Below are positions 1 to 64,000 of a stretch of 64,000 nt of DNA, piece by piece. The translations under genes and the position numbers were made by a program. The stretch's first letter is position 1. Every line of letters starts with the position of its first letter. Source of the stretch: Burkholderia metallica (GTDB lineage Bacteria > Pseudomonadota > Gammaproteobacteria > Burkholderiales > Burkholderiaceae); contig NZ_CADFDB010000008.1 in assembly GCF_902832845.1 (NCBI RefSeq), positions 62,001 through 126,000 on the forward strand, read 5' to 3'. The notes under the pieces were generated by a model, which had not been told where the DNA came from, ran no database searches, and was given only the letters and a program-made list of their open reading frames with translations.

Positions 1-463
1 TAGCGCGAATGAGGTCCCGAACTGAGCTGCCAATTTCGATACCCGAGCCGTCATGCCCGGACATCACGACGGTGACGACGTTCCCGCGGTTCCGACCAAT
101 CGGTTTGCCGAATTTTGCGGTTACGTGGACTACAAGATAGGGGTCGCCTGAACTCGGGTACGTCAGCCATTCAACGACTGTCGCTCGTTGTTCTTTCGAC
201 AAGTCGTGGAACTCGGCTTCGAGCCAGAGTGTTTTCGCACGAGTGTCCCCTTCGATATGAAAGTCGTGCTCCTGAATTCTCAAGAATTCATAGCTCGTGG
301 TCAGTAGCACATGCCGAATTGCATCGATGACCGACGTTTTGCCGGCGTCGTTCTCCCCGACGAGCACATTCAGACCCGAAGCGAACTCGAGTTGCAAATC
401 CGTGCCGCTTTCCTTGGAGCCAAACACGCGGAAGTTTTCACCACTTATTCGATGTAGGTACAC
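1..463 (-). CDS. OLD/RecF-like AAA ATPase, N-terminal part (truncated by window edge)
   Basis: The reverse strand reads as the N-terminus of an ABC/SMC-type ATPase of the OLD (overcoming lysogenization defect) class. It has a beta-strand start with ISGENFRVFG and a Walker A motif GENDAGKT at about residues 38-45, followed by SVIDAIRHVLL. The GTG at 463 is the only usable start: the in-frame stop is at 490-488 and no ATG lies between them. A GAAGAG-like ribosome site precedes it. OLD proteins couple ATP binding to a C-terminal Toprim nuclease and often act in phage defence. That nuclease half would lie beyond the window, so whether this is a full OLD protein or another RecF-like ATPase cannot be seen. 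It has the same orientation as the two genes upstream of it. Confidence 0.75.
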   Translation of the reverse strand, partial: MYLHRISGENFRVFGSKESGTDLQLEFASGLNVLVGENDAGKTSVIDAIRHVLLTTSYEFLRIQEHDFHIEGDTRAKTLWLEAEFHDLSKEQRATVVEWLTYPSSGDPYLVVHVTAKFGKPIGRNRGNVVTVVMSGHDGSGIEIGSSVRDLIRA

Positions 464-824
464 GTTTTTTCTCTTCGCGTAGATATGTTATTCTCAGGCC
501 GCTTCTTCTAACGCAGCGCGTCTTACGATTCCGCATCTGCGCGAGAGTCTTCCGTTCCGATATGTCACGCGCGTTGCGGCCGGCACTAGACATTGTTCGA
601 GAAGCCGCGGCCGCAGTGGTGAAGGCCCGATGCAGACCCAGCATGAGGCTGATTGAGTTATGGTGGGTGACGCATGTCGTTCCCTTGCCGCTATGCGGCG
701 AGCGTGAGCGTCTCATCATGCGCACATAGGTCGGGATGCAACGCGCGGACGCGGCATGACCACGGTAGCTGCGCCGCTCACGGTTCCGCAGCGCGACCAT
801 CAGCGGCATGGTGGCACGCGTCGC
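464..824. other. Gap without a convincing gene between the ATPase and the sce7725-type gene
   Basis: A 123-codon reverse-strand frame (438-809) exists here, but it overlaps the ATPase start and has an arginine/serine-rich composition with no recognisable domain. I see no hairpin terminator. The gap may hold the promoter of the ATPase gene, so the ATPase may not be in one operon with the sce7725/sce7726-type pair. Confidence 0.4.
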
Positions 825-1790
825 TTAGAGCTGACCGGTCAGCAGTTGGTGCATAAGAGCGACATGATGGTAAATCTGCCGCTCTTTGCTTTTCCCCAAC
901 CCAGGGTAGTGTTGTGCCGCGACGTCGTCAGCGTAATCCTGCAATGCTTGGTCGTTGCCAAACTTTCGCGGAAACTGCCGAGCGCGCGCGACAAGTTTCC
1001 CCGTGGCCTGGAGGAATTTTTCGCCGACTGTGCCAACGTTGAGTTCAACGTCGTCGGAAACGAAGTGCTCAACCCACACGTCTCCCCCTCGTTCCTTGAA
1101 CGTGCCATGTATCGCCACTGCGGCGGCAGGGCCGCCACCCGCTTCAAACGTGGCCCCAAGGACTGTGTAATCACCGAATCCGACCGCGACTTGCTGATAG
1201 TTCAGGTGTCGGTCGGTGAAGAATTCGATGCCGACGTAGTCGGCATTGCGCGCCTTGCGTTGGAAGTCGTCGCGCACATCTACAACCTTTTCACGAGGAA
1301 GCATCGCTCGATGCGCCGCGCTCATTCGCTCGTGCAGGTTGATATGGAATCGAATGTTCGCCCGTTCTGCTAGCCGTTGTACCTGAGCGTCTGACAGCCG
1401 AGCATTCAAGTACAGCAGGGCAATGTCACGCTCGCGATGTTGCGTGAGGAAATCTCTGATTTGCTCCGCGGTCGTCGCTTGCGAGCACAGCAGGCCAGGA
1501 ATCAGAGAACGGTGCGCGTCGATAGTTTCCTCGATAGGCTCAATCCAACCATCGAGGCCTCGGCCATGGAATTCGTGCTGATAGGGGTTCGTAACGACAA
1601 TCAGGTTGTCATTTGCTACCCCGAAATCGTTCAACAGTCGCTGCAGCTCCGCATGTGCATGATTGACAGGCTCTAGTACTGGAATAACGACGTTTCGAAG
1701 CGGTTGGTTGCCACGCAATGAACGTAATGCCCGTATCTCCGACTGCCGAGCGTAAAGATAAGGAAAATACAAAGTTTGGCCCTCTCGCAT
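825..1790 (-). CDS. sce7725-type protein (T4 beta-protein-like family)
   Basis: This 321-residue protein starts GQTLYFPYLYARQSEIRAL and continues with NVVIPVLEPV. That is the hallmark opening of the sce7725 and beta-protein families, a TIM-barrel-like fold of unknown biochemical role. A long middle section ends in a C-terminal region with VGFGDYTVLG and a histidine-rich tail. The molecular function is unknown. It lies 24 bp after the sce7726-type gene on the same strand; homologues of these two families commonly occur as neighbours, so a two-gene operon and a joint function are likely. Base composition is lower in GC than the core genes to the right, which fits horizontal acquisition. Confidence 0.75.
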   Translation of the reverse strand: MREGQTLYFPYLYARQSEIRALRSLRGNQPLRNVVIPVLEPVNHAHAELQRLLNDFGVANDNLIVVTNPYQHEFHGRGLDGWIEPIEETIDAHRSLIPGLLCSQATTAEQIRDFLTQHRERDIALLYLNARLSDAQVQRLAERANIRFHINLHERMSAAHRAMLPREKVVDVRDDFQRKARNADYVGIEFFTDRHLNYQQVAVGFGDYTVLGATFEAGGGPAAAVAIHGTFKERGGDVWVEHFVSDDVELNVGTVGEKFLQATGKLVARARQFPRKFGNDQALQDYADDVAAQHYPGLGKSKERQIYHHVALMHQLLTGQL

Positions 1791-1814
1791 TCCGCCATGC
1801 AGGCGGAGAGAGCG

Positions 1815-2744
1815 TTAGGTGAGCTGGAAGCTGACGTTCTCTCTCAATGCAGAGAGTGCGGTTTCTCTCTGGCGCCCTGACAACGGAGTGGCGTAGCCAA
1901 GCACGCGCAAGCTCTCCGGCAGCGCGGTCACAAAGCGCACGGTTTCCCCGTCAGTTTTCCTTTTTCTTAATGCGTCGACAAAGATAGCATGCGCCTCCAG
2001 GGGCGTAAACTCCCTGAAAACGTCGCTGCAATAGGCCTGGATAATTCCGGATGGTTTCGCTACTGGCACACCGGTTTTTATCGAAACAGCATCAATATAT
2101 TCAGCTTTCTGAAGGCAGCAAAATATGGTTCGGGATGATACGTTATTGCGGTTGGTCAAAGGCTCGCGAATCTGTCGCAAGGAGCCGCGCTGGGTCAGCA
2201 CGAGGACACCAACGCGCGGGTCAACGAGCTCAGCATAGTTTTCCGCGTGGCGGGGATGGGTCACCAAACAAACGCGGTCAAACGCAGTCAAGTAGTCTGA
2301 TGTCTGTGTGGTGAGGCGTCGGGGTGTGTCGAATTCAGTTTTGATTTCGTAGGCCGTCGACGTGCCGTTGAAGACTGCGACGTCGACGATTGAACGTCCG
2401 ACGGGAAGCTCTACGTGCAGCGACGCAGTATTCGGACTGTGCCTCCCGAACACTATCCGGCTGGCAATTTCAGTCTTGTATACGAACTCGTTGCGATATG
2501 AGCGGCGAATCTCGAGCCACGCAGACTCAAATAACGATGCCAACGGTTGGCCCTTGGCCGCGGTCAATAATCCATGCTCCGCGAGGAATCTGAGCGCCGT
2601 CTCCCAGTTTCCAGACCGCGCAATATCTGCAAAAACCGGCCGCGTGAACATGCGCGCGAGCAGCCGCAGCCGCTCGGCTGAACTCAAGGTTCGGCGCGGT
2701 GCGCATGATTTCGTAAGTGGGGCGGTGGATTGCAAAACAGACAT
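1815..2744 (-). CDS. sce7726-type protein with PD-(D/E)XK nuclease-like motif
   Basis: The central part reads SIVDVAVFNG, then YEIKTEFD, then QTSDYLTAFDRVCLV. This is the D...ExK...Q arrangement of PD-(D/E)XK nuclease folds, and the order matches sce7726 family proteins. The nuclease activity is inferred from this motif only. The N-terminal part (LRLLARMFTRPVFADIARSGNWETAL) looks helical. The ATG at 2744 (309 residues) is chosen because it begins near the conserved region; the same frame is open to another ATG at 2852 (345 residues), and neither has a good ribosome site. It precedes the sce7725-type gene by 24 bp, and an IS5-family relic lies directly upstream. Confidence 0.7.
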   Translation of the reverse strand: MSVLQSTAPLTKSCAPRRTLSSAERLRLLARMFTRPVFADIARSGNWETALRFLAEHGLLTAAKGQPLASLFESAWLEIRRSYRNEFVYKTEIASRIVFGRHSPNTASLHVELPVGRSIVDVAVFNGTSTAYEIKTEFDTPRRLTTQTSDYLTAFDRVCLVTHPRHAENYAELVDPRVGVLVLTQRGSLRQIREPLTNRNNVSSRTIFCCLQKAEYIDAVSIKTGVPVAKPSGIIQAYCSDVFREFTPLEAHAIFVDALRKRKTDGETVRFVTALPESLRVLGYATPLSGRQRETALSALRENVSFQLT

Positions 2745-2884
2745 GTGGTTGGGGTTATCGTCAGCGGGCGTACCGGCCGTATAGGTCGGCCGCCATTGTA
2801 ATCCCGGCGCCGTTTTCATTGCCAGATCGCAGAAATTAGTGCCAGCTACCATCTAGGTTGCGCGGCCGGCGTCGAGCGCAAAAT

Positions 2885-3640
2885 GCATAGTCGCTTTGGG
2901 CGCAATTCATAAAGGCTTCATGGATGAACGCAAGACGTTCGAAGCGGATGCGCAGTCGTCGAAAGTTATGGAGCTATAAAATGATGCGCTCGGCAACCCG
3001 GCGTGGCTTGCTCATCCCGCTGCCGTGTGGCTCGCCGCGTCGGGCGCTTTCGGTCACGATGCCGGCTGTGTAGCAGCCGGCGGTATTTATCGTGTTCGTA
3101 ACCCCGGTCACCCTGAACAATGCGGGGCTTCGAAAGTGGCCGGCCGCGCTTGCCAGCAATGGGGGGATTGCGTCGACTAGGGGCGAGGCTGGGTAACATC
3201 ATGACGGTTGGCGCGCGTGAGGATTACCGGCGAGCGGGATGCCCTGCGCTTTGGTGATGAGGTGGTGTTTTGACCCGGGTTGCGCGGTCCGTAGGATTCG
3301 GTCCCGCTTTTGACCTGCACCCATTGCCCGGATCGAAGAGGAATCAAGCACGACACAGGCTATTCAATCTGGTCAACCGCGTGCAGCTTTCCGAGCAGGA
3401 CTTAACGCAGTCGGTCCCAGGCACCAGTCGCCTGCCAGTCCCGTAGCTGCCACTAGCAACTCATGCCGCTACCGCAGCCCATCTCGCGCGGCACCAAGTC
3501 CCAGCGCAGGCCAGTCTGCAGGATGAGAAAGAATACCCCTGACCGGGGCGCGATCATCGAGCGGCTTGCTCCCTGGATAACGTTTTCGCCTTGGTTTGGG
3601 AGAGGGCGGCAACGGCTTGACGAGTGCCTAAATTTCGTTG
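2885..3640 (-). pseudogene. Decayed IS5-family (IS427-like) transposase
   Basis: Translating the reverse strand in shifting frames recovers a whole IS5/IS427-group transposase. From 3640 downward come PGSKPLDDRAPVRGILF, then PREMGCGSGMSC, then the DDE-domain stretch PPIAGKRGRPLSKP with IVQGDRGYEHDKYRRLL, then RRGEPHGSG, and last LHNFRRLRIRFERLAFIHEAF near 2900. Several frameshifts and in-frame stops interrupt it, so it is inactive. I could not identify terminal inverted repeats or a target duplication. It sits between the sce7726-type gene and the glmS-proximal repeats and marks this segment as old accessory DNA. Confidence 0.85.
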
Positions 3641-3677
3641 TCGAGTTTGGATTTAGCTGTGACCTTTTCGTTGTCGA
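3633..3677. repeat. Two direct 12-bp repeats near the glmS 3' end
   Basis: TTTCGTTGTCGA occurs at 3633-3644 and again at 3666-3677, 33 bp apart. They lie just outside the transposase relic and about 120-160 bp from the glmS stop. Spaced repeats of this kind resemble transposase-binding sites at the end of a Tn7-like element, but no tns genes are present, so this is only a suggestion. Confidence 0.4.
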
Positions 3678-3747
3678 AACAACGCAAAGGTTGATAGGAC
3701 TCGTCGAGAGTAGACAGCCCTCTTGTTCATTTTGTTAAGGGTTCTAA

Positions 3748-3794
3748 GCGAAACTATTCGAAGTTTTCAACAAGGGCGTAAAAACCGCCCGCCC
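3748..3794. other. glmS-proximal junction, attTn7-like position
   Basis: Reading away from the glmS stop (3795), a TGTTGAAAACTTCG sequence begins 23 bp downstream, close to the distance at which Tn7-family elements insert. The first 22 bp include AGGGCG and CGCCCT arms that could form a weak hairpin. Everything to the left is accessory DNA. The junction is inferred from position; no target-site duplication was identified. Confidence 0.35.
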
Positions 3795-5624
3795 TCACTC
3801 CACCGTCACCGACTTCGCCAGATTCCTGGGCTTATCAATATCCGTCCCTCTTGCCAGCGCAGCGTGATACGCCAACAGCTGCATCGGCACCGTATGCAGA
3901 ATCGGCGAAAGCGGCCCGTAGTATTCATTGAGCCGAATCACCTCGATCCCTTCACTCGGCACCAATCCACAGTCCACATCCGCAAAGACAAAAAGCCGTC
4001 CATTCCGCGCACTGACCTCATGCATGTTCGACCGGAGCTTCTCGAGCAGCATGTCGTTCGGCGCCACGGCAATCACCGGCATCTCGTTGCTCACCAGCGC
4101 CAGCGGCCCATGCTTCAACTCGCCGGCCGGATACGCTTCGGCGTGAATATAAGAAATCTCCTTCATCTTCAACGCACCTTCCAGCGCTATCGGATAATGC
4201 ATCCCGCGCCCGAGAAACAGCATGTTGTCGCGTCGTGCGAGCAGTTCCGACCACGCCATGATCTGCGGCTCCAGCGCGAGCACTTTCGACATCGCATCGG
4301 GCAGATGCCGCAGCGCCCGCAAATGCTCCTTCTCGTCGTCGTCGCTCAACCGCCCGCGCACCTGCGCAAGCGATAGCGCCAGCAGAAACAACGCAACGAG
4401 CTGCGTCGTAAAAGCCTTCGTCGAAGCCACCCCGATCTCGATCCCCGCGCGCGTGACGAACTGCAGCGCGCATTCGCGCATCAACGCACTCGTCGCGACG
4501 TTGCAGATCGCGAGCGTATTCATCATCCCGATGCGCTTCGCGACATGCACCGCGCCCAGCACATCCGCCGTCTCGCCGCTTTGCGACACCGCGACGACGA
4601 GCGTACGCGGATTCGGCACACTGTCGCGATACCGGAACTCGCTCGCAATTTCGACGCTGGCCGGCAGCTTCGCGATGCTCTCGATCCAGTATTTCGCGGT
4701 GAGCGCCGCGTGGTAGCTGCCGCCGCACGCGAGCAACAGCGCCGAATCGACGTCGTTGAACACGCGCCACGCACCGTCACCGAACAGCTCGGGCATGATC
4801 GACGAGACATCGAGCAACGTATCGGCCACCGCCTGCGGCTGCTCGAAGATCTCCTTCTGCATGTAGTAGCGATACGAGCCGAGATCCGCCGCGCCGCTAT
4901 GCGCGGCGACGCGTTGCACCGCGCGCTCGACGCGCTGGCCGTTCGCATCGACGATCCAGTAGCGATGCAGCTGGATATCGGCGACGTCGCCGTTCTCCAG
5001 ATAGGCGATGCGATCGGTGATGCCCGACAGCGCAATCGCATCGGAAGCCAGAAAATTCTCGCCTTCACCGACGCCGACCACGAGCGGCATCCCGTCGCGT
5101 GCGCCGACGATCCGGTGCGGCTCGTCGCGGCACATCACCGCGATCGCATAGCTGCCGCGCAGTTGCGCGACCGCGCGCCGTACCGCATCGAACAGATCGC
5201 CGTCGTACAGGTGGTCGATCAGGTGCGCGATCGCCTCGCTGTCGGTCTGGCTCGCGAAAACGTAGCCGTGCGCCTGCAATTCCGCACGCAATTGATCGCA
5301 GTTCTCGATGATCCCGTTGTGCGACAGCGCGATGCGCGCATTGGCGTCGCTCGGCGAGAAGTGAGGATGCGCATTGAGCGTGACGGGCGCGCCGTGTGTG
5401 GCCCAGCGCGTATGCGCGATGCCGGTGTAGCCGGACAGCGCCTGCGCGGCGATCTCGCGCTGCAGGTTGGCCACCCGGTCGACACTGCGGGCGCGCGCCA
5501 GCGCCCGGTCGCGATACACGACGACGCCGCACGAATCGTAGCCGCGGTACTCGAGCCGCTTCAGGCCGTCGACCAGGTTCGGCAGGATGTCCCGCTGGGC
5601 GACCGCCCCGACAATTCCACACAT
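3795..5624 (-). CDS. glmS: Glutamine--fructose-6-phosphate aminotransferase (isomerizing)
   Basis: This enzyme makes glucosamine-6-phosphate from fructose-6-phosphate and glutamine, the entry step to UDP-GlcNAc for peptidoglycan and LPS. The start at 5624 gives MCGIVGAV, with Cys2 as the glutaminase nucleophile; GGAG lies 8 bp upstream, and the 19 extra residues available upstream are not used. The class II glutamine amidotransferase domain covers about residues 1-220. Two SIS sugar-isomerase domains follow, with [19 protein letters not shown] and [16 protein letters not shown]. The ending [11 protein letters not shown] is the typical GlmS C-terminus. CGGSYHA differs from the more common CGTSYHA. 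Length 609 residues is normal. It is divergent from an AsnC regulator, with two palindromes between them. Confidence 0.97.
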
Positions 5625-5682
5625 ATCACGCTCCGTAAATGTCCCGTCTGGATCAGTGACAGCGATGGTATGGCGAGCCAAA

Positions 5683-5697
5683 TGGAATTAAATTTCA
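5683..5697. promoter_or_regulatory. AsnC/Lrp-type operator candidate, glmS side
   Basis: TGGAATTAAATTTCA is a near-perfect 15-bp palindrome with one mismatch to the second copy at 5742-5756. It lies 59 bp upstream of the glmS start, in the glmS/AsnC divergent region, which suggests that glmS is under the neighbour's control. Confidence 0.55.
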
Positions 5698-5741
5698 AAA
5701 TATTCGCATAAATGAAATGAGTGGCAGATGGTCTATCATGT

Positions 5742-5756
5742 TGAAATTAAATTTCA
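5742..5756. promoter_or_regulatory. AsnC/Lrp-type operator candidate, regulator side
   Basis: TGAAATTAAATTTCA is a perfect 15-bp palindrome 25 bp upstream of the AsnC-family start. With the copy at 5683-5697 (centres 59 bp apart) it forms a pair suited to a multimeric Lrp/AsnC regulator that controls both itself and glmS. Confidence 0.6.
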
Positions 5757-5780
5757 CGCCCTGACTGGAAGGAGCCGCCG

Positions 5781-6272
5781 ATGGCCGGCATCACCCTCGA
5801 CGATCTCGACCTGCGCATTCTCGCGATCCTGCAGGACGACGCGTCGGTGTCGAACCTGCAACTGGCCGAGCGCGCGCTGTCGTCGCCGCCTACCTGCATG
5901 CGTCGCGTGCGTCGGCTGACGGAGGCCGGCGTGATCCGCCGGCAGGTCGCGGTGCTCGATCCGGTCGCGATCGGCACGGCCGTCACCGCGTTGATCGAGA
6001 TCAGCCTCGACCGGCAGACGGCCGAGGACTACGACGCGTTCGAAGCGTACGTGTGCGCGGAGCCGGCCGTCACGCAGTGCTATCGCGTGTCGCCGGGGCC
6101 CGATTTCGTCGTGGTGGCCGATCTGGCCGACGTCGCCGAATACGACGAATTCGCGCGAAGGCTGTTTACCGGCGCGTCGAACGTGCGCAACGTACGGACG
6201 TTCTTCTCGACGCATCGCGCGAAGTTCGAGGCGAACGCGCGCGTCACGCACGCGATGCGCAAGCGCGCATGA
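5781..6272 (+). CDS. Lrp/AsnC-family transcriptional regulator
   Basis: The 163-residue protein has an N-terminal winged HTH (LDDLDLRILAILQDDASVSN to MRRVRRLTEAGVIRRQVAVLD). A C-terminal RAM/ligand-binding domain follows (about 70-155, with VTQCYRVSPGPDFVVVADLADVAEY). Such proteins form octamers that respond to amino acids or other small effectors. The ATG at 5781 follows a strong GGAAGGAG site. It is divergent from glmS with two palindromic sites between, so it probably controls glmS and itself. The effector is not evident; glucosamine-6-phosphate or an amino acid would be reasonable guesses only. Confidence 0.92.
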   Translation: MAGITLDDLDLRILAILQDDASVSNLQLAERALSSPPTCMRRVRRLTEAGVIRRQVAVLDPVAIGTAVTALIEISLDRQTAEDYDAFEAYVCAEPAVTQCYRVSPGPDFVVVADLADVAEYDEFARRLFTGASNVRNVRTFFSTHRAKFEANARVTHAMRKRA

Positions 6273-6309
6273 AGCGATCGCGCCGTTCGCCGTGCGTTCG
6301 CGGCGTCCG

Positions 6310-7188
6310 TCACGGCGCAGCCGCACCAGCGGCATCGGCCACGCCTGTCACCCCTGCCAGTTGCAGCGGCTTGCCGTACCCGAAGCAATGCGCGGGCTCC
6401 GGAAACACGCGCTGCCGCACGTCGTGCGCGTACCGGCAGATCGCGTCGCGCGTCACCGCATTCGCATCGGCGTAACGCTTCACGAAGCGCGGCGTGTACG
6501 CGTCGAATGCGCCGATCAGGTCCTCGGTCACGAGCACCTGCCCGTCGCACGCGGGCGATGCGCCGATGCCGATCGTCGGGATCGTCAGCGTTTCGGTCAG
6601 ATGGCGCGCGAGCGCTTCGGCCGTGCCTTCGATGACGACGCTGAACGCGCCGGCCCGTTCGGCCGAGCAGGCGGCGTCGAACACCTGCGCGGCCGAGCGC
6701 GGGTCCATCCCTTGCGCGCGGAAGCCGCCCGTCGCGTTGGCCTGCTGCGGCATGAGACCGACGTGCGCCATCACCGGGATGCCGCGCGCGGTCAGGAAGC
6801 GGATCGTATCGGCCATCTCGCTGCCGCCTTCGAGCTTCACGGCCTGCGCGCCGGTTTCGGCGAGCAGGCGCGCAGCGGAGCGATACGCCTGTGCAGGCGA
6901 TTCCTGGTAGGTCGAGAACGGCAGGTCGACGACCACACACGCCTGCGCGGCGCCGCGCACGACGGCCGCCCCGTGTGCAATCATCATGTCGAGCGTGACG
7001 CGCAGCGTATCGGGCATCCCGTACAGCACCATGCCGACGGAGTCGCCGACGATGATCACGTCGGCCACCTCGTCGACGAGCTTCGCCATCGGCGCGGAAT
7101 ACGCGGTCAGCGACACGAGGCTGCCGATGCCCTTGGTCGAACGGATCGCGGTGACGGTCTTGCGGGTAGTGCGGGTATGAGCGCTCAT
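6310..7188 (-). CDS. panB: 3-methyl-2-oxobutanoate hydroxymethyltransferase (ketopantoate hydroxymethyltransferase)
   Basis: PanB adds a hydroxymethyl group from methylene-THF to 2-oxoisovalerate, the first committed step of pantothenate and CoA synthesis. Family landmarks are [28 protein letters not shown] (metal Asp), [10 protein letters not shown] (metal Asp), AVKLEGG (metal Glu), AHVGLMPQQ and VVIEGT (catalytic Glu). The 292-residue length is somewhat longer than usual, owing to an Ala-rich tail. No panC is next to it, so this may be a second panB copy, as several Burkholderia carry two. The ATG at 7188 has no clear ribosome site. It faces an AraC-family regulator. Confidence 0.9.
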
Positions 7189-7265
7189 GGGCGGAAGCCG
7201 TGTGAAGGAAGAGCCGCCACGGTAGCATCGCGCTCGTTCGTGAAATGACCTTCGGAGGACGTCTT

Positions 7266-8084
7266 ATGTTGCTGGCGGGACAATCGGGTGACGCTTATGC
7301 GGTGCCGCCGATGGCGCGCCTGCCGAGGCCGCTGTACGTGCGCGCGTTCGAGATTCCCGGCAACGCGAGCGTCGACGCGCACAGTCATCCTTGGGCGCAG
7401 CTGATGTATGCGACGAGCGGCGTGCTCGAGGTCGAGACGCCGTCGGGCCGGCACCTGCTGCCGCCGCACTATGCGATGTGGATTCCGCCGCACGTGCCGC
7501 ATGCGGTGTCGACGCGCGACTGCGTCGCGTTCCACAGCCTGTATCTCGACGCCGCGATCGCGCGCGACGACGTGCACGACGATTGCGCGATCCTCTGCAT
7601 GACGCCGCTGCTGCGCGAGTTGGTGATCGCCACGGCGGAATTGCCGGTGAACTACGACGAGACGGGGCCGGACGGTGCACTCGTGTGCCTGATCGCCGAC
7701 CGGATCGCCCGGATGCGGGCGGCGCCGCTGACGGTGCCGCTGCCGCGCGACGCGCGCCTGCTGAAAATCGCGCGTGCATTGCATGCGTATCCGGGCGATG
7801 CGCGCAGCCTCGACGAATGGGGCCATCAGGTCGGCGCGACGCGGCGCACGCTTTCACGGCTGTTCCGGCAGGACACGGGCTTGTCGTTCACCGAATGGCG
7901 GCAGGCACTGCGGCTGCTTGCTTCGCTGCCGCTGCTCGACGCGGGCGAGCCGATCGGCACGGTGGCCGCGCAACTGGGCTACGACTCGACGTCGTCGTTC
8001 ATCGCGCTGTTCCACGCGAAATTCCGCGTGACGCCCGGCGCGTATGCGAAGCGTGAAGCGCGCCGGCCGGTATTGAACGCGTAA
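7266..8084 (+). CDS. AraC-family transcriptional regulator with cupin sensor
   Basis: The N-terminal cupin domain (VDAHSHPWAQLMYATSG, LLPPHYAMWIPPHVPHAV) is followed by two AraC helix-turn-helix motifs near the C-terminus (RRTLSRLFRQDTGLSFTEWRQ and IGTVAAQLGYDSTSSFIALF). The ATG at 7266 is preferred over 7245 because GGAGG lies at 7254-7258. The product is 272 residues. It is divergent from panB, but its target cannot be inferred with confidence. The cupin histidines HxH could bind a metal or a small ligand. Confidence 0.9.
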   Translation: MLLAGQSGDAYAVPPMARLPRPLYVRAFEIPGNASVDAHSHPWAQLMYATSGVLEVETPSGRHLLPPHYAMWIPPHVPHAVSTRDCVAFHSLYLDAAIARDDVHDDCAILCMTPLLRELVIATAELPVNYDETGPDGALVCLIADRIARMRAAPLTVPLPRDARLLKIARALHAYPGDARSLDEWGHQVGATRRTLSRLFRQDTGLSFTEWRQALRLLASLPLLDAGEPIGTVAAQLGYDSTSSFIALFHAKFRVTPGAYAKREARRPVLNA

Positions 8085-8106
8085 CGTCGCGGCGGCGCGC
8101 CGCCGC

Positions 8107-8640
8107 TCAGAACGCGAGCGCCTGCTGTACCGGCTGGCGGGCGCCGCGCGCGAACCCGGCGCCTTCGAGCGACAGCAGCGCACGCTTGCGGTCGATGCCG
8201 CCCGCATAGCCGGTCAGGCTGCCCGATGCGCCGACCACGCGATGGCACGGCACCATGATCGACACCGGATTGCGGCCCACCGCGCCGCCCACCGCACGCG
8301 CGCCGCTCATCGGCAACCCGACGCGCTCGGTGATGTCGCCGTACGTGACGAGCTCGCCGAACGGAATCGCGAGCAACTCCTTCCACACCCGTCGCTGAAA
8401 CGCGGTGCCGTTCAGGCGAATCGGCACCGAGAAGGTCTCGCGCGTTCCGGTGAAGTATTCGGCGACTTCGTCCGCGACCCGGCGGGCGAGCGGCGACATT
8501 GCGAGCGCATCCGCTTCGCTCACGATCGCCACCGACGGGAAGTATTTCTGGCCGACGAAGTAGAGGCCGGTCAGCGCGTCGTCCTCGATGCGCACGGCGA
8601 TGTCGCCCAGCGGGCTCGGAATCAGGTGAGCGGGGGTCAT
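8107..8640 (-). CDS. ogt: Methylated-DNA--[protein]-cysteine S-methyltransferase
   Basis: This 177-residue suicide repair protein transfers O6-methyl groups from guanine to its own cysteine. The active site PCHRV is at residues 131-135 (Cys132), with VGRNPVSIMV before it and GYAGGIDRKRALL after it. Its ATG overlaps the stop of the upstream Ada-AlkA gene in an ATGA arrangement, so the two are translationally coupled and probably expressed together after alkylation damage. Confidence 0.94.
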   Translation of the reverse strand: MTPAHLIPSPLGDIAVRIEDDALTGLYFVGQKYFPSVAIVSEADALAMSPLARRVADEVAEYFTGTRETFSVPIRLNGTAFQRRVWKELLAIPFGELVTYGDITERVGLPMSGARAVGGAVGRNPVSIMVPCHRVVGASGSLTGYAGGIDRKRALLSLEGAGFARGARQPVQQALAF

Positions 8641-10097
8641 CGCACGACATCTCCATGAAGACGCCACACGTGCAGTGCGGCATATGCGCGCCACGGCGCC
8701 CAGCGCGCCGCATGCGGCACGGATGATGGCACACGGGCGCGTTCGGCGCGGGCGGGCAGCCACGCATCGTCGACCGGGAACGCATTTGGCCAGGCCATCG
8801 CGCGCATCGCGACGTACTGCACCGCGCGCTCGTCGAAACCGGGCATCGCGCGCAGCGCAGCGAGCGTCGCGTCGAGCGGCGCCATCGGTTCGAGCGCGAG
8901 CGTGCCGTCGTCGACCGCGCGGGCGAGCGACACGATCGCCGCCGCGGCGACGCGCGCGATGCCGAGCGTTTCGAGGGCGGCGGGCGGCAGCGCGGCCAGC
9001 GTCGCGGCGCACGGCAGCGCATGCGTGAGGCCCGGCGGCGCGCCTTGCGCCGCGGTGCCGAAACGTTCGGCGATGCGGGCGAGCCAAGGCGTGCCCGCGT
9101 GCGCCGCGGCGAGCCGTTCGCCCGCGATCGCGCGGATCGCGATCTCGACACCGTCGAATGCGCCGGGCACGCGCAGGCCCGGCGAGCCGCTCGCGAGTTC
9201 GCCGAGATGCGCATCGATCACGTCGGGGCGGCTGTCGAGGTCGAACAGCCGCCGCACGCGGGCGAGCACGGCCGGCACGACCGGCGTCAGCGCGGGCGAT
9301 ACGGTGACGGCCAGCGCGAAGCGCTGCGGCACGTGCGTCACCGACACCCAGCCGGTCACGCGGCCGTGGCCCGGCTTGCCGTGCCGGTCCGGCAATTCGA
9401 CGACGCGCGCATAACCTTGCGCATCGATCCGCTCGACGCCGTCGATCTGCCGCTGCGCGAGAAAGCGCATCAGATCGGCCCATGCGAACGGCGGCCGGTA
9501 CGGCAGCGGAAACGTCATGTCGCCGTCGGCCGGCGCGCGTGCCCCTTTGCGCAGCCGCAGCGGATTGAGGCCGTAACGCTGCAGGAACAGGTCGTTGAAG
9601 CGCCGCACGCTGCCGAACCCGGCCGTCGATGCGACGACGGCCACCGGCAGCGCGGTGTCGGTCAGCAGCCGCTTGGCCATCAGCAACCGGTGCGTCTGCG
9701 CGAACTCGACCGGCGACACGCCGAACTGCGCACCGAAGATCCGGCGCAAATGGCGCTCGGTCACGCCGACGCGCTGCGCCAGCGCATCGACGGAATGCGC
9801 GTTCAGGAAACCATCCTCGATCAGCGTGGCGGCCGCGTCGGCGAGATTGCCGGACAGGTCGAGCAGCCCGTGGCCGGGTGCGAGCTCGGGGCGGCAGCGC
9901 ATGCAGGGTCGAAAGCCGGCTTTCTCGGCGGCCGCGGCGGTCGGGTAGTAGCTGCAGTTCCGCGCTTTCGGCGGCTTCACCGGGCAGACGGGGCGGCAAT
10001 ACACGCCCGTCGTCGCGACGCCGACGAAGAACCAGCCGTCGAAGCGGCGGTTTCGCGAAAGCAGCGCGTCGTAGCAGGTGTCGGGATCGAGTCGCAT
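8637..10097 (-). CDS. alkA: Ada-type regulator fused to DNA-3-methyladenine glycosylase II
   Basis: Domains run in this order. First comes an Ada zinc-binding methyl-acceptor domain with Cys34, Cys38, Cys65 and Cys68 (VYCRPVCPVKPP ... PCMRCRPE). An AraC-type HTH follows (TERHLRRIFGAQFGVSP, VAVVASTAGFGSVRRFNDLF, about 100-190). An AlkA N-terminal and HhH-GPD glycosylase domain ends the protein (about 200-486), with AMPGFDERAVQYVAMRAMAWPNAFPVDD carried across the hairpin to the catalytic Asp. The hairpin LPGIGPW found in most relatives is degenerate here (MPGFDER). The start at 10097 (MRLDPDTCYDALL) gives 486 residues. Upstream codons are open but do not fit the family. It should sense methyl damage, activate transcription and excise alkylated bases. 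Confidence 0.93.
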   Translation of the reverse strand: MRLDPDTCYDALLSRNRRFDGWFFVGVATTGVYCRPVCPVKPPKARNCSYYPTAAAAEKAGFRPCMRCRPELAPGHGLLDLSGNLADAAATLIEDGFLNAHSVDALAQRVGVTERHLRRIFGAQFGVSPVEFAQTHRLLMAKRLLTDTALPVAVVASTAGFGSVRRFNDLFLQRYGLNPLRLRKGARAPADGDMTFPLPYRPPFAWADLMRFLAQRQIDGVERIDAQGYARVVELPDRHGKPGHGRVTGWVSVTHVPQRFALAVTVSPALTPVVPAVLARVRRLFDLDSRPDVIDAHLGELASGSPGLRVPGAFDGVEIAIRAIAGERLAAAHAGTPWLARIAERFGTAAQGAPPGLTHALPCAATLAALPPAALETLGIARVAAAAIVSLARAVDDGTLALEPMAPLDATLAALRAMPGFDERAVQYVAMRAMAWPNAFPVDDAWLPARAERARVPSSVPHAARWAPWRAYAALHVWRLHGDVVR

Positions 10098-10437
10098 GAG
10101 ACCGACTGTAAACCATCCCCGCCCCCGTTTCTGGCTGGAATCGGACCTGTGTATCGACCGCCATCTCCCTCGCGCGCGCCTGCCGGAAAATCCGGGAAAA
10201 ACGGTTAATGCCACGTTGCGAAACAGTCGTCTCTTTTGCGGTGGTCAATGTGAGATGACTCATCGAAATCCCCGACTGACAGGGCGCCGGCACACGTCCT
10301 ATCCTTTGAAAAACGTTTTCCAGACTATCGGCGGAATCGGTCGTGCGCAGCAGCGCGTCGCCGTCCGCCCCGGCGCCGGTCGCCGGTCAACGAACTTCGT
10401 GCGGCGCGACGGGCGCGACCGCGCATCGGAGACATTC
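10098..10437. other. Promoter region between alkylation-repair and hexuronate genes
   Basis: No gene is supported here. The stretch separates divergent genes and contains a LacI-type operator at 10307-10322 that belongs to the hexuronate transporter. Confidence 0.6.
10307..10322. promoter_or_regulatory. LacI-family operator upstream of the MFS transporter
   Basis: TGAAAAACGTTTTCCA differs at one base from the perfect palindrome at 12941-12956 upstream of the uronate dehydrogenase. It lies 115 bp before the transporter start. A central CG palindrome of this type is typical of LacI/GalR operators, so the nearby LacI regulator is the probable ligand. Confidence 0.75.
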
Positions 10438-11730
10438 ATGCAATCTGCCGTCGTCGGCGCCGTGCGCGCCGCCGCCAGCCGCTACCGCTGGACCGTCTGT
10501 GCGCTGCTGTTTTTCGCGACCGTGATCAACTACATGGATCGGCAGATCCTCGGCCTGCTCGCGCCGATGCTCCAGCACGACATCGGCTGGAGCCAGGTGC
10601 AGTACGGCCGCATCGTGATGGCGTTTTCGGCGTTCTATGCGATCGGCCTGCTCGGTTTCGGGCGCATCGTCGACTGGCTCGGCACGCGCATCTCGTACGC
10701 GCTGGCGATGCTGGTGTGGAGCATCGCCGCGATGCTGCATGCGGCGGTCGGCTCGGTGATGGGGTTCGCGTTCGTGCGCGCGCTGCTCGGGATCGGTGAA
10801 GGCGGCAACTTCCCGGCCGCGATCAAGACGACGGCCGAATGGTTCCCGCGCCGCGAGCGCGCACTCGCCACCGGCATCTTCAACTCGGGCGCGAACATCG
10901 GCGCGGTGTTCGCGCCGGCGATCATCCCGGCGATCGCGGTGGCCTACGGCTGGCGCGCGGCGTTCGTGATCATCGGCGCGATCGGCATCGTGTGGCTCGC
11001 GGTGTGGCTCGTGCTCTATCGTCAGGCCGATACGCGCGCGCTCGCCGCGGAGTACGACGAGCCGCGCGACGAAGCCGAGGCGCTCGATGCGGCGAACGCG
11101 AACGCCGGCGCGCCGCGCTGGGGCGAGCTGATCCGCAAGCGCGAGACGTGGGCATTCCTGATCGGCAAGTTCCTGACCGACCCGGTGTGGTGGTTCTACC
11201 TGTTCTGGCTGCCGAAGTGGCTCAACGAATCGCGCGGGATGGACATGCAGCACATCGGGCTGCCGCTCGTCTGCATCTATGCGCTGACGACGGTCGGCAG
11301 TATCGGCGGCGGCTGGCTGTCGTCGAAGCTGCTGCGCGCGGGCTGGAGCGTGAACCGGGCGCGCAAGACGGCGATGCTGATCTGCGCATGCTGCGTGCTG
11401 CCGATCGCGTTCGTGTCGCAGGTGCAGAGCCTGTGGGTCGCGGTGCTGATCGTCGGCCTCGCCGCCGCCGCGCACCAGGGCTGGTCGGCGAACCTGTTCA
11501 CGACCGCGTCCGACCTGTTCCCGCGTCGCGCGGTGGCGTCGGTCGTCGGCATCGGCGGGATGGCCGGATCGATCGGCGGCGTGCTGTTCTCGGAAGTGAT
11601 CGGCCAGGTGCTGCAGCGCACGGGCCACTACTGGGTGCTGTTCGCGATCGGCGCATCGGCGTACCTGATCGCGCTGGCCGTGATGCACGTGCTCACGCCG
11701 AAGATGAAGCCGGCGCAGCTCGACGCATGA
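10438..11730 (+). CDS. MFS transporter, ACS family, hexuronate (ExuT-like)
   Basis: This 430-residue inner-membrane transporter has about 12 hydrophobic segments. It shows the anion:cation symporter pattern: YMDRQILGLLAPMLQHDIGWSQ, GIGEGGNFPAAIKTTAEWFPRRERALATGIFNSGANIG, and LTDPVWWFYLFWLPKWL. The start at 10438 follows GGAGAC. It is longer-range linked to a LacI regulator (downstream, opposite strand) and to uronate dehydrogenase, and it shares an operator motif with the latter. Uptake of galacturonate or glucuronate is therefore likely. The exact sugar acid is inferred. Confidence 0.88.
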   Translation: MQSAVVGAVRAAASRYRWTVCALLFFATVINYMDRQILGLLAPMLQHDIGWSQVQYGRIVMAFSAFYAIGLLGFGRIVDWLGTRISYALAMLVWSIAAMLHAAVGSVMGFAFVRALLGIGEGGNFPAAIKTTAEWFPRRERALATGIFNSGANIGAVFAPAIIPAIAVAYGWRAAFVIIGAIGIVWLAVWLVLYRQADTRALAAEYDEPRDEAEALDAANANAGAPRWGELIRKRETWAFLIGKFLTDPVWWFYLFWLPKWLNESRGMDMQHIGLPLVCIYALTTVGSIGGGWLSSKLLRAGWSVNRARKTAMLICACCVLPIAFVSQVQSLWVAVLIVGLAAAAHQGWSANLFTTASDLFPRRAVASVVGIGGMAGSIGGVLFSEVIGQVLQRTGHYWVLFAIGASAYLIALAVMHVLTPKMKPAQLDA

Positions 11731-11755
11731 GCGCGTGATCGAGTGTCGACGAACG

Positions 11756-11783
11756 AACGCGCCGCCCTCGGGCGGCGCGTTTT
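11756..11783 (+). terminator. Rho-independent terminator after the MFS transporter
   Basis: ACGCGCCGCCC and GGGCGGCGCGT form an 11-bp GC-rich stem around 11757-11780, followed by TTTTC. It lies between the converging transporter and LacI genes and has the T-run on the transporter strand. Confidence 0.8.
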
Positions 11784-11807
11784 CATTGAAGGCGCGAAGC
11801 GGGAAAC

Positions 11808-12800
11808 TCAGCCGGCCGCCGCCGTCGACGCACGCATGATCAGCCGCGGCTCGAACGTCGAATAGCTCGCGTCGGTGCGGCCCGCGAGCGCGTCGATCAG
11901 CTTCTGCATCGCGAGTTCGCCCATGTTCTCGCTCTGGATGTCGACGGTCGTCAGCGCGGGTGCCGCGTATTCGCCGTACGGCACGTTGTCGATGCCGGCG
12001 ACCGACACGTCCTGCGGCAGCCGGAAACCGAGCGACGCGGCTTCCTTCATGAAGCCGAGCGCGATCAGGTCGTTGTAGCAGATCACGGCCTGCGGACGCT
12101 GCGGCCCGAGCATCACGCGCGAACACGCGCGTTCGCCGGCTTCGGCGGTCGGCGCATGCGCATCGTGCACGTCGAGCGTGAGCCCGGCTTCCGCGAGACA
12201 GTCGCGCGCGCCCTGGATCCGCTCGTCGTTCACGCGCGCGCTGCCGAAGCCGAGATACGCGATGCGCGTGTGGCCGAGGTTGAGCAGATGCCGCGCGAGC
12301 ATGTAGGTCGACAGCCGGTTGTCGATGCCGACGCTCGGAATCGGCAGGCCGGGGCTGCGGCGCAGCAGCACGAGCGGCTTGTTGAGATCGAGCATCCAGC
12401 CGGCTTCATCGTCCGGCATCCGCGTGCTGACGATCAGCCCGTCGACGCGCTGCGCGAGCGCCTCGATCAGCGAGCGCTCGCGCGCCTGGCTCTCCTCGGT
12501 ATCGACGAGCAGCAGCGTGTAGTCGTGCTGCAGCGCGACGCGGTTCGCACCTTTCACCACGTTCGTGAAGTGCGGGTTGCTGATGTCGAGGATCACGAGG
12601 CCGATCGTGCGCGTGCGGCCCGTGATCATCGAGCGCGCGAGCGGGTTCGAGCGGTAGCCGAGCCGGTCGATGGCTTCCTTGAGCCGTGCTTCGACGGTCG
12701 GCGAGAAGCGCTGCGTACCGTTCACGTATTTCGATACCGTCGCGACCGACACGCCGGCTTCCGCCGCCACGTCGCGGATCGTCGGGGAAACTTTTTTCAT
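11808..12800 (-). CDS. LacI-family transcriptional regulator of hexuronate genes
   Basis: The start at 12800 gives MKKVSPTIRDVAAEAGVSVA, the canonical LacI HTH with hinge helix (TVSKYVNGTQRFSPTVEARLKEAIDRLGYRSNPLARSM). A periplasmic-binding-protein-like sensor domain follows to residue 330 (TIGLVILDISNPHFTNVV; GIDNVPYGEYAAPALTTVDI). Upstream codons to 12911 are open but lack family similarity. It sits between an ExuT-like transporter and uronate dehydrogenase, and both carry a matching 16-bp palindromic operator, so it very likely represses both until a uronate-derived inducer binds. A weaker half-site with ACGTTTTCG at 12811-12819 near its own start hints at autoregulation. Confidence 0.92.
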   Translation of the reverse strand: MKKVSPTIRDVAAEAGVSVATVSKYVNGTQRFSPTVEARLKEAIDRLGYRSNPLARSMITGRTRTIGLVILDISNPHFTNVVKGANRVALQHDYTLLLVDTEESQARERSLIEALAQRVDGLIVSTRMPDDEAGWMLDLNKPLVLLRRSPGLPIPSVGIDNRLSTYMLARHLLNLGHTRIAYLGFGSARVNDERIQGARDCLAEAGLTLDVHDAHAPTAEAGERACSRVMLGPQRPQAVICYNDLIALGFMKEAASLGFRLPQDVSVAGIDNVPYGEYAAPALTTVDIQSENMGELAMQKLIDALAGRTDASYSTFEPRLIMRASTAAAG

Positions 12801-12940
12801 CCGGAGGGTAACGTTTTCGTTCGATAACGCCGGATTGTGGCAGAAAAAGGAGGCGCGCGGCCACGCGCCGATATCGGGAAAGTGCGGAGGGTTGCGAACG
12901 GGTTCGACCATTGACGTTCGGCGGCGCTCCCGCGTATAGT

Positions 12941-12956
12941 TGGAAAACGTTTTCCA
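12941..12956. promoter_or_regulatory. LacI-family operator upstream of uronate dehydrogenase
   Basis: TGGAAAACGTTTTCCA is a perfect 16-bp palindrome 38 bp before the udh start and 141 bp before the LacI start, so it could block both. It matches the site at 10307-10322. Confidence 0.85.
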
Positions 12957-12993
12957 TCCCAGTCAGATTTCAGGTCAGATTCAAGGAGATTCG

Positions 12994-13830
12994 ATGAACG
13001 CCTCATCCACCGGCGCGCGCAAACCGTTCGGGCGCCTGCTGCTGACGGGCGCGGCCGGCAACCTCGGCCGCCAGTTGCGCGGCGCGCTCGCCGACTGGGC
13101 CGACGTCGTGCGCGTCAGCGACATCGCGACGCTCGGCGACGCGGCCCCGCATGAAGAAACCCGCGTCGTCGATCTGGCCGACCGGGCCGCGGTGATGCAG
13201 CTCGTCGACGGCGTCGACGCGATCGTCCACCTCGGCGGCATTTCGGTCGACGCGCCGTTCGACGATCTCGTCGGCGCGAACATCACCGGCACGTACAACC
13301 TGTACGAAGCTGCGCGCAAACATGGCGTGAAGCGCGTCGTGTTCGCGAGCTCGAACCATGCGATCGGCTTCCATCCGGTCACCGAAGTGCTCGACGCCGA
13401 TTCGCCGCTGCGCCCCGACAGCCTGTACGGCGTGACGAAATGCTTCGGCGAATCGCTGTCGCGCTACTACTTCGACCGCTTCGGCATCGAGACGGTGTGC
13501 CTGCGGATCGGTTCATCGTTCGAAGTACCGAAGAATCCACGCATGCTCGTCACGTTCCTCAGCTATCGCGACTTCATCGAGCTCGTGCGCTGTTCGCTGC
13601 TGACGAATCGAGTCGGGCACGCGATCGTGTACGGCGCGTCGGACAACCCGGTGAAGTGGTGGGACAACACGAAGGCCGGCTTCCTCGGCTTCCGCCCGCG
13701 CGACAGCTCCGAGCAGTTCGCCGGCTTGTTCCCGGTGACCGCGCCGACCGCCGACTACGACGATCCCGCGCAGCGGTTCCAGGGCGGCGGGTTCGTCGTC
13801 GGCGAGCCGATGGAGCGCAAGGCGTCGTAA
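12994..13830 (+). CDS. udh: NAD-dependent uronate dehydrogenase
   Basis: This short-chain-dehydrogenase-type enzyme should oxidise galacturonate or glucuronate to the aldaric acid lactone. It has a GAAGNLGRQLR nucleotide-binding loop, LGGISVDAPFDDLVGANI, ASSNHAIGFHP and the catalytic tyrosine-lysine pair in SLYGVTKCFGESLSRYYFDRFG. The ending YDDPAQRFQGG also fits the udh group. The ATG at 12994 follows AAGGAGA; 278 residues is near the family norm (about 265-275). A LacI-type operator lies just upstream. With the ExuT-like transporter it makes an oxidative uronate module; the later steps (lactonase, galactarate dehydratase) are not in this window. Confidence 0.93.
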   Translation: MNASSTGARKPFGRLLLTGAAGNLGRQLRGALADWADVVRVSDIATLGDAAPHEETRVVDLADRAAVMQLVDGVDAIVHLGGISVDAPFDDLVGANITGTYNLYEAARKHGVKRVVFASSNHAIGFHPVTEVLDADSPLRPDSLYGVTKCFGESLSRYYFDRFGIETVCLRIGSSFEVPKNPRMLVTFLSYRDFIELVRCSLLTNRVGHAIVYGASDNPVKWWDNTKAGFLGFRPRDSSEQFAGLFPVTAPTADYDDPAQRFQGGGFVVGEPMERKAS

Positions 13831-13858
13831 GCGTCGCCGGCGTCACCCGCATCGCGGC

Positions 13859-14179
13859 TCAGCGCAGGATGTCGGTCGCGCGGTGCCGTTCGTCGACGCC
13901 GTCGATCAGGATCAGCGGGCCGCTCGCGTGCCGTGCGCGCAGCGGCTGAATCTGCCGGTACGCATCCGATTCGTACCACGCGCGCGCGGTGTCGAGATCG
14001 GGAAACGCGATCGCGATCAGGTCGCCGCGCCACGCGCCTTCGCGTACCTCCGGCCGCGCGCCGTGTATCGCGAAGCGGCCGTCGTACGGCGCGAGCGTCC
14101 CGTCGATGCGTTCGAGGTATTCGACGATGTCGTCGCACATCTCGACGTCGTGCAGGTGGGCGATGGCGTACGCGGTCAT
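13859..14179 (-). CDS. DUF1330-type small dimeric alpha/beta-barrel protein
   Basis: This 106-residue protein starts MTAYAIAHLHDVEMCDDIVEYLERIDGTL and contains YDGRFAIHG, GDLIAIAFPDLDTARAWYESDAYRQI. These are the strands and helix typical of DUF1330 proteins in the dimeric alpha/beta barrel superfamily. The start at 14179 has AGGAG 6 bp upstream. Catalytic function in the family is not established. It faces the udh gene and appears monocistronic. Confidence 0.85.
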   Translation of the reverse strand: MTAYAIAHLHDVEMCDDIVEYLERIDGTLAPYDGRFAIHGARPEVREGAWRGDLIAIAFPDLDTARAWYESDAYRQIQPLRARHASGPLILIDGVDERHRATDILR

Positions 14180-14398
14180 GGCAGGCTCCTTGATGTGATG
14201 CGGGTCGATGGAGCGATGATCGCGGCGCGGGTGCCGCGCGTCGATTACCTGTGGCGTAAGCAAAGTCGCGCGGCGGCGGAAGGGGCGCTGAGCGAGCCGT
14301 CGGGCACTTCGCGCGTGCCGCGCGGCGGCATCCCCGCCCCCCGCCTGCCCGCACGCATCGTCATCCGGGCAGCAGGGCAGCCGCGCTGCCCGTCGCCG

Positions 14399-15097
14399 TC
14401 AATGCGGCTTGCCGCAAGCCGGATCGGCGCCGCGCCGCTCGGCCGAATCGCACCAGGAGTCCGGCCGCCACGCTTCGAACGTGACGGCTTTCGCCGCATT
14501 CGCGCGCGTGACGCGTACCGGGTCGGCCTTCAGCGCATCGCCGTTCGGGTCGTCGTTGAGCCGCCAGCTCCGTGTCACTTCGCGATGGAACACCCACGTG
14601 CGATGCGCGGCGTCGTAGCGAAACGTCACGCGGTCGCGCCAGTGGCTCGGCCCCATGAATACGCCCTGTTCGACGGTGAAGGTGCGCGGCTCGACCGTGA
14701 GCGCGTTCTCGGCCACGCCGTCGAGATACGGATCGCCCATCCCGTCTTCGTCGGCCTGCATGATCACGGCGTCGTTGCGCGCGGCGAGCCGGTAGTGTCC
14801 GTCCTTGTCCGGCAGGAAAATCATCAGCGGGCGCGGCGAAGGGTTGCGCATCGAATCGTCGGGCCGATGCGCGACGACGACATAGCCGATGCGGGTGCCG
14901 TCGGTCAGGCGCCCCGACGTGGCATCCAGCGCTTCGTAGCCGGCCGGAAGCTGCGCGACGATGTCGTGCGGAAGGCCGGATGTGTCCGGGCAGCGGATCG
15001 AAGGAGCCGGTTCGCCGCACGTCGCGGCGCAGGCGCTGCCGATGGCGAACGTCAGCAGCGCGGCAACGACGCATCGTGTGATGCGGGGGATCGTCAT
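14399..15097 (-). CDS. Secreted protein of unknown function
   Basis: A signal peptide is clear at the N-terminus (MTIPRITRCVVAALLTFAIGSACAA, cleavage near residue 25). The mature part has a low-hydrophobicity alpha/beta pattern with SIRCPDTSGLPHDIVAQLPAG, PLMIFLPDKDGHYRLAARNDAVIMQADEDGMGDPYLDG and a C-terminal pair of cysteines (SWCDSAERRGADPACGKPH). It is 232 residues long. I do not recognise a named family. The start at 15097 is chosen because it begins the signal peptide; no strong ribosome site is visible. The MerR gene upstream is on the same strand but separated by 106 bp. Confidence 0.75.
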   Translation of the reverse strand: MTIPRITRCVVAALLTFAIGSACAATCGEPAPSIRCPDTSGLPHDIVAQLPAGYEALDATSGRLTDGTRIGYVVVAHRPDDSMRNPSPRPLMIFLPDKDGHYRLAARNDAVIMQADEDGMGDPYLDGVAENALTVEPRTFTVEQGVFMGPSHWRDRVTFRYDAAHRTWVFHREVTRSWRLNDDPNGDALKADPVRVTRANAAKAVTFEAWRPDSWCDSAERRGADPACGKPH

Positions 15098-15203
15098 GCG
15101 GATCGGGTCATGAGGTTGCGCCGCGGGCGCCGGCGCGCATGCGTCGGTCCGGCTCGCCATCGCGCGCGGGTGGAGGGATCGATGCACGGCGCGGAGCCGG
15201 CCG

Positions 15204-15662
15204 TCACGCACGCTTGCGCACCGGCCGCACGACGGGCGCGGGCTCCAGCGGCTGGCTGGCCTGCTCGTCCAGCCGGTCGAGCATCCGTTGCGCGGCGGCC
15301 GCGCAGTCGCCGCCCGCCGGCTTGTGTTCGATTTCGTGGATCAGCGTCTGCAGATTCTGCCGGTTGTGCGCGAGACGCCGTTCGAGCAGCTTGATTTCGT
15401 CGACCTTGTGCCGCAGCGCGACCAGCAACTCGTCGCGCTGCCACACGCCGAGATCGGGCGGCAGTATCGCGCGGATTTCGTCGAGCGCGAAGCCCGCGCG
15501 CTGCGCGCGGTCGATGATCGAGAGCCGCGTCAGCGCTTCCGACCCGTATTCCCGATAGCCGTTTGCCTGCCGGCGGGCCGGTTCGAGCAGCCCGCTCGCT
15601 TCGTAGAAGCGGATGCGCGACGCCGCGAGACCGCTCGCTTTCGCCAGTTCGCCGATTTTCAT
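15204..15662 (-). CDS. MerR-family transcriptional regulator
   Basis: The protein begins MKIGELAKASGLAASRIRFYEASGLLEPARRQANGYREY, the MerR winged helix with its paired-arginine wing. A dimerisation coiled coil follows (HKVDEIKLLERRLAHNRQNLQTLIHEIE). The tail is short, with one cysteine (GGDCAAAAQ), so it is not an obvious metal sensor. GGAG lies 8 bp before the ATG at 15662; 152 residues. It is divergent from an old-yellow-enzyme family gene with a long-spacer promoter between, so control of that gene is likely; the signal may be an electrophile or oxidant. Confidence 0.92.
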   Translation of the reverse strand: MKIGELAKASGLAASRIRFYEASGLLEPARRQANGYREYGSEALTRLSIIDRAQRAGFALDEIRAILPPDLGVWQRDELLVALRHKVDEIKLLERRLAHNRQNLQTLIHEIEHKPAGGDCAAAAQRMLDRLDEQASQPLEPAPVVRPVRKRA

Positions 15663-15680
15663 GATGTGCTCCAAAAGCGC

Positions 15681-15710
15681 TTGACCTTGAAGTTGACTTT
15701 AAAGTTATCG
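15681..15710 (+). promoter_or_regulatory. MerR-type promoter/operator between the divergent genes
   Basis: TTGACC at 15681-15686 is a good -35 box. The perfect palindrome ACTTTAAAGT (15696-15705) sits between it and a possible -10 near 15705-15710, with a spacer of about 18-19 bp. An overlong spacer carrying a dyad is the usual MerR-family promoter design. Confidence 0.6.
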
Positions 15711-15739
15711 TGGGTCATCGTCAATCGAGGGTGTCCTCC

Positions 15740-16984
15740 ATGAACCTGTTTACACCGCTGACACTGCCCAACGGGGCGGTGATTCCGAACCGTCTGGCCA
15801 AGGCCGCGATGGAAGAGAACATGGCCGATGCGGAGCACGCGCCGTCCGACGCATTGCTGCGCTTGTACCAGGCGTGGGCCGACGGCCAGGTCGGCCTGAT
15901 CCTGACCGGCAACGTGATGGTGGACGGCCGCGCGATGACGGGGCCGAACGGCGTCGTGCTCGAGAACGACGCGCATCTCGACCGCTTCCGCCGCTGGGCG
16001 CAGGTGGCGCGCTCGGGCGGCGCGCACGTTTGGATGCAGATCAATCACCCGGGGCGCCAGATGCAGGCGGCGCTCGGCCAGACGACGCTCGCGCCGTCGG
16101 CCGTGCCGCTCGCGCTCGGTTCGCTGTCGAAGCGGTTCCCGGTGCCGAAGGAGATGACGCGGGCCGATATCGCCGACGTGCAGCGCCGCTTCGTGCGCGC
16201 CGCGCAGCTCGCGGAGCAGAGCGGCTTCACCGGCGTGGAGATCCATGCGGCGCACGGCTATCTGCTGAGCCAGTTCCTGTCGCCGCTGACCAACCGCCGG
16301 CAGGATCGGTGGGGCGGCAGCATCGAGGGGCGCGCCCGCCTGCTGCTCGATATCGTGCGGGAAGTGCGTGCGACGGTGTCGCCGGAATTTGCGGTCGCGG
16401 TCAAGCTGAACTCGGCCGATTTCCAGCGCGGCGGCTTCAGCGCGGACGATGCGAAGCGCGTGGTCGAACTGCTGAATCCGCTCGGCGTCGATCTCGTCGA
16501 ACTGTCGGGCGGCAGCTATGAAGTGCCGGCGATGCAGGGCGAGGCGCGCGACGGGCGCACGCTGGCCCGCGAAGCGTATTTCCTCGAATTCGCACGCGAC
16601 ATCACGGCCGTCGCGCGCATGCCGCTGATGGTCACGGGCGGCATCCGGCGCCGCGTGGTGGCCGAGCAGGTGGTCGACAGCGGCGTGGCGATGGTCGGCA
16701 TCGCGACCGCCTTGTCGATCGAGCCGAACCTGCCGCGCGACTGGCGGGCCGGCAAGGACAGCGCGCCGGTGCTGGAGCCGATCCGGTGGAAGAACAAGGT
16801 GCTGGGCGCGCTCGCCAACATGGCCGTCGTCAAGTTCCAGCTCACGCGGCTCAGCGAAGGCCGGCGCACCCACCCGCAGGTGTCGCCGCTGCGCGCGCTG
16901 GTCGGGCAGCAACTGGCCACGCAGTGCCAGACGCGGCGCTACCGGAAGTGGATGGCGGGGCGCGGGGCGGGTACGCGAGCGTAA
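15740..16984 (+). CDS. NADH:flavin oxidoreductase, old yellow enzyme family
   Basis: This 414-residue FMN TIM-barrel protein has the family landmarks LFTPLTLPNGAVIPNRLAKAAMEENMAD, MQINHPGRQ, GFTGVEIHAAHGYLLSQFLSPLTNRRQDRWGGSIEGRARLLL and MVTGGIRRR. The HAAHGYL catalytic histidines and the RTDxWGGS-like motif are intact. No 4Fe-4S cysteine cluster is visible, so it is the single-domain class. It probably reduces activated alkenes or related electrophiles with NAD(P)H. GAGGG precedes the ATG at 15740. A MerR regulator is divergent. Confidence 0.9.
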   Translation: MNLFTPLTLPNGAVIPNRLAKAAMEENMADAEHAPSDALLRLYQAWADGQVGLILTGNVMVDGRAMTGPNGVVLENDAHLDRFRRWAQVARSGGAHVWMQINHPGRQMQAALGQTTLAPSAVPLALGSLSKRFPVPKEMTRADIADVQRRFVRAAQLAEQSGFTGVEIHAAHGYLLSQFLSPLTNRRQDRWGGSIEGRARLLLDIVREVRATVSPEFAVAVKLNSADFQRGGFSADDAKRVVELLNPLGVDLVELSGGSYEVPAMQGEARDGRTLAREAYFLEFARDITAVARMPLMVTGGIRRRVVAEQVVDSGVAMVGIATALSIEPNLPRDWRAGKDSAPVLEPIRWKNKVLGALANMAVVKFQLTRLSEGRRTHPQVSPLRALVGQQLATQCQTRRYRKWMAGRGAGTRA

Positions 16985-17140
16985 CGGCGGTTAGGCGTGC
17001 GCGACGGCGGTCAGGAGTGCGTGATGGCGGGCACGCGTACCCAACGGTAATCATGCGGGAAACGGGAAGCCGGTTGCACGGCGGCGTCCCGATGAACGCA
17101 ACCGCCGCCGCGCAGGCGCGTGCCATCGCTTCGCGCCGGA

Positions 17141-19258
17141 TCAGAACCGGTAGTTCGCCAGCACTTCGATCCGCCGGTCGTTGCCGAGCAGGTACTGCGT
17201 CTCGTTGTAGTACGCGGACTGCACGAAGCGCCGGTTGAACACGTTGTACGCGCGCGCGGTGATCGTCGTGTCCTTGCGCGGCTTCCACGCGAGGCCGAGG
17301 TCGACGGTCGTGTACGACGGCATCATGAGCTGGTTCGCGGTATCGGCGAAGCGCTTGCCGACGTACTTGACGCCCGCGATGCCCGTCCAGTCCGGCGCGA
17401 AGCGCCAGCTCACCCACAGGTTCGCGAGCCGCTGCGGCGCCGACACCGGCACGTTGCCCGCACGCGAGACCGTCGTGCCGCCGGACGCCTGCTGGAAGTC
17501 GTCGTATTTCGCGCGCAGGATCGACACGTTCGCGTCGACGCGCCAGTCCTTCGCCATCTCCGCGCCGACCGTCGCCTCCAGCCCGCGCGACGACTGCTGG
17601 CCGACCTGGATGGACTGGTTCGGGTTCAGCGGATCGGCCGTCAGGAGGTTGCGCTTGACGATCCGGTACGCGGCCAGCGTCCATTCCGCCCTGCCGTCGA
17701 GAAACGACTGCTTCACGCCGATTTCGATCTGCCGGCCGGTCGCGAGCGTGAAGTTCGCCTTCGATGCATTCAGCGACAGCAGCGAGCTGACCGGATCGGC
17801 CGCGACCGAATACTGGCCGTACACGGCGAGGCCGGGCCGCACGTCGTACACGGTGCCGACGCGCCAGCCCGTGTTCGCGAACACCTTCGTGAACGCGCCG
17901 CCGTTCACGAGATCGTCGCGATTCACGCTCGCGTGGTCGTAGCGCAGCCCGCCGATCACCGACCAGCGCGGTGTGATTTCCAGCCGGTTCTCGGCGAACA
18001 GCGCGTACTGGTTCGCCTGGCTGCGGTACTTCGGATAAGTGCCGGCCGTGTTGATGAAGCGGCCCGGATCGAAGTCGAACGGATCGACCGTCGACGTGCC
18101 CGAATACGGCGAATTGTTGTCGTGCTGGAACGTCGTGTGATTGAACTCGAAGCCGGCCGAGAACGTGTTGCGCATACCGAGCAGCGCGGTGGTCACGGTG
18201 GCCGCCGTCACGTTGCCGTACTGTTCCTGGTCGTGGAAGATTTCGGTGTAGCTGCTGCGCCGGATTTGCGCGGTCGACGGCAGGTACGTGTAGTACTCCG
18301 CATCCTTCCAGTGACGGTTGCTCTTCATCCGGTACAGCGTGCTCGTCACGTTCAGGCTGTCGCTCGGCTGCCAGTTCGCCGACACGGTTGCCCAGCTGTC
18401 GCGGAACGCGATGTCACTGTCGCCGACGTTGTAGTTCTTCTTGTCGAGCGCGCGATCGAGCGCGCCGTTCACGAGCGGTACGCCGAAATACTGCATCGGA
18501 TGCTGGAAGCCCTGCGCGTACGATGCACTCACGTACAGGTCGGACGTCACGTCGTAGCGCAGCGCGCCTGAGAACGACAGGTTGCGCGAATTGCCGCGGT
18601 CGACCCAGTTCGATGCGCGGTTGCCGCTGATGTCGAAGCGGTACGACAGCTTATCGTTGATCGCGCCGCCGCTGCCGAACGCGACTCGCGCGGTGCCTTC
18701 GGTGCCGCCGCCGACCTGGAACTCGTTCTGGATCGCGCCGCGTGTCGGCTTCTTCGGCACGATGTTGACGACGCCGCCGATCGCGCCTTCGCCGTAGATC
18801 ACCGACGCGGGGCCGCGCAGCACGTCGATATGGTCGACCGACCACGTGTCGAACGGGAAGGTGACGCCGATCGCGCCATACGGGCGCACGCCGTCATACA
18901 GCTGCGTGACCGACGCCGCGCCGACGAAGCCGCGCGCACCCAGTTCCGAATCGCCGTTGCCGGGATGCGGCGATGCACTGATGCCGGCGGCGCGGCTCAC
19001 CGCGTCGACGATCGACGCGTCGCCGCGGGTGTCGAGCGTCTTGCGATCGATCTGCTCGACACTCGCGGGCGTTTCGAGCGAACTCAAGCCGAGGCGGCTA
19101 CCGGTGTCGAGCGGCTGCGTGAGCGGCGTCGCCTTCTGTGCGTTGACGAGAATCGGGGCAAGCGTGGCGCCGGTGTGCTTGATGTCGCTTTCCTGTGCCT
19201 GCCCGGCGGGTGAGAAGGCGGCGAGCAAGGCGGCGGGCAGCATCAATCTGAACTTCAT
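17141..19258 (-). CDS. TonB-dependent siderophore receptor
   Basis: A signal peptide (MKFRLMLPAALLAAFSPAGQAQ) leads a 705-residue outer-membrane receptor. The plug domain (about 55-165) has ETPASVEQIDRKTLDTRG, SELGARGFVG and VDHIDVLRGPASVIYGEGAIGGVVNIVPKKP. The 22-strand barrel ends in NDRRIEVLANYRF with a terminal aromatic. SALYG-like and PxSVIYGxGAxGG motifs place it in the ferric-siderophore group. AAGGAAA precedes the ATG at 19258. It follows the FecA-like receptor by 53 bp and probably shares its transcript. Substrate is unknown. Confidence 0.93.
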   Translation of the reverse strand: MKFRLMLPAALLAAFSPAGQAQESDIKHTGATLAPILVNAQKATPLTQPLDTGSRLGLSSLETPASVEQIDRKTLDTRGDASIVDAVSRAAGISASPHPGNGDSELGARGFVGAASVTQLYDGVRPYGAIGVTFPFDTWSVDHIDVLRGPASVIYGEGAIGGVVNIVPKKPTRGAIQNEFQVGGGTEGTARVAFGSGGAINDKLSYRFDISGNRASNWVDRGNSRNLSFSGALRYDVTSDLYVSASYAQGFQHPMQYFGVPLVNGALDRALDKKNYNVGDSDIAFRDSWATVSANWQPSDSLNVTSTLYRMKSNRHWKDAEYYTYLPSTAQIRRSSYTEIFHDQEQYGNVTAATVTTALLGMRNTFSAGFEFNHTTFQHDNNSPYSGTSTVDPFDFDPGRFINTAGTYPKYRSQANQYALFAENRLEITPRWSVIGGLRYDHASVNRDDLVNGGAFTKVFANTGWRVGTVYDVRPGLAVYGQYSVAADPVSSLLSLNASKANFTLATGRQIEIGVKQSFLDGRAEWTLAAYRIVKRNLLTADPLNPNQSIQVGQQSSRGLEATVGAEMAKDWRVDANVSILRAKYDDFQQASGGTTVSRAGNVPVSAPQRLANLWVSWRFAPDWTGIAGVKYVGKRFADTANQLMMPSYTTVDLGLAWKPRKDTTITARAYNVFNRRFVQSAYYNETQYLLGNDRRIEVLANYRF

Positions 19259-19311
19259 GTTTCGGTTTCCTTCGAATCTTTGCAATGAGCACGGCTGCGG
19301 GCGGCGGCGCA

Positions 19312-21426
19312 TCAGAATGCGTACCGCATGCCGGCGAACACGCTGCGTCCTTCGCCCGGATAGAAGATCGCGGTGTTCGCGGTGCGCGCGTTCGCGACCG
19401 TGCTGATGTCGCTCACGTAGCGCTTGTTGGTCAGGTTGCGCGCGTCGACGAACAGCGACAGCCCGTTGCGGAAGTCGTAGCCGGCCTGCAGCCCGAGCAG
19501 CGTGTAGCTCGGCACGCGCAACGTGTTCGCATCGTCCGCCCACGCGCCCGACGGCACCCAGTCGAGCGTCGCCGCGAGGTGGAAGCCGCTCGGGCGTGCA
19601 TAGCCGAGCGTCGCGCGCAGCACGTTCAGCGGCACGCCCGCGATCCGGTTGTTGCCGTACTGCGGATCGTTCTTGAAGCGGAAGTCGTTCAGGTTCCAGA
19701 TGCCCGACAGCGTGATCGTGTCGCCCGCGCCGCGCCCGGTGACGTTGCGCAGCAGCTCGACCGTCGCGCCGGCCTCGATCCCCTGCAGCACCGTCCTGTT
19801 CGCGTTGAACGTCGACGCCGGCACATCCGGGTTCGTCGTGTATTGCAGCAACTGGTCGCGCACGAGCGAGCGATAGGCGGTCACGTCCCAGCTCACGCGC
19901 TCGCGCGAGCCGCGCGTGCCGAACTCGATCGTCCACGCGTGCTGCGCCGCGAGCGGCGTGAAGCGCGTCGTGTTCGAGAAGGTCTGCGTGAGGTCGGTGA
20001 AGTCGGGGACGTCCTGGCTGCGCGTGATGTCGACATAGGCCTGGGTGTTCGCATCCGGCTGCCACAGCAGCCCGAGCTTCGGATTGACGCCGCTGTAGCT
20101 CGCGTTCGTCGACCGGTAGTTCGGGTCGCGCGGCAACCCGCCGTTGTCGATGTATTCGCGCACCGAATGCAGGACCTTCACGCCCGTCATCAGCGCGACG
20201 GTCGGCACGAAGAACAGCCGGTTCTCGACGTACGCCTCGTAGTTGAACGCCGTCTGCGTCGAGTCGAGCGTCTGCGCGCCCTTGTCGCCGTTGACGTTCA
20301 CGTACTGGTTCGCCTGCGTGCGGCCGCCGAAGAAGCGCGCGCCGACGATCAGGTCGTCGCGCATCCCGCCGAGCGTCAGGCGGCCCGTGTAGCGCGGCGC
20401 GAAGCCGTAGGTCCAGCCGTCCTGGTCGAGCGCCTGGAAGATCGGGTGATAGAGGCTCTTGTGGATCGCCCACGTGTCGAACTGCAGTTCGCCCGAATCG
20501 AGCTTCACCGTCGTGCGGTTCGCGATCCGCTCGGTGCGCGTGTTGCGTGCCTGGTCGCCCGACACCGCGCTCGGCGCGGCCTTGGTCGGATTGTTCAGCG
20601 CGTCGGACAGCGACAGCGTGCCCGGCAGCAACTGGTCGACGACGTACACGCCGACGTAGAAGCGCGTTTCGACCGTCGGGCTGAACCGGTAGCCGACGTT
20701 CGCGTTGAACTGCTCGTATTGCCCCTTCGCGTGATCGCGATAGCCGTCCGCGTGATTCACGCTGAAGTTGGCGAGGAAGTCGAGCGGGCCGAGCACGCGC
20801 GAGACCTGCGCGCTGGTGCGCACCGTGCCGTAGCTGCCGCCTTCCACGCGCACGATGTTCGGCGCGTCCGCCGTGCGGGCGGTCGGTGTGACGAAGTCGA
20901 TCGCGCCGCCGAGTGTCGACGCGCCGTACGCGAGGCCGTTGCCGCCCTTGTAGACCTGCACCGCCTGCAGCGCGAGCGGATCGATCTGGTAGTAGTCGCC
21001 GCTGCCGTCCGCGAGGTTGGTCGGGATGCCGTCCTGCAGGATTTCGAGGCCGCGCGTGTGATACGCGCGGGCAATTCCCGAGCCGCGGATCGACAGCCGC
21101 AGCTCCTGGCCGTAGCGGTTCTCGACGAACACGCCCGGCACGTCCTTCAGCACGTCGCGCAGCGTGAACGCGTAGGTGTTCCGGTAGCTGTCCGCATCGA
21201 CGAAGCCCACCGAGCCGACCGTCTGTTCGAGCGTGCGCTTCAGCGCATCGGTCGATTTCGACGTGAGCGAGTCCGGCGCGCGGGTCGCGTTGACGTTGAT
21301 CGCGGGCAGTGTCGACGTATCCGATGCGTCGGTCGGCGCGGCGGCGCCTTGTGCGCCGGCGGCCGACGCGAAGAGCACGGAAATCGCGCCGGACAGCGCG
21401 ACGGCAATACGAGTCACGGGAAACAT
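19312..21426 (-). CDS. TonB-dependent receptor, FecA-like
   Basis: This 704-residue outer-membrane protein starts MFPVTRIAVALSGAISVLFASAAGAQ (signal peptide) and has a TonB-box-like LPAINVNATRAP. The plug contains DVLKDVPGVFVENRYGQELRLSIRGSGIARAYHTRGLEILQDGIPTNLADGSGDYYQIDPLALQAVQVYKGGNGLAYGASTLGGAIDFVTP, with an FecA-like order, and the barrel ends in FAGMRYAF. The frame is open to 21477 but the extra 17 residues precede the signal peptide. No N-terminal signalling extension of the FecA type is visible, so it is not a transducer. It lies downstream of the PepSY and DUF2946 genes. Confidence 0.92.
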   Translation of the reverse strand: MFPVTRIAVALSGAISVLFASAAGAQGAAAPTDASDTSTLPAINVNATRAPDSLTSKSTDALKRTLEQTVGSVGFVDADSYRNTYAFTLRDVLKDVPGVFVENRYGQELRLSIRGSGIARAYHTRGLEILQDGIPTNLADGSGDYYQIDPLALQAVQVYKGGNGLAYGASTLGGAIDFVTPTARTADAPNIVRVEGGSYGTVRTSAQVSRVLGPLDFLANFSVNHADGYRDHAKGQYEQFNANVGYRFSPTVETRFYVGVYVVDQLLPGTLSLSDALNNPTKAAPSAVSGDQARNTRTERIANRTTVKLDSGELQFDTWAIHKSLYHPIFQALDQDGWTYGFAPRYTGRLTLGGMRDDLIVGARFFGGRTQANQYVNVNGDKGAQTLDSTQTAFNYEAYVENRLFFVPTVALMTGVKVLHSVREYIDNGGLPRDPNYRSTNASYSGVNPKLGLLWQPDANTQAYVDITRSQDVPDFTDLTQTFSNTTRFTPLAAQHAWTIEFGTRGSRERVSWDVTAYRSLVRDQLLQYTTNPDVPASTFNANRTVLQGIEAGATVELLRNVTGRGAGDTITLSGIWNLNDFRFKNDPQYGNNRIAGVPLNVLRATLGYARPSGFHLAATLDWVPSGAWADDANTLRVPSYTLLGLQAGYDFRNGLSLFVDARNLTNKRYVSDISTVANARTANTAIFYPGEGRSVFAGMRYAF

Positions 21427-21600
21427 GTCGTTATACGAAGAGTAAGGGTGACAATGATGAAACGGGCACGCGTGCACGCCATGCGCGGCGCCGGCCGCCG
21501 CGCGTGGTCACGCGCGCGGGCTCGGTATCGGGCGCCGGCAGGGCGGGCAGGCAAGGTGGACCGCGCCGCGCGGTGGGCGGCGGCGCGCTCGCGAGGAGCG

Positions 21601-22020
21601 TCAGGTGCGGGCGGAAGGCGGCCCGCGCGCGGCGAGCGCGTAGCGCTTCGACGGAGGGTGGGCGGTGAGGATGGTCGGCTCGGGCGGCGCATGCCGCACG
21701 GCCGGAGCGGCGGACAGGAACACCGCGTACTGCAGCGGCGGATGGCCGGCGAGCAGGCCGCAATAGCCGCAGCGCTCGAAATGCGCATCGGACGGCGCAT
21801 GCGGCTGCGCGTGCGCGACGAGCGTGTTGCCGGTTGCCGAGCAGATCGGCGCGGCCGGCAGGCCGTTATCGGGTACGGCCGCGCGCAGTTGCGAGATCAG
21901 CGGCGCGACGAGCGCGAGCACGAGCGCGACCAGCCCGAGCCACGCGGTGGCCCGGGCTTGCCGCGTCGGCGCGCCGCGTGCGCCGGCGCACGACGAATCA
22001 GGCTGCCGCGCGTGCCGCAC
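21601..22020 (-). CDS. DUF2946-type small protein
   Basis: This 139-residue protein has an N-terminal hydrophobic segment (ATAWLGLVALVLALVAPLISQLRA), the motif PICSATGN, and a C-terminal pair ERCGYCGLLAGHPPL. This combination of a helix plus an ICSA motif and a CxYC pair is the DUF2946 pattern. DUF2946 genes often stand beside TonB receptors and copper or iron proteins; the biochemical role is unknown. Its start overlaps the end of the PepSY gene by 23 bp, which implies coupling. Confidence 0.8.
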   Translation of the reverse strand: MRHARQPDSSCAGARGAPTRQARATAWLGLVALVLALVAPLISQLRAAVPDNGLPAAPICSATGNTLVAHAQPHAPSDAHFERCGYCGLLAGHPPLQYAVFLSAAPAVRHAPPEPTILTAHPPSKRYALAARGPPSART

Positions 22021-23473
22021 GGCCGAACAGCAGACGGTCGATCAACCAGACCGCGACGATCGTCGCGCCCATCAGCGGGAAGACGATGCCGAGCAGCACG
22101 AGCCCCGCGATCCAGCCGCGCATCGGCGGCTTGCCGCGTTCGCGCGACGGCGCACCGACCTTGCCGGCCGGGCGGCGCTTCCACCACATCACGGTGCCGG
22201 TGACGGCCATCGCGGCAAGCCCGAGCGACAGCACCGTGCAGATGATCTGGTTCGTAAGCCCGAAGTAGCGGCCCATGTGCAGCGACGTGCCGTACGACAC
22301 GGCTTGCGATACCGCGCCGTAGTCGTCATAGCGGATGTCCTTCAATACCGCGCCGCTGTATTGGTCGATATAGATCGTGCGTTCCGCCTTCGGGTCGGCC
22401 GGAAAGTACGACGCGGTGAACACGCCGTCCGGGCCGGACGGCAGCGCGAGCGTGTAGCCGCTCGTCACGCCGAGGCCGGCGACGATCGCGATCGCGCGGG
22501 CCAGCGGCAGCGGTGCCGATGTCGGCGCCGACGGCGAATGCGGCACCGGCACATTGCCGACCGCCCACGGCGTTTGCGGCAACGGCAGATCGTCCATCAC
22601 CATCCCGGGCATCGATTCGTCGGAATCGTGGTGATGACCGGCGCGTGCGGCGGCCCGCGCGGATGCAGACGCAGGCTCGGGCGTCGGTGCGGCGCCCGGG
22701 CGCGTCGAGCGCACCGCCGAGCCGCCCCACGCACCTTCCGGCGCGCCGAGGTTCACGGTCGCGGCGAGCGCCTTGAAGTTCTTGCCCCACGAGCCCGACC
22801 ACGGCAGCCCGGTCAGGATGAACGCCACCGTGCCGGCCGCGAGCCAGATGCCGGCCGTCGCGTGAATGCTCTTCCACAGCGGCCGGCCGCGCAGCGACAG
22901 GTCAGGGCGCAGCGCCTGCCCGACACGTGCCGCGCCGCGCGGCCACCACAGCGCGATGCCGGTGCCGATCATCACGAAGGTCCAGCACGCGGCGAGTTCC
23001 ATCAGCAATTCGCCCGTCTTGCCGAGCAGCAGCTTGCGATGCAGCATCCGGTCGATCTGCATGAAGCGGTTCTCGACGCTCAGCGTGCCGAGCACGCTGC
23101 CGTCGTACGGGTTCACGTACACGCTCTCGCGGCTGCCGTCGCGCAGCCGGAATACGTACTCGGCGCTGCGATCGGGCGCGGTGGAGACCTGCACGGACAC
23201 CGGCGCTGCGCCGGCCGGCACTCCAGTGCGTGCGCGAGCGAGCAGCGTGTCGGCATCGAGACGCGGCGTCGCGCGCGGCTCGACGACGAGCCGGTGCGGA
23301 TACAGCAGCGGTTCGATCTGCGGCTGGAAGCAGTAGAGCGTGCCGGTGATCGCGAGAATCACGAGAAACGGCATCACGAACAGGCCGGCATAGAAGTGCC
23401 AGCGCCAGAGCGTCCGGTAACCGGCGTGGGTGGATTGCGCGGGCGCGATGGCCCGCTCGACGGTGGTCGACAT
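21998..23473 (-). CDS. PepSY-associated membrane protein (iron-uptake accessory)
   Basis: This 491-residue inner-membrane protein has an N-terminal helix (RWHFYAGLFVMPFLVILAITGTLYCFQPQIEPLLYPH), a PepSY domain, two middle helices (AACWTFVMIGTGIALWWPR; GIWLAAGTVAFILTGLPWSGSWGKNFK) and C-terminal helices (IICTVLSLGLAAMAVTGTVMWWKRR; MRGWIAGLVLLGIVFPL). A His/Met-rich loop HHHDSDESMPGMVMDD suggests metal binding. The LPWSGSWG motif is typical of the PiuB-like group. A GAGGAAC site precedes the ATG. Members are induced with siderophore receptors, and some reduce ferric siderophores at the inner membrane; that role is inferred here. Confidence 0.9.
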   Translation of the reverse strand: MSTTVERAIAPAQSTHAGYRTLWRWHFYAGLFVMPFLVILAITGTLYCFQPQIEPLLYPHRLVVEPRATPRLDADTLLARARTGVPAGAAPVSVQVSTAPDRSAEYVFRLRDGSRESVYVNPYDGSVLGTLSVENRFMQIDRMLHRKLLLGKTGELLMELAACWTFVMIGTGIALWWPRGAARVGQALRPDLSLRGRPLWKSIHATAGIWLAAGTVAFILTGLPWSGSWGKNFKALAATVNLGAPEGAWGGSAVRSTRPGAAPTPEPASASARAAARAGHHHDSDESMPGMVMDDLPLPQTPWAVGNVPVPHSPSAPTSAPLPLARAIAIVAGLGVTSGYTLALPSGPDGVFTASYFPADPKAERTIYIDQYSGAVLKDIRYDDYGAVSQAVSYGTSLHMGRYFGLTNQIICTVLSLGLAAMAVTGTVMWWKRRPAGKVGAPSRERGKPPMRGWIAGLVLLGIVFPLMGATIVAVWLIDRLLFGRAARAAA

Positions 23474-23715
23474 GGTGTCAGTTCCTCGTGTTCGTTGAGC
23501 GGCCGCGCCGGCGCGAACCGGCGGACGTCAACGCGCGTTGCGCCCGCCTGCCTGCATCGACGCAACGGGCGGCGCGGCGCCACGCGCGGACGGTGCGCAT
23601 GGCGGCGTCGCCCGCTCGATGCGGGCACGCGGGTGAACGCTTGAATCAGGTCGTGTGAGACGAACGGCAGGCGGGTTCATGCACATCGACGTGCACGAGC
23701 CGCGGGGCGGAACCG

Positions 23716-24201
23716 TCAGCAGAACAGCGGAGGTGCGCGGGAAGGTGGGCGATCGTCGACGATCGATCGCACGAAGGGAAGACTGTCGAAGTGGACCCGG
23801 AAGCGCCGTGGCGCGGCGGCGGGAAACAGCAGCACCAGCAGCACGAACGGCGCCAGCGCGGTGAACAGCGCGGCGCCGAATGCGCACAGGCTGTCGCCGT
23901 TTCCGGGCGACGCCGTGTTGTCGGCATGCGTGTCATGCTTGAGCGTATCGGCGAGCGCCCGCGCGTCGTTGGCCGGCGTGATCGGCGCGCCGGCATCGAA
24001 ACGGGCGGCCAGCGCGGCCGCGTCGACGATCAGCGGGCCGCGGCCCGAACACAGCACCACCGAGCCCGCATCCGGACCGTCCGGATCGAGCATCACGGCG
24101 CCCGACATCAGCGCGCGGGACAGCAGCATCACGAGGAGGAGCCCCCACAGAAGCTGTCGCGCGACGCCTTGCCGGAGCAGGAAGTGGCGAAGTGCGTTCA
24201 T
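23716..24201 (-). CDS. DUF2946-like membrane protein
   Basis: The 161-residue protein begins MNALRHFLLRQGVARQLLWGLLLVMLLSRALMSGAVML with a membrane segment. It then has VVLCSGRGPLIVD, a soluble stretch with HDTHADN, a single Cys and a second hydrophobic helix (LFTALAPFVLLVLLFPAAA). This resembles DUF2946 proteins but the ICSA/CxxC signature is only partial. It is on the same strand as the TonB/PepSY genes, 242 bp upstream of PepSY, and may begin the cluster. Assignment to DUF2946 is moderate. Confidence 0.6.
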   Translation of the reverse strand: MNALRHFLLRQGVARQLLWGLLLVMLLSRALMSGAVMLDPDGPDAGSVVLCSGRGPLIVDAAALAARFDAGAPITPANDARALADTLKHDTHADNTASPGNGDSLCAFGAALFTALAPFVLLVLLFPAAAPRRFRVHFDSLPFVRSIVDDRPPSRAPPLFC

Positions 24202-24364
24202 GGCGCGCGATTGTAACTCCGTTTGCGCGGAGAAGCCGGCTGTCACGATGATTCGCGGTATCAGTGCGGCGTGCGGCGAGGCCATCGCCGTGCGCGCGAC
24301 GCGGTTCGGAGCGTCCTGTCGTGGCCGAGGCTGCCGCGCACGGCAGCCGATGCGTTATGCCGGC

Positions 24365-24688
24365 TCAGGCCGGATACGCATCGTCGACTTTCAGGTTCGC
24401 GAGCCGGAACAGCGTGCGCAGCGTCTGCGGATGAATGTCGCGGTGCGCGGCGAGCGACGTCAGCATGAAGTCGAGCACTTTCGCGTAGCGCAGCAGCACG
24501 AGGCAGCGTGCGAGATCGGGCGTGCGGCCGCGCATGTCTTCGGCGAGGTGGACCATTTCGGTGGACAGCGAGCGCGCCATCTCGAGTTCCATCTGCTGTT
24601 TTTCGGTCCAGTCGGGCAACGGCTGTTCGAGCACCTTCGCGAGAAAGAGCTGGAACGACGTGTCGGACGAATTGGGCAGCGCATCCAT
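24365..24688 (-). CDS. Small uncharacterised helical protein
   Basis: This 107-residue acidic, helix-rich protein begins MDALPNSSDTSFQLFLAKVLEQPLPDW and has regular leucine spacing (ARCLVLLRYAKVLDFMLTSLAAHRDIHPQTLRTLFRLANLKVDD). GAGGC precedes the ATG. There are no membrane segments, cysteines or known motifs. It is separate from the iron cluster by 163 bp on the same strand, and I cannot assign a function. Confidence 0.65.
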   Translation of the reverse strand: MDALPNSSDTSFQLFLAKVLEQPLPDWTEKQQMELEMARSLSTEMVHLAEDMRGRTPDLARCLVLLRYAKVLDFMLTSLAAHRDIHPQTLRTLFRLANLKVDDAYPA

Positions 24689-25279
24689 GAAGAGCCTCGT
24701 TGCATGCTTGGATCGTTCGGGCGGTTCGATGGGCGCGCCCGAGCGGGGTTTCGTGTCCGCGCGGTCGATGGCGCGGCTGTCTCCCGAACGGAACGCAGGT
24801 TTCGTACCAGCCCCGCGACACGATTGTTGAGTAATGTTGAGCCGCGGTGCGACGCGGGGCGGCGAGTCCCGCCGGGACTGGATCGCGACGGTGATCGAGC
24901 AGGCCGTCTAGCGGCGCGGCGCGATGCCTGTGCGGGACGCGGCACGGCGCGACGACGCGAAATGCTTCACGGATGTAACGTAACGCCGTGACAGATTGCG
25001 TGGCGCGTTCCCCGGCGCAGCGGCGCGCACGGGCCGGCCCGCGTGCGCCGCCTGCGCGTGTCGCCCGTGCGGCCGGCCGCACGCGGCGGCGCCGCCCGGA
25101 TCGCAGCGACGGCAACGACCGCCGGCGAAGGTGACGGGTGTTTCAAAACCGAGACGAATGCGCGCGACGATCCGGTTGCGCGACCGCCCAACTGGCCCAG
25201 CGAAATACCGGCCAAGTGTTCATGGGCAGACGGCGCGCGTTCGCGAACAATCTCCGAATCATCCGTTGCGGAGATCGAC
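24689..25279. other. 590-bp region without a supported gene
   Basis: Open frames here are arginine-rich shadows of high-GC DNA. The region lies between divergent genes, so it should hold both promoters, but I see no clear operator. A CACGG/CCGTG pair at 24966-24993 encloses a GTAAC repeat; I give it no weight. Confidence 0.5.
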
Positions 25280-25912
25280 ATGAACGTCCACGCCTTCTTC
25301 TCGGCCAATCTGCTGCTGGCGTACACGGCTTATTTCATCGGCACGGCCAGCCCCGGGCCGAGCAATCTCGCGATCATGTCGGTCGCCGCGAACCAGGGCC
25401 GCAAGGCGGCGCTCGCGTTCGCGCTCGGTGTGATTTCAGGGTCGATGTGCTGGGCGACGGTGGCGGCGCTCGGCGTGTCGGCCGCGCTGCTGGCGTGGTC
25501 GAAGCTGCTGGTCGCGATCAAGCTCTTCGGCGGGCTGTACCTGCTGTGGCTCGCGTTCAAGTCGGGGCGCACCGCGTTGTCGGGCCACGCGGCGGCTTCG
25601 GTGAACGCGGCGGGCGAGCAACGGCTGTCGCGTTTCTACGTACGCGGCGCGATGCTGCACCTGACCAATCCGAAGGCGATCCTCGTGTGGGTGTCGATCG
25701 TCGCGTTGTCGTCGAACGGCGCGGGCGCGTCGCACGGCGCCGTCGTGCCGGGCTGCATCGTGATCGGCTGCCTGGTGTTCGGCGGCTATGCGCTCGTGTT
25801 CTCGATGGACGGTGCGCGCCGGCTGTACGTGCGCGGCCGGCGTGCGATGGAAGCGTGTCTTGCCGTCGTGTTCGGCGTGGCGGGGATCAGGCTGCTGGTG
25901 TCGAACGTCTGA
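25280..25912 (+). CDS. LysE/RhtB-family amino-acid exporter
   Basis: This 210-residue inner-membrane protein has about six hydrophobic helices. It contains the family motif FIGTASPGPSNLAIMSVAANQGRKAALAFALGV and the LTNPKAILVWVS element. It probably exports an amino acid or a homoserine-like compound by proton antiport. GGAG lies before the ATG at 25280; upstream in-frame codons back to 25043 are open but not family-like. It is convergent with the LysR gene. Confidence 0.92.
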   Translation: MNVHAFFSANLLLAYTAYFIGTASPGPSNLAIMSVAANQGRKAALAFALGVISGSMCWATVAALGVSAALLAWSKLLVAIKLFGGLYLLWLAFKSGRTALSGHAAASVNAAGEQRLSRFYVRGAMLHLTNPKAILVWVSIVALSSNGAGASHGAVVPGCIVIGCLVFGGYALVFSMDGARRLYVRGRRAMEACLAVVFGVAGIRLLVSNV

Positions 25913-25930
25913 CGCGGCGCACCCGCGCAT

Positions 25931-26899
25931 CTAGCGGGCAGCGCGCCGGGTTGCCGCGCGCGTGGCGCTGCCCGGCTGTTCCGCCGGAGGCGTGAACAGC
26001 GACACGATCGTCTGCCGCAGCCAGCGGTGCGCGGGATGGCTGTCCCAGCGCTGATGCCAGATCACGCAGTAGGGCCGCGCGGGCATGCGGACCGGCGGCT
26101 GCCGCGACACCAGTTCCTTTTCATGGATCGACAGATCGAGCAGCGTGGTCGGCAGTACGCCGATGAAATCCGACTCCCGGATGATCGCCAGCGCGGGCGA
26201 GTACGCATTCAGCGTGAGGACGAGATTGCGCTGCAGGCCGTGTGCGGAGAGCAGGCTGTCGTACACCGGCACCCGCATGCCGGAAAACCCGACGTCGAGA
26301 TGCCGCGCCGCGAGAAAGCGCTTCAGCGTGAGCGGCCCCTTCGCGAGCGGGTGATCCTTGCGCATCAGGCAGCTCCAGTGGATCGGCCACATCTCGTGCG
26401 TGCGCACGCCGCTGCTTGGGCTGGAGTCGTTCAGGTAGCCGCCGATCGCGAGATCGACGCCGCCACGGTCGAACATGCGCGGCAGGTCGGCGACGCTGAA
26501 CTGCGTGAGCTCGATCCGCATCGACGGTGCGTGCGTGCCCATGTACTGCGCGAGGCGCGGCATGATGCGCTCGACCGAGTAGTCCGACATCGCGATCGTG
26601 AAGGTGCCCCGATGTTCTTGCGGATCGAACTGGTCGGGCGAGATCGCCTGCTTCAATGCGTCGAAGGGCGGCTGGACCGCCGACCACAGCTCGCGCGCCC
26701 GCGCGGTCGGGCGTACACCCGACGCGGTCTTTTCGAACAGCACGTCGCCGAGCGATTCGCGCAGTCTGCGCAGCGCATTGCTGACCGCCGACTGTGAAAG
26801 CGCCAGCCGCTCGGCGGCGCGCGTGACGTTGCCTTCGGCCATCAATGCCGCGAACACCCGCAGCAGGTTGAGGTCGAGCTGACGAAACACATCCTTCAT
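25931..26899 (-). CDS. LysR-family transcriptional regulator
   Basis: The start at 26899 gives MKDVFRQLDLNLLRVFAALMAEGNVTRAAERLALSQSAVSNALRRLRESLGDVLFEK, a LysR winged HTH. The substrate-binding domain covers about 90-300. GGGAGAC precedes the ATG. Product 322 residues. It is divergent from the MHS transporter and M24 hydrolase genes (172 bp), so it likely activates their transcription in response to their substrate. A palindromic ATGATCAT stretch in the gap could be part of its site. Confidence 0.92.
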   Translation of the reverse strand: MKDVFRQLDLNLLRVFAALMAEGNVTRAAERLALSQSAVSNALRRLRESLGDVLFEKTASGVRPTARARELWSAVQPPFDALKQAISPDQFDPQEHRGTFTIAMSDYSVERIMPRLAQYMGTHAPSMRIELTQFSVADLPRMFDRGGVDLAIGGYLNDSSPSSGVRTHEMWPIHWSCLMRKDHPLAKGPLTLKRFLAARHLDVGFSGMRVPVYDSLLSAHGLQRNLVLTLNAYSPALAIIRESDFIGVLPTTLLDLSIHEKELVSRQPPVRMPARPYCVIWHQRWDSHPAHRWLRQTIVSLFTPPAEQPGSATRAATRRAAR

Positions 26900-27070
26900 C
26901 GCCTGTCTCCCGGTCGGGTGCGAGCCGGCGACGCGACGAAGCCGCGCGCCGGCTCGCACCGTTATTTACGTTGGTGATGATCATATTCCGGAAATCCGTT
27001 GGACGCGGTAACGGTGCGCATCGAACATGAGCACGAAACTACCGCAGCCAGCAGATGGAGGAGACGGACG

Positions 27071-28399
27071 ATGAAAGACGATGCAGCAAATCCTGCCGGC
27101 GCCCTGGCGCTCGATCGACTTTCGGCGGAGGCGCAGCCGTCCGCGCGATCGGGCACGCTGCGCGACGTCGCGGCCGCCGCCGCGGGCAACGCGCTCGAAT
27201 GGTTCGACTTCGTGATCTACGGCTATTTCGCCAGCGTGATCGCGAAGCTGTTTTTCCCGGTGGCCGGGCAGATCGGGTCGCTGCTGCTCGCGACGGCGAC
27301 CTTCGGCGTGGGGTTCGTCGTGCGGCCGCTCGGCAGTATCGTGCTCGGGCTGTACGGCGACCGGTACGGCCGCAAGGCGGCGATGTCCTTGACGATCTGG
27401 CTGATGCTGGCCGGCACGGCCGCGATCGCGGTGGCGCCGCCGTACGCGCAGGCCGGCTGGCTGGGTGCGACGATCCTCGTGCTGGCGCGGCTCGTGCAGG
27501 GCTTCGCGGCGTCGGGCGAATTCGGCAGTACCGTCGCCTTCCTCGCGGAAAAGGCGCCGCCGCATCGACGCAATTTCTTCGTGGGCCTGCAGATGTCGAG
27601 CACGATGCTGGCCATCGTGCTGGGCGGCACGATCGGCACGATTCTGACGACGTCGCTCAGCCCGCATCAGATCGAAAGCTGGGGCTGGCGCGTGCCGTTC
27701 GTGGTCGGGCTGCTGATCGGCCCGGTCGGCTTCTATATCCGCAGGAGCGTGTCGGAAACCGATGCGTTCGTGCACGGCGAAGCGCTGCCGGCTTCGCAGG
27801 TGTTCAGGCGCCTGTTCGGCGAGCACCTCGCGTCGTTCCTCGCGGCGATCGGCGTGACGATCGTCAGTACCGCCGCGTTCTACATGTACCTGATCTACAT
27901 GCCGACGTTCGCGGTGAAGCAGCTCGGGTTGCCGATGTCCGCGCCGTTCATGAGCACGACGGTCGCCGGCATCGTGATGGTCGCGATCGCGCCGCTCGCG
28001 GGCCTGCTCGGCGACGTCTGGCGCCGGCCGGTCGCGATGGTCGCCGCCGCGATCGTCGTGCTGTCCGCGATCACGCTGCCGCTCTATATGTGGGTCATCG
28101 CGAGCCCTTCGCTGCGCAACCTGCTGATCATGCAGGCCGCCGCCGCCGCGCCGATGGGCGTGCTCGTCGGGCTGGTGCCCGCGCTGTCCGCGCGCGCGTT
28201 CCCGGCCGCGGTGCGCAGCACCGGGCTCGCGGTGTCGTACAACATCCCGACGACGGTGTTCGGCGGATTTTCCCCGCTGATCGTCACGTGGCTGATCGCG
28301 ACCACGCACAACAAGGCGTCGCCTGCGCTGTACATCGTCGCGATGTCGGTCGTGAGCCTGGTCGCGCTGCTCGGGTTCCGGCGCACGCCGGGCGAGTAA
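27071..28399 (+). CDS. MHS-family MFS transporter
   Basis: The 442-residue protein has 12 predicted membrane segments and the metabolite:H+ symporter signature: AAAAGNALEWFDFVIYGYF, then GSIVLGLYGDRYGRKAAMS, then FAASGEFGSTVAFLAEKAPPHRR. MHS members carry organic acids, betaines or similar solutes. GGAGGAGAC lies before the ATG. It is followed 130 bp later by the creatinase-like M24 gene on the same strand and may feed its substrate. The solute is unknown. Confidence 0.9.
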   Translation: MKDDAANPAGALALDRLSAEAQPSARSGTLRDVAAAAAGNALEWFDFVIYGYFASVIAKLFFPVAGQIGSLLLATATFGVGFVVRPLGSIVLGLYGDRYGRKAAMSLTIWLMLAGTAAIAVAPPYAQAGWLGATILVLARLVQGFAASGEFGSTVAFLAEKAPPHRRNFFVGLQMSSTMLAIVLGGTIGTILTTSLSPHQIESWGWRVPFVVGLLIGPVGFYIRRSVSETDAFVHGEALPASQVFRRLFGEHLASFLAAIGVTIVSTAAFYMYLIYMPTFAVKQLGLPMSAPFMSTTVAGIVMVAIAPLAGLLGDVWRRPVAMVAAAIVVLSAITLPLYMWVIASPSLRNLLIMQAAAAAPMGVLVGLVPALSARAFPAAVRSTGLAVSYNIPTTVFGGFSPLIVTWLIATTHNKASPALYIVAMSVVSLVALLGFRRTPGE

Positions 28400-28528
28400 G
28401 CGAGCCGGATTCGGTTTCCGCGCGTATCGATGAAATGCAGGATAACGAATGAAATGTCCTCGTATCGCGACATCGAAAATGATCGGCCGAGCCGGCCGCC
28501 CCGTCATCCTCAACAGGAGAAGTCACGC

Positions 28529-29695
28529 ATGAAACTCACCCCTACGTTTGCGGCGCCCAGCGACGCGGAACTCAAAGGACGCCTCGACCGCGTGCGCGCA
28601 CGCATGGCGGAAGCCGGCCTCGATCGCTATGTGGCGTTCTCGCCGGACAACATCTACTACCTGACGAACTTCGCGAACATCGTCCACGAGCGGCCGTTCG
28701 TGCTGGTCATTTCGCGCAGCGGCCCGCCGCAGTTCGTCGTGCCGCAGCTCGAACAGCCGCATGTGCGGACGCGCTCGATCGGCGAACTCGAGCTGATTCC
28801 GTATTTCGAGTTCCCGGCGCCGGCCGGGCGCGAATGGAGCGACCGTTTCAAGGCGCTGTTCGGGCCGGGCGAGCGTGTCGGCGTCGAGTCGGTGTGTCCG
28901 CTGCAGGTCTATGCACAGACGCCGGGCGAGCGCATATGCATCGACATCATCGACGACGTACGGATGATCAAGTCCGATTTCGAGATCGGCCGCCACGTGT
29001 ATGCATGCAAAATCGCCACCGACGCCCACAACCTGCTTCTGAACGAAGCGCGCCCGGGCCTCGGGATGGCGGAAATGTCGTCGCGCATTCGCGGCTTCAT
29101 CATGCAGCGGCTGCTGGCCGACGATCCGTCGCTGAACCCGTTGGCGACACGGATCGTCGCGGTGTTCCAGCCGGGCAGCGTGTCGCACGACCCGCACAAC
29201 TTCAGCAACATCGACATGCGGATGGAGGAGGGCGGCCCGCACGTATCGATCGTCAATGCGGTGATGAACGGCTACGGCGCCGAAGTCGAGCGGACCTTCT
29301 TCCTCGGTCACGTGCCCGACGCGGCGCGACGCGCGTTCGACGTGATGTCGGAAGGGCGCCGGCTCGCGTTCGACGCGGCGATGCCCGGCGCGCTGCTGAG
29401 CGACGTCGATCGCAAGGTCAACGACTATTTCCGCCGCGCGGGGATGGGCGACCGGATGCTGCACCGGACCGGGCACGGGATGGGCGTCACCGCGCACGAG
29501 GCGCCGTTTTTTGCAGAAGGCTACGACCGACCGATCGAGAAGGGAATGTGCCTGACGATCGAGCCGGGCATCTACATCGAGGGTGTCGGCGGCTTCCGTC
29601 ATTCCGATACGGTGCTGATCGGTGACGAAGGCCCGGTTCAACTGACCGGCGGCCCGCTCGATCTCGACGCGTTGACGTTCCCGGTTCGGGCGTAG
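28529..29695 (+). CDS. M24-fold (creatinase/Xaa-Pro peptidase-like) hydrolase
   Basis: The 388-residue protein has the two-domain creatinase/aminopeptidase P architecture: an N-terminal domain (LKGRLDRVRARMAEAGLDRYV ... FSPDNIYYLTNF) and a pita-bread domain (about 150-388). His316 (HRTGHGMGV) and Glu345 (TIEPGIYI) are kept. The first metal Asp is absent (IVNAVMNGY), the second is Glu252 and the last Glu is Ser359 (FRHSD), so it is unlikely to be a standard metallopeptidase. Creatinase also lacks the metal site, so a small-molecule C-N hydrolase is more probable. AGGAGA precedes the ATG. It is linked to the MHS transporter and LysR gene. Confidence 0.85.
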   Translation: MKLTPTFAAPSDAELKGRLDRVRARMAEAGLDRYVAFSPDNIYYLTNFANIVHERPFVLVISRSGPPQFVVPQLEQPHVRTRSIGELELIPYFEFPAPAGREWSDRFKALFGPGERVGVESVCPLQVYAQTPGERICIDIIDDVRMIKSDFEIGRHVYACKIATDAHNLLLNEARPGLGMAEMSSRIRGFIMQRLLADDPSLNPLATRIVAVFQPGSVSHDPHNFSNIDMRMEEGGPHVSIVNAVMNGYGAEVERTFFLGHVPDAARRAFDVMSEGRRLAFDAAMPGALLSDVDRKVNDYFRRAGMGDRMLHRTGHGMGVTAHEAPFFAEGYDRPIEKGMCLTIEPGIYIEGVGGFRHSDTVLIGDEGPVQLTGGPLDLDALTFPVRA

Positions 29696-29710
29696 TCCCG
29701 CACGGGCGCA

Positions 29711-29742
29711 AAAAAAGCCGCTGCACGGGTGTGCAGCGGCTT
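29711..29742 (-). terminator. Rho-independent terminator for the GapN gene
   Basis: AAGCCGCTGCAC (29715-29726) pairs perfectly with GTGCAGCGGCTT (29731-29742) around a GGGT loop. On the reverse strand a run of U follows (A-run at 29710-29716 on the given strand). It separates two converging genes and may act in both directions. Confidence 0.9.
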
Positions 29743-29760
29743 GTTCGCAAACCGCCTGCT

Positions 29761-31389
29761 TCAGAAAATGAAGCCCGTATTGATGAACTTCGAGTAGTGA
29801 TCCGACACGATCGAATCGAGCAGTTGCTTGCTGCCTTCGGTCTGCTTCGCGGCGACCATCGAGCGGATCGAGAACGCGCGCAGCGCATCGCTCACCGACA
29901 GCGTGCCTTCCGCCGAATCCTTGCGCCCCGCGAACGGGAACACGTCGGGCCCGCGCTGGCACTGGCAGTTGAGGTTCACGCGGCACACCTGGTTCACGAG
30001 CGGATCGACGAGCGCGCCGATCTGCGCCGGATCGGAACCGAAGATGCTGACCTGCTGGCCGTGATCCGACGTCGTCACGTAGTCGAGCGCGGTGTCCACG
30101 TCGTCGAACGGCGCGACCGGAATGATCGGCCCGAACTGCTCCTCGCGATACAGCTTCATCCCTTCCGACACCGGGTACACGACGGCCGGATAGAACAGCG
30201 TCTTGCTGAACTCGCCGCCCGACGCGTTGACGACCTGCGCGCCCTTCGCCTTCGCGTCGTCGATCGCGTCCGTCATGTACGCGGTGCGATGCATGCCCGG
30301 CAGCGGCGTGATGCTGACGCCTTTCTCCCACGGCATGCCGATCTTCAACTGTTCGAGCGCCGCGGTGAAGCGCTTCAGGAACTCGTCGACGATCGAGCGG
30401 TGCACGAGCAGCATCTTCAGCGCGGTGCAGCGCTGGCCGTTGAACGACAGCGCGCCGAGCAGGCATTCCTTTACCGTGAGATCGAGATCGGCGTCGGGCA
30501 GCACGATCGCCGCGTTCTTCGCATCCAGGCCGAGAATCGCGCGCAGCCGGTGCGACTTCGGGTGCTGCTTCTTCAGGTGATCGGCCACCTTGCTCGACCC
30601 GATCAGCGCGAGCACGTTGATCTTGCCCGACGCGAGCATGTGCGGCACGACCACCGCGCCCGGTGCGTAGATCGTGTTGATCACGCCCTTCGGGAACGCG
30701 TCGCGGAACGCTTCGAGCAGCGGCTCGAACAGCAGCGTGCCGTACTGCGGCGGCTTGAACACCACGGTGTTGCCCATCAGCAGCGCGGGGATCAGCGTCG
30801 CGAACGTCTCGTTCAGCGGATAGTTGTACGGGCCCATGCACAGCACGACGCCGAGCGGCGTGCGGCGGATCTGGCCGATCGTGCCTTCCGCGATCACGAA
30901 GCGCGAATTCGCGTTGTCGAGTTCCTTCAGCGCGTCGATCGTCTGCGTCATGTAGGTGACGGTGCGGTCGAACTCCTTCTGCGAATCGGCGAGGCTCTTG
31001 CCGATCTCCCACATGATCAGGTTCACCACCAGCTCGCGCTGCGCGACCATCCGCCTGATGAAGTCCTGCATGCACGCGATGCGCTGCTCGACCTTCATCG
31101 TCGGCCACTCGCCGCGGCCCGCATCGTAGGCGCGCACCGCGGCGTCGAGGGCCGCGTCGCTTTCGGTTTCGCCCATCACCGGATAGCTGCCGATCTCGAC
31201 CTGCTCGACGCTGCCGTCGGCCTGTCGCACGCAGACCGGCGACAGCACGGTCTTGGTGGCGCCGTCCCACGGCCGCAGTTCGCCGTCGACGAGCGACACA
31301 CGCTGGTGAATCGGCGAAGCGAGCCGGTACTCGGCGGGGATGTCCTGAAAGGCGGGAAACAGGTGCTGCAGGGAGGCGGAATCGGGCAT
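29761..31389 (-). CDS. Aldehyde dehydrogenase, NADP-dependent glyceraldehyde-3-phosphate (GapN) type
   Basis: This 542-residue aldehyde dehydrogenase resembles the non-phosphorylating GAPDH group: ANSRFVIAEG, CMGPYNYPLNETFATLIPALLMGNT, VVFKPPQYG, and the C-terminal CRVNLNCQCQRGPDVFPFAGRKDSAEGTLSVSDALRAFSIR. The catalytic Cys321 is present in FNGQRCTALK. The usual general-base Glu of the ELGGK motif is replaced: here the stretch is AILGLDAKN, with Gly287 in the Glu position. If active it would make 3-phosphoglycerate and NADPH. A strong terminator follows. The 900-bp upstream region carries palindromes that might be operators. Confidence 0.85.
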   Translation of the reverse strand: MPDSASLQHLFPAFQDIPAEYRLASPIHQRVSLVDGELRPWDGATKTVLSPVCVRQADGSVEQVEIGSYPVMGETESDAALDAAVRAYDAGRGEWPTMKVEQRIACMQDFIRRMVAQRELVVNLIMWEIGKSLADSQKEFDRTVTYMTQTIDALKELDNANSRFVIAEGTIGQIRRTPLGVVLCMGPYNYPLNETFATLIPALLMGNTVVFKPPQYGTLLFEPLLEAFRDAFPKGVINTIYAPGAVVVPHMLASGKINVLALIGSSKVADHLKKQHPKSHRLRAILGLDAKNAAIVLPDADLDLTVKECLLGALSFNGQRCTALKMLLVHRSIVDEFLKRFTAALEQLKIGMPWEKGVSITPLPGMHRTAYMTDAIDDAKAKGAQVVNASGGEFSKTLFYPAVVYPVSEGMKLYREEQFGPIIPVAPFDDVDTALDYVTTSDHGQQVSIFGSDPAQIGALVDPLVNQVCRVNLNCQCQRGPDVFPFAGRKDSAEGTLSVSDALRAFSIRSMVAAKQTEGSKQLLDSIVSDHYSKFINTGFIF

Positions 31390-31521
31390 GACGGTCTCGT
31401 TTGACGGGGTGTCCGGGAAGGACGGGCGATGCGAATCCTGAGCGGGATGATCCTCGATCCTGAATCGGCATCATGACGCGCGGACGGCGGCGCGTCACGC
31501 GCGAACGTGGCCGAATCAACG

Positions 31522-31539
31522 AATGGAACCAGTTCCATT
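31522..31539. repeat. Inverted repeat upstream of GapN gene
   Basis: AATGGAAC and GTTCCATT are perfect 8-bp arms around CA. It lies 133 bp upstream of the GapN start. A second, looser pair with TTGGAA and TTCCAA occurs at 31602-31619. The GGAA/TTCC likeness suggests a shared binding protein, but none is identified. Confidence 0.45.
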
Positions 31540-32067
31540 AAAAAGGAACGCCGGCGTGAATGCAAGATTTGCCGGTTCGTCGCGCGCACATCGAAAGCGT
31601 ATTGGAAGACTGTTTCCAAATACCCGGTATGCGCCGCCATGTGCGCTCGCAAACGTTTCCCTGTGGCGGGATTGCGCGGATAATGGCCCGGCGCGGTGAA
31701 GAAAAAAATGAAGTGAACCTGAGAGCACACGTAGGGAAAAAAAGAAGCAGGCCCGCCGCACTGCCGATGCGAGGTCGGCTGCCCGGAGCGCCGGGTCGGG
31801 GTTGCCCGGTCCGGCGCGCACCGGACTTCGAACGCCATGCGGTTCCTTCGACGAATGCGTCGCGATTCTCTCCCGTCTCGTCGTCCGCGTATTCCGATTC
31901 CCGCCTTTTGCCAGATCCTCGATCGCCCGATGAGTGGCGAGAAAATTCTTTCGTTTTTATTACGTTCAAATCGCGTCCAGGCGCAAAACAGAAAGGCATT
32001 CGTCAGGAATGCAGAGCGTAATGCGCGTGCCCGTTGCGGGCAGGCGACACGTTGAAAATTAACTAAA

Positions 32068-32086
32068 AACACGAATCATTCTCGTT
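32068..32086. promoter_or_regulatory. Fur-box-like sequence upstream of the TonB receptor
   Basis: AACACGAATCATTCTCGTT contains the AATCATTCTC core common in beta-proteobacterial Fur boxes. It is about 208 bp upstream of the TonB receptor start and just before the hairpins at 32107-32155. Iron-repressed expression is therefore plausible. Confidence 0.5.
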
Positions 32087-32106
32087 TAATATTTCGCTCC
32101 GTTACG

Positions 32107-32133
32107 AGCCGTGACAGAACGTCACGGCTTTTT
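32107..32133 (+). terminator. Rho-independent terminator in the leader of the TonB receptor
   Basis: AGCCGTGAC (32107-32115) pairs with GTCACGGCT (32121-32129) around AGAAC and is followed by TTTT. It points along the receptor strand but lies 165 bp before the start codon. A second hairpin, GCCGGCC with GGCCGGC at 32135-32155, follows directly. It may end an upstream transcript or attenuate the receptor. Confidence 0.7.
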
Positions 32134-32293
32134 CGCCGGCCGTTAACGGGCCGGCCGACGCGACGGGGTGCTCTCCCGCGCGCTGCTTCGTGTTTACGGA
32201 AAGGATGTCTCCAGCCGATTCGCCGCGCGGTGCGTGCATGGGGCGGATGCGTTTGTTTCCGTTTGCCGTTTTCCTTCAGCCTCTACCTCAACG

Positions 32294-34423
32294 ATGAAAC
32301 TCAACAAGAGCGCCTGCCATGCGCTTCTGATCGCCACGTCGCTGGCCGGCGCACGCACTTCCTTTGCGCAGGCGAGCGAGCCCGCCGCGACCCTGCCCGC
32401 GATCTCCGTCAACGCGACCGCCGAGCATGCGTCGTACGACGGCGGCCATTCGCGCGCGGCGACCAAGACCGACATGTCGCTGATGGACGTGCCGCAGACG
32501 GTGAACGTCGTGCCGCATGCGCTGATCGAGGACCAGAACGCGACGTCGATGCAGGATGCGCTGCGCAACGTGCCGGGCGTCGGTTTCTCGGTCGGCGACG
32601 GCCAGCGCGACCAGATCACGATCCGCGGCTTCAACAGCATCACGGACCAGTACGTCGACGGCATCCGCGACGACGCGCTCTACTATCGCGACCTGTCGAA
32701 CGTCGATCGCGTCGAAGTGCTGAAGGGTCCGGCGGCCGTGCTGTACGGGCGCGGCTCGGCGGGCGGCATCGTGAACCGCGTGTTGAAGCGGCCGCAGGCG
32801 ACGCCGGTGAACGACGTCGGCGTGACGCTCGGCACGCGCGGCGAGCGGCGCGGCGAATTCGACCTCGGCTGGAATGCGAACGATGCGGCGCGTTTCCGGA
32901 TCACCGGCGCGGCCGAGAACTCGAACAGCTTTCGCGACCAGTTCCAGCTCAACCGGCAGGCGATCGCGCCGTCCGCGCAGTTCAAGCTCGATCGCGACAC
33001 GGTGCTGAACGTCGAATTCGACTACCTGCATGATCGCCGCACGTCCGACCAGGGGCTGCCCGCGTATCTCGGCCGTCCGGTCGGCGTGCCGATCAACACG
33101 TACTACGGCTCGGCCGACGGGGTGAACAGTTCGTACAACGACATCTCCGCGAAGAGCGCGACGGTGTCGCTCGATCACCGCTTCAGCGATTCGCTGTCGT
33201 TCCACGGCGCGATCCGCGCGTACGACTTCTCGCTCGAACGCAAGAACTACGTGACGTACGAGCCGATCAAGACCGCCGCGCATCCGGTCGTGACGCTCGA
33301 CCAGTCGACGCGCCAGCGCACCGACCACGGCATCGACGGTCTGTTCGAACTCACGCAGAAGACGTCGCTGTTCGGCATGCGCCACGAGCTGCTGTACGGG
33401 CTCGAACTGTCGCAGCAGCAGAAGTTCGACACGATCTACAGCGTGTCGAAGGTCGCGACCTACGATCTCTTCAATCCGCAGGCGGTGGTGTTGCCCGGCG
33501 TGCCGGCCGGCGCGCGCGCGAAGACGAACGCGTCGACGGTCGTCGGGCTCGCGGGCGTCTACGCGCAGGACCTGATCTCGCTGACCGAGCACTGGAAAGT
33601 GCTGGCCGGCCTGCGCTTCGATTACCTGAACCAGATCCGCCACGACTACACGTCGTCGAACGTCAACCTCGACCGTACCGATCACGCGTGGAGCCCGCGC
33701 GTCGGGCTGATCTACGAACCGCTCGACTGGCTGACGCTGTACGGTTCGTTCAGCCAGTCGTTCTCGCCGCTGGCCGACACGCTGATCAGTTCCGGCGCGT
33801 TCGCGAACGGCGCCGCGCTCGCGCCGCAGAAGACCACCGCGTATGAAGTGGGCTCGCGCTTCGACCTCGGCGGCAACGCGACGGCGAGCGTCGCGCTGTT
33901 CGACATGCGCCAGACCAACCAGCAGATCGGCGATCCGGCGAATCCCGGCTATGCGCTGCCGATCGGCACGCAGCACGTGCGCGGGATGGAGCTGGGTTTC
34001 ACCGGCGAGATCGCGCCGAAGTGGTCGGTGTACGGGGGGTATGCGTACATGAACGGCACGGTCGACGGTTCCGCGCAATCGACGGCGGCCGGCCTCGCGG
34101 TGTCGAGCAACACACCGGGGCTGATGCCGCGCCACAGCGCGAACCTGTGGGTGAAGCGCGAGCTGCCGTACGGTTTCTATGCGGCGGCCGGCATGCAGTT
34201 CCAGTCGGCGCGCTATGCATCGGCGAGCGATCTCGTCACGCTGCCGTCGTTCACCGTGTTCAACCTGGGCGCCGGCTATCGCAGCAAGAAGGTCGACGTG
34301 ACGCTCACGCTCGACAACCTGTTCGATCGCCGCTACTTCATCGCCGCGCACGGCAATGCGGACCTGTACAACATGCCCGGCGATCCGCGCACGCTGACCG
34401 CCACGGTGAAGTGGCACATGTGA
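32294..34423 (+). CDS. TonB-dependent catecholate-type siderophore receptor (Fiu-like)
   Basis: The 709-residue protein starts MKLNKSACHALLIATSLAGARTSFAQA (signal peptide), then TLPAISVNATAE (TonB-box region). The plug reads TDMSLMDVPQTVNVVPHALIEDQNATSMQDALRNVPGV, IRGFNSITDQYVDGIRDDALYYRDLSNVDRVEVLKGPAAVLYGRGSAGGIVNR. The DGIRDDA/YYRDLSN/RGSAGG set resembles Fiu-type catecholate receptors. The barrel ends in NMPGDPRTLTATVKWHM. The frame is open upstream, but the signal peptide sets the start at 32294. A Fur-box-like site lies upstream. Confidence 0.92.
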   Translation: MKLNKSACHALLIATSLAGARTSFAQASEPAATLPAISVNATAEHASYDGGHSRAATKTDMSLMDVPQTVNVVPHALIEDQNATSMQDALRNVPGVGFSVGDGQRDQITIRGFNSITDQYVDGIRDDALYYRDLSNVDRVEVLKGPAAVLYGRGSAGGIVNRVLKRPQATPVNDVGVTLGTRGERRGEFDLGWNANDAARFRITGAAENSNSFRDQFQLNRQAIAPSAQFKLDRDTVLNVEFDYLHDRRTSDQGLPAYLGRPVGVPINTYYGSADGVNSSYNDISAKSATVSLDHRFSDSLSFHGAIRAYDFSLERKNYVTYEPIKTAAHPVVTLDQSTRQRTDHGIDGLFELTQKTSLFGMRHELLYGLELSQQQKFDTIYSVSKVATYDLFNPQAVVLPGVPAGARAKTNASTVVGLAGVYAQDLISLTEHWKVLAGLRFDYLNQIRHDYTSSNVNLDRTDHAWSPRVGLIYEPLDWLTLYGSFSQSFSPLADTLISSGAFANGAALAPQKTTAYEVGSRFDLGGNATASVALFDMRQTNQQIGDPANPGYALPIGTQHVRGMELGFTGEIAPKWSVYGGYAYMNGTVDGSAQSTAAGLAVSSNTPGLMPRHSANLWVKRELPYGFYAAAGMQFQSARYASASDLVTLPSFTVFNLGAGYRSKKVDVTLTLDNLFDRRYFIAAHGNADLYNMPGDPRTLTATVKWHM

Positions 34424-34713
34424 TGCACCACGTGATGCATGCGTCAGGCGACAATGCGGGCCTTCGCGACGATGGCCCGCACGTTACTGCCCATGATCCG
34501 CCAATCGATCGAGGTGTCGCGCATGACCGGCCGTGCACGCGTGCCGTGCGCCGTATTGTGGCTCGCTCGTGGCCCGGTCGCGGCGCGTGCGCTGACGATC
34601 CCGGCCGACGCCGAACCCGGATCGCGCGCGGCTGGTGAAGGTGGTGAAGGCCGGTCCGCCGACGCGACATGCCTGCGAGGCCACCGTGCGACAAGGATGG
34701 CGCGCGCGCGCCG

Positions 34714-35661
34714 TTACTCGACGTCCTCGTCGTCCGCCCATTCCCCGCCATCCGCGCCGGGCGCCGGCGCCGCATACGCGCTCGCCTGTTCGAGCAGCCA
34801 GCCGCGAAACGATTCCAGCGGCTTGCTGTGGCTGAGTTCCGTCGGATACACGAGGTAGTACGCGGAATCACCGACGGTGGCCGCATCGCACGGCACCACC
34901 AGCCCGAGCTGCTGCAACTGTTCCTCGACGAAGAACTTCGGCACGAGCGCGATGCCGAGCCCGGCCGCGGCCGCGCTGATCAGCATCGTGTGCAGTTCGT
35001 AGCGCACGCCCTGCATCGTGCGGATGTCCTCGACGCCGTGCGTCTCGAACCATTGCGCCCATGCGCCGGGGCGCGTCGTCGAGTGCAGCAGCGGATACGC
35101 GAGCAGATCCTCGACGCGCTCCACCGGCCCGTCGAGCAGCGCCGGCGAGCAGATCGGCACGACTTCCTCGCCGAACAGGTAGTCGGACGACGTACCGGGC
35201 CAGGTCGGCTTGCCGTAGTGGATCGCGGCTTCGAAGTGGGTGTCCTCGAACGAGAACAGGTCGGTGCGGCTGCCCATGTTCACGCGCACGTCGGGCGTGC
35301 GGTCGTAGAAGCTCTTGATGCGCGGGATCAGCCAGTGCGACGCGAAGGTCGGCAGCACCGCCAGCTCCAGGTAGCCGCCGCCGCTGCCGTGCGCGATGAT
35401 CGACAGCGTGTCGCGGTCGAGCGCCTCCAGCGCGCGCCGCACCTGCGTGCCGTACAGCTTGCCGGCGCGCGTCAGCACGACGCGCTGCTTCACGCGGGCG
35501 AACAGCCGCACGCCGAGGCTCGCTTCGAGCGTCGCGATCTGGCGCGATACCGCGCTTTCGGTCAGGAACAGCTCCTTGGCCGCATGCGTGAAGCTCTCGT
35601 GGCGGGCGGCGGCCTCGAAAGCCACGAGCGCGCCCATGTTGGGGATCTTGAATTTGCGCAT
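34714..35661 (-). CDS. LysR-family transcriptional regulator (GcvA-like)
   Basis: The 315-residue protein begins MRKFKIPNMGALVAFEAAARHESFTHAAKELFLTESAVSRQIATLEASLGVRLFARVKQ, the LysR HTH of the GcvA group. A binding domain follows with TFASHWLIPRIKSFYDRTPDVRVNMGSRTDLFSFEDTHFEAAIHYG. It ends in an acidic tail (ADDEDVE). It is divergent from the DUF1338 gene with 227 bp between them, so control of that 2-oxoadipate step is likely, perhaps in response to lysine-derived acids. Confidence 0.9.
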   Translation of the reverse strand: MRKFKIPNMGALVAFEAAARHESFTHAAKELFLTESAVSRQIATLEASLGVRLFARVKQRVVLTRAGKLYGTQVRRALEALDRDTLSIIAHGSGGGYLELAVLPTFASHWLIPRIKSFYDRTPDVRVNMGSRTDLFSFEDTHFEAAIHYGKPTWPGTSSDYLFGEEVVPICSPALLDGPVERVEDLLAYPLLHSTTRPGAWAQWFETHGVEDIRTMQGVRYELHTMLISAAAAGLGIALVPKFFVEEQLQQLGLVVPCDAATVGDSAYYLVYPTELSHSKPLESFRGWLLEQASAYAAPAPGADGGEWADDEDVE

Positions 35662-35888
35662 GATGTTCGATTCGTATGACGATCAGATCCGCGCGGCGCA
35701 AGGCGGCGGGCGGGGGCCGGGGAGCGGCTGATAATTCCAAAAACTCATCACATATCAATTTAATCTCGCTTTACGCCCGGCTGCAACCCTTTGAATAATG
35801 CTCCCCACGCAAGGTCAGGCGCCCGCGGGGCGGCCGGCCGACGAGTTGCCGGCACGATTGCCGGCGGTCCCCCGAGACGAGAATCCTG

Positions 35889-36917
35889 ATGCGCAATCCG
35901 AATATCGAGAGCTTGCTGACGAAGCTGCTGGGACAGGCGAAGACCGACGCCCTGTTCTCGACCCTGAACATGCCGGCCATCCTCGAAGAATGGGAAGACG
36001 GTGTCGTGACGCGTGCGGAAATCGCGCAGGCGATGAACATGGCGCTGTTCGAAGGGCTGCTCGAACGTTCGGCGAACGGCCGCGCGTACACGGCGGAGAC
36101 GATCGAAAGCGGCGGCTCGGTGTATTTCGATCACGGCGCGCTGCGCACGGTGCGCTGGCCGCACACGGGCGCGCTGCCGCCGGGCGAGGCGGCGTTCACG
36201 CGCATCCTGCGTCCGCTCGGCTTTCGGCTGAACGGCCGCTATCCGCTCGACAAGCTCGGCATGACGGGCCGCGCGTATGCGCACGAAGACGCCCCCGACG
36301 AAATCGCGCAGTTCTTCGTCAGCGAGCTGCATCCGGAGCGCTTCTCGAAGGAATTCCAGCAGGCCGTGACGAACGTCGTGAGCACGTCGCGCGATCCGCT
36401 GTCGCCGGCGGCCGTCGCGCTGCTGTGGGAAGTCGAGCGCGAAGGCTGGCTGTCGCTGGAAGCCGCGCACGCGCTGCTGCCGGAGATCGTCGGCGCGTTC
36501 GCGCGCCAGCACGATCTGCCGCACGAACTCGACTACGAAACGCTGCTGATGGAATCGGCGGAAATGGCGTGGATCGCGACCGAAGGCAACGCGTTCAACC
36601 ATGCGACCGACCGCGTCGCCGACGTGTTCAAGCTGTCCGACGACGAGAAGGCGAAGGGCCGGCCGATGAAGCCGGAGGTCGAACGCTCGCGCTCGGGCCG
36701 CGTGTTCCAGACCGCGTATCGCGCGGATACCGTCGAGCGCGAATTCCGCACGCGCGACGGCGGCACGGTGAAGCGCAACGTGCCGGGTTCGTTCTACGAG
36801 TTCATCACGCGCAAGCGCACGTTCGACCAGGCGGCGCGCCGCTGGGTGACCGACCTGCGTTTCGATGCGGGCAACGCGCAGGGTATCTTCAAGATGACGG
36901 CGAACGCGGCGAAGTAA
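35889..36917 (+). CDS. DUF1338 protein, 2-oxoadipate dioxygenase/decarboxylase-like
   Basis: The 342-residue protein belongs to the DUF1338 family, whose characterised member HglS converts 2-oxoadipate to D-2-hydroxyglutarate in D-lysine catabolism. The expected iron and substrate residues appear present: His82 and Arg86 in DHGALR, His238 in NAFNHATDR, and Glu304 in SFYEFITRK. It is shorter than the roughly 460-residue HglS, so the C-terminal part that sets substrate in HglS may differ. The ATG at 35889 is preceded by GACGAGAAT. A LysR regulator is divergent. Role in lysine breakdown is inferred. Confidence 0.82.
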   Translation: MRNPNIESLLTKLLGQAKTDALFSTLNMPAILEEWEDGVVTRAEIAQAMNMALFEGLLERSANGRAYTAETIESGGSVYFDHGALRTVRWPHTGALPPGEAAFTRILRPLGFRLNGRYPLDKLGMTGRAYAHEDAPDEIAQFFVSELHPERFSKEFQQAVTNVVSTSRDPLSPAAVALLWEVEREGWLSLEAAHALLPEIVGAFARQHDLPHELDYETLLMESAEMAWIATEGNAFNHATDRVADVFKLSDDEKAKGRPMKPEVERSRSGRVFQTAYRADTVEREFRTRDGGTVKRNVPGSFYEFITRKRTFDQAARRWVTDLRFDAGNAQGIFKMTANAAK

Positions 36918-37164
36918 CGCCGGGCGCAGCGCCGTCGCCGGCATTCGCCGGCTGCTGCCGATGGAAACGACCGATCGGGCAGCGCGCGACAGCGTGCTGC
37001 CCGATTGCGTTTGGCCGTCGCCGGCAGTCGCGTAGTCGGAAGAGTGGATGTCCTGCAGGAGTGGCGTGGGTGTGGCCGATGGCGTGCATGCGTCGAGGCA
37101 GTCGCCATGGCATGCGGAGGAATGCGGGCGGCGCGCCGGGCGCCAGCCGCCGGCCGCCGCGCCG

Positions 37165-37248
37165 TCAGAAGATGTGCGTGATCAGGTAGAACAGCACCAG
37201 CAGCCCGACCGGCACGCCGAGCAGCCAGGCGATCAGGTATTTGCCCAT
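37165..37248 (-). CDS. 27-residue membrane peptide
   Basis: A short reverse-strand frame encodes MGKYLIAWLLGVPVG followed by LLVLFYLITHIF: one hydrophobic helix with a short basic start. AGGA lies about 10 bp before the ATG at 37248. It stands 63 bp downstream of a CsbD gene and shares its strand, so a stress-linked small membrane protein is plausible. Gene reality rests on the ribosome site and the clean single helix. Confidence 0.6.
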   Translation of the reverse strand: MGKYLIAWLLGVPVGLLVLFYLITHIF

Positions 37249-37311
37249 GTCGTTGTCCTGGTGGCCGCGACGCCGGAGGCGCCGCGGCGGGTTGCGTCAA
37301 TTGCGATCGCG

Positions 37312-37509
37312 TTACAGCTCGCGGTCGAATTCCTTCAACTGCTTTTCCGCTTCATCGCGGGCGATCCCGTACCGCTCCTGGATCTTGCCGGCCAGATAGT
37401 CGCGATTGCCTTCCGCGACCGCGAGATCGTCGTCGGTCAGCTTGCCCCACTTGGCCTTCAGCTTGCCGGTGAGTTGCTTCCACTGGCCCTTGATCTTGTC
37501 TTCGTTCAT
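37312..37509 (-). CDS. CsbD-family stress protein
   Basis: This 65-residue protein begins MNEDKIKGQWKQLTGKLKAKWGKLTDDDLAVAEGNRDYL and ends in KQLKEFDREL. The charged helical KIKGQWKQLTGKLKAKWGKLTDDD pattern is the CsbD signature. CsbD proteins accumulate under general or osmotic stress; their molecular role is not settled. AAGGAAGA precedes the ATG at 37509; the frame is open 14 codons further. A BON-domain gene is 56 bp upstream on the same strand, so they may be co-transcribed. Confidence 0.92.
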   Translation of the reverse strand: MNEDKIKGQWKQLTGKLKAKWGKLTDDDLAVAEGNRDYLAGKIQERYGIARDEAEKQLKEFDREL

Positions 37510-37565
37510 CGTGTCTTCCTTGTCATGCAGGGATAAAAGGCGCGGCGGCATGCCGCGCCGGAACG

Positions 37566-37916
37566 TCAGGCCTTCGCCTTCAGGCCGGATGCGTCGACGT
37601 GCTTCACGCCCTTGATCGAGCGCGTGACCGCGATGGCCTTCTTCACGGCGGTCTTGGTCGGCAGCACGCCCGTGAGCGTGACGACGCCGTCGACCGTCTT
37701 CACGCTGATGTCGGTGCTCTTCACGCCCTCGGTGGTGGCGAGTTCACCCTTCACCTTGGTCGTGATCCACGTGTCGGTGACGGGCTGGTTCGATTCGTTC
37801 GTCATGCCGCTGTCGGTCGACGAGGCCTGGGCCTGCGCGTTCGTCAGCGGTGCGGCGGAAAGCAGGAAGGCCGCGCTGACGGCCAGCAGTGTCGAAAGGT
37901 GCGAGGTCTTGTTCAT
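37566..37916 (-). CDS. Secreted BON-domain protein
   Basis: A signal peptide (MNKTSHLSTLLAVSAAFLLSAAPLTNAQAQ) precedes a single BON domain at about residues 45-114 (TDTWITTKVKGELATTEGVKSTDISVKTVDGVVTLTGVLPTKTAVKKAIAVTRSIKGVKHVDA). BON proteins bind lipid or membrane surfaces and resist osmotic and envelope stress, like OsmY. GGAGAAC precedes the ATG. It is 116 residues and probably periplasmic. CsbD lies downstream. Confidence 0.93.
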   Translation of the reverse strand: MNKTSHLSTLLAVSAAFLLSAAPLTNAQAQASSTDSGMTNESNQPVTDTWITTKVKGELATTEGVKSTDISVKTVDGVVTLTGVLPTKTAVKKAIAVTRSIKGVKHVDASGLKAKA

Positions 37917-37980
37917 TGATGTTCTCCTTCGATTGGCTTGGTGAATGGGTCGAGTCGTGGAGCACGAAACGTGCCGCGTG

Positions 37981-38145
37981 CTACCGGGCGATCGGCGTGT
38001 CGTAGCCGGGCTCGCGCGGCGGCATGTCCGGGCGCGGCACGTCGGGCGGCACGGGCACCGGCGGATCGGTGCCGGGCGCCGGTTCGGGCGGGTTGTCCGG
38101 GGCCGGTTCGGGTCGCGTCGGATCGGGTGTCTGATGCAGCTTCAT
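37981..38145 (-). CDS. 54-residue proline-rich peptide
   Basis: A strong GAGGAGG site precedes the ATG at 38145. The product starts MKLHQTPDPTRPEPAPDNPPEP and is almost wholly proline, acidic and glycine residues, with no helix or signal peptide. The frame is open further upstream, but the ribosome site fixes this start. It stands 64 bp upstream of the BON gene. A degenerate copy of the 31-bp inverted repeat lies upstream at 38233-38263. Function unknown; composition suggests an unstructured linker-like or surface peptide. Confidence 0.7.
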   Translation of the reverse strand: MKLHQTPDPTRPEPAPDNPPEPAPGTDPPVPVPPDVPRPDMPPREPGYDTPIAR

Positions 38146-38232
38146 CCGGAGTCCTCCTCTGCGGGATGAAAGGGCAGCGCATGAGCGCCGATGCAGTACC
38201 AGCGTACCGGGGCGAACGCGAGCGGACATCGC

Positions 38233-38263
38233 GCAAATTCACCGGATCGGCTAGTGCGTTTGC
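38233..38263. promoter_or_regulatory. Inverted-repeat motif, degenerate copy 3
   Basis: Left arm GCAAATTCACCG (38233-38244), spacer GATCGGC (7 nt), right arm TAGTGCGTTTGC (38252-38263). It matches the layout of the copies at 38386-38416 and 40090-40118, with weaker arm pairing (8 of 12). It is 88 bp upstream of the proline-rich gene. Confidence 0.5.
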
Positions 38264-38385
38264 ACGGGGAAAGGCGCGCAGGCACGGGAACGGGAAATGC
38301 ATCACGACCCGGGCAATGCGGGACGGCCGGCGCACAGCCCGTGCCGTGCCATTCGGCGAGGAAACGCACGATTCAGGTGGGGCGT

Positions 38386-38416
38386 GCGAATGTACTATGG
38401 CGGCTAGTGCATTCGC
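38386..38416. promoter_or_regulatory. Inverted-repeat motif, copy 1 (PAS-LuxR gene)
   Basis: Arms GCGAATGTACTA and TAGTGCATTCGC pair at 11 of 12 positions around a 7-nt spacer. It lies 129 bp upstream of the PAS-LuxR start. The same dyad occurs before a CsbD gene (40090-40118). A response-regulator-type dimer site is likely. Confidence 0.7.
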
Positions 38417-38545
38417 GCCTGTTGCGCCGCGGCGGGCGACGGGATCATCGCCGCACGCGCCCGCCGGCGTGTATCGGTGCGAAAAAGCAATGTAAAAAAG
38501 GGACAACCGGGCCGGCCTCCTGCTGACCATAGGGACAACCATTCG

Positions 38546-40078
38546 ATGAACGAACAGGTAAACGAACAGGTGCTGAAGTCGCATACCGACCGGCGCCAGT
38601 TGCATCAGATCATCGCGGGGCTCACCGAGGGCGTGATCCTGATCGAGCCCGACCAGCGGATCGTCTGGGCGAACGAGGCCGCGCTCGCGATGCACGGCGT
38701 GACCGAGCTGAGCGCGCTCGGCGCGACCGTCACCGATTACCGCGAGCGCTTCCGGCTGCGCTACCGGAACAACCATCCGGTGCGCGACGGCCACTATCCG
38801 ATGGATCGCGTGATCGCGGGCGAGGAGTTCAGCGACGTGACGGTCGAAGTCGAATCGGCGGCGGATGAAACCGTGAGCTGGGTTCACCGCATCCGCAGCC
38901 TCGTGCTGACGAACGCGGCCGGCGAGCCCGACTGCCTCGCGCTCGTGCTGCACGACGCGACCGAATGGGCGAGCGCCGAGGAGCGCTTCGAGCGCACCTT
39001 CAACGCGAACCCGGCGCCGGCCGTGATCTGCCGGCTCGACGACCTGCGCTACGTGAAGGTCAACCAGGGCTTTCTGGACATGACCGGCTACGAGCGCGAC
39101 GACGTGCTCGGCCGCTCGGTATACGAAGTCGACGTGCTCGAACAGGCCGAGCGGCGCGAGCTCGCGATCGAGCGGCTCGCCGAAGGCGCGACGATTCCGC
39201 AGATGGAGGCCGTGCTGAAACGCGCGGACGGCAGCACGAAGGCGGTGGTCGTCGCCGGGCAGCCGATCGACATGAACGGCGAGGCGTGCATGCTGTTCAC
39301 GTTCATGGATCTCGAGCCGCGCAAGCAGGCCGAGCGCGCGCTGCAACAGAGCGAGGAGCGCTTCGCGACGGCGTTCCGGATGGCGCCGGTCGCCACCGCG
39401 ATCGTCACGGCCGAGCGCTTCGAACTGCTCGACGTGAACGACGCGTTCGCCGCGATGACGGGCCATGCGCAGGCCGAGCTGCTCGGCAAATCCGCGGACG
39501 AGATCGGGCTGTGGGCCGAACGCGGCGCGTGGCAGCGCATCGAAGGCCGGCTCGCGCGCGACGGCAACGTGCGCAACGCCGACGTGCAGATCCGCACGCG
39601 CGAAGGCGACGTGCGCGATTGCGTCGTGTCGGCCGACCCGGTCGCACTTCACGGGCGCGACTGCCTGCTCGTCGCGCTGCTCGACATCAGCGATCGCAAG
39701 CGCACGGAGATGGAACTCGTCTACGCGATCGAGACGGCGATGCAGGATGCATCGTGGTTCAGCCGCACGCTGATCGAGAAGCTCGCGAACGTGCGACGCG
39801 CGAATGCGCCGGACGCAGGCGCGCAACTGTCGGATCTGACCGCGCGCGAGCGCGACGTGTTCGACCTGCTGTGCCACGGTCTCGCGGACAAGGAGATCGC
39901 CGGGCGCCTCGGGCTCGCGCCGAACACCGTGCGCAATCACGTCGCGACGATCTACGCGAAGCTCGACGTGCACAGCCGCGGCGAGGCGATCGTCTGGGCG
40001 CGCGAACGCGGGATCGTCGGCGCGGCCGATGCGAACGGCGCGCGCGGCGAGAAGGGCGCAGAGAAAGGCAAGGACTGA
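38546..40078 (+). CDS. Triple-PAS LuxR-family transcriptional regulator
   Basis: The 510-residue protein has three PAS/PAC domains. PAS1 is at about 15-130 (QIIAGLTEGVILIEPDQRIVWANEAALAMHG). PAS2 is at about 135-260 (FERTFNANPAPAVICRLDDLRYVKVNQGFLDMTGYERDDVLGRS). PAS3 is at about 265-390 (FRMAPVATAIVTAERFELLDVNDAFAAMTGH). A LuxR-type HTH ends it at about 430-490 (LTARERDVFDLLCHGLADKEIAGRLGLAPNTVRNHVATIYAKL). No receiver or kinase domain is seen, so it senses a signal directly through the PAS domains. AGGGAC lies before the ATG at 38546. It is flanked by CsbD, BON and small-peptide genes and shares an upstream inverted repeat with them. Confidence 0.9.
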   Translation: MNEQVNEQVLKSHTDRRQLHQIIAGLTEGVILIEPDQRIVWANEAALAMHGVTELSALGATVTDYRERFRLRYRNNHPVRDGHYPMDRVIAGEEFSDVTVEVESAADETVSWVHRIRSLVLTNAAGEPDCLALVLHDATEWASAEERFERTFNANPAPAVICRLDDLRYVKVNQGFLDMTGYERDDVLGRSVYEVDVLEQAERRELAIERLAEGATIPQMEAVLKRADGSTKAVVVAGQPIDMNGEACMLFTFMDLEPRKQAERALQQSEERFATAFRMAPVATAIVTAERFELLDVNDAFAAMTGHAQAELLGKSADEIGLWAERGAWQRIEGRLARDGNVRNADVQIRTREGDVRDCVVSADPVALHGRDCLLVALLDISDRKRTEMELVYAIETAMQDASWFSRTLIEKLANVRRANAPDAGAQLSDLTARERDVFDLLCHGLADKEIAGRLGLAPNTVRNHVATIYAKLDVHSRGEAIVWARERGIVGAADANGARGEKGAEKGKD

Positions 40079-40089
40079 CGCCGCCGGTA

Positions 40090-40118
40090 CGAATGCACCA
40101 TGTGCGCTGGTGCATTCG
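40090..40118. promoter_or_regulatory. Inverted-repeat motif, copy 2 (CsbD gene)
   Basis: CGAATGCACCA and TGGTGCATTCG form perfect 11-bp arms around a 7-nt spacer. It lies 104 bp upstream of the second CsbD gene and shortly after the regulator's stop. Same motif and spacing as 38386-38416. Confidence 0.75.
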
Positions 40119-40221
40119 CATCTACCGCGCGCGGCGCATGCTTGCGAACCTGTCCACTCGGCGGTGCGACGCGGAAGAACGTTGCGCCGCCGGCTCTCCC
40201 CAACCATCGCAGGAGACGACC

Positions 40222-40413
40222 ATGGACAGGAATCGCATCGAAGGCAGGCTCAAGCAGGTCAAGGGTTCGGTCAAGGAAGCGCTCGGCAAGGTGACGGGCG
40301 ACCGCCGGACGGAAGCGGACGGCGTCGCCGAACAGCAGGCCGGCAAGCTGCAGGAGAAGGCCGGCGAAGCGGCCGACGCGGTGCGCGAGCACAAGGGCAC
40401 CGATCGGCACTGA
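40222..40413 (+). CDS. CsbD-family stress protein (second copy)
   Basis: This 63-residue protein begins MDRNRIEGRLKQVKGSVKEALGKVTGDRRTEADG and ends QEKAGEAADAVREHKGTDRH. The R/KIEG-KQVKGSVKEALGKVTGD pattern is clearly CsbD. AGGAGAC precedes the ATG at 40222. It follows the PAS-LuxR gene on the same strand by 143 bp and has its own upstream inverted repeat, so it is probably a direct target of that regulator. Confidence 0.92.
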   Translation: MDRNRIEGRLKQVKGSVKEALGKVTGDRRTEADGVAEQQAGKLQEKAGEAADAVREHKGTDRH

Positions 40414-40831
40414 CCGATGACACGGCGCCGCGCGCGTCGCGATGGCCGGCCGGGCCGTCGTCGCCACGATGATGCGCCGCCGGCATGACCGCGGCCGGCC
40501 TTGATGGCCGGCCGTCGGCGCGGCTTCCGTTGGAGGCCGCCCACCCGCGGCTCACCGTCGCGTGGGCCGCGCGGCGGTCGCGAATGCGGAACTTGATGAT
40601 AAATCCTCACAACATAGTTCCGATATTTCGTTTGCTGCACGGGTATTGGCTACCCACAATCCGTTCACCTCTTTCGCGATGAAAGGCTCTCCGGAGACGG
40701 AGCCGCGGCGATCGACCGGCCGGCCGTAATGCGCATCACGCACCGGCGGCGGACGAGCAGACCGGCACGCGGGAGGTCGCCGACGCGCGGCAGTCGCGCG
40801 TTGCATCCCGGCCCCCAGAACAAGGATTGTC
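40414..40831. other. Noncoding region before the Liv-type binding protein
   Basis: No gene is supported. An AT-rich patch at 40595-40670 (GATGATAAATCCTCACAACATAG) may contain the promoter for the binding-protein gene. Confidence 0.45.
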
Positions 40832-41983
40832 ATGACGTTCCGCATTCGTTCGCTTTCCGGCGTCGCCCTGACCGCCGCGATCCTCGCGCTCCACACGGGC
40901 GCCGCTCATGCGCAGGAAACGGTGGTCAAGGTCGGCGTGGCCGGCCCGCTGACGGGCGGCGGCGCCGCCTACGGCAAGGACATCGAGAACGGCGTGCGGA
41001 TGGCCGTCGACGAAGCGAATGCCGCGCATACGACGGTGGGCGGCAAGCCCGTGAAGTTCGTCGTCGCATCGCAGGACGACCAGAGCGATCCGCGCACCGG
41101 CGTGCAGGCCGCGCAGCAGCTCGCGGATGCGCAGGTGGCCGTCGTGATCGGTCATTTCAATTCGGGCACGACGCTGCCCGCGTCGAAGATCTACGCGAAG
41201 GCCGGCATTCCGATGATCACGCCGTCGGCGACGAACCCCGACATCACGCGCGCCGGGCTCGGCACCGTGTACCGCGTGATCGCGACCGACACGCAGAACG
41301 CGGGCAACGCAGGCGCCTATGCGGCGAGCGTGACGAAGGCGAAGCGCATCGCGATCATCGACGACCGCACCGCGTTCGGCCAGGGCGAAGCCGACGAATT
41401 CGAGAAGGCCGTGAAGGCGAACGGCGGCACGATCGTCGCGCGCGAGTTCACGAACGACAAGGCAGTGGACTTCAGCGCGCAGCTCACGAAGATCAAGAGC
41501 ACGAATGCCGATCTCGTGTTCTTCGGCGGCCTCGACGCGCAGGCCGCGATGCTCGTGAAGCGCATGCGCCAGCTCGGCATCCGCGCGCAGTTCCTCGCGG
41601 GCGGCGGCGTGATGAACGCGAACTTCATCAGGCTCGCCGGCAATGCGGCGGAAGGGGCGTCCGTGTGGGAATACGGGCAGCCGCTGTCGCGGCTCGCGAA
41701 GGGCAAGCAGTTCGAAACGAAATTCCGGCAGAAGTACGGCGTCGACATGCTCGCGTACGCGCCGTTCGCGTACGACGCGACGTGGATCGCGATCCAGGCG
41801 ATGCAGAAGGCGAACTCGACGAAGCCGGCCGATTTCAACGGCGCGCTGAAGGGCACGCGCTACGACGGCATCACGGGCACGATCGCGTTCACGAACACGG
41901 GCGACCTGAAGAACCCGAGCTCGACGCTGTATGAAGTGAAGAACGCCGCGTGGCAGCCCGTCACGACGCAATCGGCGGACTGA
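40832..41983 (+). CDS. Branched-chain amino-acid ABC transporter substrate-binding protein (Liv-type)
   Basis: A signal peptide (MTFRIRSLSGVALTAAILALHTGAAHAQ) precedes a Leu/Ile/Val-binding-protein fold. It has VKVGVAGPLTGGGAAYGKDIENGVRMAVDEAN, FVVASQDDQSDPRTGVQAAQQLADAQVAVVIGHFNSGTTLPASKIYAKAGIPMITPSATNP and IDDRTAFGQGEADEFEKAVKANGG. At 383 residues it is normal for the family. An AAGGATT site precedes the ATG. No permease or ATPase genes are adjacent, so it must pair with components elsewhere or bind a different ligand. The FAD oxidoreductase follows 194 bp later. Confidence 0.9.
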   Translation: MTFRIRSLSGVALTAAILALHTGAAHAQETVVKVGVAGPLTGGGAAYGKDIENGVRMAVDEANAAHTTVGGKPVKFVVASQDDQSDPRTGVQAAQQLADAQVAVVIGHFNSGTTLPASKIYAKAGIPMITPSATNPDITRAGLGTVYRVIATDTQNAGNAGAYAASVTKAKRIAIIDDRTAFGQGEADEFEKAVKANGGTIVAREFTNDKAVDFSAQLTKIKSTNADLVFFGGLDAQAAMLVKRMRQLGIRAQFLAGGGVMNANFIRLAGNAAEGASVWEYGQPLSRLAKGKQFETKFRQKYGVDMLAYAPFAYDATWIAIQAMQKANSTKPADFNGALKGTRYDGITGTIAFTNTGDLKNPSSTLYEVKNAAWQPVTTQSAD

Positions 41984-42177
41984 AACACAACCCGCGCGCG
42001 GACTTTCGCGGTGTTGCTGGACGTGCTGAAATGCCATGGGCGATCGGTTCCGATCGCGGCGCACGCCGGTGTGGCAGCCGCACGAAGCCGCCCGCGCGAC
42101 GCCGCGCGCGACGCGGCACGAACAACCCAAGGGCGCGGCCGGCCGGCCGCGCCCGACCTGTGCAACTGGAGTCAGTC

Positions 42178-43350
42178 GTGAGTTCTCAAGTCGTCATCGT
42201 CGGCGGTGGTGTGATCGGCAGCTCGATCGCCTATTTCCTGCGCGCCACCGATCCTACGGTATCCGTGACCGTGATCGAGCGCGACCCCACCTATGCGCGC
42301 TCGTCGTCGGCGTTGTCGGCCGCGTCGATTCGCCAGCAGTTCTCGACGCCGCTGTCGATCGAGATGTCGCTGTTCGGCATCGACTTCCTGCGCACCATCG
42401 GCGAACGGCTCGAAGTGGACGGCCACCAGCCGTCGATCGACCTGCACGAAGGCGGCTACCTGTTCCTCGCGACGCCGGCCGGCGACGCGACGCTGCGCGA
42501 GAACCACGCGCTGCAGACGCGCCTCGGCGCCGATATCCGGCTGATGGATCGCGATGCGTTGCGCGCGAAGTTCCCGTGGCTGAACGTCGACGATCTCGTA
42601 TCGGGCGCGTATGGCGTGAGCGGCGAAGGCTGGTTCGACGGCTACGGGCTCGTGCAGGCGCTGCGCAAGAAGGCGCAGGCGCTCGGGGCGCGTTATGTGG
42701 CGGCCGATGTGAAGTCGGTTGCGCGCGACGGACGGAAGATCGCGCATGTCGTCACGGGCGACGGCGAGCGCTATGCGTGCGACACGCTGGTCAACGCGGC
42801 CGGTGCGTGGACGCGCACGCTGTCGTCGATGATGGGCATCGACATTCCCGTCTATGCGCGGCGCCGCAGCATCTTCAACGTGTCGTCGCCGGCGAAGCTC
42901 ACCGATTGCCCGCTGCTGATCGACCCGACCGGCGTGTATTTCCGGCCCGAAGGGCGCACGTATATCTGCGGGACGTCGCCGAGCCCGGACCGCGACCCGG
43001 ACGACCTGCCGCTCGACGAAGTCGACCACGACCTGTTCGACGAGGTGATCTGGCCGACGCTCGCGAATCGCGTGCCCGAGTTCGAGGCGCTGCGCGTGGA
43101 GAACTGCTGGTCCGGGTACTACGAGTACAACGTGTTCGACCACAACGCGATCATCGGGTATCACCCGGAACTCGACAACGTCGTGTTCGCCAATGGCTAC
43201 AGCGGCCACGGGCTGCAGCAAGGGCCGGCGACCGGGCGCGGCGTCAGCGAACTCATTCTGGGCGGGCGTTACGACACGCTCGACCTGTCGACGCTCGGCT
43301 GGGCGCGGGTGCTGGAAAACCGGCCGATCGTCGAAAAGAACGTCGTGTAG
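42178..43350 (+). CDS. FAD-dependent amino-acid oxidoreductase (DadA/sarcosine oxidase-like)
   Basis: The 390-residue protein begins SSQVVIVGGGVIGSSIAYFLRATDP, a GxGxxG FAD-binding motif. Conserved DAO-family parts follow: SGEGWFDGYGLVQALRKKAQALGARYV, LVNAAGAWTRTL, RRRSIFNVSS, PTGVYFRPEGRTYICGTSPSPD and FDHNAIIGYHPELDNVVFANGYSGHGLQQGPATGRGVSELI. The start is GTG at 42178 with TGGAG 6 bp upstream; a longer open frame has no ribosome site. It oxidises an amino acid or N-methyl compound with FAD. The binding protein upstream may supply the substrate. A terminator follows. Confidence 0.88.
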   Translation: MSSQVVIVGGGVIGSSIAYFLRATDPTVSVTVIERDPTYARSSSALSAASIRQQFSTPLSIEMSLFGIDFLRTIGERLEVDGHQPSIDLHEGGYLFLATPAGDATLRENHALQTRLGADIRLMDRDALRAKFPWLNVDDLVSGAYGVSGEGWFDGYGLVQALRKKAQALGARYVAADVKSVARDGRKIAHVVTGDGERYACDTLVNAAGAWTRTLSSMMGIDIPVYARRRSIFNVSSPAKLTDCPLLIDPTGVYFRPEGRTYICGTSPSPDRDPDDLPLDEVDHDLFDEVIWPTLANRVPEFEALRVENCWSGYYEYNVFDHNAIIGYHPELDNVVFANGYSGHGLQQGPATGRGVSELILGGRYDTLDLSTLGWARVLENRPIVEKNVV

Positions 43351-43409
43351 CGCGGCGTGACCGCCCGATAGTGGGGTGGGCGGGATTCTCCTTGTGTCTC
43401 AAACCCGTT

Positions 43410-43436
43410 GGCCCGACATGTGTCGGGCCTTTTTTT
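43410..43436 (+). terminator. Rho-independent terminator after the FAD oxidoreductase
   Basis: GGCCCGACA (43410-43418) and TGTCGGGCC (43421-43429) form a stem around TG and are followed by T7 (43430-43436). It lies between the oxidoreductase and the convergent esterase gene. Confidence 0.88.
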
Positions 43437-43458
43437 GCTGTGCGTGCCGTTGCGCGTG

Positions 43459-44640
43459 TCAGCCTGCGCCGTAGATCGCGTCGCGCAGATCGAGCGTGTA
43501 CTGGCCGTTCATTCCTTCGTAGAGCGTGTTCGACAGCGACACGACGGTGAGCCCGCGGGCGCGGTCGACGAACCACGAATGGCCATAGACGCCGCCCCAG
43601 CGCCAGGTGCCGACGGACTCCGGCGACGCGGCCGCTTGCGGGTCGCGCAACACGGAAAACCCGATCCCGAAACCCGCGCCGGGCAGGTCGGGCAACTCGA
43701 GGTTGCCCGTGTGGATGCGCGCCATCTCGTCGACCAGGTCGGCCGGCAGCAGCGTGCCGCCGCCCGCCCGTAGCGTGTCGAGCACGTTCAGCACGTCGCC
43801 GGCGGTGCCGACCATCCCGGCGCCGCCCGACGCGAACGCTTCCGGGTTCAGCGCGCGCGACGGCGAGAACGTCACGCCGACGGTGCCTTCGTAGATGGGT
43901 ACGGTTTCGCCCTCGGCGAGCCGGTGCGGCTGCGGCGTGTCATTGACGTAGGGCGTCGCGAGCCGCGCGGCGTCGCGTGCGACGAATCCCGTGTCGCGAG
44001 TACCGAGCGGGCGCAGCACCAGCGCATCGATTGCGTCGGCGAGCGGCAGCCCGCTGACGGCCTCGATGACCGCGCCGACGACGTCGATCGAGAGCGAGTA
44101 GTCCCAGCCGGTTCCGGGCGTGAACTGCAACGGCACGCTCGCGATCCTGCGCACGTTTTCGGCGAGGGTGATCGATGCGCTATCCAGCCCGTCGGAGACA
44201 CCCGCACGGGCATACGCGCACGTTGCGTCGGCTTCCGTAAAGCGATAGCCGAGGCCGGCGGTATGCGTGAGCAGATGCCGCACCGTGATCACCGGCACGC
44301 TGCCGTCATGCAGTGCCGGACGGAACTCGGGCAGCCAGCGCGTGACGTCGTCGTCGAGCGACAGCTTGTGCTGTGCAATGAGCACCATGGCGGCTGCCGA
44401 GACGATCGGCTTCGTCACCGACGCGAGCCTGAACAGCGTGTCCTCCTGCATCGGCGTGCGCGTTTCGCGGTCGGCGAACCCGGCTGCGCGGCGATAGACG
44501 AGTTCGCCGTCGCGTGCGATCAGGACGACCGCACCGACGAGGCGTTGCGTTTCGAGTTGGCGGGACAGTACCGCATCGACGCGTTCGGCGAGCGCGGGAT
44601 CGGTCGACGGCTGCCGGGATGATGCTCGGTTGGGGATCAT
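43459..44640 (-). CDS. EstB-like serine esterase, beta-lactamase fold
   Basis: The 393-residue protein has the class C beta-lactamase/EstB motif Ser74-Val-Thr-Lys77 in LASVTKP and Tyr181 in WDYSLSID. A later conserved block is GVYGHSWFVDRARGLTVVSLSNTLYEGMNGQYTLDLRDAIYG. These positions match the Burkholderia gladioli EstB esterase (about 392 residues; Ser75, Lys78, Tyr181 as I recall). No signal peptide is seen, so it is probably cytoplasmic. The ATG at 44640 lacks a strong ribosome site; an ATG 12 codons upstream is possible. It is a serine hydrolase; native substrate unknown. Confidence 0.87.
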   Translation of the reverse strand: MIPNRASSRQPSTDPALAERVDAVLSRQLETQRLVGAVVLIARDGELVYRRAAGFADRETRTPMQEDTLFRLASVTKPIVSAAAMVLIAQHKLSLDDDVTRWLPEFRPALHDGSVPVITVRHLLTHTAGLGYRFTEADATCAYARAGVSDGLDSASITLAENVRRIASVPLQFTPGTGWDYSLSIDVVGAVIEAVSGLPLADAIDALVLRPLGTRDTGFVARDAARLATPYVNDTPQPHRLAEGETVPIYEGTVGVTFSPSRALNPEAFASGGAGMVGTAGDVLNVLDTLRAGGGTLLPADLVDEMARIHTGNLELPDLPGAGFGIGFSVLRDPQAAASPESVGTWRWGGVYGHSWFVDRARGLTVVSLSNTLYEGMNGQYTLDLRDAIYGAG

Positions 44641-44966
44641 CGGAGACTCTGTCGTGAAGGGGGGAGCCGACATGGTAGGCGGCACGCGGCGGAAGTGCCA
44701 TCTTGTCCATACATGGAACAGGGCTTCGACGGCTTCGTGCGCGGCAACGGGCGGCGTGGACGGCCACGCGGCGGGCGATTCAGCCGGGGGCCGCGCGTGG
44801 CCGGGCATCCACCGGCCGGCCGACAAAATATGCGCCTAGCGGCGGGCGGCCTTCGTTAGAATCTGCTTTCGTCGAGAAAATAACGCAATTGCATGGGTGC
44901 AGGGCGGTATCGCATGACGGACGCCGCTCGCCCGGACCCATCGTTCATCTTTCACCGGAGGCGAGC
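44641..44966. other. Divergent promoter region, esterase/aminotransferase
   Basis: No gene is supported in this 326-bp gap. An AT-rich stretch near 44855-44895 could hold the promoter of the aminotransferase. No clear dyad was seen. Confidence 0.4.
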
Positions 44967-46094
44967 ATGCCAGGTTTACTTCCCGATGTTGACCGCGAGG
45001 GGCTCCTCGAATATTCGGTGGTGTACACCGATCGCTCGGTCAACCATATGTCGCAGCGCTTTCAGGGCGTCATGCGCGACATCTCCGCCACGCTGAAAAA
45101 AGTCTACAACGCGAAGTCGGTCGTGATCGTCCCCGGCAGCGGGACGTTCGGCATGGAAGCCGTCGCGCGGCAGTTCGCGACGAACAGGAAGTGCCTGGTC
45201 ATCCGCAACGGCTGGTTCAGCTTCCGCTGGTCGCAGATCTTCGACATGGGCAGCATTCCGTCCGAAACGACGGTGCTGAAGGCGCGCCCGGTCGAAGCGG
45301 GACGGCAGGCCGCGTATGCGCCGGCCCCGATCGACGAAGTGGTCGCCGCGATCAACGAACACAAGCCGGATCTGGTGTTTGCGCCGCACGTCGAAACCGC
45401 GTCCGGGATGATGCTGCCCGATGCGTATCTGCGCGCGGTAGCCGATGCCGTGCATGCCGTCGGCGGCATGTTCGTGCTGGACTGCATCGCGTCCGGCACG
45501 GTGTGGGTCGACATGCAGGCGAGTGGCGTCGACATCCTGATCAGCGCGCCGCAGAAGGGCTGGAGCGCGTCGCCGTGCTGCGCGATGGTCATGCTGAGCG
45601 CGTTGGCCCGCGAACGCATCGATGCGACGACGAGCACGAGCTTCGCGTGCGATCTGCGCAAGTGGCTGCAGATCATGGAAGCTTACGAGGGCGGCGGGTT
45701 CGCCTATCACGCGACGATGCCGACCGACAGCCTCACCACGCTGCGTGACGTGATGAAGGAAACCGAGGCTTACGGCTTCGACAAGGTGAAGGCGGAGCAG
45801 CTCGAACTCGGCAAGCGCATTCGTGCGTTGCTGGCGGACAAGGGGTTTCGGAGTGTGGCGGCGGAGGGGTTCGAGGCGCCGGGTGTCGTGGTCAGTTATA
45901 CGGACGACGACGGGATTCGCACCGGGAAGAAATTCGCGGACGTCGGCTTGCAGATCGCGGCCGGGGTGCCGCTGCAATGCGACGAGCCGGAGGATTTCAA
46001 GACCTTCCGTCTCGGGCTGTTCGGGCTCGACAAGCTGCATGACGTCGACGGGGCGGTGGCGCGGTTCGCGGATGCGCTGGAGCGGATCGTTTAA
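44967..46094 (+). CDS. Class V PLP-dependent aminotransferase
   Basis: The 375-residue protein reads as an aspartate-aminotransferase-superfamily class V enzyme: DRSVNHMSQRFQGVMRDISATLKKVYNAKSVVIVPGSGTFGMEAVARQF, then VHAVGGMFVLDCIASGTVWVDMQASGVDILISAPQKGWSASPCCAMVML. Lys197 (APQKGWS) is the PLP lysine and Asp172 contacts the pyridine ring. It resembles alanine-glyoxylate or serine-pyruvate aminotransferases. GGAGGCG precedes the ATG at 44967. Substrate is not determined by context; no pathway genes are next to it. Confidence 0.88.
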   Translation: MPGLLPDVDREGLLEYSVVYTDRSVNHMSQRFQGVMRDISATLKKVYNAKSVVIVPGSGTFGMEAVARQFATNRKCLVIRNGWFSFRWSQIFDMGSIPSETTVLKARPVEAGRQAAYAPAPIDEVVAAINEHKPDLVFAPHVETASGMMLPDAYLRAVADAVHAVGGMFVLDCIASGTVWVDMQASGVDILISAPQKGWSASPCCAMVMLSALARERIDATTSTSFACDLRKWLQIMEAYEGGGFAYHATMPTDSLTTLRDVMKETEAYGFDKVKAEQLELGKRIRALLADKGFRSVAAEGFEAPGVVVSYTDDDGIRTGKKFADVGLQIAAGVPLQCDEPEDFKTFRLGLFGLDKLHDVDGAVARFADALERIV

Positions 46095-46367
46095 GCCGGC
46101 TTTCGGATCTGGCGAGGTCGTGGGTGGTGGACGGGGTACGTTCGCGGCCGGCCGCCTCGCCGGCGTGGTTGTCTCGTTCGATGTGCGGGCATGAGTTCAC
46201 GAAGCGGATTCGATGTACCCATGCGCAGCGAGATAGTACGCCGAAGGCGTTCGGTGTGATCCGCGTGTCGGGCGGGGTGCTTGTTGCGCGGCGCGGGCGC
46301 ACCACGTGACCGACCTTGCTCCAGCCCCGCCCCCGGCGTGACTCCAGACGCCCTCGGCAAGCAACGG

Positions 46368-46751
46368 TCAGAGATCCCCGCGCACTTCACCGGTTCCCAG
46401 CGCGCTTCGCTGCCGGTTGACTTCCGCCCAGAGCGCATCGCTGTCGTCGTTGCGCAGCACGATCATCCAGTCCAGTTGTTCGTCGGTCACGTCGAAGTAT
46501 TCCCGGATTTCCCGGCGAACCTCGTCGACGAACTGCGCGTATTCCGGAGTTGCCTGGGCCCGCGCGTGCAACGCGTCGTATTCGGCATCGTCCGCGCCGC
46601 CGCCGTGCTCGTCGATATAGCGCGAGATCCACTTGTCCAGTTCGTGGTCGTAATCGGCCTCAGCGCGCATTGCCTGCACGGCCGTCTCGAAATCCAGTTG
46701 CGCAAACGCGGCGATCGCCGCCGTTGTCGCCTCGTCGAAGGTCGTCGTCAT
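46368..46751 (-). CDS. Small acidic uncharacterised protein
   Basis: The 127-residue protein starts MTTTFDEATTAAIAAFAQLDFETAVQAMRAEADYDHELDKWISRYIDEHGG and continues with EYDALHARAQATPEYAQFVDEVRREIREYFDVTDEQLDWMIVL. It is acidic and helix-rich with no cysteine pair or membrane segment. GAGATGGA precedes the ATG. It has no recognised family. It lies alone between the aminotransferase and a LysR gene. Confidence 0.65.
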   Translation of the reverse strand: MTTTFDEATTAAIAAFAQLDFETAVQAMRAEADYDHELDKWISRYIDEHGGGADDAEYDALHARAQATPEYAQFVDEVRREIREYFDVTDEQLDWMIVLRNDDSDALWAEVNRQRSALGTGEVRGDL

Positions 46752-46792
46752 TCCATCTCTCGTGTGGGTCGTTGCATCTCATCGCCAGCGGG

Positions 46793-47029
46793 TCAGGCGG
46801 CTCCGGCGATACGTTTTCCGGAAGCGATGCGCTGCTGCGTTCCCACGAAATCCTTGCGCAACGGCGCATGGGAAAAGGTCTCGTGGACGGCGGTGATTTC
46901 GGCGACATGATATCGGAACCCGATCCCGGCATCGCTGACGAAGGGCGCAACCTGCGGGGGATGCCGTTCACGCATGATGGCAGCGGCCATCATCCGGGTG
47001 TCGACCCAGGCGGTGTCGCTGAACGACAC
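46793..47029 (-). CDS. Possible small protein, uncertain
   Basis: A 78-codon frame with GTG start reads SFSDTAWVDTRMMAAAIMRE and later FVSDAGIGFRYHVAEITAVHETFSHAPLRKDFVGTQQRIASG. The sequence has the amino-acid balance of a real protein, but the start has no ribosome site and an in-frame stop (TAG) lies just upstream. It could be a remnant of a longer gene. I do not assign a function. Confidence 0.3.
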   Translation of the reverse strand: MSFSDTAWVDTRMMAAAIMRERHPPQVAPFVSDAGIGFRYHVAEITAVHETFSHAPLRKDFVGTQQRIASGKRIAGAA

Positions 47030-47149
47030 GCGGAGCCGAGCCGCTACATGCGCTCATGGACGATGTGCCGCCCGTTGGCCGCACACAACCGCAAACGACC
47101 CTTCGTTATATGAAGTAATAGCTGTAATTTGGCCTGAAATCTTCTATCC

Positions 47150-47245
47150 GTCGACTGGGGCTAGACTGGTCTCGCCTTGATACCCCCCCAAGGTGTTGTG
47201 TGTTCTCCGCTTGGCCCGCGCTTTCCGGTGCGGGCCAATTTTTCG
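47150..47245 (+). ncRNA. Candidate small RNA ending at a strong terminator
   Basis: TTGGCCCGC (47211-47219) and GCGGGCCAA (47230-47238) form a 9-bp perfect stem followed by TTTTT on the forward strand. No forward gene lies upstream of it for over 1 kb, so the terminator must end an unannotated transcript. The stretch from about 47150 contains ACTGGGGCTAGACTGG, which could include a promoter. The 5' end is a guess. Confidence 0.4.
47211..47243 (+). terminator. Rho-independent terminator without an upstream gene
   Basis: Perfect 9-bp GC-rich arms (TTGGCCCGC/GCGGGCCAA) with an 10-nt loop and a T5 tail at 47239-47243. It is oriented toward the 3' end of the LysR gene (which reads on the opposite strand), so it could also shield that gene from forward read-through. 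Confidence 0.75.
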
Positions 47246-47301
47246 CGCGGGCGCCGCGGGCGGCCGAAGCGCAGTTCGACCCAAGCCCGCCTCACCACCC
47301 G

Positions 47302-48273
47302 CTACCGCTGCGCATCCCCATAAGTCTCCCTGCACACCTCGCGCAGCGCGTCGACGAGCAGATCCCGCGCCGGCGCGCGCGAATCGGCGGTGCGGGTAAA
47401 CAGCGCGATGGGCGGCAGCGTCCACACCAGCGAATAAGGGACGATCGCGACGCCCGCGATCCGCACCAGTTCTTCCGCGATATCGGCGGGCACGATCGAT
47501 ACGGCTTCGTCGCTCGACGCGATCATTTCGCCGATCAGCTTCGACGAGTAACTCTCGACGACCGGAACGGGCGGCGCGATGCCGGCCGACAGGAACAGGT
47601 CGGTCACCTGTTCGCGCATCGGCGTATGCGGCGCGCCGAGAATCCAGTCGAGCGCGTGCAGCTTGTGCCAGTCGAGCGCGGTGCGGGCCAGTTTCGCGGC
47701 GAGGCGCCGGCTCGCGATCATGCGCGGCTGCTGCTGGTACAGCACTTCGAACGAGACCTGGCCCAGATCGATCGCCGACGACGCCCGCCCGATCACGATG
47801 TCGACGCTGTGATCCCGGAGCTGCAACAGCAGCTGGTCGCTGGTGCCTTCGTGAATCGTCGCGGTCAGGCGGCGTTCCATGCGCGCCTGCAGCCGCTTGA
47901 GCGCCGCCGACAGCATCTGCCCGGAAATGAACGGAATCACGCCGATGTGCAGGTGGGCCGCATGCCCGGCGGCGACGGCCTCCATCTCGCGGGCGAGGTG
48001 GTCGAGATCCTTGATCATCGCCTTCGCCCGTTCGAGCACGACCGCGCCGAGCGCGGTGGGCCGCATCCCGCGCGACGAGCGCTCGAAAAGCGGCGTGCCG
48101 AACATGCTCTCCAGCTCGGACAACGCGTTCGTCACCGCCGGCTGGCTGCTGGCCATGTGCTCCGCGACGCGCGTCAGCGACCCGTGCTGCTGGATCTGCA
48201 GCAACAGCACCAGGTGCCGCATCTTCAAGCGGGCGCCCAGCCGCCTGACCACGTCGTTCGCATCGAAATTCAT
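47302..48273 (-). CDS. LysR-family transcriptional regulator, divergent from malic enzyme
   Basis: The 323-residue protein has an HTH with KMRHLVLLLQIQQHGSLTRVAEHMASSQPAVTNALSELESMFGTPLFER and a binding domain (IGVIPFISGQMLSAALKRLQARMERRLTATIHEG). It is a full-length LysR regulator. It faces maeB with 136 bp between the start codons. An inverted repeat with GTGATG (48302-48307) and CATCAC (48328-48333) lies in that gap. Control of malic enzyme is therefore probable; the effector is unknown. Confidence 0.9.
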   Translation of the reverse strand: MNFDANDVVRRLGARLKMRHLVLLLQIQQHGSLTRVAEHMASSQPAVTNALSELESMFGTPLFERSSRGMRPTALGAVVLERAKAMIKDLDHLAREMEAVAAGHAAHLHIGVIPFISGQMLSAALKRLQARMERRLTATIHEGTSDQLLLQLRDHSVDIVIGRASSAIDLGQVSFEVLYQQQPRMIASRRLAAKLARTALDWHKLHALDWILGAPHTPMREQVTDLFLSAGIAPPVPVVESYSSKLIGEMIASSDEAVSIVPADIAEELVRIAGVAIVPYSLVWTLPPIALFTRTADSRAPARDLLVDALREVCRETYGDAQR

Positions 48274-48301
48274 TGACTGGTCACGTATGCATCAGGAAAA
48301 A

Positions 48302-48333
48302 GTGATGGGCCGATATTAAAACAGAATCATCAC
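48302..48333. promoter_or_regulatory. LysR-type operator candidate in the maeB gap
   Basis: GTGATG and CATCAC form 6-bp inverted arms around a 20-bp AT-rich spacer between the LysR gene and maeB. Spacing is somewhat wide for the usual T-N11-A box, so this is a weak candidate. Confidence 0.35.
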
Positions 48334-48409
48334 CTTATGGCAGATCCCTAGAATCCCCTTCATGGATCGCGCCGGGACTGGCCTGGCGCCCGTGCCCGGA
48401 TCGAAAAAC

Positions 48410-50710
48410 ATGAAACAGACTGAGACACAGCAGCAGGCAGCGTTCGACTATCACGAATTTCCGACCCCGGGAAAGATCTCGGTCGTCGCGAGCAAGCCGC
48501 TCGTGACCCAGCGCGATCTCGCGCTGGCCTATACGCCGGGCGTGGCGGGCGTGTGCGAGGCCATCGCCGCCGATCCGCTGCAGGCGCACCGTTTCACGAG
48601 CCGCGGCAATCTGGTGGGCGTGATCACGAACGGCACGGCGGTGCTGGGCCTGGGCAACATCGGCCCGCTCGCATCCAAGCCGGTGATGGAAGGCAAGGCC
48701 GTGCTGTTCAAGAAGTTCGCGGGGATCGACGTCTTCGACATCGAGATCAACGAAACCGATCCGGACAAGCTGGTCGACATCATCGCGGGCCTTGAGCCGA
48801 CCTTCGGCGGCATTAACCTCGAGGACATCAAGGCGCCCGAATGCTTCACGGTCGAGCAGAAGCTGCGCGAGCGCATGAAGATTCCCGTCTTCCATGACGA
48901 TCAGCACGGCACCGCGATCACCGTGGCCGCCGCGTTCATCAACGGGCTGAAGGTCGTCGGCAAGTCGATTTCCGAAGTGAAGGTCGTGACCTCGGGGGCC
49001 GGCGCGGCCGCGCTGGCCTGTCTGGACCTGCTGGTCGATCTCGGGCTGCCGGTCGAAAACGTGTGGGTGACCGATATCGAAGGCGTCGTCTACCGCGGCC
49101 GCACCGTGCTGATGGACCCGGCGAAGGCGCGCTTCGCGCAGGAAACCGATGCGCGCAAGCTGTCCGAAGTGATCGGCGGCGCGGACGTGTTCCTGGGGCT
49201 GTCGGTCGGCGGCATCCTGAGCGCCGACATGCTGAAGGCGATGGCGCCGCGCCCGCTGATTCTCGCGCTGGCCAATCCCACGCCGGAAATCTTCCCGGAA
49301 CTGGCGCATGCGACGCGCGACGACGTCGTGATCGCGACCGGCCGCTCCGACTACCCGAACCAGGTCAACAACGTCCTCTGTTTCCCGTACATCTTCCGCG
49401 GCGCGCTGGACGTGGGCGCGACGACGATCACCCGTGAAATGGAGATCGCCGCGGTTCACGCGATCGCGGGGCTCGCCGAGGAAGAGCAGAACGAAGTCGT
49501 CGCGGCCGCCTACGGCGAGTACGGCGTGGCGTTCGGCGCGCAATACCTGATTCCGAAGCCGTTCGACCCGCGCCTGATCGTCCGTATCGCGCCGGCCGTC
49601 GCCAGGGCGGCGATGGAAGGCGGCGTCGCGACGCGCCCGCTGACCGATCTCGACGCGTACGTCGAGCAACTGCAGCAATTCGTCTACCATTCCGGCGCGT
49701 TCATGAAGCCGCTGTTCGCGACGGCGCGCCGGCTCGTGCGCGACGGCGGCAGGGCGCGGATCGTCTTTACCGAAGGCGAGGACGAGCGCGTGCTTCGCGC
49801 GGTGCAGGTGATCGTCGACGAGAAGCTGGCGCGCCCGATCCTGGTCGGGCGCCCGGAGGTGCTGCTCGCGCGCATCGAGCGGTTCGGCCTGCGGATCCGG
49901 CTCGGTCAGGATGTCGAAGTGACCAATCCCGAATATGACGAGCGGTTCCCGCAATACTGGGCGACGTACTGGGAGCTGCGTTGCCGCGACGGCATCTCGA
50001 AGGAGATGGCGCGGGTCGAGATGCGGCGCCGGCTGACGCTGATCGGCGCGATGATGGTGCGGCTCGGCGACGCGGACGGGATGATTTGCGGGACGGTGGG
50101 CGAGTACCACAACCACCTGCGGTTCGTCGACGAGGTGATCGGCAAGAAGCCGGGTGCGTCGACCTATGCGGCGATGAACATCCTGCTGCTCGATCAGCGC
50201 ACGGTCGCGCTGGTCGATACGCACGTCAACGACAATCCCGATGCGGAGCAGATCGCGGAATTCACGATTGCCGCCGCGCGCCAGATGGAATGGCTGAACC
50301 TGACGCCGAAGGCGGCCCTGCTGTCGCGGTCGAACTTCGGCTCGGGGAGTGCGGCGTCGGGCGTGAAGATGCGCCGGGCGCTGGAGATCATCCGGGAGCA
50401 GGCGCCGGATATCGAGGCGGACGGCGAAATGCACGGCGACTGCGCGCTCGACGAGGGCCTGCGGTTGCGGCTTCTGCCGATGTCGCCGCTCAAGGGCGCG
50501 GCGAACCTGCTCGTTTGCCCGAACGTGGATGCGGGGAACATCGCGTACAACCTGCTCAAGACCGAGGCCGGCAGCAACGTGGCGGTGGGGCCGTTCCTGC
50601 TGGGCGTGAATGCGCCGGTGAACATCCTCACGTCGAGCGCGACGGTGCGGCGGATCGTGAACATGACCGCGTTGACGGTGATCGAGGCGAATCGCAACGC
50701 GTCTGCCTGA
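48410..50710 (+). CDS. maeB: NADP-dependent malic enzyme with phosphotransacetylase-like domain
   Basis: The 766-residue protein joins a malic enzyme domain (about 15-420; [66 protein letters not shown] and the NADP-binding [11 protein letters not shown]) to a C-terminal phosphotransacetylase-like domain (about 430-766; [29 protein letters not shown]). This is the MaeB layout. It oxidises malate to pyruvate with CO2 release and NADPH formation. The ATG at 48410 is preferred to 48362, although neither has a strong ribosome site. A LysR regulator is divergent. Confidence 0.93.
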
Positions 50711-50980
50711 GCAGGCACCGGGAGGGGGTGACGCCTCCCAGTCATGCACCGCGTAGTGGTATCCCCGTAGGGCAGGTTCCGCTGCGCGGTCGCTCGATCC
50801 GATGCTGCCGTGCATTTAATCAGTATCGCGTAACAATGGCCGATGTATGGCGCCCGGCGCGTCGTACCCGGCAACAATCCCAACCATCTTTTAGGGCTCG
50901 CCACTTTCGCTATCGTCAGATAATTAGCTTTTATTTTCGTCTAAAATCGCGCTTCTTCTTACTTTTGGACGATATTTGTT

Positions 50981-51949
50981 TTGATTAAGCTGACGAAAAA
51001 ACTCTCGCGCACGGCGATCGCCGCATGCGTTGCTTATGCCGGGCTCCTGCCTTTATCCCGGCCCGCCGAAGCCCAGGTCGAACCGCTGAAGAATCCCGTC
51101 TACGGTGTGACCCTCGACGATCTGACGAAGCTGGACGCGATCGTCGCGTCGCTGCAGAACCTGCCGTACAAGCCCACCGTGCGCGTCGTGTTCGATCCGG
51201 GTACGTCGGCCGCCGACTACTACGCACCGCTGCTGCGCCTCCACGCCGTCGCCTACGTGATGGGCGAAGTCTACGATTCTTACTATTTCCCGACGGATCT
51301 CGCGACGTATCAGGCCAGAACGCAGGAACTGGTGTCGCAGTTGAAGAACACCGTCGACGTCTGGGAGATCGCGAACGAAATCAACGGCGAATGGCTGCGC
51401 AAGAACCCGAGCGGCACGAACGCCGTGGTCAACGCGCAAGAGCAGCAGATCGGCCAGATGGTTGCGGCGGCCAACCAGATCGTCAAATCGAACGGCGGCA
51501 AGACGGCCATCACGCTGTACTACAACGACGACAGCAAGGGCAACAACTGCTGGGAGAAGCCGCAGGACTACTGGAAGACGTGGCCCACCGCGTTCCTGTC
51601 CGCGACGGTCCGCCAGCAGGCCGACTACGCGCTGTTCAGCTACTACCCGTATCAGGATTGCACGGGGCTGAATCCGACGTGGAAGAACGATTTCGCGGCG
51701 CTGGAAAGCATCTTCCCGAACGCGAAGGTCGGTTTCGGTGAAATCGGCACGTCGGACACCTCCGCGCCGGCATCGGTGCAGCAGAACCTGATCAAGACGT
51801 ACTACCCGATGGTCGGCAGCATGAACGATCCGCGTTTCATCGGCGGATTCTTCTGGTGGAACTACGTCGAGCAGATGCTCCCGTATTCGACGAGCGCGTA
51901 CTTCCAGCTGTTGCGTCAGACGATCATCACGCTCAAGGCACCCAACTAA
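50981..51949 (+). CDS. Secreted TIM-barrel protein, clan GH-A glycoside hydrolase-like
   Basis: The 322-residue protein has a signal peptide (LIKLTKKLSRTAIAACVAYAGLLPLSRPAEAQ, first codon TTG) and then a TIM-barrel-like domain. Clan GH-A acid/base motif Asn132-Glu133 occurs in VWEIANEINGEW, and Glu254 in VGFGEIGTS is a good nucleophile candidate. WWNYVEQMLPYSTS lies near the end. No ATG is available in frame between the stop at 50942-50944 and the signal peptide, so TTG at 50981 is the start. It is convergent with the Nfr-like operon and may cleave the polymer made there. I cannot assign a CAZy family. Confidence 0.75.
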   Translation: MIKLTKKLSRTAIAACVAYAGLLPLSRPAEAQVEPLKNPVYGVTLDDLTKLDAIVASLQNLPYKPTVRVVFDPGTSAADYYAPLLRLHAVAYVMGEVYDSYYFPTDLATYQARTQELVSQLKNTVDVWEIANEINGEWLRKNPSGTNAVVNAQEQQIGQMVAAANQIVKSNGGKTAITLYYNDDSKGNNCWEKPQDYWKTWPTAFLSATVRQQADYALFSYYPYQDCTGLNPTWKNDFAALESIFPNAKVGFGEIGTSDTSAPASVQQNLIKTYYPMVGSMNDPRFIGGFFWWNYVEQMLPYSTSAYFQLLRQTIITLKAPN

Positions 51950-51989
51950 GCGGCAAGCGCCCTTCGCGAGCCAGCGTCAGCGTCGCCTG

Positions 51990-53684
51990 TTAGAACCACA
52001 ATGTCGCGCGTACCACGAGACCTCGTGCGCGTGCCGCTGACGTCAGCCCGAACCGGTATTGCACCGTGACATCCAGATAGCTTGCCGGCGCGCTATAGCG
52101 GCCCTCGCGAAACCAGTACCGAAACTGGATACCGGGCCCGGCGCCGATCGCCGTCTTCTCCGGCTGTCGATTGTCGTGATCGCCGGCCACCGCGGCATGC
52201 GGGTAGACCGTCAGCCGATCGCTGATCATCGGCACCCGCCACGTGTGCCCGTAACGCAGCTCCGAATAAATGATGTACCGGCCCGCGCTGATGAAGTACG
52301 CGCCCTCGACGTACGCCTGCCAGCTGCGCCAGCTCGGTTCGGTCACCCGCAGGTCGGTCCCGCCTTCCGACGAATAGCCGATACGCATCAGCCAGTCCGT
52401 CATCGACAGGGTGCCGACGTGGAACAGCCGCTCGGCGGTCAGCACGACGTTCTGATCGGGCAGCGGCTTGTAGCGCGCGCCCACCGACCCCTGCACGGTC
52501 GGCATGCCGGTCACGTTGCCCGTGCCGTCGTAGGCCGTGCCGTATCCGCGTACGAAGAACTGGAAGATGCGGCCGTTCTGATAGCCGATCTTCGGCGGCT
52601 GCCAGTACACCTCGATACCCGGCTGCAACACGCTGATGGTGCCTTGCGGGCCGAACGCGGCCGACTGGTACGGCGCGCTCAGCACGAACCCCCAGGTGCG
52701 CTGAAGCTGCTCGACTTCCCGCCGATAGCCGAACTTGTGCTGCGCATCGAAGGTGTGTTCGTTTTCATCGGCGTCGAGGCTGTGTTCGAACAGGTCGATG
52801 GACTCGTCGTTCAACCCGATCCGCTTGGCCGCGTAGCCCGCGTCGGCGTAGTTCATCGCGTTGCCTGCGCCGCCCGCGAATCCTTCCCGGAATGCGTCGA
52901 GCGCCTCGCGATCCTTGTGGTCGCGCAGCAGGTCGTACGCGTCCTGCAATTTCTGTTGCGCGGCATTGTCCGCCGGCGCCTGGGCGGCCTGGTCTTCCTG
53001 CCGCGCCTGCGCGGCGATCGACGCGGCCATGTTGCGCTCGCCTTCGGTCGTCGCATCGGCGGCGGCCAGATCGGCCATGCGGATCGCGGTATCGCGGTCG
53101 CCTGCCTGCAGGCTCAACTGCGCGATACGCAACTGCACGACGGCCGATTTCTCGTCGGCCAGCGGCGCCAGCGCCATCCCGGCCTCGTGCGGACGATTCG
53201 CCGCGAGCGCGCTGTCCGACCACGCGAGACGCAGGTTGCGCTGCTGATCCTTGCTCCATTTTCCGATGGCGACGGCAGCCGCGAAATCGCTGCACGCGAC
53301 GTCGTAGTGCATCTGACGCTGCGCCAGATAGCCATGCTGCGCGCGTACCGCCGCACTCTTCGGAAAACGAACGACCAGCGCTTCCACCAGGGCGTCCGCT
53401 TCGTCGACTTTCCCTTCCCGGTGATACACGTCGACGAGCAGCAGCCCGAGCTGTTCGCTACCGGGCTGAAGCCTGATCGCGCGCGACGCATACGTTTCCG
53501 CGAGCGGCAGGTCGCCGGCATTGATCGCCTTGTACGCGCTGTCGGCGAGCCGGTAGGCTTTGGGCGTCAGCGGCGCGGCGGCGGAAGCCGGCGCATGCCA
53601 GGCCAGCGCCACCGCGATCGCCAGCGCGCTCAACCGTGCGCGGCGCTTGAGGCCGGCCGCGATCGGGGGTCTCGTCTGCTTCAT
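51990..53684 (-). CDS. NfrA-like outer-membrane protein (TPR plus beta-barrel)
   Basis: The 564-residue protein begins with a signal peptide (RRARLSALAIAVALAWHAPASAAA). TPR-like repeats follow at about 40-310 (AYKAINAGDLPLAETYASRAIRLQPGSEQLGLLLVDVYHREGK; DAYDLLRDHKDREALDAFREGFAGG). A barrel-like C-terminal part covers about 320-564 (IEVYWQPPKIGYQNGRIFQFFVRGYGTAYDG; YIIYSELRYGHTWRVP; SYLDVTVQYRFG) and ends in VVRATLWF. The TPR-barrel order matches the NfrA export protein, though E. coli NfrA is far longer (about 990 residues). Its ATG overlaps the NfrB-like stop in ATGA, so it is coupled to it. It likely guides or exports the polymer across the outer membrane. Confidence 0.82.
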   Translation of the reverse strand: MKQTRPPIAAGLKRRARLSALAIAVALAWHAPASAAAPLTPKAYRLADSAYKAINAGDLPLAETYASRAIRLQPGSEQLGLLLVDVYHREGKVDEADALVEALVVRFPKSAAVRAQHGYLAQRQMHYDVACSDFAAAVAIGKWSKDQQRNLRLAWSDSALAANRPHEAGMALAPLADEKSAVVQLRIAQLSLQAGDRDTAIRMADLAAADATTEGERNMAASIAAQARQEDQAAQAPADNAAQQKLQDAYDLLRDHKDREALDAFREGFAGGAGNAMNYADAGYAAKRIGLNDESIDLFEHSLDADENEHTFDAQHKFGYRREVEQLQRTWGFVLSAPYQSAAFGPQGTISVLQPGIEVYWQPPKIGYQNGRIFQFFVRGYGTAYDGTGNVTGMPTVQGSVGARYKPLPDQNVVLTAERLFHVGTLSMTDWLMRIGYSSEGGTDLRVTEPSWRSWQAYVEGAYFISAGRYIIYSELRYGHTWRVPMISDRLTVYPHAAVAGDHDNRQPEKTAIGAGPGIQFRYWFREGRYSAPASYLDVTVQYRFGLTSAARARGLVVRATLWF

Positions 53685-55642
53685 GCCTGTTCTCCCGACG
53701 GTGTTCTCACGGGCGCGTCCTGTTGCGCCGCCGGGTCGCCGTCGCGTGCGCGTGCGATTTCGACGAAGCGGGAGTGCCGGGCGAGTTCGGCGGCAATTTC
53801 CGCGTCGCTCGCGATGAAGTAGGCCACGTTCGACCGCGCGCCCCGGCGCATGACGTCCTGTTCGTCCGGCGTGAGCGGCCGCCCGACCGCCACGTTCAGC
53901 GTGCCGTCCTCCGCGGTCGAAAACGGGACGGCGCGATACGCGTACTGCAGCTCGAATGCGAGCGAATCCGCGAAGTGGCCCACCGCGACGTTGCCGAGAC
54001 TCACGCGCGGCAGCTCGGCCTGTTCGGCGATCGCATCCGCGAGCGATTCGGCGGATATCGCGCAGTCTTCCAGCAGCAGTTCACCCAGCCGCTTGCCGCA
54101 GGCCAGTTGCTTCTCGAGGCTGGCCTGCAATTGCTCCAGCGTGACCACGCCCCAGTCGACCAGAATCTCGCCGACTTTCTGGCGCATCTTCCCGAGCGCT
54201 TCGTTCGACAGATAGGTATGACTGGTCTTGTCCCATGCGATGGGCTTGCCGGTCGCCAGATGGCGGATATAGATGCGCCACGCGCGGCAAACCGCGTAGA
54301 AATTGATCAGGTTGTTGACGAACATCCGCGGAATCGACAGCAGCCCCTGGGTCGGGCCGTTCAGCCTGCTGACGAAATGAAAGCGCTGGGCGGCGCGCGC
54401 GAACAGCATCGCGGTGTTGATCCACAGCAGCGGCGCGACCCAGTCGCCGGCCATGACGAGCGGGGCGTGCACCGGGATCAGATGGCCGGCGCGCTGCAGC
54501 GCGCCGAGCAACAGGAAGTTGATCAGCACGCCGTACGCGACGACCGAAAACAGCGAGGTCAGGATGCCCTTGCGATCGTGGAAGAACAGGTAGCGGGTGA
54601 GCAGGTTGCCTTTCCATCCGAGTTGCTCCCAGCCCTGAAACGCAATGCCGAGGATCCAGCGCGTGCGCTGACGGTATGCAGTCCGGAACGTTTTCGGAAA
54701 ATACTCGCACGTGGCGAGCAGGTTCCGGTTCGCGGCGCCGCCCGGTGCGCGCTTCTCCGCCGCGTCGCGCGTGAACCCCGACAACGGAATGCACGCGAAG
54801 GTTTCCTTCATCCCGAGGTCTCTCAGCCGGAAGCTGAAGTCGTAGTCCTCGGTCAGCGAACTGGTGTTGAACGGCGCGCCGTTGCGCTCCTTCATCGCCG
54901 CTTCGATCGAGCGCCTGCTGTAGCACGATGCGACGCCCGCGCCCGGGACGATGCCGGTCAGCCGGGCGCGCACCGGCACGTCCTTCTGGTGCGTCTCGCT
55001 GAAGTCGTCCAGATAGCATCCGGCGACGAACTCGTTCCATTTCCGCGGCAACGACAGCACGGGAAGCTGGACCAGGTCGCTGTCCGCGACCGCATGGTTG
55101 AGGTACTTGAGTTCGACCGGATGAATGACGTCCTCGCAGTCGTGCATCACGACACCCGCGAACTGGATGTGATGGACCGATTCGTAGCGCAGGATCGCTT
55201 CGATGATCCAGTTCAGGCAGTCGGCCTTGCAAGTCGGCCCGTCGTTCATCACCGTCGCGCGCGTGACGCGGCCCGGATACCTTCGGACCATCCGCTCGAC
55301 CTCGGCCGTGGTTTCGGCATCGTTGTGATAAGTGCCGACGAATATCACGTACCGCTCGTACTCGAGAGTCGTCAGGGTGTTCTCGATCATCCTGGCGATC
55401 ACGTCGTATTCCTTCCATGCCGGCACCATCAGCGCCAGATGGCGCTCTTCGAGCGCGCGCAGCATGCCGATATCGATCGTTTGCGATTTTTCGCGGCGAA
55501 GGATGCGCCGGATTTCGAAGGACCAGTAACAGGCGTCCAGCGTGAGGTCATCCAGTGTGCTCACCAGGATGACGAGTGCGGTCACGATGGCGACAAGGTT
55601 GAGCGCATATAAATATGAACTCCAAATCATGTGATCCATCAT
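53681..55642 (-). CDS. NfrB-like GT2 glycosyltransferase with MshEN domain
   Basis: The 653-residue protein has an N-terminal membrane helix (about 7-28), a GT2 domain with HDCED (168-171 region) and TEDYDFSFRL, the acceptor QRTRW motif (325-329), several membrane helices (about 367-460), and a C-terminal MshEN domain. The MshEN part has two tandem motifs: KVGEILVDWGVVTLEQL with LQASLEKQ, and RLGELLLEDCAISAESL with LADAIAEQ (about 489-541). MshEN domains bind cyclic-di-GMP. This is the NfrB arrangement of a c-di-GMP-activated polysaccharide synthase. The start (ATGATG near 55642) follows GGAAAG closely; 55639 is also possible. NfrA-like gene is coupled downstream. Confidence 0.88.
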   Translation of the reverse strand: MMDHMIWSSYLYALNLVAIVTALVILVSTLDDLTLDACYWSFEIRRILRREKSQTIDIGMLRALEERHLALMVPAWKEYDVIARMIENTLTTLEYERYVIFVGTYHNDAETTAEVERMVRRYPGRVTRATVMNDGPTCKADCLNWIIEAILRYESVHHIQFAGVVMHDCEDVIHPVELKYLNHAVADSDLVQLPVLSLPRKWNEFVAGCYLDDFSETHQKDVPVRARLTGIVPGAGVASCYSRRSIEAAMKERNGAPFNTSSLTEDYDFSFRLRDLGMKETFACIPLSGFTRDAAEKRAPGGAANRNLLATCEYFPKTFRTAYRQRTRWILGIAFQGWEQLGWKGNLLTRYLFFHDRKGILTSLFSVVAYGVLINFLLLGALQRAGHLIPVHAPLVMAGDWVAPLLWINTAMLFARAAQRFHFVSRLNGPTQGLLSIPRMFVNNLINFYAVCRAWRIYIRHLATGKPIAWDKTSHTYLSNEALGKMRQKVGEILVDWGVVTLEQLQASLEKQLACGKRLGELLLEDCAISAESLADAIAEQAELPRVSLGNVAVGHFADSLAFELQYAYRAVPFSTAEDGTLNVAVGRPLTPDEQDVMRRGARSNVAYFIASDAEIAAELARHSRFVEIARARDGDPAAQQDAPVRTPSGEQA

Positions 55643-56577
55643 TCTTTCCGCGCTTTTGTCTCGTACCGGATTGTTTCCCCTCGTATCGACGCAGGACGAA
55701 ACGCTTTTCGTCCTCGTCGCCCCCGTCACGTCCACTTCGTGGCTTGCGCCGCGCGAATGCCGGCCGACCGGACGAGCGCCGTATGGGACGCGCGCTGCCT
55801 CGATGTGGCCTCGTTACGTCGCGAACGACGTGACGTATTCAGTGGGTGACTTTTCGACCGCCTGTTTCCCGCGTGCTTGCGTCGACGCTTGCGTCCGCTC
55901 TGCGCGCGGCGCGCGCCTCGCGGCACACTGCAGATGTAGCAAGTCGTGCGCCATCGCTGCGCGACCCTTGGCCTTGCGGGGTGTGCGAGGTGCCGCACAG
56001 GATCGGCTCGCCGAATGCCGATCAAACGTTTCAGTGCTGAAACATGCGGTCGCTCGAGCGAGCGACACGGCGTTCTCAGGCCCTTTGCCGGGCGGTGATC
56101 GCCACCTTCTGCACGCGTCATGCAACGCCTGCGGAGACCTGATGAACGGTTCGGTATCGAACCGGCAACACTGTGTGTCGGTCCCGCATTGCGCATGCAT
56201 AGCAACCGCGGCGAGTGCCGCTTCGCGATTCGACGATGCGCGCTAATCGAATGGTTTTCCCCGAATCGTACGAACAGGTTTTTTACGTTCGTCCGATTTA
56301 ATTCGCGACGCGGCTGCGTTGCACGTCTGAAACGTTTTATCGACGCATTTCCGAACCGTGTAGATACGCCGATTTCCCCGCCTTGGCGCTATGCCCGTTT
56401 GCGACGGATGGTACGGTTCTAGCTTGAAAGTCCAACCATCCCCGGCCGGATTTGTTCGTCCGGGTTCGAACGCGCAGCAGACATTCACGACATGACGCCC
56501 CGTAATCCGGATGGCGTTCGGCCGTGCCCGTTTCGTTAACGAGATGACCTTATTTTGCTTATCAAAGGATGAAAATC
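55643..56577. other. Long divergent promoter region of the polysaccharide locus
   Basis: About 930 bp with no supported gene separate the NfrB-like gene from the small secreted protein gene. It contains an inverted repeat at 56264-56298. The length suggests several regulator sites, as expected for a c-di-GMP or stress-controlled surface polymer. I see no standard terminator. Confidence 0.5.
56264..56298. repeat. Inverted repeat in the polysaccharide divergent promoter
   Basis: AATCGTACGAAC (56264-56275) pairs with GTTCGTCCGATT (56287-56298) at 11 of 12 positions around an 11-nt loop rich in T. It is about 280 bp upstream of the small secreted protein and 620 bp from the NfrB-like start. Confidence 0.5.
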
Positions 56578-56874
56578 ATGCCTTCGCATCGCAAACAATT
56601 TTTCGGGAACGGGTTGCGTACCGCCGGATCGCTCGCCGCATTGATCACTGCGCTCGTCTTCACTGTCGGCGTTCAGGACGCACATGCGCAGCAGACGGGC
56701 GATGCGCCTGCCCTGAAGATCAAACCGCCGCCGCTACCGAACGGCTCGGCCCAGGTCAACCTGAAAGCAGGCATGTCCGACGAGGATTGGGAAAAAGCGT
56801 ACAAGGAAACGGGCCGTCCGAAGTTCAGCAAGAAGTCGGTCAAGAAGTTAAACGGCAATGTGGAACGTGAGTAG
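56578..56874 (+). CDS. Small secreted protein of the polysaccharide locus
   Basis: The 98-residue protein has a signal peptide (SHRKQFFGNGLRTAGSLAALITALVFTVGVQDAHAQQ), then a basic, Pro/Lys-rich mature part of about 60 residues (LKIKPPPLPNG, then GMSDEDWEKAYKETGRPKFSKKSVKKLNG). The ATG at 56578 has AAAGGA 8 bp upstream; an ATG at 56569 has no spacing. The gene lies 12 bp before the DUF2334 gene, so the two form an operon. I know no family for it. Confidence 0.72.
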   Translation: MPSHRKQFFGNGLRTAGSLAALITALVFTVGVQDAHAQQTGDAPALKIKPPPLPNGSAQVNLKAGMSDEDWEKAYKETGRPKFSKKSVKKLNGNVERE

Positions 56875-56886
56875 GGAGAAACGGCC

Positions 56887-58530
56887 ATGAAAAAGATCTT
56901 GCTCGTCATCGCCCTGCTTGCGGGACTCGCGCAAATGACATTGCCGGGTACCGCGCACGCGCAGGCCACCACCGCCCATACGCTCGTGCTCTACGACAAT
57001 CCGGCCAACGACCCGTATTCGAAGCTGGGCCTGATGTACAGCATCATGCTGAGAAACCTGCTCGGCCACTTCAACGCGACGATCGATCTGGTGCCGATCC
57101 AGAACTACACGTCCGGCATGGTCGGGAGCCACGACGTGACGTTCTATGTCGGCGACTACTACAACAACCCGATTCCGACGGCGTTCATGACCGACGTGAT
57201 GACCACCAAGAAGACGGTGGTCTGGTTCAAGTACAACCTGTGGCAGCTGGCCTGGAACACGGCCTACACGTTCAACCAGACCTTCGGGTTCAGCTTCGTG
57301 AGCCTCGCCGGGATGAACGCGACGCCGTCGTCGAGCAATCCGAATCCCGGCTTCTACGATACGGTCACTTACAAGAACCTGCCGATGGTCAAGTATTACG
57401 CGTACAACGCGTCGACCGGCGTGATCAGCGCGGATCCGGATATCGGCGTGACGCAGGTCCTCGATTCCACCAAGGCGCAGGCGCTCGTCACCATCAAGAA
57501 CAGCAAGACCGGCGCAACCGCGCCGTACGTCATGCGCTCGGGCAATTTCTGGTACTTCGCCGACGTGCCGTTTTCCTACATCGGGCCGACGGATCGCTAC
57601 CTGGTGATCTGCGACATCCTGCACGACATCCTGCAGACCAATGCGCCGGTGAATCATCGTGCGCTCGTGCGTCTCGAAGACCTCGACGCGTACACGACGA
57701 CGAGTTCGATGCAACTGCTGACGAACTACATGTACTCGAAGCGGATCCCGTTCACGATGGCCACGATTCCGTTGTATACGGACCCGAACGGCTATTACAA
57801 CGGCGGCGTGCCGGAGACGATTCATCTGGCGCAGGCAACCGGCCTCAAGAGTGCGCTGAACTACGCGCTTGCACGCGGCGGCTCGATCGTGATGCACGGT
57901 TATACGCACCAGTACGATTCGACGCCGAACCTGCTGAATGCGGTCAGCGGGAGCGACTACGAGTTCTGGTTCGCGGTGCAGAACCGGCCGGTCGACGAGG
58001 ACTCGATCCCGTGGGCGGAAGGCCGGATGGCCGATGGCCTGCTGGAGTTCACGACCAACGGCTACAAGGTCGTCGGCTGGGCCGCGCCGCAGTACCAGAT
58101 GTCGCCGGCCGCATCGTCGGCGACGGCGCTCACGTTCCCGACCACGTTCCAGCGGGCCGTGTACTACACGTCGACCAATCCGCAACTCGGAACGGGTGCC
58201 GCGAACCAGGATTTTTCGGCCGGGCAGTTTTTCCCGTACATCATCAACGCCGATTACTACGGACAGCGGATCGTTCCGGAGAACCTGGGCAGCGTGCAGT
58301 ACAACATCTGCAACGTCGACAAATTCTCGTGCATCACGTACACGTGGCAGCAGATCGTGACCAATGCCAAGTATGGTCTGGCGGTGCGGGACGGTTTCGC
58401 GTCGTTCTTCTTTCATCCGTACTGGCTCGAGCCCGATCTCGGATTGCCGGCGTATCAGGACTTCCAGAGCATGATTACCGGCATTACGAATCTCGGCTAC
58501 AAGTGGGTGGACGGCGCGACCGCCAAGTGA
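56887..58530 (+). CDS. DUF2334/polysaccharide-deacetylase-like secreted protein
   Basis: A signal peptide (KKILLVIALLAGLAQMTLPGTAHAQA) precedes an N-terminal alpha/beta region (about 30-255) and a deacetylase-type barrel. NodB-like metal motifs are suggested by RLEDLDAY (Asp265 and Asp267) and MHGYTHQYD (His337 and His341), and FFFHPYWLEP near the end. DUF2334 proteins are distant relatives of polysaccharide deacetylases. AGGGAGAA precedes the ATG; length 547. It may deacetylate the exopolysaccharide during export. Catalysis is inferred from motifs only. Confidence 0.82.
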   Translation: MKKILLVIALLAGLAQMTLPGTAHAQATTAHTLVLYDNPANDPYSKLGLMYSIMLRNLLGHFNATIDLVPIQNYTSGMVGSHDVTFYVGDYYNNPIPTAFMTDVMTTKKTVVWFKYNLWQLAWNTAYTFNQTFGFSFVSLAGMNATPSSSNPNPGFYDTVTYKNLPMVKYYAYNASTGVISADPDIGVTQVLDSTKAQALVTIKNSKTGATAPYVMRSGNFWYFADVPFSYIGPTDRYLVICDILHDILQTNAPVNHRALVRLEDLDAYTTTSSMQLLTNYMYSKRIPFTMATIPLYTDPNGYYNGGVPETIHLAQATGLKSALNYALARGGSIVMHGYTHQYDSTPNLLNAVSGSDYEFWFAVQNRPVDEDSIPWAEGRMADGLLEFTTNGYKVVGWAAPQYQMSPAASSATALTFPTTFQRAVYYTSTNPQLGTGAANQDFSAGQFFPYIINADYYGQRIVPENLGSVQYNICNVDKFSCITYTWQQIVTNAKYGLAVRDGFASFFFHPYWLEPDLGLPAYQDFQSMITGITNLGYKWVDGATAK

Positions 58531-58638
58531 GCCCGGCGTAACGGCAGCTGCGTGCGACCCGTATCGGCAATGCGGGTCGCATGTTTTTGCGTTCGATCGG
58601 CTACGATGACGCGCAGGCATGCTTCCCGCGAGCGAGCG

Positions 58639-59607
58639 ATGACCCCGTATGCGATCCCGGTGTTGCGCAGGATTCGCCAGCGTATGCGCCGGTTTCGGCG
58701 CGCGACGCGGCCCGGCCCGTTCGCCGGCGCGCCGCGTTCGCCCCGCGCGGCGACGCTCGCGGCGATCGGCGCGTCGCTCGTCGTGGCCGCCTGTAGCTGG
58801 ACCGCGCACGACGTGCACGCGGACGGGATCGTCTGGCAGGTGGACAACGCGACCACCCGTCCGGTCGGCAACTGGCAGATCCTCGGTGTCAGCGATCTGC
58901 TGATTCAATGGATCGCGGTCGACGATACCGCGTACGTCGCGAATACCCGCATCCAGCCTGCCGCGCACCTGCCCGACTGGGAACGTATCGGCCGTGAGCC
59001 GTGGGCCCGGAACGTGATCCTCGGCCTCGCCGGCTACCAGGACGAAAAACGCGCGCGCACCCATCTGTCGACGCTCGCCGACCAGTCGCTGGAAGTGGCG
59101 CGCGCATCGCTCCCGCTGCACGTCACCGGCTACTACTTCCCGGTCGAGATCGATCCGACCTGGCAGGATGCGCCGAAGCTTGCCGCGGTGCTGCAGCGGC
59201 TGCCGCGTCCGCTGTGGGTGAGCGTGTACGACCAGACCAATATCGGCGGAAAGGCGCTCGCCGACTGGCTCGCCGCGTGGCTGCCGTCGGACGTCGGCGT
59301 GTTCTTCCAGGACGGCTGCGGCGTGTATGCCCGCGAGCCGTATGTCGCGCGCAGCTACGTCGACGAACTGGCTGCAAGACTGGGCAAACGCCGCGTGCGG
59401 GTCATCGCCGAAGCATTCCGGCCCGCCGAGCGGGGCGGGTTCCGTTCCGCCAGCGCCGACGAGTTGAGCAGGCAACTGGTCGCGTATCGCGGCTATCCGG
59501 TCTATCTGTTCGACGGTCCGCACTATGTGTCCGACGACCTCGCACGCGCGCTGTCGACGTGGAAGCCGGGGCCGCCGCCGGCCGCGCCCGCGGTGACGCC
59601 GCACTGA
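58639..59607 (+). CDS. Putative lipoprotein with sugar-hydrolase-like barrel (DUF4434-like)
   Basis: The N-terminal part reads AATLAAIGASLVVAACS with a lipobox-like VAAC, so a lipoprotein is likely. The rest is an alpha/beta pattern with YYFPVEIDPTWQDAP, LWVSVYDQTNIGGKALADWLAAWLPSDVGVFFQDGCGVYAREPYVARSYVDELAARLGKRRVRVIAEAFRP and YPVYLFDGPHYVSDDLARAL. This resembles DUF4434-type TIM barrels that accompany polysaccharide genes. The start at 58639 lacks a good ribosome site; 58609 or 58552 are alternatives. It follows the DUF2334 gene by 108 bp on the same strand. Confidence 0.65.
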   Translation: MTPYAIPVLRRIRQRMRRFRRATRPGPFAGAPRSPRAATLAAIGASLVVAACSWTAHDVHADGIVWQVDNATTRPVGNWQILGVSDLLIQWIAVDDTAYVANTRIQPAAHLPDWERIGREPWARNVILGLAGYQDEKRARTHLSTLADQSLEVARASLPLHVTGYYFPVEIDPTWQDAPKLAAVLQRLPRPLWVSVYDQTNIGGKALADWLAAWLPSDVGVFFQDGCGVYAREPYVARSYVDELAARLGKRRVRVIAEAFRPAERGGFRSASADELSRQLVAYRGYPVYLFDGPHYVSDDLARALSTWKPGPPPAAPAVTPH

Positions 59608-59797
59608 TCCGGCCGGATGCCGCCCCGGCGCGATGTGATGACCAAACCGCAAGACCTAGTGCATAGATATCGTTTGCCGCGGCCTTAATGACTATCGACA
59701 ATCGTGGCTCGATTTCGCCGCCGTCGCGCCAGAAGCGCCGCGGCGGCCGGCATCGGGCGGCTATCCCGGCCGTCCGCGCCCTCCAGCTCACGACGAC

Positions 59798-60997
59798 ATG
59801 TACGCGTTCACTCCCTCATTCCAGAATCCCGCCGGCTCGCCGATCCGCGAACTGTTCAAGTACCTGTCCGAACCGGGCATGATTTCCTTTGCGGGCGGCT
59901 ATCCGGCCAGCGACCTGTTCGACGTCGACGGCCTGGACGCGGCCGCCGCGCGCGCGTACGCGCAGCCCGTACGCTGCCTGCAATACGGCCCGACCGACGG
60001 CCTCGCCGACCTGAAGCAGCAACTGATCGCGCTGATGGCGCGTCGCGGCGTGGCGTGCACGGCGGCCGAACTGCTCGTCACGACCGGGTCGCAACAGGGC
60101 CTCGATCTGCTGCTGCGCGTGATGGTGTCGCCCGGCGACGTCGTGCTCACCGAGCAGCCTGCTTATCCGGCGACGCTGCAGGCGATGCGTCTGCAGCAGG
60201 CGCGCATCGTGACGATTCCGGTCGACGGCGCTGGGCTCGACGTCGATCGTCTCGGCGAACAGCTCGCATCCGGCGCGATCGCGCAGCCGAAGCTGCTCTA
60301 TACGGTGCCGACCTTCGCGAACCCGACGGGCGCGACGCTTACGCGCGAGCGTCGGCTGAAGCTGCTGCGTCTCGCGGTGCAGTACCGTTTCCTGATCGTC
60401 GAGGACGATCCGTACGGCGACCTGCGTTTCGCGGGCGAGCCCGTGCCGTCGATGCTGGCGCTCGCCGATCAGGTCGACGGCGCGCGCGACTGGATCGTGC
60501 ATTTCGCGAGCCTGTCGAAGATCGTCGCACCGGGGCTGCGCGTGGGCTGGACGATCGCGCCGGCCGAGATCGCACGGCGCTGCGTGATCGCGAAGCAGAC
60601 GGTCGATCTGTGCAGCACGCCGTGGACGCAGGCGACCGCCGCCGAATATCTGGCCGACGGCGCGCTCGAACGCCATTTGCCGCGCATCGCGGCCGCATAC
60701 CGGCGCAAATGCGATGCGATGTGCGACGCGCTGCGCGACGGCCTCGGCGACGCGATCGAATTCCATCGCCCGGAAGGCGGGATGTTCGTGTGGGCACGCA
60801 TCGGCGCGGTGTCGTCGGACGTGCTGCTGCAACAGGCGATCGCGAACAAGGTCGTGTTCGTGCCCGGCAAAGCGTTCTTCGCGGACAACGTCGACGCGGC
60901 GTCGCTGCGCCTGTCGTTCGCCGCGCCGGACGTCGACGCGATCCGGGAAGGCGTCGCGCGTCTCGTGCGCGCGCATGGTGCGGCGCTCGTTGCGTGA
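59798..60997 (+). CDS. Class I PLP-dependent aminotransferase (2-aminoadipate/LysN-like)
   Basis: The 399-residue protein begins YAFTPSFQNPAGSPIRELFKYLSEPGMISFAGGYPASDLFD and has CLQYGPTDGLADLKQQLIALMARRG, TTGSQQGLDLLLRVM, NPTGATLTRERRLKLL, EDDPYGDLRF and ASLSKIVAPGLRVGW. Lys241 (SLSK) is the PLP lysine. This MocR/LysN-like branch transaminates 2-aminoadipate, leucine or related acids. A DUF1338 2-oxoadipate enzyme lies 23 kb away, which fits lysine metabolism but is not a link in itself. The gene reads to 60997; a small protein gene follows 12 bp later. Confidence 0.88.
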   Translation: MYAFTPSFQNPAGSPIRELFKYLSEPGMISFAGGYPASDLFDVDGLDAAAARAYAQPVRCLQYGPTDGLADLKQQLIALMARRGVACTAAELLVTTGSQQGLDLLLRVMVSPGDVVLTEQPAYPATLQAMRLQQARIVTIPVDGAGLDVDRLGEQLASGAIAQPKLLYTVPTFANPTGATLTRERRLKLLRLAVQYRFLIVEDDPYGDLRFAGEPVPSMLALADQVDGARDWIVHFASLSKIVAPGLRVGWTIAPAEIARRCVIAKQTVDLCSTPWTQATAAEYLADGALERHLPRIAAAYRRKCDAMCDALRDGLGDAIEFHRPEGGMFVWARIGAVSSDVLLQQAIANKVVFVPGKAFFADNVDAASLRLSFAAPDVDAIREGVARLVRAHGAALVA

Positions 60998-61009
60998 GGA
61001 AACCTCGAC

Positions 61010-61210
61010 ATGAACTTCACCGTCAACGACACCGTATCGACCGGCGCCGCGCCGGGCGCGGGCGATAGCCGGCCGGTGGCGCACCGGTCGTCGCAGATCA
61101 GCGCGGGGCCGCAGTACGTGGCCGACGTGCTCGGCCGCTTCGGCGCGGAGCCGGCGGCCGATGCCGCCGATGCCGGCGAGGCCGCGCCGGTCGTGCTCGG
61201 CTACAACTGA
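61010..61210 (+). CDS. Small uncharacterised protein after the aminotransferase
   Basis: The 66-residue protein begins MNFTVNDTVSTGAAPG and is Ala/Gly-rich with SSQISAGPQYVADVLGRFG. It has no membrane segment. GAGGAAA precedes the ATG, and it follows the aminotransferase by only 12 bp, so it is in the same operon. No family recognised. Confidence 0.6.
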   Translation: MNFTVNDTVSTGAAPGAGDSRPVAHRSSQISAGPQYVADVLGRFGAEPAADAADAGEAAPVVLGYN

Positions 61211-61306
61211 GCGGCATGCCAATACGGCGGCGGCATCGCATGCGCGCCGCCGCCGACGCAAACGGGTAAGCTTGCGCGATCGACCCACGCGCGATTGCCG
61301 CCCTTT

Positions 61307-61903
61307 ATGTCCGACCCGACTTCCGAATCGCTCACGCAAACGTACGACCGCGCGTGGTCGTGCCTCGAATCCGGCGTGAGCGCCCAGCGCTCGCCGTTCA
61401 CGATGCTGCAGGCCGCAACGCTCGGCGTCGACGGTGCGCCGAAGGTTCGCACGATCGTATTGCGTCACGCGAGCCGTGCCGAGCGCATGCTGTCGTTTCA
61501 TACCGATGCACGGTCGGAGAAAGTCGCCGAGCTGCGTCGCGATCCGCGCATCGCGCTCGTCGCGAGCGATCTCGATGCGCTCGTGCAGATTCGCGTGGAA
61601 GGCGTTGCATCGATCTGCGACGACGACGCGCAACGGCGCGCGGTCTGGCAATCGAGCCGTCCGCATACGCTGCTGCTGTATCGTGCGCCGTTGCCGCCCG
61701 GTACGCGGGTCGACTCGCCCGAGGCCGCGCATCTCCCGACGAGTCAGGATTCGACGCCGGCCGCCGACGGCTATGACAACTTCTGCGTGATTCACGTGAG
61801 CGTGACGCGCATCGACTGGCTCGAACTCGCGCGCGCCGGCCATCGCCGCGCGGTGTTCGACTTGCATGCGGGCGGCTGCGAAAGCCGCTGGATCGCGCCC
61901 TGA
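61307..61903 (+). CDS. Pyridoxamine-phosphate-oxidase-fold flavoprotein
   Basis: The 198-residue protein has FTMLQAATLGVDGAPKVRTIVLRHASRAERMLSFHTDARSEKVAELRRDPRIALVASDLDALVQIRVEGVASI, the split-barrel PNPOx pattern with substrate and FMN loops. It ends in GGCESRWIAP. It resembles the short PNPOx-related group rather than PdxH, which is longer and has a distinct C-terminus. No strong ribosome site precedes the ATG at 61307. It probably binds FMN; a role in vitamin B6 metabolism is possible but not shown. Confidence 0.8.
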   Translation: MSDPTSESLTQTYDRAWSCLESGVSAQRSPFTMLQAATLGVDGAPKVRTIVLRHASRAERMLSFHTDARSEKVAELRRDPRIALVASDLDALVQIRVEGVASICDDDAQRRAVWQSSRPHTLLLYRAPLPPGTRVDSPEAAHLPTSQDSTPAADGYDNFCVIHVSVTRIDWLELARAGHRRAVFDLHAGGCESRWIAP

Positions 61904-61919
61904 CGCCGCCGACGTCCGC

Positions 61920-62813
61920 TCAAGCCCGCCTGTCCGACGCCGCCTGCATGGCCATCCACTCGCGCATCACGACGATCGCATCGTCGTCGCGCCGCTCGGC
62001 CGGATACACGAGATAGAACCCCACCGACAGCGGAAACGCGAAATCGAACGGCTTGCACAGCCGGCCGGCCGCGATGTCGCGCTCGACGAGCGGATCGGTG
62101 GCGAGCGCGATGCCCTGGCCGGCGACGGCCGCATCGATCGCGAGCGACGTCTGGTTGAAGCGCAGCCCCTTGTGCGGATCGACGTCGACGGGCTCCGGCA
62201 TTGCGGCGAGGAACTCGGGCCACAGATCGTGCGCGTCGTGCAGCAGCACGTGGCCCGCGAGCGCGTGCGGCGACGCGGGCTCGGCCAGCAGCGCGGGGCT
62301 GCAGACCGCGCATACGTCGAGCGGGAACAGCGCATGCGCGACGAGGTGCTTGCCGAACGGCGGCTTGCCGTAGCGGATCGCGAGATCGACGCCGTCGTGG
62401 CGGAACGTCGCGATCTGCGGGTCGGCGATCACGCGCACGTCGTAGTCGGGATGCGCATCGGTGAACTGCGCGAGCCGCGGGATCAGCCACTTCGACGCGA
62501 ACGACGGCGTCGTGCTGATCGTCAGCGCGGCGCGCCGCTTCACGAGCTTGTCGGTTGCGTCGGCGATCGCGTGCAGCGCACGCTGCACGTCGGAGAAATA
62601 CGCGGCGCCGTCGTGGGTCAGCGCGAGGCCGCGCGGCAGGCGCTCGAACAGCTTCAGGCCGAGCACGTCCTCGAGGTGGCGCACCTGCTGCGCGACGGCG
62701 CCCTGCGTGACGCCGATCTCGTCGGCCGCGGCGCGGAAATTGAGGTGCCGCGCGGACACTTCGAACGCGCGAAGGGCATTCAGCGGCGGCAGGCGGGACG
62801 GGCGGGGCGGCAT
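61920..62813 (-). CDS. LysR-family transcriptional regulator (GcvA-like)
   Basis: The 297-residue protein begins PSRLPPLNALRAFEVSARHLNFRAAADEIGVTQGAVAQQVRHLEDVLGLKLFER, the GcvA-type HTH. The binding domain has TISTTPSFASKWLIPRLAQFTDAHPDYDVRVIADPQIATFRHDGVDLAIRYG. It is divergent from the SDR gene (134 bp between start codons), so it probably controls that gene. Confidence 0.9.
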   Translation of the reverse strand: MPPRPSRLPPLNALRAFEVSARHLNFRAAADEIGVTQGAVAQQVRHLEDVLGLKLFERLPRGLALTHDGAAYFSDVQRALHAIADATDKLVKRRAALTISTTPSFASKWLIPRLAQFTDAHPDYDVRVIADPQIATFRHDGVDLAIRYGKPPFGKHLVAHALFPLDVCAVCSPALLAEPASPHALAGHVLLHDAHDLWPEFLAAMPEPVDVDPHKGLRFNQTSLAIDAAVAGQGIALATDPLVERDIAAGRLCKPFDFAFPLSVGFYLVYPAERRDDDAIVVMREWMAMQAASDRRA

Positions 62814-62947
62814 CTTGAGGCTGTAGAAAAACTATCGTCTGGCGGCAGAAATACTGGTTCGACAGGGTTGAGGGATGCGCCTACATTACCACCATGGCGC
62901 GCCGAATGGCGGCTGCGCGGCGGCAGGATTCGAACGAGGAGCACATC

Positions 62948-63652
62948 GTGACTGTAGAAAAAGTAGCGTTGATCACGGCGGCGGGCAAGGGCATGGGCGC
63001 GGCGATCGCGCGCGAACTGGCGGCGACCGGCTACCGCGTCGCGCTGATGTCGCCGTCGGGCAGCGCGGTGGCGCTCGGCGACGAACTGGGCGGTTTCGGC
63101 ATCAAGGGTTCGGTGACGGAAGAAGCCGATATCGAGCGTCTGGTGCGGGAAACGGTCGCGCGCTACGGGCGCATCGATGCGGTGGTCAACAACACCGGGC
63201 ATCCGCCGAAGGGCGAGCTGCTGGCGATCACCGACGAGAACTGGCATGCGGGGCTCGACCTGATCCTGCTGAACGTGGTGCGCGTGATGCGCCGCGTGAC
63301 GCCGATCTTCCAGAAGCAGGGCGGCGGCGCGGTGGTCAACATCTCGAGCTTCGCGGCGGACGCGCCCGAGCGGCCGATGCCCGTTTCGTCGGCGCTGCGC
63401 GCGGCGCTGAGCGCGTGGACGCGTCTTTACGCGGAACGCTACGCGGCCGAGAACATCCGGATGAACGCGGTGCTGCCGGGCTTCATCGACAGCTGGCCGG
63501 AAACGCCGGAGATCGTCGCGCGCATTCCGGCCGGCCGCTTCGGCAAGACGGGCGAGATCGCGAAGACGGTCGCGTTTCTGCTGTCCGACGGCGCGGGCTA
63601 CATCACCGGGCAGAACATTCGCGTCGACGGCGCGATCGTCAACGGGCTCTGA
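62948..63652 (+). CDS. SDR-family protein with altered catalytic residues
   Basis: The start is GTG at 62948, preceded by GAGGAG; the product is 234 residues. The Rossmann part ALITAAGKGMGAAIARELAATGYRVALMSPSG and the NNTGHPPKG strand match SDR proteins. Ser134 (NISSFAAD) fits the catalytic serine, but the expected YxxxK motif is PVSSALRAAL, with Ser147 for Tyr and Arg151 for Lys. It may be a non-catalytic SDR or one using another residue. The terminal part has DGAGYITGQNIRVDGAIVNG. A LysR regulator is divergent. An alternative ATG at 62894 lacks a ribosome site. Confidence 0.85.
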   Translation: MTVEKVALITAAGKGMGAAIARELAATGYRVALMSPSGSAVALGDELGGFGIKGSVTEEADIERLVRETVARYGRIDAVVNNTGHPPKGELLAITDENWHAGLDLILLNVVRVMRRVTPIFQKQGGGAVVNISSFAADAPERPMPVSSALRAALSAWTRLYAERYAAENIRMNAVLPGFIDSWPETPEIVARIPAGRFGKTGEIAKTVAFLLSDGAGYITGQNIRVDGAIVNGL

Positions 63653-63855
63653 GCGTCATACCGGCGCGCGAGCGGCGGCGGGGGCCGCCCGCGCGCGGTG
63701 CAGCAGCTACAAGCGCGTACAAATCAGACAAATCCGGGATACATCAGACCTTTCAAATGGGCGACGCCGCGTGACGAGGGCGCGCCGGATCGAAAGCCTG
63801 GGCGCGATCCCGCCCGCGGCATCTCACTTTCCACTTCACGAAAGGATGCCGAACG

Positions 63856-64000
63856 ATGTCTTCCACACCGTTTTCCCCGATGCGCCGCCACCTGCTGGCC
63901 ACTTCCGTGGCCGCCGGAGTCTCGGCGATGCTGCCCACCGCGCTGCATGCGGCGACCGGCGCGAGCGGCATACGCCCGTTCACCGCGCACATTCCCGACG
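63856..64000 (+). CDS. Tat-exported probable epoxide hydrolase, N-terminus (truncated by window edge)
   Basis: AAAGGA precedes the ATG at 63856. The product begins MSSTPFSPMRRHLLATSVAAG, a likely Tat signal (RRHLLATS), then AMLPTALHAATGASGIRPFTAHIPD. IRPFTAHIPD is the usual start of the epoxide-hydrolase N-terminal domain in this family. Only 48 codons are present; the alpha/beta-hydrolase core lies past the window. Confidence 0.6.
   Translation, partial: MSSTPFSPMRRHLLATSVAAGVSAMLPTALHAATGASGIRPFTAHIPD

Follow-up and report, generated by a model that had tools for sequence, protein, structure and literature searches.

A conserved six-gene Nfr-type cassette with DUF2334 and hydrolase-like proteins in Burkholderia metallica

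Introduction

The NfrB, NfrA and YbcH proteins of Escherichia coli make up NGR, the system of the phage N4 receptor glycan. In the portions of two reports consulted (PMC8669469, PMC8669472), the supply of the UDP-ManNAc precursor is attributed to a wecB gene far from the operon, and the chemistry of the glycan is still inferred from genetics. Other nfr clusters, such as those of Achromobacter, are described in part of the second report as carrying wecB, bcsB and, in some cases, O-acetylation genes (PMC8669472). A periplasmic de-N-acetylase/hydrolase is combined with a TPR-barrel exporter in the Pga system, with PgaB as deacetylase and hydrolase and PgaA as exporter (in excerpts of PMC9384988), and in the Pel system, with PelA (in excerpts of PMC12022489). 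At the regulatory level, BerB and VpsR are presented, in the sections consulted, as c-di-GMP-binding activators of exopolysaccharide genes (PMC5552954).

Results

Layout of the cassette and comparison with known systems

The cassette lies at positions 50981–59607 of the window, the 64,000-nucleotide stretch of B. metallica DNA analysed here, and consists of six genes, for NfrB, NfrA, a DUF2334 protein, a hydrolase-like protein, a small secreted protein and a lipoprotein, defined from the list of open reading frames and Pfam/NCBIfam matches (Table 1). The initial annotation had placed an Nfr-like locus here, and family models match the GT2 and MshEN synthase, NfrA and the DUF2334 protein; the ATGA coupling that it proposed between the synthase and TPR/barrel genes is seen on the reverse strand, where CAG-GCA-TGA ends nfrB and ATG-AAG-CAG starts nfrA. 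As many relatives align only from residue 29–32, nfrB most likely starts at 55642 rather than at the ORF start, 55735; by reading of the sequence, the most likely start of the lipoprotein is the ATG at 58639. Rfam gave no match at the gathering threshold within 50000–60500.

Table 1 Features of the cassette, in window positions
Feature	Positions	Strand	Description
Hydrolase-like protein gene	50981..51949	+	322 aa; secreted; clan-A-like glycoside hydrolase candidate
nfrA	51990..53684	-	564 aa; TPR and outer-membrane barrel exporter; PF13283
nfrB	53681..55642	-	GT2 synthase, MshEN at its C-terminus; ORF call extends to 55735
MshEN region, tandem motifs	53771..54190	-	ORF residues 516-655 of NfrB; PF05157, NF053729
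Sigma54-like promoter site TGGCGCACGACTTGC, facing nfrBA	55939..55953	-	
Palindrome GTTTCAGTGCTGAAAC	56028..56043		74 bp upstream of nfrB-side sigma54-like site
Imperfect palindrome GTTGCACGTCTGAAAC	56318..56333		75 bp upstream of other-side sigma54-like site
Sigma54-like promoter site TGGTACGGTTCTAGC, facing small protein/DUF2334/lipoprotein genes	56409..56423	+	
Small secreted protein gene	56569..56874	+	101 aa; C-terminal half conserved; no family match
DUF2334 de-N-acetylase-like protein gene	56887..58530	+	547 aa; secreted; PF10096
YbcH/DUF4434-family lipoprotein gene	58639..59607	+	mechanical ORF from 58552; NF007404

Like the E. coli system in those portions of the reports, the cassette has a GT2–MshEN synthase gene overlapping a TPR-barrel exporter gene, a DUF4434 protein and a wecB gene located elsewhere, whereas the DUF2334, hydrolase and small secreted proteins, the divergent layout and the mirrored sigma54-like sites are additions. 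With the Achromobacter-type clusters, as partly described, it shares an NfrB–NfrA core accompanied by polymer-modifying genes; those clusters have BcsB and some have O-acetylation genes, whereas the cassette has a deacetylase-like protein and hydrolases and no BcsB among its six genes. It resembles Pga and Pel in pairing putative de-N-acetylase and hydrolase functions with a TPR-barrel exporter but differs from both, as excerpted, in its separate polypeptides, its MshEN synthase and its DUF2334 protein in place of PgaB or the CE21 PelA. The earlier view was of a Pga- or Pel-like locus built of different parts; no PgaB or PelA family is found among the Pfam/NCBIfam matches of the six proteins, and the deacetylase-like and hydrolase-like proteins are on separate genes. 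The combined layout had also been thought undescribed; we found no description of it in the literature searched, supplementary files aside.

Proteins of the cassette

NfrB contains a GT2 domain (PF13641, E 4.3e-32) with the DxD, TED and QxxRW residues of a GT2 synthase, including the motifs SLTED and QRTRW; its D199, D297 and W360 align with D169, D267 and W330 of E. coli NfrB, to which it is 38% identical. It is filed as an Nfr-type synthase of the NF012033 type, and not as the E. coli equivalog, since it passes NF012033 (1034.8 bits, cut-off 537) but reaches 560 bits against NF008411, below the curated cut-off of 1170. Its MshEN region is matched by PF05157 (25.0 bits, cut-off 23.1, E 1.9e-5) and NF053729 (50.2 bits, cut-off 38, E 1.6e-13). 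Of the seven c-di-GMP residues compared, V521, G522, L536, L540, L550, G551 and I569, against L490, G491, L505, L509, L518, G519 and L537 in E. coli, five are identical and two are conservative changes (V and I for L). These residues support a predicted control of NfrB by c-di-GMP; some DUF2334-linked NfrBs (e.g. L082) lack MshEN, which counts against the reading of the cassette as an extended Nfr system. NfrA is recognized by the NfrA_C family (PF13283, 174.7 bits, cut-off 25, E 1.6e-51), with TPR matches below cut-off. Another MshEN match of the genome, on contig C11, was considered as a second Nfr system and dropped: no relative of a cassette gene occurs within 19.5 kb, and the ORF translations read like a type II secretion region.

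The DUF2334 protein matches PF10096 at 135.3 bits (cut-off 26, E 2.8e-39), as do all 51 aligned relatives examined with this model, and is matched weakly by one deacetylase model (23.5 bits, cut-off 280). In its alignment, E264, D265, H337 and H341 are present in 81/81 sequences and H510 in 79/81, the other two having gaps; the first four fit the pattern given for PelA/CE4, as would be expected of a NodB-like polysaccharide de-N-acetylase with its metal triad and catalytic residues.

In the hydrolase-like protein, N132, E133 and E254 are invariant in the 29 aligned sequences. E133, within an NE motif that we take to be a clan-A acid/base signature, is the candidate acid/base and E254 the candidate nucleophile; a clan-A glycoside hydrolase would carry its two catalytic Glu in a TIM barrel. 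No Pfam/NCBIfam or GH family (GH53, GH113) matches the window protein above curated cut-off, and five of 22 relatives match GH53 weakly, all below cut-off (best E 3.8e-4). The small secreted protein, 48–79% identical to its relatives in a 13-row alignment, has no Pfam or NCBIfam match.

The lipoprotein, which the initial annotation had counted among the added parts, is indeed present but belongs to the YbcH/DUF4434 family already found in E. coli nfrBA-ybcH. The family matches of the window protein are weak (PF14488, E 0.17; NF007404, 30.4 bits, cut-off 344, E 2.5e-7), and its aligned relatives match NF007404 in 30/30 and PF14488 in 26/30 cases; E199, D201, Q253 and D254 (ORF numbering) are conserved in 47/47 sequences and E287 in 46/47, with one gap. 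From these matches, we identify it as a divergent DUF4434/YbcH protein. Sequence searches of the PDB with six alignments (A1, A2, A3, A6 for the hydrolase, A7 for the DUF2334 protein and A8 for the lipoprotein) returned nothing at E < 0.05, the weak mentions being a mannanase (E 0.41) and an endoglucanase (E 0.27).

A mirrored promoter region and a candidate regulator

In the divergent promoter region, a pair of sigma54-like sites is arranged in mirror image, with a palindrome about 75 bp away from each site. The nfrB-side palindrome and site are present in 23/23 regions, and the other-side pair is at the same place in 20/23, being weak or displaced in three (L053, L059, L060). Both arms are found at any score in all 23 regions and at a score of at least 5 in 21, one of which (L053) has its second arm elsewhere; when the window's region was resampled 2000 times, no version had both arms at that score. 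A sigma54 pattern, written after both sites had been seen, gave equally many matches in 33 of 100 shuffles, and its count therefore carries no weight as a test. Outside Burkholderia, the clusters examined did not show the mirrored promoter. Upstream of the hydrolase gene, where the promoter was inspected by eye, the window scan shows no palindrome.

Allowing at most one mismatch, the palindrome occurs at two places in the 7.55 Mb genome, the second being beside a gene for a VpsR-domain (PF20161) sigma54 activator bearing GAFTGA. Relatives of this gene (72–100% identical) adjoin 20 of 26 non-cassette palindromes from other genomes. As the palindrome is present in 62/65 Burkholderia genomes, its activator is not dedicated to the cassette; from adjacency alone, we infer that the VpsR-like gene may encode the cassette's regulator. 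The candidate resembles the BerB/VpsR activators, with differences in the parts of the reports consulted: BerB, a neighbour of bep and berA, is described as having no N-terminal input domain (PMC5552954), whereas the candidate has a VpsR domain, and V. cholerae VpsR is without the GAFTGA (PMC3162934) that the candidate has. BerB itself was provisionally set aside as the regulator, no bep or berA being recognized by reading the 18 kb around the VpsR-like gene.

Conservation within Burkholderia

Among 65 Burkholderia genomes, the hydrolase gene is present in all 24 with a close NfrB and in none of the 41 others. All 24 carriers hold the six genes, and the hydrolase and deacetylase genes that the initial annotation had joined to nfrBA are conserved next to them in each. 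The order is the same in 22 complete relatives and the window, with pieces spread over contigs in one genome (G009), and the complete relatives fall at two kinds of chromosomal site, with 14 loci at one and 8 at the other. NfrBs at the 45–50% level in the genus occur without the added genes. Genome-wide searches for DUF2334 covered 36 other Burkholderia genomes, 24 genomes of the order and a further draw from the order; the small protein and lipoprotein genes were looked for in the fetched loci only.

Wider distribution and the target of the added enzymes

Beyond the genus, the DUF2334 loci sampled were the best 80 of 463 relatives. An nfrB or nfrA gene is found at 59 of these nearest 80, which, with the 24/24 Burkholderia carriers, supports the Nfr-type reading first proposed, and the hydrolase profile at 29 of the 80. 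The loci with Nfr genes come from Burkholderiales, Gammaproteobacteria and one Omnitrophota MAG. Of the same 80, 53 loci cover at least 20.9 kb, and these contain NfrB and NfrA in 42 cases, DUF4434 in 34, wecB in 31 and the hydrolase in 25; control DNA totalling 200.9 kb contains no NfrB, NfrA or DUF4434 match. In the draw from the order, 14 of 16 NfrB-bearing genomes have neither DUF2334 nor hydrolase among the matches listed (183 of 399 genomes had a match listed; apart from the 16 genomes matched over the GT part, the listed matches cover the C-terminal MshEN region only). The cassette with DUF2334 and hydrolase is a minority branch of Nfr systems.

It is unlikely that the cassette makes an ordinary NGR-type Nfr polymer while the DUF2334 protein and hydrolase, sharing the island, act on another glycan of the cell wall, a host or a competitor. 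This would fit the 21 of the nearest 80 (best 80 of 463) DUF2334 loci that show no Nfr gene, including 11 whose flanks are complete, from which it follows that DUF2334 can act elsewhere, as well as a DUF2334 paralogue whose neighbours on a B. vietnamiensis plasmid include diguanylate cyclase genes and a Fusobacterium relative of the hydrolase with no other cassette gene within 24.9 kb. Against it stand the conservation of the whole cassette at two kinds of chromosomal site, the promoter architecture common to both arms, the location of DUF2334 inside nfr operons in other genera and its repeated association across the NfrB tree. In that tree (82 rows), the DUF2334 label changes nine times, seven of them forced, with one gene labelled both ways (L076 and L174) because L174 is short.

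Linkage to wecB and the nature of the sugar

The source genome encodes WecB elsewhere, with two PF02350 genes on contigs C6 and C9 and none on the window contig, C8. A polymer built from another UDP-HexNAc (GlcNAc or GalNAc), giving a Pga- or Pel-like cationic product, would agree with the absence of wecB from the window cassette and with the NF008411 score of NfrB, but we give it little credence, as wecB lies in the flanks of 45 of the nearest 80 DUF2334 loci (best 80 of 463), within 3.5–6.5 kb of the cassette in 8/8 second-site Burkholderia loci and in the genomes of all 24 carriers. In G009, wecB lies inside cassette copies. WecB is also present in 32/41 non-carriers (p 0.021); its commonness across the genus, like the absence of wecB from the window cassette, counts against the reading of the cassette as an extended Nfr system.

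A decaying island, kept by linkage and with little expressed function, is highly improbable: five genus nfrB matches have internal stops (G016, G062, G012, G078, G030) and G009 has broken cassette copies, but those five keep open frames of 653–766 aa, so that the stops are probably upstream of the likely nfrB start, all 24 carriers keep every gene and the active sites are invariant in the aligned loci.

Discussion

We judge it fairly likely that the cassette is an extended Nfr exopolysaccharide system, with a DUF2334 enzyme and a hydrolase acting on its polymer and with switching by a VpsR-family sigma54 activator. On sequence grounds, these two enzymes probably trim and de-acetylate an Nfr-type surface polymer, and the linkage of DUF2334 loci to wecB and nfr, together with the invariant active-site residues, suggests a partly de-acetylated polymer of the ManNAc type.

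In such a system, UDP-ManNAc would be supplied by WecB, encoded elsewhere in the genome, as suggested by the linkage of the genes and by the E. coli reports. Binding of c-di-GMP to MshEN, expected from its residues, would trigger NfrB to polymerize UDP-ManNAc across the inner membrane, and the periplasmic DUF2334 enzyme, to which residues and linkage point, would remove part of the N-acetyl groups and leave a cationic polymer. The NfrA TPRs would guide the polymer out through the barrel; the DUF4434 lipoprotein may assist this step or clip the chain, and the clan-A-like hydrolase may trim, release or clear the polymer. Both divergent operons are probably co-switched through the mirrored palindromes by the VpsR-family activator, which, if it responds to c-di-GMP, would thus add a second, transcriptional layer of control by this messenger.

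More tentatively, and with some doubt, the cassette may stand for a widespread new class of biofilm exopolysaccharide, a cationic poly-mannosamine that has lost part of its N-acetyl groups and is made by NfrB/NfrA, with DUF2334 as a new exopolysaccharide de-N-acetylase family, a new clan-A hydrolase family and, in Burkholderia, c-di-GMP acting twice, through MshEN and through the VpsR-family activator.

The mirrored sigma54-like sites point to a specific candidate regulator, and the cassette suggests functions, open to experiment, for DUF2334 and for a hydrolase-like family that is unclassified. The Nfr branch carrying deacetylase-like and hydrolase-like proteins predicts a cationic mannosamine polymer and offers enzymes by which the Nfr polymer could be cut and identified.

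Gene content of the cassette

ORF calling recovered all six genes proposed by the initial annotation at their position, and nfrB and nfrA overlap by ATGA, in agreement with the coupling proposed there. Clear Pfam matches were obtained for NfrA (NfrA_C, E 1.6e-51), NfrB (GT2 and MshEN) and the DUF2334 protein (E 2.8e-39), while the 322-aa hydrolase-like protein and the 101-aa small secreted protein gave no family match in the family-model search. The window lipoprotein alone matches the DUF4434 family weakly (NF007404, E 2.5e-7), and its aligned relatives match better (NF007404 in 30/30, PF14488 in 26/30). The third gene of the E. coli nfr operon, ybcH, likewise carries a DUF4434 annotation. 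The E. coli set is thus complete here with synthase, exporter and lipoprotein, and the DUF2334, hydrolase-like and small secreted proteins are additions to it.

Positions of cassette features and related loci (L-numbers, fetched loci)
Feature	Locus	Coordinates	Strand
Hydrolase-like gene	window	50981-51949	+
nfrA	window	51990-53684	-
nfrB	window	53681-55642	-
Mirrored σ54-like sites and palindromes	window	55939-56423	
Small secreted protein gene	window	56569-56874	+
DUF2334 gene	window	56887-58530	+
DUF4434 lipoprotein gene	window	58639-59607	+
Second palindrome locus	L207	7252-8646 and 9013-9117	
Second chromosomal site, chemoreceptor and cNMP-binding protein	L201	5712-11444	
Second chromosomal site, cNMP-binding protein	L202	10688-12037	
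Fusobacterium vincentii hydrolase relative	L080	11938-12897	
B. vietnamiensis plasmid NZ_CP091982	L081	9519-20312	
Streptomyces plasmid NZ_CP108510	L083	6371-12650	
nfr cluster with tandem DUF2334 genes	L138	8147-13528	

Conserved residues

The E. coli NfrB residues D169, D267 and W330, reported as required for phage infection (PMC8669469), align with D199, D297 and W360 of the window NfrB. Among the seven MshEN positions described as mutated in the two Nfr papers, five are identical and two conservatively replaced, and G522 is the counterpart of the critical G491 of the E. coli protein, for which a Kd of 1.0 µM for c-di-GMP is reported (PMC8669469). The NCBI cut-off ruled out the E. coli NfrB equivalog for the window NfrB.

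The hydrolase-like protein carries two glutamates, one within an Asn-Glu motif, that are invariant in 29/29 sequences. In the DUF2334 protein, E264, D265, H337 and H341 are present in 81/81 sequences and H510 in 79/81 (two gaps), which agrees with the base-metal, HxxxH and acid pattern described for PelA and CE4/CE18 enzymes (PMC12022489). The DUF4434 lipoprotein keeps E199 and D201 in 47/47 and E287 in 46/47 (one gap). The activities proposed for these proteins are predicted from such residues.

The six genes form a unit within Burkholderia

NfrB was found in 26 and the hydrolase in 24 of 65 Burkholderia genomes, the hydrolase carriers being exactly the genomes with a close NfrB (77–100% identical). 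Conservation of the hydrolase genes next to nfrB/nfrA, on which the initial annotation depended, is borne out by 22 complete loci besides the window (L039–L060), all with the six genes in the same order. The 24th carrier, genome G009, has them in pieces across several contigs (L063, L061, L062, L064 and L070), plus extra and broken copies; one copy has wecB between DUF2334 and an nfr remnant. An aminotransferase gene adjoins the cassette in the window and in 14 of the 22 complete loci; the other eight occupy a different site, so the six genes were relocated or inserted together. Between wecB and the hydrolase gene, this second chromosomal site encodes a chemoreceptor (L201; HAMP, MCP and near-cut-off dCache) and a cNMP-binding protein that weakly matches FliG_C (L201, L202). 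The other Burkholderia NfrBs are 45–50% identical (G029, G080 and second systems in G022 and G030), and the flanks examined contain wecB and lack DUF2334 and hydrolase genes.

Association of DUF2334 with Nfr genes beyond the genus

A genome_contigs scan (84,980 species according to the tool description) was run with the DUF2334 alignment, and the best 80 of 463 relatives were analyzed with our own profiles. NfrB or NfrA is encoded in the flanks of 59 of these 80 loci; among the 53 with at least 20.9 kb, both are present in 42, DUF4434 in 34, wecB in 31 and the hydrolase in 25. The same profiles found no NfrB, NfrA or DUF4434 in 200.9 kb of other sequence. They gave four matches there: two (wecB and the hydrolase) fall in L202, a genuine flank of a cassette, one is the already known L081 DUF2334 gene, and the last is a weak match to the small protein, next to that gene. 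No Nfr gene is seen at 21 of the best 80 loci, 11 of them with full flanks; several are, by their record titles, second paralogues in genomes that also hold a linked copy.

In an order sample of 399 genomes, apparently identical in the NfrB, DUF2334 and hydrolase searches, NfrB with its GT part occurs in 16. DUF2334 and the hydrolase occur in the same two genomes, both among these 16 and one being the window's own; the extended form is thus in the minority among Nfr systems. In an 82-row NfrB tree, nine changes of the DUF2334 label are required, and well-supported branches force seven of them; the pairing was therefore gained or lost on several occasions. The share of linked rows is meaningless here, as these were found via DUF2334.

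Several loci depart from this layout. One nfr cluster has three tandem DUF2334 genes (L138). The B. vietnamiensis plasmid locus carries a DUF2334 paralogue (67%) flanked on both sides by diguanylate cyclase genes, with no nfr genes in the interval. The hydrolase relative of F. vincentii (30%) has no other cassette gene within 24.9 kb. The Streptomyces plasmid encodes a 34% identical DUF2334 relative with GH113, GT2 and wecB genes, possibly for a similar polymer in a Gram-positive.

The divergent promoter region and a candidate regulator

The regulatory arrangement is an addition to the initial annotation. Aligning the divergent intergenic region of the window with those of 22 relatives (23 regions) reveals three most conserved 20-bp blocks, one palindrome and two outward-pointing σ54-like sites (conservation 0.95–0.97 versus a mean of 0.70). 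The nfrB-side palindrome is placed 74–76 bp upstream of its σ54-like site in 23/23 regions. Its counterpart on the other side is imperfect and stands 73–75 bp upstream in 20/23; in L059 and L060 it is found only with three mismatches, and in L053 it matches at a different position. At a score of at least 5, both arms are found in 21/23 regions; when the window's region was resampled (first order), 0/2000 versions had both arms and 1/2000 had one. Among the DUF2334 loci scanned (L095–L164), the mirrored arrangement was seen in Burkholderia only.

With up to one mismatch, the palindrome occurs at two places in the 7.55-Mb genome, the cassette and beside an activator gene, where a σ54-like site is again 74 bp away. 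This 465-aa σ54 activator matches the VpsR domain (PF20161, E 3.2e-21), and its GAFTGA motif is intact. This palindrome (L207) also adjoins the gene for a 107-aa secreted proline-rich protein. The N3 form is present in 62/65 Burkholderia genomes, compared with two matches in all for the reversed control pattern, and 20 of the 26 non-cassette palindrome loci fetched have an adjacent activator gene (72–100% identical). V. cholerae VpsR and B. cenocepacia BerB are reported to bind c-di-GMP and to activate polysaccharide genes (PMC5552954). The VpsR-domain activator may bind c-di-GMP too, and may be what recognizes the palindrome.

Likely substrate and comparison with known systems

UDP-ManNAc is inferred as the precursor from wecB in both Nfr papers (PMC8669469, PMC8669472). 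wecB is present in the flanks of 45 of the best 80 of 463 DUF2334 loci, 3.5–6.5 kb from the cassette in 8/8 second-site Burkholderia loci, and within the G009 cassette copies. Two PF02350 genes are encoded in the window's genome, both away from the cassette, and at least one is found in 24/24 Burkholderia carriers versus 32/41 non-carriers (p 0.021). With this linkage and the presence of wecB in all carriers, our best guess would be a ManNAc-type, partly de-acetylated polymer.

The cassette was rejected as a Pga or Pel system; it would rather operate as an Nfr system whose polymer is processed in the manner of Pga and Pel. In Pga, the PgaA TPRs are reported to bind PgaB and increase its activities (PMC9384988). 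Four other nfr clusters (L195, L196, L198 and L200) carry wecB and bcsB, the latter in L200 under a 'cellulose synthase' annotation, instead of a deacetylase, and L200 also has O-acetylation genes (AlgF, MBOAT). These clusters probably represent an acetylating Nfr branch, opposite to the presumed de-acetylating branch of the cassette.

The main texts of PMC8669469 and PMC8669472 do not mention Burkholderia; a deacetylase is absent from one, and its sole mention in the other concerns phage tailspikes. The layout, initially annotated as seemingly undescribed, does not appear among the openly accessible papers listed, supplementary figures aside, for NfrB in Burkholderia, for DUF2334 and for ManNAc exopolysaccharide with deacetylase and c-di-GMP, nor among the matches listed for Nfr and hydrolases since 2022, and the literature searched held nothing on an N4 adsorption protein together with Burkholderia. 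Overall, the cassette is a real, conserved and new variation on the Nfr system. Genomic evidence places the added enzymes firmly within it, and the mirrored sites yield a specific prediction of how it would be regulated.
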